Shown here: one piece after another, positions 1-32,922 of the stretch
How positions within the stretch are numbered: position 1 is the stretch's first letter
Layout: every line of letters starts with the position of its first letter
The notes under the pieces: generated by a model
Databases searched by the model: none
What the model saw: the letters and a program-made list of their open reading frames with translations, nothing else
Told to the model about the DNA's origin: nothing
Translations under genes and position numbers: made by a program
Origin: Alphaproteobacteria bacterium
GTDB taxonomy: Bacteria > Pseudomonadota > Alphaproteobacteria > SMXQ01
DNA: 32,922 nucleotides
Direction of reading: 5' to 3'
Assembly (NCBI GenBank): GCA_009380075.1
Contig: WHSO01000037.1
Span: forward strand, 1-32,922

Positions 1-1
1 C

Positions 2-700
2 GGCGAGGAGGAGCCCTTCGTCCGCATCGAGAACATGGCCGCGCATTATGTCACGGAGATCCGCAAGGTGCAGCCGGAGGGGCCCTACTACATCGGCGGC
101 CACTCCTTCGGCGGACGGGTCGCCTACGTCATGGCCCAGCAGCTGTGCGCAGCCGGGCAGGACGTCGCCTTTCTGGCCCTGTTCGACACCTACAGCTCCT
201 ACGGCCGGCACAGGGTCGAGACACGCGACTGGTTTGCCCGTCACCTGGAGCGGATCAGGGCGCTGCCTGCGGGCCGGTGGCCCGCCTATATAGGGTTGCG
301 GGTCCAGAACATCGCGGAGGCGGTCTATCTGCGCCTGCGTCTCAAGGGCTTCTCCGCCGCCTGGAAATTCTACAAGTCACGGGGGAAGCCGCTGCCGCGC
401 CTCCTGCGCCGGGTGGAGCCGGCCAACGACATGATCCGGCGCGCCTACCGGGCGCAGCCCTACGACGGCGACGTGACGCTGTTCAAATGCGAGCGCTCGG
501 CCCGGACCCCTGCCGACGCACACGACGGGTGGTACAAGCTGGTCCGGGGTCGCCTCGACATCCGGCCGGTTCCTGGAACACACCACGAAATCGTCAACCA
601 GCCGTACGTACCGACTCTGGCGGCGGAATTGGCCGACGCCCTCGATAAGGCCAGGGCGGTATCGGCGGGGCCGTCGCGCGTCCCGGCCCAGGCGTCCTGA
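2..700 (+). CDS. Thioesterase domain protein, 5' end outside window
   Basis: The reading frame is open from the first bases of the window, so this is the C-terminal part of a longer protein. It has the alpha/beta-hydrolase thioesterase layout of type I thioesterases that end non-ribosomal peptide or polyketide synthases: a nucleophile elbow GHSFGG near the start, an acid in the following strand (LFDTYSS), and a late histidine (GTHHEIVNQ). All three catalytic positions are therefore visible. Whether it is the last domain of a synthetase or acyltransferase fusion or a free-standing enzyme cannot be decided from here. A small GC-rich stem-loop follows the stop codon, and the next gene on the same strand starts about 180 bases later. 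Family assignment is firm; substrate is unknown. Confidence 0.8.
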   Translation, partial: GEEEPFVRIENMAAHYVTEIRKVQPEGPYYIGGHSFGGRVAYVMAQQLCAAGQDVAFLALFDTYSSYGRHRVETRDWFARHLERIRALPAGRWPAYIGLRVQNIAEAVYLRLRLKGFSAAWKFYKSRGKPLPRLLRRVEPANDMIRRAYRAQPYDGDVTLFKCERSARTPADAHDGWYKLVRGRLDIRPVPGTHHEIVNQPYVPTLAAELADALDKARAVSAGPSRVPAQAS

Positions 701-720
701 GCGCCGCCCGGAAACGGCGC
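701..720 (+). terminator. Stem-loop just after the thioesterase stop
   Basis: Six perfectly paired bases (GCGCCG / CGGCGC) flank an eight-base loop immediately after the TGA. There is no T run, so a factor-independent terminator is only a possibility. A second hairpin with GAATCC/GGATTC arms lies about 25 bases further on. Confidence 0.3.
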
Positions 721-879
721 GTCTGCGAGCGGAGCAACCGGTCCCGAATCCCCCGAAAGCGGCGGATTCTTGCGCCTGTAGTGAATCTGTTGTACCCATG
801 TCGCGGGTCCGGGGGGCACCTCCCGGGCCCATAGCGTAAGGAGACCCGGGCTTGGGGTCCCCGGCACAGGGAGTGTGCG

Positions 880-1443
880 GTGCTGGCATCGCCTGAAAGC
901 TGTCCGGCCTTGGTGCTGAACGCGGATTTCCGTCCGCTCAGCTACTTCCCGCTTTCGGTGTGGCCGTGGCAGGAGGCGGTGAAGGCCGTGTTCCTCGACC
1001 GCGTCAACATCCTGTCCAACTACGAACGCATCGTGCACAGCCCGAGCCTGTCCATGGCGCTGCCCTCGGTGGTGTCGCTCAAGCAGTACATTCCCACCTC
1101 CCGGCGCCCGGCCTTCACCCGTTTCAACGTCTTCCTGCGCGACCGCTTCACCTGCCAGTATTGCGGCCTCCGGCATTCCACCGAACACCTGACCTTCGAT
1201 CATGTCGTTCCGAAGTCCCGTGGCGGCGAGACCACGTGGCGCAACGTCGTCGCCGCCTGCGAACCGTGCAACCTGCGCAAAGGGGGCATGCTGCCGCGCG
1301 CGGCGCGGATGTACCCGCTCCAGGCGCCGATGGAACCGACGGTGAAGCAGTTGCAGGCCAACGGGCGCGCCTATCCGCCCAACTTTCTGCACGAAAGCTG
1401 GCGCGACTATCTCTACTGGGATTCGGAGCTGGAAACCGGTTAG
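880..1443 (+). CDS. HNH endonuclease family protein
   Basis: The 187-residue protein carries a zinc-supported HNH nuclease domain in its second half: a first CxxC pair (C92, C95), the D107-H108 dipeptide of the HNH beta-alpha-metal fold in FDHVVPKSRGG, N122 in TWRNVV, and a second CxxC (C127, C130) followed by N131. The order CxxC - DH - N - CxxCN is typical of bacterial HNH proteins of about 180-190 residues that are widely conserved in Alphaproteobacteria. The start is a GTG preceded six bases upstream by AGGGAG; no ATG gives a better frame. The first 80 residues look like a conserved accessory segment. Its cellular role is unknown, and it lies alone between a thioesterase and a convergent operon rather than beside restriction or phage genes. 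Confidence 0.85.
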   Translation: MLASPESCPALVLNADFRPLSYFPLSVWPWQEAVKAVFLDRVNILSNYERIVHSPSLSMALPSVVSLKQYIPTSRRPAFTRFNVFLRDRFTCQYCGLRHSTEHLTFDHVVPKSRGGETTWRNVVAACEPCNLRKGGMLPRAARMYPLQAPMEPTVKQLQANGRAYPPNFLHESWRDYLYWDSELETG

Positions 1444-1455
1444 GTCGGTCGTCGA

Positions 1456-1812
1456 TCAGTGGTTCTTGCCGTCGAACGGCATGATCTCGGGCGCGTCGAG
1501 ATCGAAGTCGTCGAGACAGCGCACGTTGACGGCAACCATTTCCTTGCCGTCCGGCCCGGTGCCGCGCGCGAAGGATTCGACCCCGCAGGTGTTGCAGAAC
1601 AGGTGACGGATTTTTCGCGTATTGAACCGGTACTCGGTCAGCGCGTCCGCGCCCGCGGCAAGAGTGAACCGGTCGGGGGTGGTGAACGCCAGAAGCGAAC
1701 CGAGCTTCCTGCAGAAGGAGCAGTTGCAGGAGATCACGCGGGCGGCATCCAGGGTCACGTCGAAGTGCACCTTGCCGCAGTGGCAGCCGCCGCTGTAGCT
1801 CTGCAAAGTCAT
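1456..1812 (-). CDS. GFA-family (Mss4-like) zinc-binding protein
   Basis: The 118-residue protein has the cysteine pattern of the glutathione-dependent formaldehyde-activating (GFA) family, a zinc-bearing Mss4-like fold: C10-x-C12 at the N-terminus (GGCHCGKVHF), C29-x-C31-x2-C34 (CNCSFCRK) and C73-x2-C76 (FCNTCG). Family members bind zinc and a few act on glutathione adducts, but most have no proven reaction, so the formaldehyde link should not be assumed. The length is a little under the family's usual 120-140 residues but the fold looks complete. It starts eight bases after the coq7 stop and is probably the last gene of the long leftward operon. It converges on the HNH gene with only a 12-base gap. 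Confidence 0.85.
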   Translation of the reverse strand: MTLQSYSGGCHCGKVHFDVTLDAARVISCNCSFCRKLGSLLAFTTPDRFTLAAGADALTEYRFNTRKIRHLFCNTCGVESFARGTGPDGKEMVAVNVRCLDDFDLDAPEIMPFDGKNH

Positions 1813-1819
1813 CTCCTTC

Positions 1820-2350
1820 TCACACCCGTTCCGACAGCCAGATCGCCAGCCGCGTGCCGGCGCGGATCGCCGCCGTCAACGGGCCGTGGCACGGGGCCTC
1901 CCGCGCGCCGGATTCGATCGCGGTGCGGGCATGTTCAGCCTCGTCCTCGCGGGCGTTCTCGATCAGGCCCCTGAGCTCGGGATCGTCGGCGCCGAGGACC
2001 GCCTCCTGGCGGGCGTAGTGGCCGACGATCACCTCCTCCACGGCTTCGGTGCAGGCCATGGCCGCCTTCGGGCCCATCAGGGCCGTCGTCGCGCCGAGGG
2101 CGTATCCGGCGACGTGCCACAACGGCGACAGCGCCGTCGGCCGCACCCGGCGCGCCAGCAGCACGCGGTCGAAATCGTGCAGGTGCCGTTGCTCGGTCTC
2201 CGCCATGCGGCGGATCGCCTCGGCCGCGGGTCCCTTGTCCAGCACCGCAAGCTGGCCGGCGTAGATGCGCGCGGCGCCGTATTCCCCGGCCTGGTCGACA
2301 CGGATCATGCGGGCAACGCGCGCTTCGGCGTTATCGGTGGGCGTGGTCAT
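1820..2350 (-). CDS. coq7: Demethoxyubiquinone hydroxylase, Coq7 family
   Basis: This 176-residue protein is a membrane-associated di-iron monooxygenase that hydroxylates demethoxyubiquinone late in ubiquinone synthesis. The carboxylate-bridged di-iron ligands are all visible: E23 in VDQAGEYGA, E53-x2-H56 (ETEQRH), E105 (AVEEVIVGHY) and E137-x2-H140 (EDEAEH). Length and the start MTTPTDNAEARVARMIRVDQAGE are as usual for alphaproteobacterial Coq7. The start codon overlaps the dsbB stop by four bases (ATGA), so translation is probably coupled. Being next to DsbB makes functional sense, since DsbB passes electrons to ubiquinone. Confidence 0.93.
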   Translation of the reverse strand: MTTPTDNAEARVARMIRVDQAGEYGAARIYAGQLAVLDKGPAAEAIRRMAETEQRHLHDFDRVLLARRVRPTALSPLWHVAGYALGATTALMGPKAAMACTEAVEEVIVGHYARQEAVLGADDPELRGLIENAREDEAEHARTAIESGAREAPCHGPLTAAIRAGTRLAIWLSERV

Positions 2351-2874
2351 GTGCCGGACTCCTTCGCTTTTCGTCGTATCGCCCAGGCGCCGGCGGCGGC
2401 ATAGGCCGCCAGTGCCGCGGCGGCGACGGCATTATAGCCCGCCATGGAGACGCCGAGGAGTGACCACGCGACCTCGTCGCAACGCACCACCGGCGTCGCC
2501 TTGAGCTGCCGGGCGAGGTCGGCGGTGGTACGGGCGCCGCCGGTTTCCCCGGTGCACCCTGCGGCCCCCTGCCACCAGTGCTGCTCGACCCCGACGTGAA
2601 AGACGGCGATGGCGGCGTCGGTGGCGAGTGCGAGCGCGATCAGCGCGGCGAGACCGGCAAGCAGGCTGACGGACATGGCAGGGACGCGCGCGAGCCCGAG
2701 GCCGATTCCGGCAAGGCCGATGACGACGGCGTAGGGATACCGTTGCCACAGGCACAGTTCGCAGGGCTGCAATCCGCCCAGGTACTGGGACGCCAGCGCC
2801 GTGCCGAGGATGGCGGCGGCGGCGGCGAGCAGCACCGCGAACAGCGTCCGTGGCAGGAAGCCGTGGGGAATCAC
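2347..2874 (-). CDS. Disulfide bond formation protein, DsbB family
   Basis: The 175-residue inner-membrane protein has about four hydrophobic helices and both redox-active cysteine pairs of DsbB: C38-x2-C41 at the end of the first helix (LQPCELCLWQRYPYA) and C107 / C132 in the second periplasmic loop. DsbB reoxidises DsbA and passes electrons to quinone. The long frame continues upstream of any plausible start. I chose the GTG at 2874 because it gives a normal N-terminus (MIPHGFLPRTLFAVLL) and forms a four-base GTGA overlap with the stop of the upstream membrane-protein gene. Its own stop overlaps the coq7 start by four bases. Confidence 0.88.
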   Translation of the reverse strand: MIPHGFLPRTLFAVLLAAAAAILGTALASQYLGGLQPCELCLWQRYPYAVVIGLAGIGLGLARVPAMSVSLLAGLAALIALALATDAAIAVFHVGVEQHWWQGAAGCTGETGGARTTADLARQLKATPVVRCDEVAWSLLGVSMAGYNAVAAAALAAYAAAGAWAIRRKAKESGT

Positions 2875-3452
2875 AGCACGTACTTTACCAGCACGAACCC
2901 ACCGATCAGAAGGACGAAGAAGACGGTGCTGAGCATGCCGAGGTTGCGCTCGATGAATCCCTGGATGGGGGCGCCGAACCGCCACAGCAGCGCGCCTTCG
3001 ACGTAGAACCGCGCTCCGCGGGCAAGCGTGGCGGCAACGGCGAAGACGAGGAGGTCGAGCCCGGCGACACCCGAGGCGATGGTGATGACCTTGAACGGAA
3101 ACGGCGTCAGTGCCGCGAAGGCGACGATCCAGGCGCCCCATTCGTTGTAGCGCCGGGTGAAGTTCTGGAACTGGTCGCTGTAGCCGTAGAATTCCAGCAG
3201 CGGGCGGCCCACGGTCTCGAACAGGAGCGCGCCAATGGCGTATCCGGCGAAGGCGCCCAGCACCGACGCCGCTGTGCAGATGAAGGCGATCCGCCAGGTG
3301 CGGGCGCGATCGGCCAGCGTCATCGGGATCAGCATCACGTCAGGCGGGATGGGAAAGAACGAGCTTTCGGCGAAGCTCACCAGTGCCAGCCAGCCCTGGG
3401 CGTGGCGATGGCGGGCGAGCCGCATCGTCCAGTCGTAAAGCCCGCGCAGCAT
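2871..3452 (-). CDS. YqaA/DedA-family (VTT domain) membrane protein
   Basis: The 193-residue integral membrane protein starts with an amphipathic segment, then SFAESSFFPIPPDVMLIPM, the hallmark of the YqaA branch of the DedA/VTT superfamily: an acidic residue in a re-entrant helix followed by a PIPPD-type motif. A second re-entrant stretch appears as ALTPFPFKVITIASGVAG. Three to four further hydrophobic segments follow. DedA-related proteins are implicated in lipid flipping and proton-motive-force homeostasis; the YqaA branch is barely characterised. The gene starts ten bases after the Anbu stop and overlaps dsbB by four bases, so it is clearly co-transcribed with both. Confidence 0.82.
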   Translation of the reverse strand: MLRGLYDWTMRLARHRHAQGWLALVSFAESSFFPIPPDVMLIPMTLADRARTWRIAFICTAASVLGAFAGYAIGALLFETVGRPLLEFYGYSDQFQNFTRRYNEWGAWIVAFAALTPFPFKVITIASGVAGLDLLVFAVAATLARGARFYVEGALLWRFGAPIQGFIERNLGMLSTVFFVLLIGGFVLVKYVL

Positions 3453-3462
3453 GGGGAAGGGC

Positions 3463-4194
3463 TTACTTCAGCCAGTCGGGGTCGGGCATGTGCTCGAACG
3501 CGCCGCGCAGGGCGTTACTCCAGTATTCGCGGATTCCGGTCAGGTATTCGTCGCCCTCGGGCAGGCGCACCCGGAGCCCCGCCTTCAGGGAATCGCGCAC
3601 GTAGGTCAGGATGTCGATGGGCGGTCCGACCGAGATGTTCGACCGCATGGTCGAATCGAACGACAGGATGGCGCATTTGATTGCCTGGGCGATGGACGAT
3701 TCATGGGTGATGGTGCGGTCGATGATGGGCTTGCCGTATTTGGTCTCGCCGATCTGGAGGTACGGCGTTTCGGGCGACGCCTCGATGAAGTTCCCGGCGG
3801 AATAGATCTGGTACAGCCGCGCCTCGCGCTTGTCGATCTGGCCGCCGAAGATGAAGGCGGCGTTGAATTCGATGCCCTGTTCCTTGAGCGCGTCGCCATC
3901 GACTTCGTAGACGTTGCGCAACACGGCGCCGATCATGCGGGCGGCGGCGAACATCGTGGGCGCGGCGAAGATGTCGCCCGGGCCGCCGGTGTCGAGGTCC
4001 TCGTTCACCAGGCGCACCACGGCCTGGGTAATGGCGAGGTTGCCGGAGCCCAGAAGCGCCATGAAGCGGTCGCCCGACTTTTCGAACACGGTCATCTTGC
4101 GCGCGATCGAAACCTGGTCAACGCCCGCGTTGGTACGCGAATCCGAGGCGAAGACGAGGCCTTCGTCGAGAAGGAAGCCGACGGCGTAAGTCAT
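3463..4194 (-). CDS. Anbu, proteasome-type Ntn protease
   Basis: This 243-residue protein is the bacterial 'ancestral beta subunit' Anbu, related to HslV and 20S proteasome beta subunits. It begins MTYAVGFLLDEGLVFASDSRTNAGVDQ. T2 would become the N-terminal catalytic threonine once Met is removed, D18 matches the conserved Asp of the beta-subunit start, and K33 lies where the catalytic Lys is expected. I chose the ATG at 4194 although the frame is open further upstream, because Anbu proteins carry no propeptide and start with this motif. Anbu assembles into open helical rings; its substrates are unknown. It is separated by 132 bases from the transglutaminase gene upstream and followed closely by YqaA. 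The family's usual genomic partners (ATP-grasp, alpha-E, transglutaminase) are all here. Confidence 0.92.
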   Translation of the reverse strand: MTYAVGFLLDEGLVFASDSRTNAGVDQVSIARKMTVFEKSGDRFMALLGSGNLAITQAVVRLVNEDLDTGGPGDIFAAPTMFAAARMIGAVLRNVYEVDGDALKEQGIEFNAAFIFGGQIDKREARLYQIYSAGNFIEASPETPYLQIGETKYGKPIIDRTITHESSIAQAIKCAILSFDSTMRSNISVGPPIDILTYVRDSLKAGLRVRLPEGDEYLTGIREYWSNALRGAFEHMPDPDWLK

Positions 4195-4326
4195 GGATGC
4201 GGAATCTCCGGCAAGTTGCCCGTGCGAACGTGTGGGATTGAAGGATCCGGGAGGAACAGTAGGGCGCATCAACCGTAAACCAAAAGCTAATCCCCAAGAG
4301 GTACGAGATACCGGCGCACTTTAGAC

Positions 4327-5136
4327 TTATTGCGCCGCCGCCGCGACGGTTACCTTGACCCCCATGTCCTCGCCGCCGCCGCCGCGGCGGATGCCCCGGA
4401 CCGGGGCGCAGGACTGGTAGTCCGGACCGACCGCCAGCCGCACATGGGCGTCGTTGGCGCAGATCTCGTTGGTTACGTCGAAGGCGACCCAGCCGAGGTT
4501 CTCGACCCAGGATTCGCACCAGGCGTGGGAGGCGGTCTCGTCGGCGCCCTCGCCGTGAACATGCACGTAGCCCGAGACGTAGCGCGTCGGCACGCCGAGG
4601 AGGCGCGCCGCGGCAGCGAAGACATGGGCCTGGTCCTGGCAGACGCCGCTGCCCGCGGCCAGGACCGCCGCCGCTGTGGTCTCGACGCCGGTGGTGCCGG
4701 GCCGGTAGGCGACCGCGCGGGAGACCGCGCGCGACAGCTCGTGCAGGCCGTCGAGCCGGTCGGCACCGACGCGCGCGCGCAGGGGCCCGGCGAAGTCGCG
4801 CACCGCCTGGGTCGCTTCGGTCAGTGCCGTCGGGCGCAGGTACATGACCGGCCACAGATGATCGTTGTGCGCCGGGATGACGCCGACGGTATCGAGCGAT
4901 TCGACCTCGCCCTCGACGGTGATCGCGATCTCGTCGTGCGGGCCGTCGATCACCAGGACGTGCATGACGTTACCGAACCCGTCGATATGGCGGGTGGCGC
5001 GCCCCGGGGCCCGCAGGCGCCAGTCGATGACGCGCTGGCTGGCGTCGCTGCCCGGCGTCAGGCGCAAGTACTGGATGGTGCAGCGGGCGGGGTGGGTGTA
5101 GCGGTACCGGGTGGTGTGGCGGATGGCGAGGTACAT
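4327..5136 (-). CDS. Transglutaminase-like cysteine protease of the Anbu cluster
   Basis: The 269-residue protein has the bacterial transglutaminase-like N-terminal beta domain (about residues 1-80, starting MYLAIRHTTRYRY) and then a papain-fold transglutaminase-like core. The triad is intact: C166 in GSGVCQDQAH, H204 in ASHAWCESW and D220 in WVAFDVTNE. Such enzymes act as peptidases or isopeptidases rather than cross-linkers in this gene context, where they accompany an ATP-grasp amide-ligase-like protein and an alpha-E protein. The frame is open beyond the chosen ATG; this start matches the family N-terminus and lies eight bases after the alpha-E stop. Confidence 0.9.
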   Translation of the reverse strand: MYLAIRHTTRYRYTHPARCTIQYLRLTPGSDASQRVIDWRLRAPGRATRHIDGFGNVMHVLVIDGPHDEIAITVEGEVESLDTVGVIPAHNDHLWPVMYLRPTALTEATQAVRDFAGPLRARVGADRLDGLHELSRAVSRAVAYRPGTTGVETTAAAVLAAGSGVCQDQAHVFAAAARLLGVPTRYVSGYVHVHGEGADETASHAWCESWVENLGWVAFDVTNEICANDAHVRLAVGPDYQSCAPVRGIRRGGGGEDMGVKVTVAAAAQ

Positions 5137-5143
5137 GGCGGGC

Positions 5144-6097
5144 TTACTGCGCGACGAGATAGGCGGACTGGATCTCGCTCGAGAGGCGGTTGTTGCGGTT
5201 GATGAAATCGGACAGGAATTCGTGCAGGCCGTGCTGGAAGACCGCCTCGATGCGCCCGTAATGGAGCATGGCATGGAGCTCGCCCGCCTGGCGCGCCGCC
5301 TCGCCGCCGCGCGGCCCGGAGATTTCGTCCAGCAGCACGACGATCTCGTTGTGGCAGGAATGGAGCGAGCGCGGAAACGCGCTGTTGAAGATCAGCAGGT
5401 CCGCGACCTTGACCGGCGTGATCGCCTGCTTGTAGGCGTGATGGTAGTTGCGGTAGGCGGAGACCGAGCGCAGGAGCGCGCCCCACTGGAAATGGTCGAT
5501 GGCGCTGCCGACGTCGGAGATGTCGGGCAGCAGGATATGGTACTTGACGTCGAGGATGCGGGCGGTGTTGTCGGCGCGCTCCACGAAGGTGCCGAGCCGG
5601 AGGAAGTGATAGCGCTCGTCGCGCAGCATGGTGGCGACGGAGGAGCCGCGGAACAGGTGCGAGCGCTCCTTGATCCAGTCGAAGAAATTGCGGTAACCAC
5701 GCGCCGCAAGTTTCGCGGCGGTAAGGTCGGAAATCTCGAGCCAGGTGGAGTTGAGCGCCTCCCACATTTCCGTGGTGATGCCGACGCGTTCCGCCCGGGC
5801 GTTCTCCCGCGCCGCGCGGACGAGGGAATAGATGCTCGACGGGTTTTCGGGATCAAGCGTCATGTGGGAAATGACGTTGGCGGCGGTCGCCTCCGGGAAG
5901 CGCGCGTGGAAGTTGGCGGCATCGCCGGTGATTTCGAGCACGGCGTCCCATTCGCCGCCGCTGGTGCTTTCGCTGCCCGCCGGCAGCAGCCCCATGCGGT
6001 CCGACACGTCGAGGATGCGGGCCGTGTTCTCGGCGCGCTCGATCAGGCGCGACATCCAGTACAGGTGATCGGCGCTGCGCGACAGCACGATTGTCAT
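5144..6097 (-). CDS. Alpha-E domain protein (DUF403)
   Basis: This 317-residue, almost wholly helical protein begins MTIVLSRSADHLYWMSRLIERAENTARILDV, which is diagnostic of the alpha-E (DUF403) family. Glutamate-rich helical repeats appear throughout, for example FVERADNTARILDVKYH near residue 200, which echoes the N-terminal motif and suggests an internal repeat. Alpha-E proteins always travel with the circularly permuted ATP-grasp and transglutaminase-like proteins, and the set is predicted to build and trim peptide-like tags or amides; no reaction is proven. The start has a strong GGAGGT six bases upstream. The region before it holds three near-copies of that ribosome-binding-site and start module. 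Confidence 0.9.
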   Translation of the reverse strand: MTIVLSRSADHLYWMSRLIERAENTARILDVSDRMGLLPAGSESTSGGEWDAVLEITGDAANFHARFPEATAANVISHMTLDPENPSSIYSLVRAARENARAERVGITTEMWEALNSTWLEISDLTAAKLAARGYRNFFDWIKERSHLFRGSSVATMLRDERYHFLRLGTFVERADNTARILDVKYHILLPDISDVGSAIDHFQWGALLRSVSAYRNYHHAYKQAITPVKVADLLIFNSAFPRSLHSCHNEIVVLLDEISGPRGGEAARQAGELHAMLHYGRIEAVFQHGLHEFLSDFINRNNRLSSEIQSAYLVAQ

Positions 6098-6163
6098 GCT
6101 GGACCTCCGGTCCACGGCGTCATGCCGCACCTCCGGTGCGGGGTCACGGCGCACCTCCGGCGC
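6094..6163 (-). repeat. Three tandem copies of a ribosome-binding-site plus start module
   Basis: Read on the minus strand, CGGAGGT followed by a short spacer and an RTGAC start appears three times at steps of 24 and 26 bases, with starts at 6147 (GTG), 6123 (ATG) and 6097 (ATG, the alpha-E start). On the plus strand the cores are small imperfect palindromes at 6101-6113, 6127-6139 and 6151-6163. The ATG at 6123 opens a nine-codon frame (MTPWTGGPA) whose TGA overlaps the alpha-E ATG by four bases. The GTG at 6147 is in frame with this mini-ORF and extends it to 17 codons. The three starts are not all in frame with alpha-E, so the copies do not simply extend it. Confidence 0.6.
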
Positions 6164-6169
6164 GCCGGA

Positions 6170-7600
6170 TCATGGGCGGCGTCCCCCGCGCAGGACCCAG
6201 GTGTCCTTGGTGCCCCCGCCCTGGGAGGAATTCACCACCAGGGAGCCCTCGGTCAGCGCCACCCGGGTCAACCCGCCGGGCACCACGGTCGAATTGGTGC
6301 CGGTCAGCACATAGGGCCTGAGGTCCACGTGGCGCGACGCGACGCCCCTCTCGGTGAAGGTCGGGCAGGTCGACAGCGACAGTGTCGGCTGGGCGATGAA
6401 GTTGCCGGGGTCGGCCAGGATGCGGGCGCGGTAGGCGGCGATCTCGGCCTTGCTGGCGGCGGGCCCCACCAGCATGCCGTAGCCGCCGGCGCCACCCACT
6501 TCCTTGACCACGACCTCGTGCAGACGATCGAGGACGTAGGCGAGATCGTCGGCCTTGCTCAGCTGCCAGGTCGGGACGTTGGACAGGATCGGCGCCTCGC
6601 CCAGGTAGAAGTCGATCATATCCGGCACGAAGGTGTACATCGCCTTGTCGTCGGCGACGCCGGTGCCGATGGCGTTGGCCAGCGTCACGCCGCCGGCGCG
6701 GTAGGCGGCGAGAAGCCCCGGCACGCCAAGGATGGAATCGGGGTTGAAGGCCAGCGGGTCGAGGTATTCGTCGTCGACGCGGCGGTAGATCACGTCGACC
6801 TGGACCGGGCCGTGGGTGGTGCGCATGAACACGTGGTCGTCCTTGACGAACAGGTCCTCGCCCTCGACCAGCTCGACCCCCATCTCGTCGGCGAGGAACA
6901 CGTGCTCGAAATAGGCGGAATTGTAGATTCCCGGCGTCATCAGGGCGACCGTCGGCTGGGTCACGCCGGGCGGCGCCACCGCGCGCAGGTTCTGCAGCAG
7001 CAGTTCCGGGTAGTTGTTCACCGGGGCGATGCGGTGGCCGGAGAACAGGCTCGGGAACAGGCGCATCATCACCTCGCGGTTCTCCAGCATGTAGCTGACG
7101 CCCGACGGATTGCGCAGGTTGTCCTCGATCACGTAGAACTCGCGCTCGCCGACGCGCACGAGGTCGATGCCGGTGATGTGGATATAGGTGTCGCCGGGCA
7201 GGTCGAGGCCCTGCATCTCCGGCCGGTACTTGGGGTTGGTGAACACCGCCTCGGGGGGAATGCGCCCGGCCTTGACGATCTCCTGGTCGTGGTAGATGTC
7301 GTGCAGGAAGGCGTTGATGGCGTGCACGCGCTGCAGGCATCCGCGCTCGATCAGGGACCACTCCTCCTGGGTCAGCACCCGGGGGATGATGTCGAAGGGG
7401 ATCAGGCGCTCGACGCTCTCGGCGGTGCCGTAGACCAGGAAGGTGATGCCCATGCGCCGGAACAGGACCTCGGCTTCCTTGCGCTTGGCCTTGAACTCGC
7501 GCGCCGGCACGGACGCGAGCCAGCGCGCGATTGCATCATAGGCATCGCGCACGGTGTCGCTATCACCGTGCATCTCATCGAAGAACTTCCCTGACGCCAT
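6170..7600 (-). CDS. Circularly permuted ATP-grasp family protein (DUF404/DUF407)
   Basis: The 476-residue protein is a full-length member of the circularly permuted ATP-grasp family found with alpha-E and transglutaminase-like proteins. Recognisable blocks include RRMGITFLVYG, FDIIPRVLTQEEWSLIERG, the metal/ATP-site stretch YVIEDNLRNPSGVSYMLENR, LVEGEDLFVKDDHVF, the central YRRVDDEYLDPLAFNPDS, and the C-terminal SSQGGGTKDTWVL. ATP-grasp enzymes make amide bonds through acyl-phosphate intermediates, so a ligase that builds a peptide or conjugates a small amine is the standing prediction; no substrate is known. It is the first gene of the leftward operon. Its stop lies 73 bases from the alpha-E start, with a repeated translation-start module in between. 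Confidence 0.9.
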   Translation of the reverse strand: MASGKFFDEMHGDSDTVRDAYDAIARWLASVPAREFKAKRKEAEVLFRRMGITFLVYGTAESVERLIPFDIIPRVLTQEEWSLIERGCLQRVHAINAFLHDIYHDQEIVKAGRIPPEAVFTNPKYRPEMQGLDLPGDTYIHITGIDLVRVGEREFYVIEDNLRNPSGVSYMLENREVMMRLFPSLFSGHRIAPVNNYPELLLQNLRAVAPPGVTQPTVALMTPGIYNSAYFEHVFLADEMGVELVEGEDLFVKDDHVFMRTTHGPVQVDVIYRRVDDEYLDPLAFNPDSILGVPGLLAAYRAGGVTLANAIGTGVADDKAMYTFVPDMIDFYLGEAPILSNVPTWQLSKADDLAYVLDRLHEVVVKEVGGAGGYGMLVGPAASKAEIAAYRARILADPGNFIAQPTLSLSTCPTFTERGVASRHVDLRPYVLTGTNSTVVPGGLTRVALTEGSLVVNSSQGGGTKDTWVLRGGRRP

Positions 7601-7757
7601 GACTCGAGGTGCCCGCCCGTAGCTGCGCGTGGTGTGGCCCCGTATCCTCGCAATATTCCAATGTCTTATGCGACGCGCGCCTAAGCGGCGGCCCTGGAAT
7701 TGAAGGCATTAAAGCGCGATTCGCCGGCCCGGCGCAAGGCGGGCCCCCGACGGGCGT

Positions 7758-8168
7758 TCAGGCGTCGCGCGGCGCGGCGGCCCGGTTGTCCCACTGCGCC
7801 GTGTTGACCGGCAGCACCTCGCCCATCCAGATCGCGTGGTCGATATGGGCGGCCCGGGAATTGCCGTGCAGCTCGGCATGCACCAGGATGGTCAGGCCTT
7901 CCCGGTTGAGGGCGAGGAACGGCACCAGCCCGGCGAACAGGTCGTGGCCGAAGGCGACCTGGTACATGGCGCGGGTGTGGGGGCCGACGTTGACGTCGTG
8001 CCAGCGGCCGATGACGGCGTCGGGGAAGGCGGCCGCGATCTTCTCGCGCAGGCGGGCGGCCACGTCGCGGGTGCGGGCGGGATCGTAATAGATATGCGCG
8101 TGCCAGGCGGCGATGCCGTGGGCCGCGCCGGTGGCGGTCGTGTCGCTGGAGGTCGTGTCGGGTGCCAT
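7758..8168 (-). CDS. DOPA 4,5-dioxygenase family protein
   Basis: The 136-residue protein matches the small DOPA 4,5-dioxygenase-like family. After a variable N-terminus it has AAWHAHIYYDPARTRDVAARL, then VGPHTRAMYQVAF, and ends with the histidine-rich stretch LVHAELHGNSRAAHIDHAIWMGE. Plant and fungal members cleave L-DOPA extradiolly, but bacterial homologues are mostly untested and substrates may differ. The conserved histidines expected for Fe(II) binding are present. The gene stands alone, with about 157 bases to the ATP-grasp start and 143 bases to the tRNA, which is on the opposite strand. Confidence 0.85.
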   Translation of the reverse strand: MAPDTTSSDTTATGAAHGIAAWHAHIYYDPARTRDVAARLREKIAAAFPDAVIGRWHDVNVGPHTRAMYQVAFGHDLFAGLVPFLALNREGLTILVHAELHGNSRAAHIDHAIWMGEVLPVNTAQWDNRAAAPRDA

Positions 8169-8261
8169 TGGTCAAGGCTAGCACATCGCTTGCCCGCCCG
8201 CGACCCGACGGATCGCGCCCACGCGCGGGAATTCCGGGCCGCCGCGGCCCTGCGCCCCATG

Positions 8262-8290
8262 TTGCCGAGGCCGGCGCGAACGCTTATGTT
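8262..8290 (+). promoter_or_regulatory. Probable tRNA-Leu promoter
   Basis: TTGCCG (8262-8267) and TATGTT (8285-8290) are separated by exactly 17 bases and end 21 bases before the mature tRNA 5' end, which is the right distance for a short leader removed by RNase P. Confidence 0.6.
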
Positions 8291-8311
8291 GGCCGCCCGA
8301 ACGGGAAGCGT

Positions 8312-8398
8312 GCCCCTGTGGCGGAATTGGTAGACGCGGCAGACTCAAAATCTGTTGTCGGCAACGACGTGCTGGTTCGAGTCCGGCCAGGGGCACCA
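8312..8398 (+). tRNA. tRNA-Leu (anticodon CAA)
   Basis: This 87-base class II tRNA has a seven-base acceptor stem (GCCCCTG / CAGGGGC), discriminator A and an encoded CCA. The anticodon stem GCAGA/TCTGT closes a seven-base loop with CAA at 8346-8348, which reads UUG leucine codons. A long variable arm follows (TTGTCGGCAACGACGT region), as expected for leucine. The T arm is GGTTCGAGTCC. The 3' end from 8373 onward is repeated perfectly at 9522-9558, so this gene is the attachment site of the small island downstream. Confidence 0.96.
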
Positions 8399-8409
8399 GA
8401 CCTTTTCTT
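8373..8409 (+). repeat. Left attachment site (attL), 37-bp direct repeat
   Basis: This segment covers the T arm and 3' end of tRNA-Leu and 11 bases beyond it. It is identical base for base to 9522-9558; the match stops at both edges (C versus G before, G versus T after). Duplicated tRNA 3' ends flanking foreign-looking DNA are the classic footprint of tyrosine-integrase insertion. Confidence 0.88.
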
Positions 8410-8462
8410 GACGGGACGCGCAGCCGTGATAGCTTTCGCTCTTATCGAAATGGGCTTGCTAG

Positions 8463-8488
8463 TTCTTAACTATTAGTTGAGAATTTTT
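8463..8488 (+). terminator. Hairpin with T run, possible terminator
   Basis: TTCTTAACT and AGTTGAGAA pair over nine positions with one G-T pair around a three-base loop and are followed by five Ts. It lies downstream of the tRNA and just upstream of the island promoter, whose -35 box overlaps the end of the T run. It could end tRNA transcription or act as an operator. Confidence 0.35.
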
Positions 8489-8515
8489 GGGCAAGTGATA
8501 GATTTCAAATATATT
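8487..8515 (+). promoter_or_regulatory. Probable promoter of the island genes
   Basis: TTGGGC (8487-8492) and TATATT (8510-8515) are 17 bases apart. The predicted RNA start is about 20 bases before the first island gene, leaving room for its CGGAGGG ribosome-binding site. Confidence 0.55.
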
Positions 8516-8539
8516 TCTTAGCGACTCGGAGGGTTTGGC

Positions 8540-8722
8540 ATGACGGATTCATTGAAGGCTCTGATGGAAGCCGCGAAGCATGTGAAAATGTCTCCGTCTG
8601 AACAGGAGGAGCAGCGACAGAGCTTTGCGTATGGGAATGCAAAAATAGAGAACGATCTAATCCAGAAAGAAACCGTGGCGCGCCAATCGTCCGTTCTTAA
8701 GGAATCAAAGGATCGCCTTTAG
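8540..8722 (+). CDS. Small VbhA-like protein, candidate Fic antitoxin
   Basis: The 60-residue charged, helical protein lies 25 bases upstream of the fic gene and has a good ribosome-binding site (CGGAGGG). Class I Fic toxins are silenced by a small partner encoded just upstream, whose inhibitory helix has the motif (S/T)xxxE(G/N). Here the centre reads YGNAKIENDLI, giving N33-x3-E37-N38: the key glutamate, which in the family blocks the ATP gamma-phosphate site, and the following Asn are present, but the first position is Asn instead of Ser/Thr. Position, size, helical character and this motif support an antitoxin role; the assignment is inference. Codon use is AT-rich like the rest of the island. 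Confidence 0.6.
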   Translation: MTDSLKALMEAAKHVKMSPSEQEEQRQSFAYGNAKIENDLIQKETVARQSSVLKESKDRL

Positions 8723-8747
8723 CGACTGAAGGCTACAAAGGCTACAG

Positions 8748-9449
8748 ATGGCAGAGGGCCAGGGCGAAGATCGACATAGCAAGGCCCATGCGCCAGAGTT
8801 AATTTCTGACCCTGCGGAGCGTGCCGAACGGGAAGCTAAGAACGCGCTCGTTCAGTTTGACGTAGCCAAACAAGCGATAGAACAATTCACAACGGATGGG
8901 GACCGGCCGTTCAGTTTGCGGCCCTCGTTAATTATGTCGCTGCACAGGGCCGCCCTTGATGGACTCAGCGAGTTCGCTGGCGTGTATCGGCCAGCTGGTG
9001 TTGAGATTGGCAAGAGCAAACATCAACCGCCGGGGGCGCACCAAATACCAGAACTCGTAGAAGAACTCTGCGACTATGTGAACAAGAACTGGGATACGCA
9101 GTCGGCAGTGCATCTCGCAGCTTATGTCATGTGGAGATTGAACTGGATTCATCCCTTTGACGACGGTAACGGGAGGACCTCCAGAGCTGTATCGTATGTT
9201 GTACTCTGCGTTCGCACAGGCCAATCTCTACCAGGCACATACACGATTCCAGAGCAGATATCTGAGAACAAATCGCCTTACTACAAAGCATTGGAAGTAG
9301 CTGATGCTGCTTGGAAGGACGGCCAAGTGGACGTCTCTCAAATGGAAGTCCTTATGGGGGATATGCTCGCAAGGCAGCTTGCAGATGTTTTAAACAAGGC
9401 GAAGAATCCAGTGCCGAACGAGACCAATACAGACCGAACACTCCATTGA
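8748..9449 (+). CDS. Fic-domain AMP-transferase (putative toxin)
   Basis: The 233-residue protein contains the complete Fic active-site motif, H135-P-F-D-D-G-N-G-R-T-S-R146, with catalytic His135, the Mg-binding Asp139 and both arginines, so it should be able to transfer AMP from ATP to a target hydroxyl. Preceding helices (LMSLHRAALDG, FAGVYRPAGVEIG, flap region) match the family, including the target-docking flap around VEIGKSKHQPPGAHQI. No inhibitory helix is obvious within the protein, so it is best placed in class I, silenced by a separate antitoxin, for which the preceding gene is the candidate. It has only a weak ribosome-binding site and may depend on translation of the upstream gene. 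Target unknown. Confidence 0.88.
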   Translation: MAEGQGEDRHSKAHAPELISDPAERAEREAKNALVQFDVAKQAIEQFTTDGDRPFSLRPSLIMSLHRAALDGLSEFAGVYRPAGVEIGKSKHQPPGAHQIPELVEELCDYVNKNWDTQSAVHLAAYVMWRLNWIHPFDDGNGRTSRAVSYVVLCVRTGQSLPGTYTIPEQISENKSPYYKALEVADAAWKDGQVDVSQMEVLMGDMLARQLADVLNKAKNPVPNETNTDRTLH

Positions 9450-9521
9450 CAATGAGCGTCAATCACGACGCGACCCACTAGCTTTTAGGCATAGGGTTCA
9501 AATTAGTGTCGTCGTTAGACG

Positions 9522-9558
9522 TGGTTCGAGTCCGGCCAGGGGCACCAGACCTTTTCTT
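9522..9558 (+). repeat. Right attachment site (attR), copy of tRNA-Leu 3' end
   Basis: A 37-base perfect copy of 8373-8409 containing the T arm, acceptor 3' strand, CCA and 11 downstream bases. There is no 5' half of a tRNA before it, so it is not a functional tRNA gene. It marks the right end of the island. Confidence 0.88.
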
Positions 9559-9601
9559 TCGAGTGACCGGCCCGTATCGCGGCCGATGGGCGAGGCGGGC
9601 G

Positions 9602-9796
9602 ATGCCGAACTACTGCTACTGCGGCCGGTCCGAGATGCAGCCCTTCTGCGACGGTTCCCACAACGTGGTCCCCGCCCGCAAGGCGGTCGTGAAGGACTCT
9701 GTTCCGACGCCCGCGCCATCCTCTCGTGACGACGAGAATCAAAAGACTGAGACGCCGCGCCCCGGCCTGTTCCGGCGCCTGTTCGGTCGCACCTGA
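9602..9796 (+). CDS. CDGSH-type iron-sulfur protein
   Basis: This 64-residue protein starts MPNYCYCGRSEMQPFCDGSH, an exact CDGSH (mitoNEET-like) signature: C5-x-C7-x2-S10-x3-P14-x-C16-D-G-S-H20. Three cysteines and one histidine coordinate a redox-active [2Fe-2S] cluster. Bacterial single-CDGSH proteins are small, soluble and probably handle electrons or iron-sulfur clusters; partners are unknown. After residue 25 the sequence is a Pro/Asp-rich linker ending in a basic LFRRLFGRT. The frame is open into the attachment-site repeat, but the ATG at 9602 is chosen because the cluster motif begins there and GAGGCGGG lies just upstream. It is the first native gene after the island. Confidence 0.86.
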   Translation: MPNYCYCGRSEMQPFCDGSHNVVPARKAVVKDSVPTPAPSSRDDENQKTETPRPGLFRRLFGRT

Positions 9797-9809
9797 AAGA
9801 TTTGGAAGG

Positions 9810-10214
9810 TCAGTCGCGCCGCCGCGCGACGAGCGCAACCAATGCCGCCACCGCCAGCACCACCCAGGCGCCGATCAGCGCCATCCCGCCGAACGGCGCC
9901 GTATGGGTGTTGATCCCGAAGGCGAGCGCCGCCAGCGCGCCCGCGAACAGGACGATCCCGAAGGCGAAGGCCAGCGCCGCGAGCCCGGCCATCCGCCGCG
10001 CCCAGGTCCCGGGCAGGCGGTCCATGGCGAGCGCCGCCACGATCATCGCCGGGGCGTGGAACAGCGCGTAGAAGGACGCGGTCTCGGCGAGCCGCGCCTG
10101 CTGGGGCGATACCCCGTGCGCCGCTACGGCGCCGAGCGCCACCGCCGCCGCTCCCGCCAGCGCGGCGAAGACAATGGCCGCGAGGGCGGGGCGGGACAGG
10201 GGACCGGAATTCAT
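9810..10214 (-). CDS. DUF423 family membrane protein
   Basis: The 134-residue protein has four hydrophobic helices and the DUF423 signatures: a glycine/alanine-rich first helix ending in GAVAAHG, then ARLAETASFYALFHA in the first loop and helix, and FGINTHTAPFGGMALIGAW in the last third. The family (for example YgdD of E. coli and YwdK of Bacillus) is widespread and of unknown function. It lies nine bases downstream of the ABC permease stop, so it may be the last gene of that transcript, but a functional link to zinc uptake is not implied by the family. Confidence 0.85.
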   Translation of the reverse strand: MNSGPLSRPALAAIVFAALAGAAAVALGAVAAHGVSPQQARLAETASFYALFHAPAMIVAALAMDRLPGTWARRMAGLAALAFAFGIVLFAGALAALAFGINTHTAPFGGMALIGAWVVLAVAALVALVARRRD

Positions 10215-10223
10215 CGCCGCAGA

Positions 10224-10982
10224 CTACGCGAACCGCCGCCGTCGCGAAAGGGCGAGGCGAAAGGCGAGCGCGCTCACCGCGAAGGCGACGACGAGGACGG
10301 GCCCCGCCGGCAGGTCGAGCAGGCCCGAGACGAGGATGCCGCCCGCCACCGCCGCGCCGGCGGAAGTCCAGGCCATCCCCAGCCGCGGGCCGTCGAGCGT
10401 GTTCACCGCCAGCGCCGGCAGGATCAGGCTGGAAAAGACGACGTAGACGCCGACCAGGCGCACCGCCGCGGTGACGGCAAGCGCGAACAGGATGAAGAAG
10501 GCGGCGCCCTGCCGCAGCCTCGGTGCCGCCAGCCAGACGACGCCGACGCCCGCGAGGACCGGCGCCGCCATGGCGATATCGGCCCAGGAGGCGAGCAGGA
10601 TCTGGCCCGAGAGGAGCCGGGTCATTTCGTCGCCCCCGTGGGGATGCTTGTCCAGCGCCAGAAGGGCGGCGGAGGCGGCGAGGACGTAGCAGCAGCCGAT
10701 CACCGCTTCCTGCTCGTCGGGGAGGACCCTCTCGACCCAGCGGAAGAACAGGGCTGCCACGACCGCCGCCGCGGCGCTCGCCGCCTGAACGCCGATCCAC
10801 GATCCTTCATATCCTATGAGGGCAAGGGCGACGATCACGAAGCCCACGATCTGGGCGATGGCGAGGTCGATGAACACGATCCCCCGCCGCAGCACCTCGA
10901 TGCCCAGCGGCGCGTGGGCGAAGGCCACCAGCAATCCGGCGACCAGCGCCGGGGCCACGATCTCGACGGTCTCCATCGTCAT
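10224..10982 (-). CDS. Metal (zinc/manganese) ABC transporter permease, ZnuB-like
   Basis: The 252-residue protein has seven to nine hydrophobic segments of the ABC-3 family. It opens METVEIVAPALVAGLLVAFAHAPLGIEVLRRGIVFIDLAIAQIVGF, the standard start of ZnuB/MntB permeases, and keeps PDEQEAVIGCCYVLAASAALL and RLVGVYVVFSSLILPALAV, a typical region for contact with the ATPase. I chose the ATG at 10982 (MTMETVEI) over a long upstream extension because it matches the family and overlaps the receptor stop by four bases (ATGA). No ATP-binding subunit gene is next to it. A zinc role is inferred from the receptor and from the Zur-like site upstream of the operon. Confidence 0.87.
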   Translation of the reverse strand: MTMETVEIVAPALVAGLLVAFAHAPLGIEVLRRGIVFIDLAIAQIVGFVIVALALIGYEGSWIGVQAASAAAAVVAALFFRWVERVLPDEQEAVIGCCYVLAASAALLALDKHPHGGDEMTRLLSGQILLASWADIAMAAPVLAGVGVVWLAAPRLRQGAAFFILFALAVTAAVRLVGVYVVFSSLILPALAVNTLDGPRLGMAWTSAGAAVAGGILVSGLLDLPAGPVLVVAFAVSALAFRLALSRRRRFA

Positions 10983-11914
10983 GGCTGCGCCTTCCTTTTT
11001 GCCGCGGTCTCGAGGAGCGTGACGGTGCGCTCGAACACCTCGTGCAGCGTGCGGGCGCCTTGGCCATCGCGGGTGTCGGCGCCGACCGTATAGGGCAGCG
11101 TCAGCGCCGGAATCTTTGCCCGGGACGACAGCCATTCCGAGGCCTGCGGCGAATCGTACGGCGCGCGGAAGATGGCCGCGACGTTCTGCGCGCGCGTCAG
11201 CCGCAGCAGGGACTCGAGGTGCGATGCCGTCGGCGGCAGGCCCGGCTTCGGCTCCAGCGCCGCGACTTCCTTCAGTTCCAGCCAGGCGACGAGATAGCTC
11301 CACGCCTTGTGCTGGACGATGACCGGCATGTCGCGGAAGACCCGGGCACGGGTCTGCCATTCGGCGATGGCCCGGTTCCAGGTGGCGCGAAAGGCCTCCG
11401 CCCGCGCGGCGTAATAGGCCTTGCCCTCGGGGTCGAGGAGCGCGAGGCGCTCCGCCACCACCCCGGCCAGGGTGACGAGGTTGCGGGGGTCGAGGTGCAG
11501 GTGCGGATTGCCTTCCGGGTGGAGGTCGCCCTGGGCGCGGTCCAGCACCGCGGGCTTGTCCAAAAGGGCGACGTGCTCCGCCGCCATCAGGTGGCCGGGA
11601 CGGCCCGGCTGCACACCGGCCGGCGCCCCGCGTTGCAGCAGGACGGGCAGCCAGCCGATCTCGAGCCCCGCGCCGGAGCAGAACAGCAGGTCGGCGCGGC
11701 GGATCCGGGCGATCAGGCTGGGCCGCGCGCGGATGTGGTGCGGGTCCTGCATGACGGTGGTGGCCGCGAAGGCCTCGACCCGGTCGCCGCCGATGTCGGT
11801 CGCCAGCGCCGCCCATTCGGGTTCGCAGGCGAAGACGTCGACGGCCGCGCGGGCAGGGAAGGCGCCCGCCGCCGCAATGGCGGCGGCGAGCACGAGAGTT
11901 GCAAATCGGATCAT
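10979..11914 (-). CDS. Metal ABC transporter substrate-binding protein, ZnuA-like
   Basis: The 311-residue periplasmic protein has a Sec signal peptide (MIRFATLVLAAAIAAAGAFPARA, cut near residue 23). Candidate metal ligands of the cluster 9 receptor family are H59/H60 in DPHHIRARPS, H138 or H140 in GNPHLHLDP, H202 in IVQHKAWSYL, and an acidic residue later on. It lacks the long His/Asp-rich loop of ZnuA of E. coli. The start is ten bases after the porin stop, and the stop overlaps the permease start by four bases. The receptor should hand metal to the permease encoded next to it. Confidence 0.87.
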   Translation of the reverse strand: MIRFATLVLAAAIAAAGAFPARAAVDVFACEPEWAALATDIGGDRVEAFAATTVMQDPHHIRARPSLIARIRRADLLFCSGAGLEIGWLPVLLQRGAPAGVQPGRPGHLMAAEHVALLDKPAVLDRAQGDLHPEGNPHLHLDPRNLVTLAGVVAERLALLDPEGKAYYAARAEAFRATWNRAIAEWQTRARVFRDMPVIVQHKAWSYLVAWLELKEVAALEPKPGLPPTASHLESLLRLTRAQNVAAIFRAPYDSPQASEWLSSRAKIPALTLPYTVGADTRDGQGARTLHEVFERTVTLLETAAKRKAQP

Positions 11915-11924
11915 CGGGGCCCCC

Positions 11925-13271
11925 TCAGAACGGATGGGCGCCGTGGGCGCCGATGCTCATGATGTATTGCAGCAGGAACTGGTGGTCCGGATTGTCGGCG
12001 CCGAGCTCCTCGTAGTTGTACTGCAGGCGCAGGCGGCTGAACTCGCTGTTGCTCCAGTCGGCCATGACGGCGAAGGCCTCGGGATCGTGGCCAGCCGAAT
12101 CGAGAACGCTGCCCGCCAGCCCGGCCGGGACGTCGGCCGCGTCGAGGCGGCTGTAGCGCAGCCCCACCCGCCATTTGGGAGCGAACTTGTAGACGCCCTG
12201 CAGGTACCAGCCGCTGGCGTCGTCGTTGAAGGCGACGGCGCCGGTGCCGGCGTCGGTGTCCTCGTAGGTGCCTTTCTCCTTCCGCAGAAAATACTCGCCC
12301 TGGAGAATGACTTCGGAGTCCCGGTTGTTCCCGGTGGGCGCCCAGACGTAACGCACATCGGCGGCGTAGAGCCGGCTGTCGCCGACGAAGTTGACCGCGT
12401 CTTCGTTGGTCGCGCGCCCGTCGGTGGTGCCCGAGAGCATGTAGGCGCCGACACGCCAGCTCTGGTTGGCCGCGATGTCGCCGCCGACGCGGGCATAGGC
12501 CGACCAGGCGCCGATGCCGTCGCTGGCTCCGCCGAAGGGGTAGTCGTCGCCGCGGAAGCCACCGCCGCCGATCTCGGTGTAGAAATCGGTCGGCAGGACC
12601 CACGCGAATTCGAGGCCGTCGTCATTGAAATGGTTGTTGAGGAAGGCGCGGTAGGGCAGGGGCCGGTCGGCGAAATCGTCGGCGTGGGCATGCAGCTCGT
12701 TGAGGTAGCCGAAGGTCCACAGCGCGCGGCCCGCCTTGATGCGGGTCCCGTCGGGCAGACCCGCGCCCGGCAGCGTCTGGACGAAAGCTTCCTCGAGCTC
12801 GACCTTGTCCTCGCCGCCTTCGCGGACGATAGCCGCCGTAAGGCCGGCGGCGAACTTGTCGTCCACGTTGGCCGAAAAGTTGAGCTCGGATTCGTCGATG
12901 CCGAGGCCCTTGCGGCCGCGCTCGCCTTCCTCGCCCACGGCGAACCCGGCGAACTCGGACGAATCCGCCGAGAACGTCGACAGCTTGCCGTTGAGAATGA
13001 GGCCGATGGACGGGTTGAAGCTGTTGTCGCGGACGCTGCGGCCGCCGCTTGCCGACGGCGTTGCGGCCGGCGCTTTCTTCGCCTGGGCGCTTTCCAGGGC
13101 CTTGAGCTGGGATTCGAGGGCTTCGATGCGCTTTTCATACATCTGCCGCATCTGCGTCAGCTCCTGGCGTATGGCGGTGATGTCATTGGTGTTCTGGGCG
13201 GTTGCCGGAAAGGCGGCCACGAAAGTCGGAACGGCCGCGATTGCCGCGGCGCGGAGAATCTGCACGCGCAT
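11925..13271 (-). CDS. Outer-membrane porin-like beta-barrel with N-terminal coiled coil
   Basis: The 448-residue protein has a signal peptide (cut after ATAQ, about residue 27), then a short coiled coil (ITAIRQELTQMRQMYEKRIEALESQLKALE) such as trimeric porins use in the periplasm, a low-complexity Ala/Pro linker, and a long region of alternating aromatic and polar strands. It ends in F, the usual C-terminal residue recognised by the barrel-assembly machinery. A His-rich loop, ELHAHADDFADRPLPYRAF, could bind metal. The start at 13271 follows AGGAG; an upstream in-frame ATG would put the signal peptide inside the protein. Placement between a Zur-like site and the zinc receptor suggests an outer-membrane pore for zinc or a zinc chelate; this is inference. 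Confidence 0.78.
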   Translation of the reverse strand: MRVQILRAAAIAAVPTFVAAFPATAQNTNDITAIRQELTQMRQMYEKRIEALESQLKALESAQAKKAPAATPSASGGRSVRDNSFNPSIGLILNGKLSTFSADSSEFAGFAVGEEGERGRKGLGIDESELNFSANVDDKFAAGLTAAIVREGGEDKVELEEAFVQTLPGAGLPDGTRIKAGRALWTFGYLNELHAHADDFADRPLPYRAFLNNHFNDDGLEFAWVLPTDFYTEIGGGGFRGDDYPFGGASDGIGAWSAYARVGGDIAANQSWRVGAYMLSGTTDGRATNEDAVNFVGDSRLYAADVRYVWAPTGNNRDSEVILQGEYFLRKEKGTYEDTDAGTGAVAFNDDASGWYLQGVYKFAPKWRVGLRYSRLDAADVPAGLAGSVLDSAGHDPEAFAVMADWSNSEFSRLRLQYNYEELGADNPDHQFLLQYIMSIGAHGAHPF

Positions 13272-13338
13272 GATTCGTCTCCTGAATGAGAAGGGAAGAA
13301 CGGCGTCATCCGCCACGCGGGCGGATCACGGATTCACA

Positions 13339-13686
13339 TCAGGCGACGGCGAAGGGAGGTGCGCGGATCCGGGCCGCCGGACGCAGGCGGCTTCGTGGTG
13401 CAGGACGTTCGGGTGGTGCGAAGGTTTGGATCTCCCCGTATCGGGGAAGCGGGAGCGCCTGGGCGCTGACCGTTCCGAGACCGGCAAACCCCTTGGCGGT
13501 CACCCAGACTTCGCAGGGCGTGCCGTTATGGTCGTGATCGCCGGCGCCGAACCGCGTTTCGTGCTGCAGCGCCAGAACCGGGGCGGCGATGAACAGGGCC
13601 GCGAGGAACGCGACAAGCGCGCCCCGGGCGCCGAAGCGCCGGCGGGGGCGACAGGCAGGTCGGTCCGTCCCTAGACCCGGTTTCAT
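13339..13686 (-). CDS. Small secreted His-containing protein, possibly DUF2946-like
   Basis: The 115-residue product has a basic N-terminus and a hydrophobic segment (GALVAFLAALFIAAPVLA), then GAGDHDHNGTPCEVWVTAKG, and a Pro/Arg-rich end (RIRAPPF). A short His/Asp motif next to a Cys after a signal-like helix resembles the DUF2946 group of small proteins often found in metal-regulated operons, but the match is tentative. It is the first gene of the probable zinc operon. The ATG lies three to nine bases after the predicted transcription start with no ribosome-binding site, so the message may be leaderless; no better downstream start exists in frame. Confidence 0.55.
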   Translation of the reverse strand: MKPGLGTDRPACRPRRRFGARGALVAFLAALFIAAPVLALQHETRFGAGDHDHNGTPCEVWVTAKGFAGLGTVSAQALPLPRYGEIQTFAPPERPAPRSRLRPAARIRAPPFAVA

Positions 13687-13709
13687 AAATGTTACATTAT
13701 AACGGTAAT
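13687..13709 (-). promoter_or_regulatory. Zur-like operator over a TATAAT -10 box
   Basis: The plus-strand sequence AAATGTTACATTATAACGGT contains the inverted repeat GTTA-N5-TAAC and agrees at most positions with the AT-rich palindrome bound by the zinc repressor Zur in Proteobacteria (AAATGTTATANTATAACAT type). On the minus strand the same bases form a perfect TATAAT immediately before the start codon of the first operon gene. A -35 box is not convincing. Overlap of operator and -10 box is the expected arrangement for repression. Zur binding is inferred from pattern and context. Confidence 0.62.
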
Positions 13710-13925
13710 GTCCCTACGGGAAGCTTCATCCGGCCGTCCTGGGGAACTCTCCGTTGCGTGCACGCCGGCGGTGCCGATCCGCGCTCCCCGCAACAGATAT
13801 TTTCCCGCTGCGGGGCTATTCACGCCCTGCCTGCGCGGCTAATCTGACGCTACGGAATCCGCGCAGGACAACGGTGCCGCCCTTTGGCGGCGAAGCACCG
13901 GCGGTGGCCGTTGGGGAGACGGACC

Positions 13926-14744
13926 ATGGGTGCCATAGAGGGTCTCAGCCACCTGACCTTGCATGTCACCGACCTCACCCGGTCGGAGGACTTCTACGGC
14001 GGCATCCTCGGGCTCGACCCGGTGGGGCGGGACCTCGTGTCCGAAGACGGGCCGAATTCCCTGTTCCGCAGCGCCGCCGGGCACCTGGTCCTGCTGGTCG
14101 AGGTGCCGGGCCCGGTCGAACCGTTCCGCGGCAAGACCACCTCCATCCATCACGCCTGGTACCTGACGCCGGAGCAGCACGCGGCTGCGGTGGCCCGCCT
14201 GAAGGCGATGGGCATGCCCATCGGCGACACGCGCGAGGCGATGCGGGCGATGGGCCAGAAGAGCTTCGACGTCTACGACCCGGACGGCCACCGCTACCAG
14301 ATCCAGACCGTCGGGCCGGAGGCGTACCAGATTCTGAAGCCCTCCGCCGGCGAGATCGACTGCGGCAACATCGCCGACTACGAGGTCGGCGACGTCCGCT
14401 CGTTCAACGACGGCAAGCTCTATCTCGTCCGTTCGGAGAACGGTTTCGCCGCGCTGTCGCGCTGGTGTACCCACATGAACGGGCTCGTGCAGTGGAAGGA
14501 AAACCACTGGCATTTCTACTGCCCCTATCACAAGGCGACCTTCAACCGGGCGGGTGCCTCCACCAGCCACTTCCCCTTCGACACGCTGGCGCCGCTGCGC
14601 CTGCATCCGCTCGCGATCGCGAAGGATGGGTCCATCCGGGTCGATACCGACGTGCTGCTGATCCGCAAGAAGGCGGAAGCCCTGGACGTGGTCCCGGCGA
14701 CGCCCGGCGCCGCTACGGACACGAGCCGTTACGAAGCCATCTGA
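13926..14744 (+). CDS. VOC dioxygenase-like domain fused to a Rieske [2Fe-2S] domain
   Basis: The 272-residue protein joins two folds rarely found together. Residues 1-130 are a vicinal-oxygen-chelate (glyoxalase/extradiol dioxygenase) unit: H9 in LSHLTLHVTDL, H75/H76 in TSIHHAWYL, and a third ligand position in DPDGHRYQI that is Gln (Q125) rather than the usual Glu. Residues 145-245 form a Rieske-type domain with C181-x-H183-x15-C199-x2-H202, the exact ligand pattern for a [2Fe-2S] cluster. The start at 13926 follows GGGGAGACGG; an upstream frame extension lacks family sequence. It heads a tight operon. A self-contained electron-delivering oxygenase is an attractive reading but is inference. 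Confidence 0.85.
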   Translation: MGAIEGLSHLTLHVTDLTRSEDFYGGILGLDPVGRDLVSEDGPNSLFRSAAGHLVLLVEVPGPVEPFRGKTTSIHHAWYLTPEQHAAAVARLKAMGMPIGDTREAMRAMGQKSFDVYDPDGHRYQIQTVGPEAYQILKPSAGEIDCGNIADYEVGDVRSFNDGKLYLVRSENGFAALSRWCTHMNGLVQWKENHWHFYCPYHKATFNRAGASTSHFPFDTLAPLRLHPLAIAKDGSIRVDTDVLLIRKKAEALDVVPATPGAATDTSRYEAI

Positions 14745-14757
14745 GGAGGACGCGACG

Positions 14758-15246
14758 ATGTCTGAAGAAATGATCATGACGACGGGCATGCACAGCCTCA
14801 ACCACACCGCCATGCCGGTCCACGACATGGCGGCGGCGGAAGCCTTCTATTGCGATGTCCTCGGCGCCACGGCGCATCAGGCGACCTGCTTTTCGCTGGA
14901 GGACGTCAAGACCGGCGCCGCCATCTTCAAGTCCTTCGTCATCGGCGACTTCCTTCTCGCGCTGACGGTGGCGCGCAACAGCATGGACATGCCACCCCCG
15001 GACCGGTTCCGGGGCGCGCACGGCTATCGTCACGGTTTCCAGGTGTCCCGTGCGCGCTTCGACGAAATCCGTGCCGCGCTTGACGCCCACCGCGTGCCCT
15101 ACCAGGGGCCGGTGGCGCATCCGGAAAAGGGTCCCTTCGGCGCGTCGCTCTATTTCAAGGACCCGAGCGGCAATTTCCTCGAATTCGTCTGGCGCCGCGA
15201 CGAGGACGCCCTGCCCAGGAACCGCAGTTACCTGAGCCCCGAATGA
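14758..15246 (+). CDS. VOC family protein (extradiol dioxygenase-like)
   Basis: The 162-residue protein is a single VOC unit pair with an intact metal site: H16 in LNHTAMPVHDM, H92 in HGYRHGFQV and E142 in DPSGNFLEFVW, the 2-His-1-carboxylate set used for Fe(II) or another divalent metal. It starts 13 bases after the fusion gene behind GAGGAGG. Its stop overlaps the next start by four bases. Members of this superfamily cleave catechols, isomerise, or detoxify; the substrate cannot be read from sequence. Confidence 0.85.
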   Translation: MSEEMIMTTGMHSLNHTAMPVHDMAAAEAFYCDVLGATAHQATCFSLEDVKTGAAIFKSFVIGDFLLALTVARNSMDMPPPDRFRGAHGYRHGFQVSRARFDEIRAALDAHRVPYQGPVAHPEKGPFGASLYFKDPSGNFLEFVWRRDEDALPRNRSYLSPE

Positions 15247-16160
15247 TGACGTTGAACGGGGGCGTCTTTCAGTGCCTGTCGCACCTGGTGGTCGATGTTG
15301 CAGACCTCGACGCGGCCGAGGCGTTCTATCGCGACGGCCTCGGCCTGCAGCCGATCGGACGCGACGCCTGGCCCGATGCCGGGGCCAATGCCGTGCTCAA
15401 GGCGGGCGACCAGCACCTGGTGCTGTCGCGCAAGGCCGACCGGCCGGACCTGTCGGCCACCGGCGTGCACCAGGGCTATCGCATCGGCGCGGGCGGGCGT
15501 GAGGAGGTGCGCGGACGCCTGCAGCGCCTCGGTGTGACGGTGGAAACCTACCACGAGGACCGCCCAGCCGAGGCCAGGGACAACTTCTACGCCTTCGATC
15601 CGTCGGGCAACCGGGTGCAGTTGGTGGTGGACTCGCGCCTCGACGGCGGGCCGGGGGTGGCGGGCATCGATCACGCCTGCGTGCAGGACTACGACATGCA
15701 ATGGGCGCAGGAATTCTACGGCGGCATGCTTGGCCTGGCCCTCGATCACGTCTCCGGCCTGCACACCGACGACTACCTTCGCGCCCAAGCCTGGGGTGAT
15801 GAGAAGGAAGCCATGGCACCGGGCTGTTGCCGCCTCGTCAAGTACTACCGCGAGATCCCCGGCCAGAACCGGATGCAGCCCCGCCCCAGCCTGCAAATGT
15901 ATTTTCGTGCCGGAAGCGGAGTCATCGGTGTCTACATGGCGATGGAAGACTATGCCGAGCCGCCGGAGGAACAGCTTGTCGGCACGCCGCGCACGGCGCT
16001 GCGGGTCGCAAAAGGCAAGCTCGACACGGTGGCGCGGGCGCTGGAGGCGCGTGGCCGCTCGTTCTGCGGTCCCGTCGACCACGGCGGCAACGGCGCCATC
16101 GGCCGGTCGCTCTACAGCCGCGACACCGGCGGTAACTTCATCGAATTTTGCGAGGCCTAG
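15243..16160 (+). CDS. Two-module VOC protein, catechol 2,3-dioxygenase-like
   Basis: The 305-residue protein holds two VOC modules, the size and order of two-domain extradiol dioxygenases. The first (residues 1-130) has SHLVVDVADLDAAEAFY and DPSGNRVQLVV, where the usual Glu is Gln. The second (from VAGIDHACVQDYDMQWAQEFYGGMLG) begins with a conserved His and ends DTGGNFIEFCEA with the Glu in place. In two-domain extradiol enzymes only the C-terminal module binds iron, so loss of the ligand in module one is normal; the middle His of module two is not clearly visible (GSGVIGVYMAMED). The start overlaps the preceding stop (ATGATGA). Confidence 0.82.
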   Translation: MMTLNGGVFQCLSHLVVDVADLDAAEAFYRDGLGLQPIGRDAWPDAGANAVLKAGDQHLVLSRKADRPDLSATGVHQGYRIGAGGREEVRGRLQRLGVTVETYHEDRPAEARDNFYAFDPSGNRVQLVVDSRLDGGPGVAGIDHACVQDYDMQWAQEFYGGMLGLALDHVSGLHTDDYLRAQAWGDEKEAMAPGCCRLVKYYREIPGQNRMQPRPSLQMYFRAGSGVIGVYMAMEDYAEPPEEQLVGTPRTALRVAKGKLDTVARALEARGRSFCGPVDHGGNGAIGRSLYSRDTGGNFIEFCEA

Positions 16161-16226
16161 GGCCTTGGCCGTCGATCCCTCGCGTACCAACCAGAACAAC
16201 GTCACCAGCAAGGGCAGGAACCGCAC

Positions 16227-17468
16227 ATGACCGCATCCGTCACCGACCCCATCGGCCAGGGTCAGCTCTATCCCCAGTTTTCCCTCGCCGAGCGCGACCG
16301 GCGCTGGAAGCTGGTCCGGTCGCTGATGGCCAAGGAGGACCTGCCGGTCATCGTCGTGCCCAACAACACGGGGCATTCGACCGATTTCCAGGCGTCGGCG
16401 CGCTGGCTCAGCCATGTCGGCGGCGGCGGCGATACCGAAGTGGCGGTGACCTTCCCACTGGAGGGCGAGCCGTCGGCCTGCGCCAACCGCGCCAACACCG
16501 ACTGGTCGGCGCCGGTGCAGCACTGGACGACCAAGCTCTACAACACCCGGCGCAACACCGTGTCGGGGGTGATCGAACATCTGCGCGAGCTCAAGACCGA
16601 CCGCGGCAAGGTCGGTGTCGTCGGGCTCGGCGCCGGCACGCGCACGCCCATGGGCACCATCCTGCAAGGCTTCTACACCCAGATGCGCGACGCGTTTCCC
16701 AATGCCCAGTTCGTCGACGCGACACATATCCTGGAGGAAGCGCGCTACCAGAAGAGCGAGGAAGAAGTCGCCGCCCTGCAGAAGTCCATCGACATCATCG
16801 AAAAAGGCATTGAGGCCAAGGTGGCCGCCGCCAGGCCCGGCGTCGTCGACTGGCACATCTGGGCCGCGGTGCAGTCGGCGCTGCTGATGAACGGGTCCGA
16901 AATCCCGGTGCACTGCAACTGGGTCTGCGGGCCCAACGCCAAGCACACGCGCACGCGGGCGACGTTCCGCAAGATCGAGAAGGGCGACCTCATCATCAAC
17001 GAGATCGAGGCCTCGTGGATCGGCTACCGCGCCCAGCAAGTGCAACCGGTGTTCGTCCAGGAAGTCGATCCCGTGCACGCGGAACTGATCAAGGTGCAGG
17101 GCGAGGTCTATGCCCGCCTGCTCGAGATCCTCAGGCCCGGCGTCACGGTGGGCGAGATGGCGGAAAAGACCAAGGAGATCACCGCTAGGGCGCTGCCGGC
17201 CAAGGGCCCGGCAGCGGGCGCCCGCGGCCGGCTCAATATGCACGGCCGCGGCCAGGGCGACGACGGTCCGCTGATCACGCCGGGCCAGGTGCGGCCCGAG
17301 CAGCTCGCGCGTCCGCTCAGGGAGAACATGGCCTTCATCTTCAAGCCCGCGGTCATTACCGCGGATGAAAAATACGAATCGGTCTGGGGCGATACCATCA
17401 TCATCACGCCGAAGGGCGGGCGGAGGCTCGGCTCGCGCCCGCACGGCCACCTGGTTTCCGGTCTTTAG
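16227..17468 (+). CDS. M24-fold (pita-bread) protein with most metal ligands replaced
   Basis: The 413-residue protein has a creatinase-type N-terminal domain (about 1-170) and an M24 pita-bread domain. Aligned by eye to aminopeptidase P, the five metal ligands read E259 (Asp expected), Q270 (Asp expected, in IGYRAQQVQP), H339 (conserved, NMHGRGQ), K373 (Glu expected, IFKPAV) and G388 (Glu expected, VWGDTIIIT). With one of five clearly retained, a two-metal peptidase is unlikely. The fold also hosts the metal-free hydrolase creatinase, so a metal-independent C-N or other lyase/hydrolase is possible. It lies 66 bases after the VOC gene and 14 bases before the bicupin gene, all on one strand. 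Confidence 0.8.
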   Translation: MTASVTDPIGQGQLYPQFSLAERDRRWKLVRSLMAKEDLPVIVVPNNTGHSTDFQASARWLSHVGGGGDTEVAVTFPLEGEPSACANRANTDWSAPVQHWTTKLYNTRRNTVSGVIEHLRELKTDRGKVGVVGLGAGTRTPMGTILQGFYTQMRDAFPNAQFVDATHILEEARYQKSEEEVAALQKSIDIIEKGIEAKVAAARPGVVDWHIWAAVQSALLMNGSEIPVHCNWVCGPNAKHTRTRATFRKIEKGDLIINEIEASWIGYRAQQVQPVFVQEVDPVHAELIKVQGEVYARLLEILRPGVTVGEMAEKTKEITARALPAKGPAAGARGRLNMHGRGQGDDGPLITPGQVRPEQLARPLRENMAFIFKPAVITADEKYESVWGDTIIITPKGGRRLGSRPHGHLVSGL

Positions 17469-17482
17469 GGAGCAGCAGCATC

Positions 17483-18616
17483 ATGGCGACACGCGTATTC
17501 GATCCGACCGGAGTCTACGAGGGAGTGGACGACCTCAAGAGCCTCAAGACCTTCTACGAGGACTGGCAGGACCGCGAAGGCGTCCCCGTCCATACCACCT
17601 TCCATATCGAGGACCTCGCCACCGTGCCGGTCGGCCCGTGGAAGCGCTTCGGCGCGAAAGGGTGCTTCATCAATCTGGCGGACTGTCACATCGTCGCCGC
17701 CGCCATGCTGGAGATTCCGCCCGGCGGCAAGACGAATCCGGTCAAGCACATGTTCGAGAGCTGGTGCTACGTCGTCCACGGACGCGGGGAAACCACCTTC
17801 GAGCAGCCGGGCACCGCCGGCGGGCGCGTCGAGTGGGAGGACCGCGGCCTGTTCGGCCCGCCGCTCAACACCACCTATCAGCACCGCAACCTCGATCCCG
17901 CGAAGCCCGCGCGCATCCTTCTGGTGACCAACGCGCCGGTGACCATGAACCTCTATCATTCCGACGAATTCATCTTCGACAACCCGTTCGTGTTCAAGGA
18001 CCGCTTCCGCGGCCAGAACGACTTCTTCAATCCGGTCATGGAATACATGCGGCCCAAATATCTGGGCGCGCGGGTGTTGCGGTCAAACCTCGTGCCGGAC
18101 GTGCTGGAGACGTCGCTCGCCCACTGGGCGCTGCGCGGTCATGCCGCCAAGACGGTGCACCTGTCGATGAGCGATCACACCATGGCGGCGCATATCTCCG
18201 ACTTCGAGGTGGGCACCTACAAGAAGGCCCACCGCCACGGTCCCGGCGCCCATGTCATCCTGCTGCAGGGAACCGGCTACTCGCTGATCTGGAAGGAGGG
18301 CGAGCCGCGCCAGCGTGTCGACTGGAAGCCCGGCACCATGTTCGCGCCGCCGGAATGGTATTTCCACCAGCACTTCAACACCGGCAAGGAGCCGGCGCGC
18401 TACCTCGCGCTGCGCCGCGGCGGCAGCCCCGAACACAAGATGAAGATCGGCATGTCCGGCGGCGAGAAGGCCGAGGGCCCCGACCAGATCGAATACGAAT
18501 ACGAAGACCCCGCGATCTACGAGGAGTTCGTCGCGGAACTGAAAAAGAACGGCGCTGAATGCCGCCAGCCGCGGCCCGTCTATGCATCGGGCCCGCGTCC
18601 GGATTTCAAGGATTGA
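17483..18616 (+). CDS. Bicupin protein
   Basis: The 377-residue protein contains two cupin barrels. The first (about 65-165) has GGKTNPVKHMFESWCYVVHGRGETTF, with only one clear His of the usual set. The second (about 245-330) has YKKAHRHGPGAHVILLQGTGYSLIW, matching HxHx5-6H of a metal-binding cupin motif, followed by PEWYFHQHFN in motif 2. Bicupins of this size include gentisate dioxygenase and oxalate decarboxylase relatives; sequence around the motifs does not identify either with confidence. Only the second barrel appears equipped for metal. It is likely co-translated with the M24-like gene and may act on the same small molecule. Confidence 0.8.
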   Translation: MATRVFDPTGVYEGVDDLKSLKTFYEDWQDREGVPVHTTFHIEDLATVPVGPWKRFGAKGCFINLADCHIVAAAMLEIPPGGKTNPVKHMFESWCYVVHGRGETTFEQPGTAGGRVEWEDRGLFGPPLNTTYQHRNLDPAKPARILLVTNAPVTMNLYHSDEFIFDNPFVFKDRFRGQNDFFNPVMEYMRPKYLGARVLRSNLVPDVLETSLAHWALRGHAAKTVHLSMSDHTMAAHISDFEVGTYKKAHRHGPGAHVILLQGTGYSLIWKEGEPRQRVDWKPGTMFAPPEWYFHQHFNTGKEPARYLALRRGGSPEHKMKIGMSGGEKAEGPDQIEYEYEDPAIYEEFVAELKKNGAECRQPRPVYASGPRPDFKD

Positions 18617-18657
18617 CGCGTGACGCCGCCCGTCGCGTCGAACAGAGGAGGTACCGC

Positions 18658-20013
18658 ATGATCCGAATCACCGCAGCCGTCAGCGCCGCGTTTCTTGCCG
18701 CGGTCGCCGCCGCGCCGGCGCCCCGCGCGGCCGACTTGCCCCAGGCCACCCGGGACATGCTCATGGAGCTCAAGATCGACGAAAAGCTCCTCGCCGGCTC
18801 CGAGAAGGAATACGAGGTTCCCGCCGCATGGCTCGCGGGGGCGAAGAAGGAAGGAGCGCTCAAGATCATCGGCACCTGGGACCCGTCCCAGCATCGCAAG
18901 TACATGAAGCCGTTCCAGGAGCGCTACCCCGGCGTCAAGTTCGACTACACCCGCGCCGGCCGCAGCGACCGGACGGTGAAGCCGCTGCTGGCCTTCAAGG
19001 AAGGGCGCTATCTCGGCGACGTCATCTCGGGCCTCGGCAACGCCTATTTCATCTACCGCGATTCCAAGGCGCTGATGAAGCTCACCGATCTGCCCAACGC
19101 CAGGCTGCTGGGCGACGATCTGCTCGATCCCGCCGGTTTCTGGATCGGCCATCAGGCAAGCTATTGGTGCGTGAGCTACAACAAGAACCTGGTCAAGCAG
19201 GCGGACCTGCCCAGGACCTGGGACGGTTTTCTCGACGCCGCCAAGTGGGGCAACGGACGCATCGGCATGGGCAACCGCGCAAACCTCTGGTTCCTGCAGC
19301 TGTGGAAGGCTCACGGCGTCGACTGGGCGCGCAACTTCATGGACAAGCTGTTCAACGAGGTGAAGCCGCAGCAGCGCAAGGAAGGCATGAACGCGCTGGT
19401 GGGCCTGGTGATCGCCGGCGAGTTCGCCGTCACCATCCCGTCGGCCATGTATCGCGTCTCGCAGCTCGCCGACAAGGGTGCGCCGGTCGGTTATCACTGC
19501 CCCGAGCCGGTACCCTCAACCGTGCAATCCATCGTGGCGCTCAACGGTAATCCCCACCCCAACGGCACGCGCGTCTACATCAACTGGATGCTGAGCAAGG
19601 AAGGCCAGATCGCGCAGTACTACGCCCTGCAGGCGTCCTCGGTGCGCGAGGAGCTGCAGATCCCGGAGCTGGTCGCCTTCCCCGAGGCGGTCAAGGGTAA
19701 GAAGAAGACCTTCCGCGATCCCGAGACCCTGCAGCAGACCTGGCCCCAGGTGCTCAAGGCCTGGAGCGCTCATTGGGACTCCGCGAGCGGCGTCAAGACG
19801 GTCACCGCGAAGCTCGACAAGGTGATCCGCGGCGGCCGCCAGCTCCAGTTCAAGGCCGGAAAATCCACCCACACGGTCAAGATTTCCCAGTCGCGTACCG
19901 CCATGCGCGTCGCCGGCAAGAAGGCCGGGCGCGGCGACTTCAAGGAAGGCATGCAGTGCACGTTCGTCTATCCCGACGACAAGGGCGAGGCGCGCGAAGT
20001 CATCTGCAAGTAA
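18658..20013 (+). CDS. Iron-type ABC solute-binding protein A with extra C-terminal domain
   Basis: The 451-residue secreted protein has a signal peptide (MIRITAAVSAAFLAAVAAAPAPRAA, cut near residue 25), an N-terminal helical stretch, then an AfuA/FbpA-like periplasmic binding fold (about 65-330). A further 70-residue C-terminal segment is rich in beta strands and lies beyond the usual family length. It has exactly four cysteines, C171 (SYWCVSYN), C281 (YHCPEPVP), C434 and C450, which match those of the next gene one for one and could form two disulfides. The start follows AGAGGAGGT. No permease or ATPase gene accompanies it, so it may serve a distant transporter or work as a binding or enzyme partner. 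Confidence 0.83.
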   Translation: MIRITAAVSAAFLAAVAAAPAPRAADLPQATRDMLMELKIDEKLLAGSEKEYEVPAAWLAGAKKEGALKIIGTWDPSQHRKYMKPFQERYPGVKFDYTRAGRSDRTVKPLLAFKEGRYLGDVISGLGNAYFIYRDSKALMKLTDLPNARLLGDDLLDPAGFWIGHQASYWCVSYNKNLVKQADLPRTWDGFLDAAKWGNGRIGMGNRANLWFLQLWKAHGVDWARNFMDKLFNEVKPQQRKEGMNALVGLVIAGEFAVTIPSAMYRVSQLADKGAPVGYHCPEPVPSTVQSIVALNGNPHPNGTRVYINWMLSKEGQIAQYYALQASSVREELQIPELVAFPEAVKGKKKTFRDPETLQQTWPQVLKAWSAHWDSASGVKTVTAKLDKVIRGGRQLQFKAGKSTHTVKISQSRTAMRVAGKKAGRGDFKEGMQCTFVYPDDKGEAREVICK

Positions 20014-20055
20014 CCGGACGCGAAGATACCCAACGAATCAACAGGAGGGCTCACC

Positions 20056-21429
20056 ATGTCGCACATCTCCATCCTCGGTCGCGCCGCCGCGCTGGCGGCC
20101 GTTGCCGGCCTCGTTGCCTTCGGCGCCGCCCCGGCCGCGGAGCTTCCGGCGGCAACGAAGAAGATCCTCAAGGAGCTGAAGGTCCCGGAATCGATCCTGG
20201 ACGATATCGACCAGGAGCTCGCCGTGCCCAAGGCATGGATCGAGGGCGCCCGGAAGGAAGGGGAGGTTCGGATCGTCGATACCCATTCCGACAAGGTCCA
20301 CGCGCAGATGACCGCACCGTTCCGCGCGCGTTATCCGTTCATCAAGATCCGGAACACCCGCGGCTCGTACCAGTCGCGCACCACCCGGGTCATGATCGCG
20401 ATCCAGGCCGGCAACTACACCACCGACATTGCCATGGACTACGGCGGTTATTACGAGCAATTCCACAAGGCGGGCATGCTCCACGACATGCGCGAGCTTC
20501 CCAACTTCACCAAGGTGCCCGAGCAGGCGCGCGGCAAGGACGGCACCTGGGTGGCGCATCGCCGCCAGTACTGGTGCGTGAGCTACAACACCAACAAGAT
20601 CAAGAAAGCCGACCTGCCCAAGACCTGGGACGGGTTTCTCGATGACCCGCGCTGGCGCAACGGCATGATGGCGATCGGCAATCGGCCGCAGCTTTGGATC
20701 CTGATGCTGTGGGGCCATTACGGGCCCGATTACGCCAAGCGGTACATGGCGCGCCTGTTCAACGAGGTGAAGCCGCAGCTTCGCAAGGAAGGCATGAACG
20801 CGCTGGTGTCGCTCACTATCGCCGGCGAATTGCCGCTTGCGGTGCCGTCCTCCGAATACCGGGTACAGCTCTCCCAGGAGAAGGGCGCGCCCGTGGGCTA
20901 CCACTGTCCCGAGCCGGTGCCGGCCTCGATGGCGGAGATGGGCATCTTCAAGGGCAACCCGCACATGAACGCGGCCCGGCTTTACGTCAACTGGCTGCTC
21001 TCCAAGGAGGGGCAAATCGCCCAGTTCTACGCCTCGCGCTCGGTGCCGATCCACGAGGGGCTGCAGCGCAAGGAGTTCGTTCCCTTCGCCGAGGAGATCC
21101 AGGGCAAGAAGATCGCCCTGCGCGCGCCCGAACTGATGCGCGATTCGAGCGTCGAGGTGCAGAAGATCTGGGGCGAGCACTGGGCCAAGGCGACGGGCGA
21201 GGGGCCGGAGCGCACGGTTTCGATCAAGATCGAGAAAATCCAGAAGAAGGGCGCCGCGGTCGATTTCAAGCTCGCGGGCAAGCCCGAAACGGCGGCCATT
21301 TCCGGCAGCCGGACCACGATCACCGTGGGCGGCAAGAAGGTGCGGCGCAACGCGCTGAAGGCGGGGCTCGAATGCCAGATCACCTACCGCGGTTCAGGCA
21401 CCGAGGCGACGGCGCTGGCCTGCAAGTAG
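20056..21429 (+). CDS. Iron-type ABC solute-binding protein B, paralogue of A
   Basis: The 457-residue protein is a tandem paralogue of the preceding one with the same layout: signal peptide (cut after APAAA, near residue 28), helical stretch, two-lobed binding fold, and the same C-terminal beta segment. Long shared blocks include YWCVSYN, LPKTWDGFLD, LFNEVKPQLRKEGMNALV and GAPVGYHCPEPVP. Its four cysteines (C174, C284, C440, C456) are in the same places. Lining residues differ, for example TGTWDPSQHRK in A versus VDTHSDKVHAQ here, so the two may bind different ligands. It starts 42 bases after the first gene, behind AGGAGG. It is probably the last gene of the operon. Confidence 0.83.
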   Translation: MSHISILGRAAALAAVAGLVAFGAAPAAELPAATKKILKELKVPESILDDIDQELAVPKAWIEGARKEGEVRIVDTHSDKVHAQMTAPFRARYPFIKIRNTRGSYQSRTTRVMIAIQAGNYTTDIAMDYGGYYEQFHKAGMLHDMRELPNFTKVPEQARGKDGTWVAHRRQYWCVSYNTNKIKKADLPKTWDGFLDDPRWRNGMMAIGNRPQLWILMLWGHYGPDYAKRYMARLFNEVKPQLRKEGMNALVSLTIAGELPLAVPSSEYRVQLSQEKGAPVGYHCPEPVPASMAEMGIFKGNPHMNAARLYVNWLLSKEGQIAQFYASRSVPIHEGLQRKEFVPFAEEIQGKKIALRAPELMRDSSVEVQKIWGEHWAKATGEGPERTVSIKIEKIQKKGAAVDFKLAGKPETAAISGSRTTITVGGKKVRRNALKAGLECQITYRGSGTEATALACK

Positions 21430-21531
21430 GCGTCTGCGGCACGCGCGTTGCCCGGGCCGCGGTGCCGGCCGGGCAACACATGTCACATTTGTTCCCGCGC
21501 ATCGGTTGACCCGTATAGGCTTGATCTCCTG

Positions 21532-22716
21532 ATGCCCGTCCCGCGTTACAAAACGACGCGCTGGCCGGCCCTGTTCAGCATGGGCTTTCGGCCATTCTTC
21601 CTCTGCGCCGGATTGTGGGCCGCCGGTGCCATGGTCCTTTGGCTTTTTGCCTTGTGGCGGGGATCGACGTTGCTGACCCTTTGGGCCCCCTCCGACTGGC
21701 ACGCTCACGAAATGCTGTTCGGCTTCGTTGTTGCAGCGATTGCGGGCTTTCTGCTGACGGCGATACCCAACTGGACGGGACGTCTTCCGCTGCAGGGTAT
21801 GCCGCTCGCGGGACTCGTTTTGCTGTGGTGCGGAGGACGGATCGCAATGGGATTTTCCGCCTGGATCGGTGCCGCGGCGGCGGCGGTCATCGATACGGCT
21901 TTCCTGGCTGTCCTGTTTGCGGTTGTCCTCCGCGAGGTTCTTGCCGGACGCAACTGGCGCAATCTGCCGGTTGTCGCCGCGATCCTGTTGTTGCTGGCTG
22001 CCAACGCTTTGGTGCATATGGGGGTTCTGACGGATAGACCATCAATAGCGACCGGATTCCGGCTCGCTGTCGCGGTCATCGTCATGCTGGTTTCCCTGAT
22101 CGGCGGGCGGGTCGTTCCTAGCTTCACCGGCAACTGGCTGCGCAAGGCGGGCGCGGCGCAGCTCCCGGCGCCGTTTGGAGTTTTCGACAAGCTGGTCCTG
22201 ACGTGGAGCGGGCTGGCGTTGGCCGGTTGGGTCGTCCTGCCTGAAGCGCGTCTGGTCGCCTTGGGCGTCGGCATCGCGGGCGTGCTGCACGGGGCGCGCC
22301 TGGCGCGATGGGGCGGTTTGCGGACGGGGGCGGAGCCGTTGGTCTGGGTGCTCCATCTCGGTTACGGATGGCTTGCCCTGGGGCTCGTGTTGCTCGCCGC
22401 GGGATCCCTGTGGCCCGCCCTCGGGGCGAGTGCCGCAATGCACGCCCTGACCACGGGAGCGATGGGTACGATGATTCTCGCCATCATGACCCGCGCGACG
22501 CTCGGCCATACCGGACGTGTGCTTGCTGCTGATGCGGCGACGGTTGCCGCCTATCTGTTGATTAGCCTTGCGGCGGTGCTGCGCGTCGGGTCGGGGCTGT
22601 CGGGATTTCCGTTCGAGATGCAGATCGCCGCCGGCCTGTGCTGGGGCGCCGCATTCGTGTTGTTCCTGCTGCGGTACGGGCCGATGTACGTTGTTGCCGC
22701 CCGCACGGCGACGTAG
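21532..22716 (+). CDS. NnrS family membrane protein
   Basis: The 394-residue protein has about twelve hydrophobic helices and the NnrS family opening, FSMGFRPFFLCAGLWA, then WHAHEMLFGFVVAAIAGFLLTAIPNWTG, with the conserved histidines that are thought to hold heme. A later block, HALTTGAMGTMILAIMTRATLGHTGR, is another family hallmark. NnrS proteins are linked to nitric-oxide defence and denitrification. The ATG at 21532 is chosen because the family N-terminus begins there; an upstream in-frame ATG adds only non-conserved residues. A 102-base gap separates it from the solute-binding gene, so it may have its own promoter; I saw no clear FNR/NnrR palindrome in that gap. Confidence 0.88.
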   Translation: MPVPRYKTTRWPALFSMGFRPFFLCAGLWAAGAMVLWLFALWRGSTLLTLWAPSDWHAHEMLFGFVVAAIAGFLLTAIPNWTGRLPLQGMPLAGLVLLWCGGRIAMGFSAWIGAAAAAVIDTAFLAVLFAVVLREVLAGRNWRNLPVVAAILLLLAANALVHMGVLTDRPSIATGFRLAVAVIVMLVSLIGGRVVPSFTGNWLRKAGAAQLPAPFGVFDKLVLTWSGLALAGWVVLPEARLVALGVGIAGVLHGARLARWGGLRTGAEPLVWVLHLGYGWLALGLVLLAAGSLWPALGASAAMHALTTGAMGTMILAIMTRATLGHTGRVLAADAATVAAYLLISLAAVLRVGSGLSGFPFEMQIAAGLCWGAAFVLFLLRYGPMYVVAARTAT

Positions 22717-22770
22717 GCCCTCGGCACGGGCGCATGGGTTCGCGGGACCGGGGCGTCGATGCCGGGAGTG

Positions 22771-23565
22771 TCAGCCGGGCGGAATCGTGTCGCCGTGAGC
22801 GAGGTCGTCGCCGTCGAGAATATCTTCCGCCGACTGCACGTGCACCGGGCCGTCGATCCCCGCGATCTCACGGATCAGCTTGGCGAGGATCGCCTGGCCG
22901 AAGTTCCGGAAGGTGAGCGCCGGGATCATGAAGGCGCCCGGCCCGCCGATGACGTTGTCCTGGTAATAGACGTCGAGGTTTCGCGGTCCCGGCCCGCCCC
23001 ACGGGTTGGGGCGGTCGTTCACGATCGGCAGGCCGTTGATGGTGACGCCCTGGGCCAAGGCCTCGGCGCGGGCCAGCAGGACGTTGCGGCCGCGGTTGTT
23101 GGGGCCGTCGCCGGAAATATCGATGACCCGGCGCTTGCTCTTGAACGGGCTCTTGGCGAACAGCATCATGGAATAGTCGATGGCCGCCGAGATCGAGGTG
23201 CGCCGTTCCGTCACGACAGGTTCCTCGGCGATGGCCGAGGCGAAATTCCGGGCCGAGGCGGCGTCGTGGACCAGCGTCCAGCCCACCAGCGGCTTCTGCC
23301 AGTGCGGTCCGGCCCATTCGAGGTAGGTCAGCGCGACGCGCCGGTGGGGGCCCGACTGGATGGCGCGCACGACACGCGGGTTGACCAGCGCCTCGAGATA
23401 GCCGCGGCGCTGCAGCGCCGCTTCCTCTTCGTCCATGGAGCCGGAGACGTCAGCGGCAAGGATCAGCTCCAGGTCCACCTCCATCTGCGCGCGGGCGGGT
23501 CCGGTCGAAAGCAGGCCCACGAGAACGATCACGGCAAGCGCGACGAGGCGGAACGGACGCGGCAT
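22771..23565 (-). CDS. DUF1194 secreted von Willebrand-like protein
   Basis: The 264-residue protein has a signal peptide (MPRPFRLVALAVIVLVGLLSTGPARA, cut near residue 27) followed by VDLELILAADVSGSMDEEE, the MIDAS-type D-x-S-x-S metal site (D39, S41, S43) of a von Willebrand factor A fold. Later signatures DISGDGPNNRGRN and ITINGLPIVNDRP are typical of DUF1194, a family common in Alphaproteobacteria with no known role. The start follows AGGGAGG. It is convergent with the NnrS gene, with a 54-base gap, and starts 69 bases after the ornithine cyclodeaminase-like gene stop on the same strand. Confidence 0.88.
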   Translation of the reverse strand: MPRPFRLVALAVIVLVGLLSTGPARAQMEVDLELILAADVSGSMDEEEAALQRRGYLEALVNPRVVRAIQSGPHRRVALTYLEWAGPHWQKPLVGWTLVHDAASARNFASAIAEEPVVTERRTSISAAIDYSMMLFAKSPFKSKRRVIDISGDGPNNRGRNVLLARAEALAQGVTINGLPIVNDRPNPWGGPGPRNLDVYYQDNVIGGPGAFMIPALTFRNFGQAILAKLIREIAGIDGPVHVQSAEDILDGDDLAHGDTIPPG

Positions 23566-23634
23566 TTGGGCCTCCCTGAACGGAACGGCCCATCTTCCGC
23601 CCGCGCCCGTCACCCGGTCAAGGGGGCCCCGCGG

Positions 23635-24636
23635 CTACCGGTTTTCCTCGTACTCCAGCACCTGGCCGATGCCGGCGGCGCGCGCCTTGCGTTGCAGCAT
23701 GGCGCACGCGCCCATGTATTCGAGGCTGGTGCCGCCGGACAGGAACAGGGTGATCTCGTCGGCGCCGGTGCGGCCCGGGGCGCGACCCGCCAGCACGTCG
23801 CCGATGCAGCCCCTGACGTGGTCGCGAGTGATCTCGCCGGCGGCGAGCGGGATCAGGATTTCGCCTTTCTCGTTGAACGCCTGGTCGAGGTCGTCGACGA
23901 TAACGCGCCCGCGCCTGAGGGTCTCCGTGTCGATCTCGCGCGCGTCCGGGTAGTGGGCGCCGACGACGCTGCAATGGGTCCCCGGCGCGAGCCATTCGGC
24001 TTTCAGGATCGGCTGTTTCGAATTGGTGATGGTGACGACGATGTCGGCGCCGCGTACCGCTTCTTCCGCGCTGTCCACCGCGCCGGCGTCGAGGCCGGGT
24101 ACCGTTTCGCGTGCCCATGTGGCAAAGGCTTCGCGGTTGTCGTGATTGGGACTGTGGACACGCAGGCTGCGGATATCGCGCAACCGCGCGAGGCCGAGCA
24201 ACTGGGTGCGGGCCTGGGACGCCGAGCCCAGCATGCCGACGCTGTGCGCGTCGGCGCGCGCCATGTGCTTCGCCGCCATCGCCGAGGTCGCGCCGGTCTT
24301 CATCTTGCCGATGACGCTGCCGTGCAGGATGGCCAGCACCTTGCCGCTGTCGCAATCATACAGCGTCACCCACAGGTTCATGCCGCCGTAGCCGCCGGAA
24401 TAGAGCGAGGCGCCCATGACCCGCACGCCTTTCAGGCACCCGCCGCCGATCTTGAGCGATCCCGGGCGCCTGCGTCCCGGCACCTCGACGGTGAAGTTGG
24501 TACGCGGCAGGATGTCGAAATCGCCGCGGCCCTGGTCGGTATAGGCCGCCTCCACCGCGGCGATGTAATCGTCCATGGTGACGACGCCCGTCTCGTGCAT
24601 CCGGGCGATGTCCTTTTCGTTGATGAAGATGGTCAT
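23635..24636 (-). CDS. Ornithine cyclodeaminase / mu-crystallin family protein
   Basis: The 333-residue protein begins MTIFINEKDIARMHETGVVTMDDYIAAVE and has the family core: LKIGGGCLKG with the substrate Lys, KTGATSAMAAKHMARAD, the Rossmann turn VGMLGSASQARTQLLGL, and ADIVVTITNSKQPIL. Members act as NAD(P)-dependent cyclodeaminases, alanine dehydrogenases or imine reductases; substrate cannot be assigned. The frame stays open antisense to the next two genes, but the ATG at 24636 matches family length (about 320-340 residues). It is divergent from the glutaminase gene, with 87 bases between starts. Confidence 0.88.
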   Translation of the reverse strand: MTIFINEKDIARMHETGVVTMDDYIAAVEAAYTDQGRGDFDILPRTNFTVEVPGRRRPGSLKIGGGCLKGVRVMGASLYSGGYGGMNLWVTLYDCDSGKVLAILHGSVIGKMKTGATSAMAAKHMARADAHSVGMLGSASQARTQLLGLARLRDIRSLRVHSPNHDNREAFATWARETVPGLDAGAVDSAEEAVRGADIVVTITNSKQPILKAEWLAPGTHCSVVGAHYPDAREIDTETLRRGRVIVDDLDQAFNEKGEILIPLAAGEITRDHVRGCIGDVLAGRAPGRTGADEITLFLSGGTSLEYMGACAMLQRKARAAGIGQVLEYEENR

Positions 24637-24723
24637 GGGGCGCTGCCTCGTTCCTTCCCGTGTTTCGTGGCACAATAAACACTGGCTCATCGCCCCGCCA
24701 GCGGGTGCAGGAAGGATGGAGTA

Positions 24724-25635
24724 TTGGACTATCAGGCCGTCATCGACGGAATCGCCGAGGAAGTTCGCCCGCTGTTCGCGCGCGGGCGGGTGGCCGCCTA
24801 CATCCCCGCGCTCGCCGCGGTGCCGCGCGATCGCTTCGCCATGGCGGTGCTGACCGCCGACGGCGCGCTCGCGACCACCGGCTGCGCCGGGGAGCCGTTC
24901 TCGATCCAGAGCATCTCCAAGATCTTCACCCTGACGCTGGCGCTGCGCCATGTCGGCGAGAAACTGTGGAAGCGGGTGGGGCGGGAGCCCTCGGGCAGCG
25001 CCTTCAATTCGCTCGTCCAGCTCGAATACGAACACGGCATCCCGCGCAACCCGTTCATCAACTCCGGCGCCCATGTGGTCACCGACTCGCTGATGCAGGA
25101 GCGCCCCTACGCCAGGGACACGCTGCTCGCCTTCGTGCGCGAGCTCTCGGGCAACGACGCCGTCGCCTTTGACGAGACGGTGGCCCGCTCCGAGGCCGAG
25201 ACCGGTGACCGCAACCGCTCGCTCGCCTATTTCCTCAAGGCCGAAGGCAACCTCACCGGCGACGTCGACGCGGTGCTCGACGTCTATTTCCACCAGTGCG
25301 CATTGGCGATGAGCTGCGTCGATCTCGTCCGCGCTATCGCCTTCCTCGCCCGTGGCGGCCGCGGCGTCGACGGCGCGCGCGTCGTCTCCGCCGGGCAGGC
25401 CAAGCGCATCAACGCGCTGATGCAGACCTGCGGCACCTACGACGCCGCCGGGGAGATGGCCTTCCGCCTCGGCATCCCGGCCAAGAGCGGCGTCGGCGGC
25501 GGTATCGTCGCGGTGGTGCCGGGAAAGCTCTCCATCGCCGTGTGGTCGCCGGCGCTGGACAAGACGGGCAATTCGCTGGCCGGCGTCCGCGCGCTGGAAC
25601 TGTTCACCGGCCGCACCGGCCTGACGGTGTTCTGA
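24724..25635 (+). CDS. glsA: Glutaminase
   Basis: The 303-residue protein is a complete serine-dependent beta-lactamase-fold glutaminase, which hydrolyses L-glutamine to glutamate and ammonia. The catalytic S63-x2-K66 lies in GEPFSIQSISKIFTL; NPFINSGAHVVTDSL, NRSLAYFLKAEGNL and AKSGVGGGIVAVVPGKLSIAVWSPALDKTGNS are further family blocks. Length is as expected. The start appears to be TTG at 24724, preceded by AGGAAGG; the nearby ATG at 24716 is out of frame. It sits beside other genes for nitrogen compounds (cyclodeaminase, amidase). Confidence 0.93.
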   Translation: MDYQAVIDGIAEEVRPLFARGRVAAYIPALAAVPRDRFAMAVLTADGALATTGCAGEPFSIQSISKIFTLTLALRHVGEKLWKRVGREPSGSAFNSLVQLEYEHGIPRNPFINSGAHVVTDSLMQERPYARDTLLAFVRELSGNDAVAFDETVARSEAETGDRNRSLAYFLKAEGNLTGDVDAVLDVYFHQCALAMSCVDLVRAIAFLARGGRGVDGARVVSAGQAKRINALMQTCGTYDAAGEMAFRLGIPAKSGVGGGIVAVVPGKLSIAVWSPALDKTGNSLAGVRALELFTGRTGLTVF

Positions 25636-25701
25636 CCGTCGCGCCCTTGCGCCCGTGGCGCTTCGGGCGGACAATCGCCGCATCACGACAGGGAATCCGT
25701 C

Positions 25702-26889
25702 ATGAGCCACGTCCCGCCGACCCGCGACGACATCCTCGCCTCCGCTACCGCGAGCGCGCTGCCACCCGATAATGACACCGCGGACACGCGGCTGCGCCAC
25801 CATTTCCAGGCGATGGCCCACATGAACCGCGTCTTCGCCATCCGCGGCGGCGAGAAGGTGGTGCTGCTGACCGACCCGTTGCTCGACCGCCGGGTGGTCG
25901 ATGCGGTCTCCGGCATCGCCGCGGCGCGCGGCGCGACGGTGCGCGAATTCATGGCGCCGACGACGCAACTGACCGATTACCCGCCCGAGGCCGCGGCCCT
26001 GGTCGAGGATGCCGATTTCGTCATGGCGACGTGGTACGCCTCGGTCAATGCGCCGCTGTTCCTGCGCCTGCGCAAGGAGCGCGGCCAGCGCTGGGTCAAG
26101 ATCACCTATTTCCGCAATCTCGACCTCTTGGACACGCCCCAGGGCCGCTTCCCGCCGGAACTGGTGGGCGAGATCACCCGCGCCAATGCCGCCCTGTTCC
26201 CGCGCGGGCAGGCCTTCGACATGCGGTTCTCGGACCCCCGCGGCTCCGACGTGACGATCAGGTTCACGCCGGAGATGGTGTCCAACATGCTCGACACCAA
26301 CCGCTGGCGCGGCTCGACACTGGCGGAGGAACCCGGCTGCTACGTCCACTATCTGCCCGCCCACGGGCCCAACATCTACGACCGCGAGGCGTTCAGGCGC
26401 GAAAAGGGCGCGGTCGCGGAAATGGAGGGCATCCTCTATCCGCAATGGGCCATCGGGTTCCGGGACCCCTTCGCCGAGAAGATCGGCATCGAGTGGAAGG
26501 ATACCGAGGTGGTGAAGGTCCACGGCCGCTCGCGCGAGGCGGACGTGCTGCGCGAGATGATCACCGGCGCCAGGCTCACCGAGCTCGGCTGCGGCCACAA
26601 CCCCAAGGCGCCACGCTTCACCGCCTATCCGGCCGGGCCCAATTCCGCCGGCGCGCTGCACTGGGGCGTCAACTACGCGAAGCCGTCGAGCTACCTGCGC
26701 CGCACCGTGCCCAACTGGGAAGAGCCGCCCCTGCACCAGGACCTCGCCACCTTCGACACCACGGTGAAGCTCGGCAACGTGCCGCTCATCGACAACGGCT
26801 TCCTCATGGCGCTGCGCGCGCCCCGGGTGGTTGAGGCGGCGCGCCGCTACGGCGACCCGGTGGACCTGCTCGAAAGCTTCGTGGAGTAG
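25702..26889 (+). CDS. M29/NicX-like metalloenzyme
   Basis: The 395-residue protein resembles the M29 leucyl aminopeptidase-like family, which also contains the Fe(II) enzyme 2,5-dihydroxypyridine 5,6-dioxygenase (NicX). Visible features are an N-terminal sensing/Rossmann-like part (RGGEKVVLLTDPLLDRRVVDAV), and in the C-terminal half ELGCGHNPKAP (H299), GALHWGVN (H320) and LHQDLATFD (H345-x-D347). NicX binds iron through two His and one Asp in an H...HxD order, so H299 and H345/D347 are candidate ligands; this is inference. A near-identical copy of its last 45 codons plus the stop lies at 28105-28242. Confidence 0.75.
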   Translation: MSHVPPTRDDILASATASALPPDNDTADTRLRHHFQAMAHMNRVFAIRGGEKVVLLTDPLLDRRVVDAVSGIAAARGATVREFMAPTTQLTDYPPEAAALVEDADFVMATWYASVNAPLFLRLRKERGQRWVKITYFRNLDLLDTPQGRFPPELVGEITRANAALFPRGQAFDMRFSDPRGSDVTIRFTPEMVSNMLDTNRWRGSTLAEEPGCYVHYLPAHGPNIYDREAFRREKGAVAEMEGILYPQWAIGFRDPFAEKIGIEWKDTEVVKVHGRSREADVLREMITGARLTELGCGHNPKAPRFTAYPAGPNSAGALHWGVNYAKPSSYLRRTVPNWEEPPLHQDLATFDTTVKLGNVPLIDNGFLMALRAPRVVEAARRYGDPVDLLESFVE

Positions 26890-26907
26890 GCCGGCGGGGA
26901 GTCATGA

Positions 26908-27279
26908 TTAGCGGGATTGCCTGTGCAACTCCCGAGCCTTCGAGAGCATACACCGATACGGCTCGTGGGTCGGATACGCTTCCACCATTGTGGCGATGGC
27001 GTCAATATCGCCCGTAATGATGTACCAGAGCTGGTCCTTCCTGAAATCCAGCCCACGGGTAATCATCTCTCGGGGCACAAGACCTTCTTGGCATTGAAGG
27101 GCGATCGCGCGGCGCTGCAGTTGCTCTTGAGTGAGGCACGTGGGGGCAGAGTTCTCACCCCACAGGCCGATGTACAAACAAGGTACGATGGGAGGGATGT
27201 CGTCGGCTGCCGATATGATGGAGGAAAAGGAAAGAACAGACACGGCAACCATCACCAATCGTACGAATACGTTCGTCAT
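26908..27279 (-). CDS. Unknown secreted 123-residue protein
   Basis: I do not recognise this protein. It has a clear signal peptide (MTNVFVRLVMVAVSVLSFSSIISA, cut near residue 24) and a mature part of about 100 residues with four cysteines (CLYIG, CLTQ, CQEG, RCML) that could form two disulfides. Base composition is lower in GC than neighbouring genes, in keeping with acquired DNA. Its ATG overlaps the stop of the gene upstream by four bases (ATGA), so the two are probably translated together. It ends 18 bases from the convergent M29-like gene. Confidence 0.55.
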   Translation of the reverse strand: MTNVFVRLVMVAVSVLSFSSIISAADDIPPIVPCLYIGLWGENSAPTCLTQEQLQRRAIALQCQEGLVPREMITRGLDFRKDQLWYIITGDIDAIATMVEAYPTHEPYRCMLSKARELHRQSR

Positions 27280-27578
27280 GCCTCGTGCTCCGGTTCAGAC
27301 GAGGCGCGAGATACTGAGTCCAGCGTCTCGATTGCCTCAAAGTCGACACCAATTGTCTGGCAATGGAGTTCCAGTTGATCCCTCACAGCGGTTTGTGTCT
27401 CGGAGGAACAGGTGTTACGGACCGTATTCAGGATAAACAGTATCGCACCTTCTTTTGGTCCCAGACCAAGTGCTCGTGCCATATGCGAAAATTGATCGCC
27501 TAATAGCCTTAGTTCCCCCGTATCTCTCAATACGTTTGCTGCTTTGACGTGATATCGCATTCGCGTGTTGTAGAACAT
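27276..27578 (-). CDS. Unknown 100-residue protein
   Basis: No family is recognised. The product is soluble and mostly helical by eye (LRLLGDQFSHMARALGLGPKEGAILFILNTVRN), with two cysteines and an acidic tail. It has a CGGAGATG-type ribosome-binding site and AT-richer codon use than the surrounding catabolic genes. The four-base overlap with the secreted protein downstream suggests a two-gene unit, perhaps an effector and partner or a small accessory pair; nothing in the sequence decides this. Confidence 0.5.
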   Translation of the reverse strand: MFYNTRMRYHVKAANVLRDTGELRLLGDQFSHMARALGLGPKEGAILFILNTVRNTCSSETQTAVRDQLELHCQTIGVDFEAIETLDSVSRASSEPEHEA

Positions 27579-27708
27579 GTGGCATCTCCGTGAGCCGCCA
27601 AAACGCTACAACGTTACAATTCTTCAGTGGTCGCCCCATACGTCCTCAGCCCGAAAGCCTTGCCCCCGCGCGGCAATTTCTCGCGTATTGCAAATCGCTC
27701 GTGCGTGA

Positions 27709-27975
27709 TCACGCCGAGTCTATCTTCTCCGCCAGCCAGACCTTGATGAGGGATTGGTAGGGGACGTCGCGCTTGTTGGCGGCGATCTTGATCCGCTCCA
27801 GCAGATTGACCGGCAGGCGCAGGGAGATCGCCCTGGTCGAAGGCTTGAGGTTGGGAAAACGGCCCCGCTCGGACTTGCGCCAGTTGACGTAGTCGGTCGA
27901 GTCGCGGGATTCCCAGAAGCGCCGTTCCTCGGCTTCGCTCCTGAACGCCGGAAGCGGCTTACGTTTCCTTGTCAT
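27709..27975 (-). CDS. CopG-type (BrnA-like) antitoxin
   Basis: The 88-residue protein has the layout of CopG-family antitoxins of BrnT-like toxins: a basic start, the linker EAEERRFWESRDSTDYVNWRKSERGRFPNLKPS, and a C-terminal ribbon-helix-helix DNA-binding unit, TRAISLRLPVNLLERIKIAANKRDVPYQSLIKVWLAEKI. It should bind its own promoter and neutralise the toxin. Its start overlaps by 17 bases the end of a toxin remnant in another frame, the usual toxin-antitoxin gene order for this family. The toxin is truncated, so the antitoxin is an orphan here. Confidence 0.85.
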   Translation of the reverse strand: MTRKRKPLPAFRSEAEERRFWESRDSTDYVNWRKSERGRFPNLKPSTRAISLRLPVNLLERIKIAANKRDVPYQSLIKVWLAEKIDSA

Positions 27976-28033
27976 AGATCGCTTGCTCCTTGCGATGCAT
28001 GTGCCGGGCGGAAATGACGTGAATCTTCGTTTC
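27959..28033 (-). pseudogene. C-terminal remnant of a BrnT-like toxin
   Basis: The frame overlapping the antitoxin start reads ETKIHVISARHMHRKEQAI then YDKET and stop. ISAR followed by a basic helix and a tyrosine near the end is typical of the C-terminus of BrnT ribonuclease toxins. Upstream the frame runs straight into the amidase fragment, so about three quarters of the toxin, including its catalytic part, is gone. The call rests on 24 codons and on position. Confidence 0.6.
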
Positions 28034-28104
28034 TATAGGAATAGACCCCCGGCGAACCCTTCGTCCAGCGCTAGAGCCGCCGCCACCAGCTCTGCCTCGC
28101 CGCC
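28033..28104 (-). pseudogene. Amidase C-terminal fragment
   Basis: Read on the minus strand this gives EAELVAAALALDEGFAGG followed by LFL and stop, which aligns with the last residues of the complete amidase at 28374-29753 (EADLMAAALALDEGFADGRF). The two differ at several codons, mostly silent or conservative. The fragment is fused head-on at about 28098-28104, through the shared bases CTCGCC, to a fragment of the M29-like gene. It is the end of a second, now deleted amidase gene. Confidence 0.82.
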
Positions 28105-28242
28105 TTCGACACCACGGTGAAGCTCGGCAACGTGCCGCTCATCGACAACGGCTTCCTCATGGCGCTGCGCGCGCCGCAAGTGGTGGAAGCCGCGCGCCGC
28201 TACGGCGACCCGATGGACCTGCTCGAAAGCTTCGTGGAGTAG
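28105..28242 (+). pseudogene. M29/NicX-like C-terminal fragment
   Basis: These 138 bases match 26752-26889, the last 45 codons and stop of the M29-like gene, with about seven substitutions. Most changes are silent; R to Q and V to M are the amino-acid changes. The frame and stop are preserved. The silent bias means the source copy was under selection before it was cut, so it is the end of a second gene rather than a fresh local duplication. Confidence 0.88.
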
Positions 28243-28263
28243 GGGGCAAAAGCGTGTTGCCCC
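28243..28263. terminator. Stem-loop between convergent gene ends
   Basis: GGGGCAA and TTGCCCC pair perfectly around a seven-base loop, directly after the stop of the M29-like fragment. Without a T run, termination is only possible. It may have ended the second M29-like gene. Confidence 0.35.
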
Positions 28264-28273
28264 AATGTTGAAA

Positions 28274-28337
28274 CGTCATGCCCCGCGCAGGCGGGGCATC
28301 CACTCGGTGGATCGCCCGGATAAACCGGGCGATGACG
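28274..28337. repeat. Paired-palindrome intergenic element (REP-like)
   Basis: Two perfect nine-base stems lie side by side: ATGCCCCGC/GCGGGGCAT at 28278-28299 with a four-base loop, and ATCGCCCGG/CCGGGCGAT at 28311-28333 with a five-base loop. The whole is bracketed by CGTCAT at 28274 and its complement ATGACG ending at 28337. This form, a GCCCCGC hairpin followed by a second GC-rich hairpin ending in GATGACG, resembles dispersed extragenic palindromes of Alphaproteobacteria. It lies between convergent genes, where it may also stop transcription from both sides. Confidence 0.6.
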
Positions 28338-28373
28338 AATCAGTAAATTGATTCAACCCGTGGCAAACGTGCT

Positions 28374-29753
28374 CTAGAACCGTCCGTCGGCAAACCCTTC
28401 GTCCAGCGCCAGCGCCGCCGCCATCAGGTCCGCCTCGCCGCGGGCGAAGCCCTGCATTTCGAGGCCCAGCGGCATGCCGTCCACCGCCATAAGCGGCAGG
28501 CTGACCACCGGGTTGCCCGCCAGCGACGAGCCCCATTGATAGACCGAGGAGCCGGTATCCCCGGTGCCCATCGGCGCCGGGCCGGTCGCCGACGGCGTGA
28601 AGAGGAAGAGCCAGTCGGCGCGGCAGGAGTCCAGCATCGCCCGGAAGGCGTCACGGAAGGCAAGCGCCTCGTGATATTCCGCCCGCGTCGCCGCGCCGCG
28701 TTCGAGCCCGCGCGCCACCACGCGTTCGGAATAGGCGCCGGTGGGCGCGGCTTTTTCCTGCTCCAGGTACATGATCAGCGGCCAGCGCGATTCGTAATCG
28801 GCGATGACATCGAGGGCCAGGGCGGCGGCGTCGAGGTCGCGGGCCAGGGCGCGAGTACCGGGCAGTTCGTCCGCCCCGGCGACGGTGACGCCGGCGCGTG
28901 CGAGCCCGTCGATGAGCGCATCGAAGGCCGCGCGCGTCGCGCCGTCGGTCCTGTCCCAGCCCGTGGCGGTCAGGCGCACCAGCATCTTCGGCATGAGCGC
29001 AGGCGGCGGTTCCGCCGGGCCGTCCATGCCGCGGTGGCCGGGGTGCGGCCCCGCCACGTCGGAGAGATAGCGCGCGACGGCCCAGGCGTCGCCCGGCCGG
29101 TGCGCCAGCACGCCGACATGAGTGTTTGTCTCCTGCCCGCCGCCGTCGCCGCCGCGGTGGATGGTGCCGTGACCCGGCTTGAAGGCGGAGCAGCCGCAGA
29201 AACTCGCCGGGCGGGTGAGCGAGCCCTTGCCCTGGGTGCCGATGGCGACGGGCACCATCCCGGCGCCCACCTCCGCGGCCGAGCCCGACGACGACCCGCC
29301 CGGCGAGCGCGCCGCGTCCCACGGGTTGGTGGTGGCGGCGGGCTGGCCGAAGCCGAGCTCGGGCAAGGTGGTCTTGCCGAGGATGACGGCGCCGCCCTTG
29401 CGCAGCGCATGGACGATAGCCGCGTCGCGCCAGGCCACCTGCGCTTTCTTTGGAATGCCCCATGTGGTGGGCAGGCCCGCGACCTCGAAGATATCCTTGA
29501 GCGCGACCGGCAGCCCGTCGACCGGCGACAGCGGGCTACCCTGCCGGTAGCGCGCGGCGGCGGCATCGGCGGCGGCGCTGGCGCCCTCCGTGTCGAGAAC
29601 GGTGAAGGCGCGCACCTCGTTCTCGCGCGCTGCGATGACGGCGAGATGGCGTTCGAGATAATCGCGCGGCGTGTCGCGCCCGGCGAGAAAATCATCCCGC
29701 GCCGCGAGGAAGCCGCCCCCGCGCGGGGCGCGCGGGTCATAGGGCGCGGTCAC
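28374..29753 (-). CDS. Amidase signature family protein
   Basis: The 459-residue protein has the amidase-signature core: catalytic Lys in PVALKDIFEV, the Gly/Ser loop SPGGSSSGSAAEVGAGMVPVA with the cis-Ser, and the nucleophile region GTQGKGSLTRPASFCG. In the last motif the usual GTxTGGS-type residues before the nucleophile Ser are replaced by QGK, so activity or specificity may be unusual. I chose the GTG at 29753, which overlaps the SDR stop as GTGA; an ATG 33 bases upstream would overlap the SDR gene more. The same operon encodes an SDR, and a fragment of a second copy lies at 28033-28104. Confidence 0.87.
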   Translation of the reverse strand: MTAPYDPRAPRGGGFLAARDDFLAGRDTPRDYLERHLAVIAARENEVRAFTVLDTEGASAAADAAAARYRQGSPLSPVDGLPVALKDIFEVAGLPTTWGIPKKAQVAWRDAAIVHALRKGGAVILGKTTLPELGFGQPAATTNPWDAARSPGGSSSGSAAEVGAGMVPVAIGTQGKGSLTRPASFCGCSAFKPGHGTIHRGGDGGGQETNTHVGVLAHRPGDAWAVARYLSDVAGPHPGHRGMDGPAEPPPALMPKMLVRLTATGWDRTDGATRAAFDALIDGLARAGVTVAGADELPGTRALARDLDAAALALDVIADYESRWPLIMYLEQEKAAPTGAYSERVVARGLERGAATRAEYHEALAFRDAFRAMLDSCRADWLFLFTPSATGPAPMGTGDTGSSVYQWGSSLAGNPVVSLPLMAVDGMPLGLEMQGFARGEADLMAAALALDEGFADGRF

Positions 29754-30643
29754 GTGGCGGCGGGAACGCCCGCGAGCGGTTCCCATCCCGCCATCAGCTC
29801 GCGCTTGCGCCGCGGCCTGGGGAAGATCGCCAGCGTGCGGCAGCGCTCGATCGCCTCCTCGACGGGCAGGGATGCGTCCCAGCCGCGCGCGTCGAAACGG
29901 CAGCCCGAGTATCGCGCCGAGGCGTCCGACGCCAGCGCCGCAGCGAGCGGCGCGATGGCTTCCGGCTCGTACACCATGCGGCCCGCCTTGCGCGCCGATT
30001 CCACCGCGCCCGGGCGCGAGAAGGTCGTCGCGGTGAAGCCGCCGGGCAGGAGGGTATTGACGGTGACGCCGGTGCCGAGGAAATCCTGCGCCCAGCTTAT
30101 GGTCATCGCCTCGACCGCCGCCTTGGACGGGCCGTAGGGCGAATTGCGTCCCTCGTGCATGGAATCGGCGCTCTTGGAAATGTTGATGACGCGGCCCCAG
30201 CCCGCGGCGATCAGATGCGGCGCCGCCGCCTTGGCCATGTGGAACGGGCCGTTGATGTTGACCGCCATGACCTTTTCCCAGCCGTCGGAGAGGTCTTTCC
30301 AGAACGGCCCGCGCGCGCCTTCGGGCTGGGCGTTCTTCATGCCGAGCCCGGCGTTGTTGACGAGGATGTGCAGCGCACCGAACCGTGCCACCGCCTGTTC
30401 CACCGCCGCGGCGCAGGCGCTCGCGTCGCGCACGTCGGCGGTGACGGCGAGACCGGTATCCTTCCGTCCGCTCAGGCGGTCGATCTCGTCCGCCGTCTCC
30501 CGGATCTCGTCGGGCGAGGAACCGGAGGTGACGCAGATTCCCGCCGCGCCGGCCTCGGCGAAGGCGCGGGCCATGGCGCGGCCCATGCCGCGGCCGCCGC
30601 CGGTGATGATGGCGAATTTCCCTTCGAGCAGTTTTCCGTTCAT
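29750..30643 (-). CDS. Short-chain dehydrogenase/reductase
   Basis: The 297-residue protein is a classical SDR with the cofactor motif TGGGRGMGRA (residues 14-23), NNAG (96-99), N129 in AVNI, and the catalytic serine in NISKSADS with Y170-x3-K174 (SPYGPSKAAVEAM). GRGMGRA and the lack of an acidic residue at the end of beta 2 (GICVTSGSSPDE) suggest NADP over NAD, tentatively. A 40-residue C-terminal extension rich in Arg and Pro follows the core. It is the first gene of the unit with the amidase and is divergent from the hydroxyacid dehydrogenase gene. Confidence 0.9.
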   Translation of the reverse strand: MNGKLLEGKFAIITGGGRGMGRAMARAFAEAGAAGICVTSGSSPDEIRETADEIDRLSGRKDTGLAVTADVRDASACAAAVEQAVARFGALHILVNNAGLGMKNAQPEGARGPFWKDLSDGWEKVMAVNINGPFHMAKAAAPHLIAAGWGRVINISKSADSMHEGRNSPYGPSKAAVEAMTISWAQDFLGTGVTVNTLLPGGFTATTFSRPGAVESARKAGRMVYEPEAIAPLAAALASDASARYSGCRFDARGWDASLPVEEAIERCRTLAIFPRPRRKRELMAGWEPLAGVPAAT

Positions 30644-30683
30644 CGGCTATCCCTTTCGCGGCCGAGCTATCGCCGCCCTGTCG

Positions 30684-30712
30684 TTGATCTCACTTTAATG
30701 AAGCCCTAGAAC
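30684..30712 (+). promoter_or_regulatory. Possible promoter of the hydroxyacid dehydrogenase operon
   Basis: TTGATC and TAGAAC are 17 bases apart in the 123-base divergent gap, about 54 bases before the downstream start. On the other strand TTGTTC-17-TAAAGT overlaps the same bases and could serve the SDR gene, so the two promoters may be mutually exclusive. Both are weak matches. Confidence 0.3.
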
Positions 30713-30766
30713 AGGAACAATCGGAACCGCGCCGGGGCAACCGGCCTGTGCAGGGAAGGGAACGCG

Positions 30767-31765
30767 ATGGCGGACCGCAAGGACAAACTGGCGATCGTGC
30801 GCTTCTGCCGCGACTATCACGACGTGCTCGACGCGGATTTCCTGCGCGACTTCCCCGAGGTCGAGGCGCGCAAGCCCAATTCCGTAGCAGAGCTTGAAGC
30901 GGCGATTCCGGGCGCCGAGGTGCTTCACATCAACGATTCCTTCTTCACGCCGGAGGTCGCCCGCGTCCTTGCCGCCCACGGCGGCGCCCTGCGCTGGATC
31001 CAGTTCACCACCGTCGGCACCGACCACGCCCAGGCGGCGGGCCTGCCGCCCCGGGTGCGGATCACCAACATCGGCGACGTGCGCCAGCGCATCCTCGCCG
31101 GCCATGCCATCGGCCTGATGCTTGCGGCCATGCGCGGCTACACCTTTTTCGAGCCCTGGCGCGCCAGGCATGAATGGGCGCGCGACGAGATGTCGGCACG
31201 TGCGCTGGCGCCTGACGGCAACAGGATGGTGATCTTCGGCATGGGCCGCCTCGGCCAGGACATCGCCCGCAAGGCCAAGGCCTTCGACATGGAGGTGACC
31301 TGCGTCACCCGCACGGCGACGCCCGCCTGCCCGTGGATCGACCGCGTGGTGGCACGCGAGCGGCGGATGGAAGTGCTGCCCGAGGCCGACGCGGTGATGA
31401 TCGCGCTGCCGCTCGACGACGGTACCCGCGGCCTGATCGGCGCGGGCGAGCTTGCTGCGATGAAGCCCACCGCCGTGCTGGTCAATGTGTCGCGCGGGCC
31501 GGTGGTGGACGAGGCCGCGCTGATCGCGGCGCTCCGGGCGGGGACCATCCGGGCGGCCGGGCTCGACGCCTTCGAGGACGAGCCGCTGCCCGCCGACAGC
31601 GGTTTCTGGGACCTGCCGAACCTGGTGATGACACCCCATATCGGCGGCCAGGGAGGTGAGGACCAGTGGCTCGGCCTGTCGCTGCTTGTCCGCGACAACA
31701 CCCGCCGCTATCTTGACGGGCAGCCACTCATCAACGTAATCCGAGAACCGATGGCCGGCGCCTGA
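30767..31765 (+). CDS. D-isomer-specific 2-hydroxyacid dehydrogenase
   Basis: The 332-residue protein has the family's NAD-binding domain with the glycine motif GMGRLGQD (158-165) and all three catalytic residues: R243 in NVSRGPVVDE, E272 in DAFEDEPLP and H291 in MTPHIGGQ. It should interconvert a 2-hydroxy acid and the 2-oxo acid with NAD(P). The exact substrate cannot be read. It has a good ribosome-binding site (AGGGAAGGGAA) and starts an operon with the cupin and the deaminase; a second member of the family ends at the right edge of the window. Confidence 0.91.
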   Translation: MADRKDKLAIVRFCRDYHDVLDADFLRDFPEVEARKPNSVAELEAAIPGAEVLHINDSFFTPEVARVLAAHGGALRWIQFTTVGTDHAQAAGLPPRVRITNIGDVRQRILAGHAIGLMLAAMRGYTFFEPWRARHEWARDEMSARALAPDGNRMVIFGMGRLGQDIARKAKAFDMEVTCVTRTATPACPWIDRVVARERRMEVLPEADAVMIALPLDDGTRGLIGAGELAAMKPTAVLVNVSRGPVVDEAALIAALRAGTIRAAGLDAFEDEPLPADSGFWDLPNLVMTPHIGGQGGEDQWLGLSLLVRDNTRRYLDGQPLINVIREPMAGA

Positions 31766-31790
31766 GGATCGGCACGCAAGGGAGACAGCC

Positions 31791-32312
31791 ATGAAGATGG
31801 AACCCGACCACCTCCTCGATCAGCCCACCGGCACCATGGAACGGGTGATGGCCAAGATCGGCTTCGACCCCGAAGCCAGAAAGCCCAGCGTATTCACCAT
31901 GGAAAGCCCGATCCCGAAGCAGGGCAACGACCGCACCCACCTCGCGCACACGGACCGGCTGACGGTCTTCCTCAACGTCTATTCGCCCAACGACGGCGAG
32001 AACCTGCTGCACACCCACACCAATGAGGACCACTGCTTCATTGTGCTGCAGGGCGCGGCGGAATTCGTCGGCCCCAACGACGAAAAGACCATGGTGAGGA
32101 AGCACCAGGGCATCATGCTGCCGCGCAACTGCCTCTACACTTTCTTTGCCGCGAACGACGAGCCGCTGGTGATGATCCGCGTTGGCGCCGTGGTCGATCC
32201 GTCGAAAAGCCCCTATGGCCGGGTACTCAAGGACGGCTCGCCGCTCATCGGCAACTCGAAGGAGAACAACGCCGTTCCCTGCGTGTTCGAGCCGGGCGCC
32301 GTCTTCCGCTGA
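31791..32312 (+). CDS. Single-domain cupin protein
   Basis: The 173-residue protein has one cupin barrel with motif 1 ENLLHTHTNEDHCFIVLQGAAEF (H74, H76, E79 or D80, H81) and motif 2 around KHQGIMLPRNCLYTFFA, which lacks the usual final His (Tyr/Thr instead). A short N-terminal segment (residues 1-55) precedes the barrel. It starts 25 bases after the hydroxyacid dehydrogenase, behind AGGGAGA. Small cupins near catabolic genes are often isomerases, dioxygenases or regulators of metabolite levels; no specific call is possible. Confidence 0.8.
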   Translation: MKMEPDHLLDQPTGTMERVMAKIGFDPEARKPSVFTMESPIPKQGNDRTHLAHTDRLTVFLNVYSPNDGENLLHTHTNEDHCFIVLQGAAEFVGPNDEKTMVRKHQGIMLPRNCLYTFFAANDEPLVMIRVGAVVDPSKSPYGRVLKDGSPLIGNSKENNAVPCVFEPGAVFR

Positions 32313-32325
32313 AGGCTTCGTGTAG

Positions 32326-32793
32326 ATGAAGCCGCCGGGTTTGGTCTCCCGCCGTAGTGTTCTCGCCGGGGCGGCGGCCTGCACGGTGGGTACCGGTCCG
32401 CGCGCCGCCGGCGCTCAGGAGCTGGAGCCGATCGAGCAGGCTACGACCCCCAACGACTCGACCTTCATCGCCCGCGCCTACCGCGAACGGCACGAAGCCT
32501 CGGCGCGCGGCGACCAGTCCTACGGCGCGGTGGTGGTGCGGGACGGGCGCATCCTCGGCAAGGCCGGCAGCCGCGTGGTGCGCGACCGAGATCCCACCTC
32601 CCATGCCGAGATGCTGGCGATCCGCGACGCGCTGAAGCGCACCGGCCACGCGGACCTTAAGGGCGCGGTGCTCTATTCCTCGTCGCGAGCCTGCCCCATG
32701 TGCGAGGCGGCGGCGTATTTCGCCGGCATCGCCCGCATGGTTCACGGCCGCGCGCGGGACGACGACGGCGCGCCGCAACTGCGCCGGTGCTGA
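32326..32793 (+). CDS. Tat-exported cytidine/deoxycytidylate deaminase-fold protein
   Basis: The 155-residue protein has the zinc-deaminase signature: H93-A-E95 (PTSHAEMLAIRDA) and C123-x2-C126 (SSRACPMCEAA), which bind zinc and carry the catalytic Glu as in guanine/tRNA-adenosine/cytidine deaminases. Its N-terminus reads VSRRSVLAGAAACTVG and ends in AAGAQ, a twin-arginine signal (R9-R10) with a hydrophobic stretch and an Ala-x-Ala site near residue 30. Deaminases are normally cytoplasmic, so export of a folded, metal-loaded enzyme is unusual. It starts 13 bases after the cupin gene. Confidence 0.8.
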   Translation: MKPPGLVSRRSVLAGAAACTVGTGPRAAGAQELEPIEQATTPNDSTFIARAYRERHEASARGDQSYGAVVVRDGRILGKAGSRVVRDRDPTSHAEMLAIRDALKRTGHADLKGAVLYSSSRACPMCEAAAYFAGIARMVHGRARDDDGAPQLRRC

Positions 32794-32802
32794 GACGGGC
32801 TC

Positions 32803-32922
32803 TCACTCCGGCATCATGTTTTCCCAGTCGAGCGTGCGGGTCAGCGGCTTGCCGGCGATGTAGCGGGAGATGTTGTCGGTGACGATCTCCAACAGCCGTT
32901 TCGTGTTGTCGGTGCCGGTGCC
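32803..32922 (-). CDS. Hydroxyacid dehydrogenase C-terminus, partial
   Basis: The last 39 codons of a gene entering from the right edge read GTDNTKRLLEIVTDNISRY then IAGKPLTRTLDWENMMPE and stop. The block resembles the C-terminal helix and tail of D-isomer 2-hydroxyacid dehydrogenases (compare LSLLVRDNTRRYLDGQPLINVI in the complete one at 30767). It is convergent with the deaminase gene, with a nine-base gap. Too short to say more. Confidence 0.65.
   Translation of the reverse strand, partial: GTGTDNTKRLLEIVTDNISRYIAGKPLTRTLDWENMMPE

Follow-up and report, generated by a model that had tools for sequence, protein, structure and literature searches.

A recurrent gene cassette built around a VOC-Rieske fusion protein in uncultured Alphaproteobacteria and Chloroflexota

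Several described enzyme groups each resemble one part of the seven-gene locus (genes A to G) that we analyze here. Rieske non-heme iron ring-hydroxylating oxygenases, including those of the LigXa type, are like the product of gene A in pairing a Rieske [2Fe-2S] domain with a mononuclear-metal domain (putative in A) and in lying in aromatic-catabolic neighborhoods, but they carry a C-terminal Ring_hydroxyl_A or LigXa_C domain where A instead begins with a VOC module, and the ligands differ. Type I extradiol dioxygenases, which are VOC proteins, have paired VOC modules as the cassette does, and the product of gene C has the size of their two-module chains (about 290-310 residues), but their His-His-Glu triad contrasts with the His-His-Gln and His-Arg-Glu sets, the Rieske fusion and the split A/B form of the cassette. 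Creatinase and the ectoine hydrolase DoeA are metal-free M24 enzymes; they share with the product of gene D an M24 fold with a changed metal site, whereas D has its own invariant set (E259/Q270/H339/K373). The bicupins gentisate 1,2-dioxygenase and 5-aminosalicylate dioxygenase have a three-His C-terminal cupin, as does the product of gene E, but their similarity to it is low (for example, a MabB score of 19.8 against a cut-off of 650). ChaP, a VOC oxygenase of chartreusin biosynthesis, works with flavin-activated oxygen, for which an external source is needed (PMC12281474); like A it has a single-module VOC fold, but it has no Rieske domain, is supplied by a flavin and is biosynthetic. Lastly, SAR202 Chloroflexi have paralog-expanded oxygenase families, with a proposed role in the use of recalcitrant aromatics, and resemble the cassette genomes in having many oxygenase paralogs per genome, but the text of that paper mentions neither glyoxalase nor M24 proteins (PMC6946804). 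The individual folds at our locus are thus all known. We did not find the VOC-Rieske fusion, the correspondence between the A/B pair and C, or the cassette itself in the open-access literature, and we provisionally regard them as novel and the pairing of VOC and Rieske domains in a probable aromatic-catabolic oxygenase cluster as undescribed.

The window, a 32.9-kb stretch of DNA, is an entire contig of a 3.54-Mb draft genome. Its genes A to G are seven ORFs reading in the same direction (Table 1), separated in order by 13, -4, 66, 14, 41 and 42 bases, so that the co-directional arrangement described in an initial annotation is confirmed by the ORFs and their Pfam assignments. Plausible ribosome-binding-like sequences lie 5' of most of the seven. 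Pfam identifies Glyoxalase/VOC and Rieske domains in A, VOC domains in B and C, M24 in D, cupin in E and extracellular binding proteins in F and G; the gene 3' of G encodes NnrS, a separate family. Consensus scans gave no more promoters than shuffled sequences did, and terminator-like sites were only slightly commoner than in shuffles.

Table 1. Features of the cassette between positions 13926 and 21429 of the window.
Feature	Coordinates	Strand	Basis
Gene A, VOC + Rieske	13926..14744	+	Pfam; 25 relatives; Fos alignment; model
Gene B, single VOC module	14758..15246	+	Pfam; 24 relatives; profile match to C2
Gene C, two VOC modules (C1 + C2)	15243..16160	+	Pfam; 22 relatives; profile comparison
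Gene D, M24 (pita-bread) protein without metal ligands	16227..17468	+	Pfam; 21 relatives; prolidase alignment
Gene E, bicupin	17483..18616	+	Pfam; PDB 3bu7; residues in 7 relatives
Gene F, secreted ABC-type substrate-binding protein	18658..20013	+	Pfam SBP_bac_1/8/6
F C-terminal domain, ~72 aa, OB-fold-like	19795..20013	+	own-genome matches; alignment; model
Gene G, second secreted ABC-type substrate-binding protein	20056..21429	+	Pfam; identity to F
G C-terminal domain, same type as in F	21214-21426	+	own-genome matches

The gene set is not confined to one strain, the outcome that the initial annotation had named as refuting its reading; it is kept in an uncultured order of Alphaproteobacteria and in Chloroflexota. 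With a profile of A we detected relatives in 8 of the 11 genomes of the host's order and in only 3 of the 385 genomes sampled from the class. These three all belong to the host's own family, and they are also the ones with matches to D. When 84,980 species genomes were scanned with a pattern-based method, full-length A turned up in metagenome-assembled genomes (MAGs) of Alphaproteobacteria and of Chloroflexi. Three Chloroflexi genomes have 3, 7 and 16 matches to A (in the last, two pieces look like one broken gene, and the count is 15 at a stricter threshold), and a fourth genome of the same Chloroflexi class has 4. Our tally comprises 36 copies of A, of which the 27 with more than 1.8 kb of downstream sequence were used to judge the order of B and C: B directly follows A in 26 of the 27, and the order A-B-C is present in 23. 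This order is shared by 8 of the 11 genomes of the host's order and by the Chloroflexota MAGs. Within 10 kb of A there is a binding protein in 29 of the 36 loci, D in 20, an E-family bicupin in 10 and a fused permease in 9, counts that include related copies and do not represent independent events; the genomes are drafts, and several loci stop at contig edges. The figure for D establishes the repeated co-occurrence of the VOC-Rieske fusion and the M24 protein that had been proposed as a mark of a functional system. Contig C93 of the host genome, which holds its second and third copies of A, carries a second cassette in the order A-B-C-D-SBP-SBP-A'-B'-SBP, preceded by a LysR regulator (L005, 3576-12772).

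Distances among the proteins are strongly correlated between A and B (Mantel r = 0.88), A and C (0.88), and A and D (0.78), and none of 5000 permutations gave a value as high. Because several genomes contribute two paralogous cassettes, the correlation does not reflect the species tree alone. The locus is a genuine module and not a one-strain curiosity: the seven-gene set is far beyond chance, because its gene order recurs in many genomes.

In the product of gene A, a VOC module (residues about 1-131) precedes the Rieske [2Fe-2S] domain, which lies at the C terminus (about 140-258), and a structural model (pLDDT 88) has the same layout. The Rieske ligands C181, H183, C199 and H202 (Cys-X-His ... 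Cys-X2-His) show no variation among 25 copies of A. By VIA-align, the model matches the soluble Rieske protein 9rk4 with Z = 15.8 and an rmsd of 2.1 across 110 residues; its matches to VOC proteins have Z of 11-12.6, among them 2qqz (12.6) and ChaP-H1 (6a52; 11.6). Pfam finds no C-terminal Ring_hydroxyl_A, LigXa_C or related catalytic domain in A, and we found no plasmid match for it. The seven-gene cluster includes no dedicated ferredoxin reductase. One Chloroflexota cassette has a gene for a siderophore-interacting (SIP-type) FAD protein between its bicupin and M24 genes (L158, 3819-4637), and this protein could be an electron donor for the Rieske domain.

The two further VOC proteins of the initial annotation are both VOC proteins, but of different construction, B having a single module and C (305 residues) two. 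In profile comparisons C proves to be made of an A-type module (C1) fused to a B-type module (C2): A matches C1 with E = 1.3e-27 and B matches C2 with E = 1e-29, as against 1e-15 to 1e-7 for all other pairs. The A/B pair therefore corresponds to C, and we infer from homology that the two proteins assemble into a heteromeric VOC enzyme, the equivalent of single-chain C. The positions aligned with metal ligands, whose roles we take from known FosA and extradiol structures, are H9, H75 and Q125 in A (by alignment to Fos proteins); H16, R91 and E142 in B (24 relatives); mostly H13, H76 and Q126 in C1, with H13 not fully kept (22 relatives); and H144, R250 and E301 in C2 (22 relatives). At these positions no single module has the extradiol His-His-Glu, A and C1 having His-His-Gln and B and C2 His-Arg-Glu. 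We considered an extradiol triad for B with H92 as its second ligand and rejected it, because profile alignments place R91 there. In known swapped VOC dimers, a site combines a His of one module with two ligands of its partner. By analogy, there would be a His-His-Gln site and a His-Arg-Glu site in an A/B pair and likewise in C by itself; given these residues, some or all of the modules might hold no metal.

The reading that we favor, and whose chances we regard as about even, is that the cassette is a duplicated, co-inherited module that imports and oxidatively degrades an oxygenated aromatic (or aromatic-like) compound, with the Rieske domain feeding a VOC iron site. Many VOC proteins merely bind ligands, and A-B-C could instead be binding or protection proteins of the bleomycin/fosfomycin-resistance type, which would sequester or detoxify an imported compound without any oxygenase chemistry. 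Fos and bleomycin-binding proteins are indeed the best matches of the VOC modules in both sequence and fold, and the metal ligands of these modules are altered. Every Fos score is, however, far below the curated cut-offs (the best NCBIfam score is 38.2 against a cut-off of 280, so we rejected a FosA/B/X identity), a conserved Rieske cluster and catabolic neighbors would be unexpected, and the presence of as many as 15 copies in a genome, accompanied by different receptors, looks like substrate diversification. We consider a purely sequestering role unlikely.

The proposal that the cluster serves ring breakdown gains support from the neighbors of the cassettes in other genomes. Near relatives' cassettes are genes for LigXa-type Rieske and Ring_hydroxyl_A oxygenases, UbiD, amidohydrolase-2, a two-domain cupin and LysR/IclR regulators; these aromatic-catabolism enzymes occur in some relatives only, and none is encoded in the present window. 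Within 10 kb of A, a LigXa-type Rieske oxygenase lies at 5 of the 36 loci and one of the other type at 2. XylT-type ferredoxins re-reduce oxidized Fe(III) in catechol 2,3-dioxygenase, and LigXa-type oxygenases need a ferredoxin. Another possibility is that the VOC proteins are ordinary accessories of ring cleavage or repair, with B and C as extradiol-like dioxygenases and the Rieske domain of A as no more than a ferredoxin, which re-reduces their Fe(III) or feeds LigXa-type oxygenases. The closeness of this domain to soluble Rieske electron carriers (the 9rk4 match) and the LigXa-type genes near the cassette in several relatives fit such a role. Against it, none of the VOC modules keeps the triad of extradiol enzymes, Rieske oxygenases are missing from the 10 kb around most copies of A-B-C, and a plain ferredoxin needs no VOC module co-inherited with B. 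We think that this explanation is probably wrong, although it is the most credible of the alternatives.

The M24 domain of D (PF00557, E = 6e-16) was described at the outset as stripped of its ligands, and alignment to Pyrococcus furiosus prolidase (1pv9), whose aligned residues we take as the metal ligands, bears this out for all five: the two Asp are replaced by E259 and Q270, the His by Q343, and the two Glu by K373 and G388. The 21 relatives aligned all keep E259, Q270, H339, D346, K373 and G388. The invariance of E259, Q270, K373, G388 and H339 indicates that D is a distinct conserved family and not a decayed one. Profile searches match D to creatinase (1chm, E = 1.9e-18) and DoeA (6twk, E = 1.8e-8), and it most resembles the metal-free M24 enzymes in kind; a DoeA identity was rejected, the NCBIfam score being 73.9 against a cut-off of 575. 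Plasmid pl4 of Sphingobium AntQ-1 (L042) has an M24 relative (37% identity), whose gene as annotated is shorter than the match and perhaps split, together with genes for a flavin reductase, a two-domain cupin, FAH, a class II aldolase and an LLM monooxygenase. We do not regard this plasmid as a characterized pathway for the cassette, since its paper names it once and mentions neither M24 nor cupin genes, and its cupin had no match to E in a cluster comparison.

Of the three metal-oxygen folds initially claimed for the cluster, the cupin keeps its site, but that of extradiol enzymes is not found in any VOC module. Aligned to gentisate 1,2-dioxygenase (3bu7), the C-terminal cupin of E retains three His residues (H250, H252 and H297), which are present in 7 relatives. 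The family of E has about 20 further members in the host's 3.5-Mb genome, including tandem groups of three at C162:49738-53184, C81:9600-12957 and C125:10206-13812; one bicupin gene of the C162 group has an in-frame TGA. A close bicupin adjoins A at four loci (L045, L047, L048 and L051). E may serve a separate step, being absent from many copies of the cassette. Names such as 'gentisate' and 'LigXa', as used here for homologs, denote folds and not substrates.

The binding proteins F and G are 44% identical to each other. Locally they are orphans, as initially stated, but in relatives the same receptors adjoin a transporter: after the cassette come genes for a receptor and for an ABC permease of two domains (PF00528), joined at some loci by one for an ATPase. 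The host has a permease on another contig (C153:10437-12161), 59% identical to the relatives' fused permease and adjoining a receptor 42% identical to F (C153:12326-13687). In Chloroflexota cassettes the receptor often belongs to another family (SBP_bac_5 or NMT1); because the receptor family varies while A-B-C stays, the uptake part is interchangeable. We rejected an identity with the 2-aminoethylphosphonate receptor PhnS, for which F scores 38.1 against an NCBIfam (phnS2) cut-off of 392.75 and G 31.2 against 310. Contigs C93 and C100 of the host (G000) both start with an equally scoring 83-residue permease end (positions 1-249), which suggests that duplicated transporter genes form an assembly-breaking repeat.

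Both receptors end in a domain with two invariant Cys residues and no Pfam match. It has 47 matches in the host genome, in about 45 other ORFs (L105-L133), and is carried by two unrelated receptor families, ABC receptors and TctC-type proteins. A model (pLDDT 91) is an OB-like barrel whose nearest structure is CusF, with a middling Z of 9.1 (rmsd 2.0 over 64 residues). Among the 385 sampled genomes of the class the domain occurs in 10, from three families.

F and G are also related to Fe(III) ABC receptors (7f6r), which raises the idea that the module degrades an iron-chelating ligand, such as a siderophore or a humic chelate, and so frees iron; the siderophore-interacting flavoprotein gene at L158 would be in keeping with this. 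That gene is found in one relative only, however, the matches of the receptors to phosphonate families are similarly weak, and the consensus promoter scans gave no sign of iron regulation, so that we consider chelate degradation very unlikely. Like the ferredoxin-only and sequestering roles, it is less favored than oxidation at a VOC site fed by the Rieske domain.

We can outline how oxidation of this kind might proceed, where the metal, the electron route, the substrate and the order of reactions are those that we infer. The receptors F and G would capture the compound and pass it to the ABC permease, which is encoded elsewhere in the host and next to the receptors in relatives. If A and B assemble like a swapped VOC dimer, one of their sites would hold a non-heme metal by His(B)-His(A)-Gln(A), and the second, which contains the Arg, would bind substrate and not metal. 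The tethered Rieske domain of A would deliver electrons to the His-His-Gln site, either for reductive activation of O2 or to keep the iron ferrous. Given the precedent of ChaP, a VOC oxygenase supplied with oxygen that is activated elsewhere, a reductant-fed VOC site is reasonable. After oxidation by A/B (and C), E would act as a ring-cleaving bicupin at its three-His site, and D as a metal-free pita-bread hydrolase or lyase on the product of that cleavage.

We have described a gene module that is conserved and multi-copy in uncultured members of the Alphaproteobacteria and Chloroflexota. The correspondence between A/B and C predicts that A binds B, and that C acts like the A/B pair without an electron carrier. 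If the Rieske domain does feed a VOC iron site, Rieske-driven oxygen activation would have a second structural basis, and the module would offer a testable route for the degradation of resistant aromatic matter in these genomes. More tentatively, and as a possibility that we lean against, A-B-C may represent a new class of Rieske-fed oxygenases in which a heteromeric VOC core replaces the classical catalytic domain, and whose many copies per genome, with interchangeable importers, would act on different recalcitrant aromatics.

Follow-up and report, generated by a model that had tools for sequence, protein, structure and literature searches.

A predicted OB-fold domain at the C-terminus of two unrelated families of solute-binding proteins in an alphaproteobacterial lineage

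Two adjacent genes for secreted solute-binding proteins (SBPs), here called P1 and P2, encode proteins that share an additional domain of roughly 70 residues at their C-terminal end (CTD). Judged from sequence comparison, this CTD is a single, lineage-wide and transferable tag carried by at least two unrelated SBP families, the MctA-like ABC-type and the TctC/Bug-type receptors. We favor, with a probability of about 0.4, a reading of the CTD as a tag that these receptors have in common for attachment to the envelope or for assembly. We consider the claims on architecture to be firm and the functional claim to be of moderate strength.

The window, that is, the whole stretch of 32,922 nucleotides that was analyzed, belongs to the contig carrying P1 and P2, C106 of their own genome (G000); its relevant features are collected in Table 1. 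P1 and P2 are both on the + strand with 42 bp between them, their products are 44-45% identical, a GAGGAGG motif lies 5' of the P1 start codon, and both proteins have a signal peptide-like N-terminus. The gene order on this strand is glyoxalase-superfamily, M24-like, cupin, P1, and P2, with gaps of 14-66 bp in the upstream run, and the three upstream genes are probable operon partners of the pair. An NnrS gene comes next after P2. The original prediction held that no transporter was near. This was correct for FbpB-type permeases, which gave no match on C106, and for TctA, since none of the 19 TctA places listed out of 21 in the genome is on this contig, but not for the window, which contains a ZnuA gene (10979-11914, - strand) followed by an ABC-3 type permease frame, the pair spanning 10224-11914. 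No ATPase for these two was found among the window frames tested. We judged this zinc transporter to be unrelated to P1 and P2, as it combines a ZnuA-type SBP with an ABC-3 permease on the opposite strand. The window also contains a transglutaminase-like gene near a circularly permuted ATP-grasp gene (4327-7600, - strand), a Fic/DOC family gene (8748-9449, + strand), and a DsbB-like gene (2347-3141, - strand), which bears on periplasmic disulfide formation.

Table 1. P1, P2, their domains and cysteines, and the genes upstream, in window coordinates
Feature	Position	Strand	Description	Basis
Glyoxalase/dioxygenase-superfamily protein	15243..16160	+		Pfam
M24 metallopeptidase-like protein	16227..17468	+		Pfam
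Cupin protein (Cupin_2)	17483..18616	+	41 bp upstream of P1	Pfam
P1	18658..20013	+	secreted MctA/FbpA-like SBP with CTD, 451 aa	Pfam, alignment
P1 Cys171	19168..19170	+	body pair	
P1 Cys281	19498..19500	+	body pair	
P1 CTD (predicted OB-fold)	19810..20010	+		profile match
P1 Cys434	19957..19959	+	CTD pair	
P1 Cys450	20005..20007	+	CTD pair	
P2	20056..21429	+	P1 paralogue, same architecture, 457 aa	Pfam, alignment, structure model
P2 Cys174	20575..20577	+	body pair	
P2 Cys284	20905..20907	+	body pair	
P2 CTD (predicted OB-fold)	21208..21426	+	model residues 385-457	
P2 Cys440	21373..21375	+	CTD pair	
P2 Cys456	21421..21423	+	CTD pair, second-last residue	

In both proteins, residues ~83-340 were covered by the Pfam families SBP_bac_1, SBP_bac_8, and SBP_bac_6, with membership above the curated cut-off (for P1, SBP_bac_1 at 61.6 bits and SBP_bac_8 at 61.1 bits; for P2, SBP_bac_8 at 58.9 bits), and the last 75 residues of either protein matched no Pfam family. 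The full-length model of P2 had a mean pLDDT of 91.8 and a two-lobed SBP fold. Its residues 48-380 superposed on MctA, a Mg2+-citrate SBP, with a Z of 31.3 and an rmsd of 2.6 over 320 residues at 19% identity, and the body model also superposed on FbpA-type proteins. P1 and P2 thus have their body fold and SBP_bac_8/1/6 assignments in common with MctA and the FbpA/HitA family, whereas residues 385-457 of P2 fall outside every structural match listed and a conserved body cysteine pair marks the P1/P2 group. The body matches the solved MctA in length, so that the excess length of P1 and P2 is essentially the CTD. The earlier claim that both are longer than usual receptors is therefore right as far as the extra domain is concerned, but the body itself (residues 48-380) has MctA length. 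NCBIfam tied 7 of 51 long CTD proteins to 2-aminoethylphosphonate SBPs, suggesting that "iron-type", as these receptors had been called, is a label for the fold and not for the ligand.

The CTD is not limited to this gene pair. P2 had 78 matches in its own genome, mostly to frames of ~430-460 aa and many to the last 70 residues only, and a search with its last 75 residues gave 57 further places at E <= 1 (best, 1e-17). An iterated profile applied to the fetched stretches of this genome gave a total of 57 CTD open reading frames (ORFs) at E of about 1e-13 or better, much more than chance would give, P1 and P2 being two of them; the common extra domain proposed originally was thus confirmed by a profile match in both proteins. 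By blastp clustering, 42 of the 57 fall into a TctC-type cluster and 9 into an MctA-like cluster. The remaining ORFs are three small stand-alone secreted proteins on contig C3 and three that are truncated, frame-broken or fragmentary (on C55, C80:98997, and C100). Among the 51 long proteins, Pfam recognized TctC (PF03401) in 28 at E <= 0.01 and SBP_bac families in 9; the other members of the TctC cluster were joined to the PF03401-matching ones by blastp. CTD-less SBPs of both families coexist with the carriers in the same genomes: 43 of 83 TctC-type ORFs in the fetched G000 stretches had the CTD, a partial sample whose ratio is not a genome total. At one locus of this genome (C100:12552-13665), a TctC-type body and a CTD lie in separate frames, through a frameshift or an assembly error.

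The order was represented by 11 genomes from five genera of one family; every one carried the CTD, in 7-69 copies, compared with 0 of 50 other genomes in a first draw. Among 398 genomes drawn from the phylum, only the own genome had it (0 of 397 others), and a draw of 385 genomes from the class gave 11, five of them from the order; because at most 15 candidates were scored per genome in these two draws, the counts are lower bounds. Confinement to the order was refuted by clear matches in five genomes from two further families of the class, four in one family (G499, G592, G674, and G744, with 2-4 copies each) and one in another (G608, with 1 copy); a further genome, G576, had a marginal, partial match. 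These counts suggest that the CTD has multiplied in the order but occurs seldom in the rest of the class. A sequence of G004, a genome of the own family, is 95.9% identical over 342 bases to a contig of the MAG N075bin64 (accession prefix SMXQ01); SMXQ01 is given as an order name in two papers, and the window probably belongs to this order. No plasmid record encoded a CTD match, and the relatives with the CTD that had titles were all metagenome-assembled genomes (MAGs), none titled as a cultured strain. The 31 named loci held 33 MctA-like relatives, a count from which three distant SBPs were excluded; 19 of these relatives had the CTD, all from MAGs of the own group. The 14 CTD-less ones comprised two cut at contig ends, two from the MAG JAURLI01, which has CTD carriers too, and ten from other lineages. 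The complete CTD-less relatives end just past the body, suggesting that the CTD is an addition.

We next compared the history of the CTD with that of its carriers. On a tree of TctC bodies built from 113 of 121 TctC-type ORFs (short ORFs and short alignments were left out), CTD presence changes at least 13 times, six of these changes being forced by well-supported branches, which suggests that the CTD moves as a module. Among 22 reciprocal best pairs between G000 and G005, which belong to different genera, a sample picked around CTD genes, the CTD was present in both members of 19 pairs, in neither of 2, and in one only of 1. Mean CTD identity was 0.41 within TctC carriers, 0.43 within MctA-like carriers, and 0.40 between the two families; the sequence of the CTD, as far as these alignments tell, is independent of the SBP family that carries it. 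Since TctC bodies had a mean identity of only 0.30, against 0.40-0.41 for the CTD, constraint seems to act on the CTD itself. CTD and body identity were hardly correlated in pairs with a body identity below 0.40 (r = 0.12); over all pairs, r was 0.35, exceeding all 500 permutations. In G005, two adjacent TctC-type proteins (C17:611069-614180) each carry two tandem CTDs.

The alignment of P1 with P2 confirmed the earlier observation that each has four cysteines at matching positions (Table 1). The four did not prove to be one feature. The body pair, Cys174 and Cys284 in P2 numbering, was invariant in 35 of 35 aligned rows, including 14 in which no CTD is seen (two of the 14 end at contig ends), so a single four-cysteine system was ruled out. 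Judged from these alignments, there are two cysteine pairs that do not depend on each other, that of the body being older than that of the CTD. The CTD pair was invariant in 55 of 55 aligned CTDs, one cysteine at about residue -17 and the other at most 3 residues from the end. This alignment holds 55 of the 57 CTDs; the two omitted copies, the fragment C80:98997 and the stand-alone copy C3:1538, both retain the two cysteines. Some stand-alone CTD proteins have two extra cysteines. In the CTD model, one cysteine of the pair lies where strand 5 begins and the other where strand 6 ends, which would suit a cross-strand disulfide, and the CTD cysteines likely form a disulfide at the very C-terminus. 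Such a pair, ending at the C-terminus in every aligned row, would also fit a passive folding or stability cap, in which a disulfide-locked barrel resists C-terminal proteolysis and owes its spread to duplication and recombination. That SBPs of any kind carry the CTD and that it lacks a known ligand motif agree with such a cap, but stand-alone and doubled copies are hard to explain by it, as is the conservation of basic residues, R10 in 46, K19 in 41, K37 in 49, and R41 in 42 of 55 rows. We therefore consider a passive cap rather unlikely.

The isolated CTD was modeled with a pLDDT of 88.9 and a pTM of 0.71 as six strands, and the predicted structure is a small barrel of the OB-fold type. OB-folds dominated the Foldseek list of the CTD, with CusF at E 0.034; no match reached E <= 0.001, nor did any among viral models. 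In the VIA comparison, CusF (Z 8.4), PilY2 (Z 7.6), and an S-layer self-assembly domain (Z 7.6) were near the top, and OB domains of tRNA synthetases scored close to them; a Z of 8.4 comes close to the score that a common arrangement gives, and is evidence for the fold, not for the function. CusF, PilY2, and S-layer self-assembly domains are small extracytoplasmic OB-fold barrels, as the CTD is predicted to be, but at 8-12% identity and without a significant Foldseek E-value we do not claim membership. Searched by profile against solved structures, the CTD had no significant match (best E, 0.17). Among the best 25 of 32 Pfam families, none matched more than 2 of 55 CTDs, and two stand-alone CTD proteins gave no Pfam match to the CTD, ZinT and DUF5666 included. 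DUF5666, a candidate among Pfam families of small secreted proteins with OB-like folds, was absent among the Pfam rows listed for the CTDs, and in the open-licence PMC literature no paper treated it together with an OB-fold. The idea that the CTD is a standard SBP lobe was rejected, as the region lies beyond the MctA-matching body and is predicted to be an OB-fold.

The original prediction also suggested that the CTD might bind a ligand itself. CusF and the added ZinT domain of AdcA could serve as models for ligand or metal binding, and the superposition of the CTD on CusF, its best fold match (rmsd 2.1 over 64 residues), the conservation of Met48 in 51 of 55 rows, and the two cysteines could be read in this way. 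The metal site of CusF consists of conserved His, Met, and Trp. In contrast, no His or Trp column of the CTD had a majority among the 55 rows, only one Met is conserved, and identity to CusF is 8%. The cysteines are probably in a disulfide, with a DsbB gene in the window, and the same CTD serves SBPs of different families. Because conserved ligands are lacking, ligand or metal binding by the CTD is very unlikely. The CTD had a positive net charge in 51 of 51 proteins (median, +9); SBP bodies of G005 are also strongly basic, and we set aside binding of a polyanion because the charge is partly a genome-wide trend. C-terminal sorting domains are likewise elements found at the C-terminus irrespective of protein family, and in SBPs the CTD always comes last and terminates in CK or similar, whichever SBP family carries it, as would be expected of a signal for sorting or secretion to or across the outer membrane. 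In the CTD protein sequences listed, however, no transmembrane stretch or known sorting motif was seen, and such a signal is highly improbable. A lipobox was found in 1 of 87 CTD proteins tested, the export signals being otherwise of the non-lipoprotein type.

The main rival to a shared tag is that the CTD docks SBPs to a membrane transporter, TctA/TctB foremost, so that many SBPs could share few permeases. We examined the neighboring genes for this, counting a permease as linked when it was on the same strand within 2.5 kb and using 19 of 21 TctA places in G000 and 11 of 12 in G005. G000 has 74 TctC matches against 21 TctA matches, which fits many receptors sharing few permeases. TctC-CTD genes were linked to tctA in 2 of 43 cases in G000 (1 of 43 to an ABC permease) and in 5 of 34 in G005. 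MctA-like CTD genes were linked to ABC permeases in 1 of 9 cases in G000 and 2 of 4 in G005. Most carriers, then, adjoin neither TctA nor an ABC permease. On C3 of G000, the order is cupin, tctA, tctB-like, tctA, tctB-like, three stand-alone CTD genes, and tctC-CTD, the last lying just beyond the 2.5 kb limit because of the three genes between. A G005 locus reads cupin, tctA, tctB-like, one stand-alone CTD gene, tctC-CTD, and an ornithine cyclodeaminase-like gene, and at a G002 locus cupin-like genes and a tctA fragment accompany a stand-alone CTD gene and tctC-CTD. Two genera thus have stand-alone CTD genes placed between tctB and tctC-CTD, and a third genus has one next to a fragment of tctA; the name tctB here rests on position and membrane stretches, as the Pfam TctB match was weak in G005 and absent in one C3 copy tested. 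These stand-alone genes within tctAB operons, at 1535-2914 of locus L050 and 5553-5858 of locus L109, encode small secreted proteins, and the frame that holds the tctA remnant of G002 is at 3440-4066 of locus L156.

The genomes outside the order have 13 CTD genes, of which 5 are immediate neighbors of tctA; at three of these loci tctB is present as well. The five loci, in G674, G744, G592, G499, and G608 (one locus checked by Pfam), and the stand-alone genes between tctB and tctC are what docking would lead one to expect. However, the same CTD occurs on MctA-like SBPs next to FbpB-type ABC permeases (on C153 of G000, at two G005 loci and one in G007), tctA also adjoins 7 of 40 TctC genes without a CTD that were sampled from G000, and the tctA beside the G002 stand-alone gene is only a fragment. 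Carriers are found next to TctA at some loci, next to FbpB-type permeases at others and, for the most part, next to neither, a pattern that speaks against a single permease as partner; docking to TctAB appears improbable to us. Together with a CTD sequence that is equally similar on two unrelated SBP families, the same distribution makes plausible the original suggestion that the CTD docks to an unusual partner.

Its own constraint, its occurrence on two SBP families that use different transporters and mostly have none nearby, and its free-standing and doubled copies point to the CTD as a common handle, as a shared envelope-attachment or assembly tag would be. CTD-bearing proteins would leave the cytoplasm by Sec export, and the CTD would fold round a disulfide that pins its last strand and bind either one common envelope partner or other CTD copies. 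Receptors of differing specificity may thereby be held or organized alike in the periplasm; the SBP body alone would bind the ligand, the CTD setting location or company. Several observations weigh against a shared tag: CTD-less SBPs of both families are present in the same genomes, the fold matches are weak and OB-folds have many roles, the basic charge is partly genome-wide, and the five tctA-adjacent genes outside the order fit permease docking equally well.

A bolder version, which we regard as unlikely, is that the CTD is a universal connector that joins dozens of different receptors into a single array bound to the envelope, in which the stand-alone copies would act as caps or adaptors. 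Such an array would be a bacterial counterpart of the archaeal bindosome. The listings of open-licence PMC papers on extra SBP domains and bindosomes contained no description of the CTD, and this kind of assembly, if real, would be new among them. Extra domains on SBPs are known from other systems, as far as the parts of the reports consulted go. BP0403, a TAXI SBP of a TAXI-GltS system, resembles P1 and P2 in being an SBP with added domains, and these alter its oligomeric state and partner; they are N-terminal and helical, and BP0403 is a predicted lipoprotein serving one transporter, unlike P1 and P2 with their C-terminal domain (PMC12344293). AdcA, a two-domain zinc SBP, also has an added C-terminal domain, a ZinT domain that aids zinc uptake (PMC7858048), whereas the CTD had no ZinT match among the Pfam rows listed and no conserved histidine.

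Expansions of TctC/Bug SBPs are described in Rhodoplanes, with 434 copies, and in Bordetella, and in the portion of that report available to us most of the expanded proteins lack an adjacent tctAB, as here; orphan SBP families without a transporter are a standing puzzle there, and the word "C-terminal" is absent from the main text as consulted (PMC5994714). The TctC-type proteins described here differ in bearing a predicted OB-fold CTD in about half of the partial sample given above, one that is common to another SBP family. An add-on domain common to unrelated SBP families offers a handle on whether orphan receptors have a partner in common. G674, a one-contig genome of 4.15 Mb outside the order, may provide a simple test system, as it has only four CTD copies, one of them in a tctC-tctA-tctB operon.
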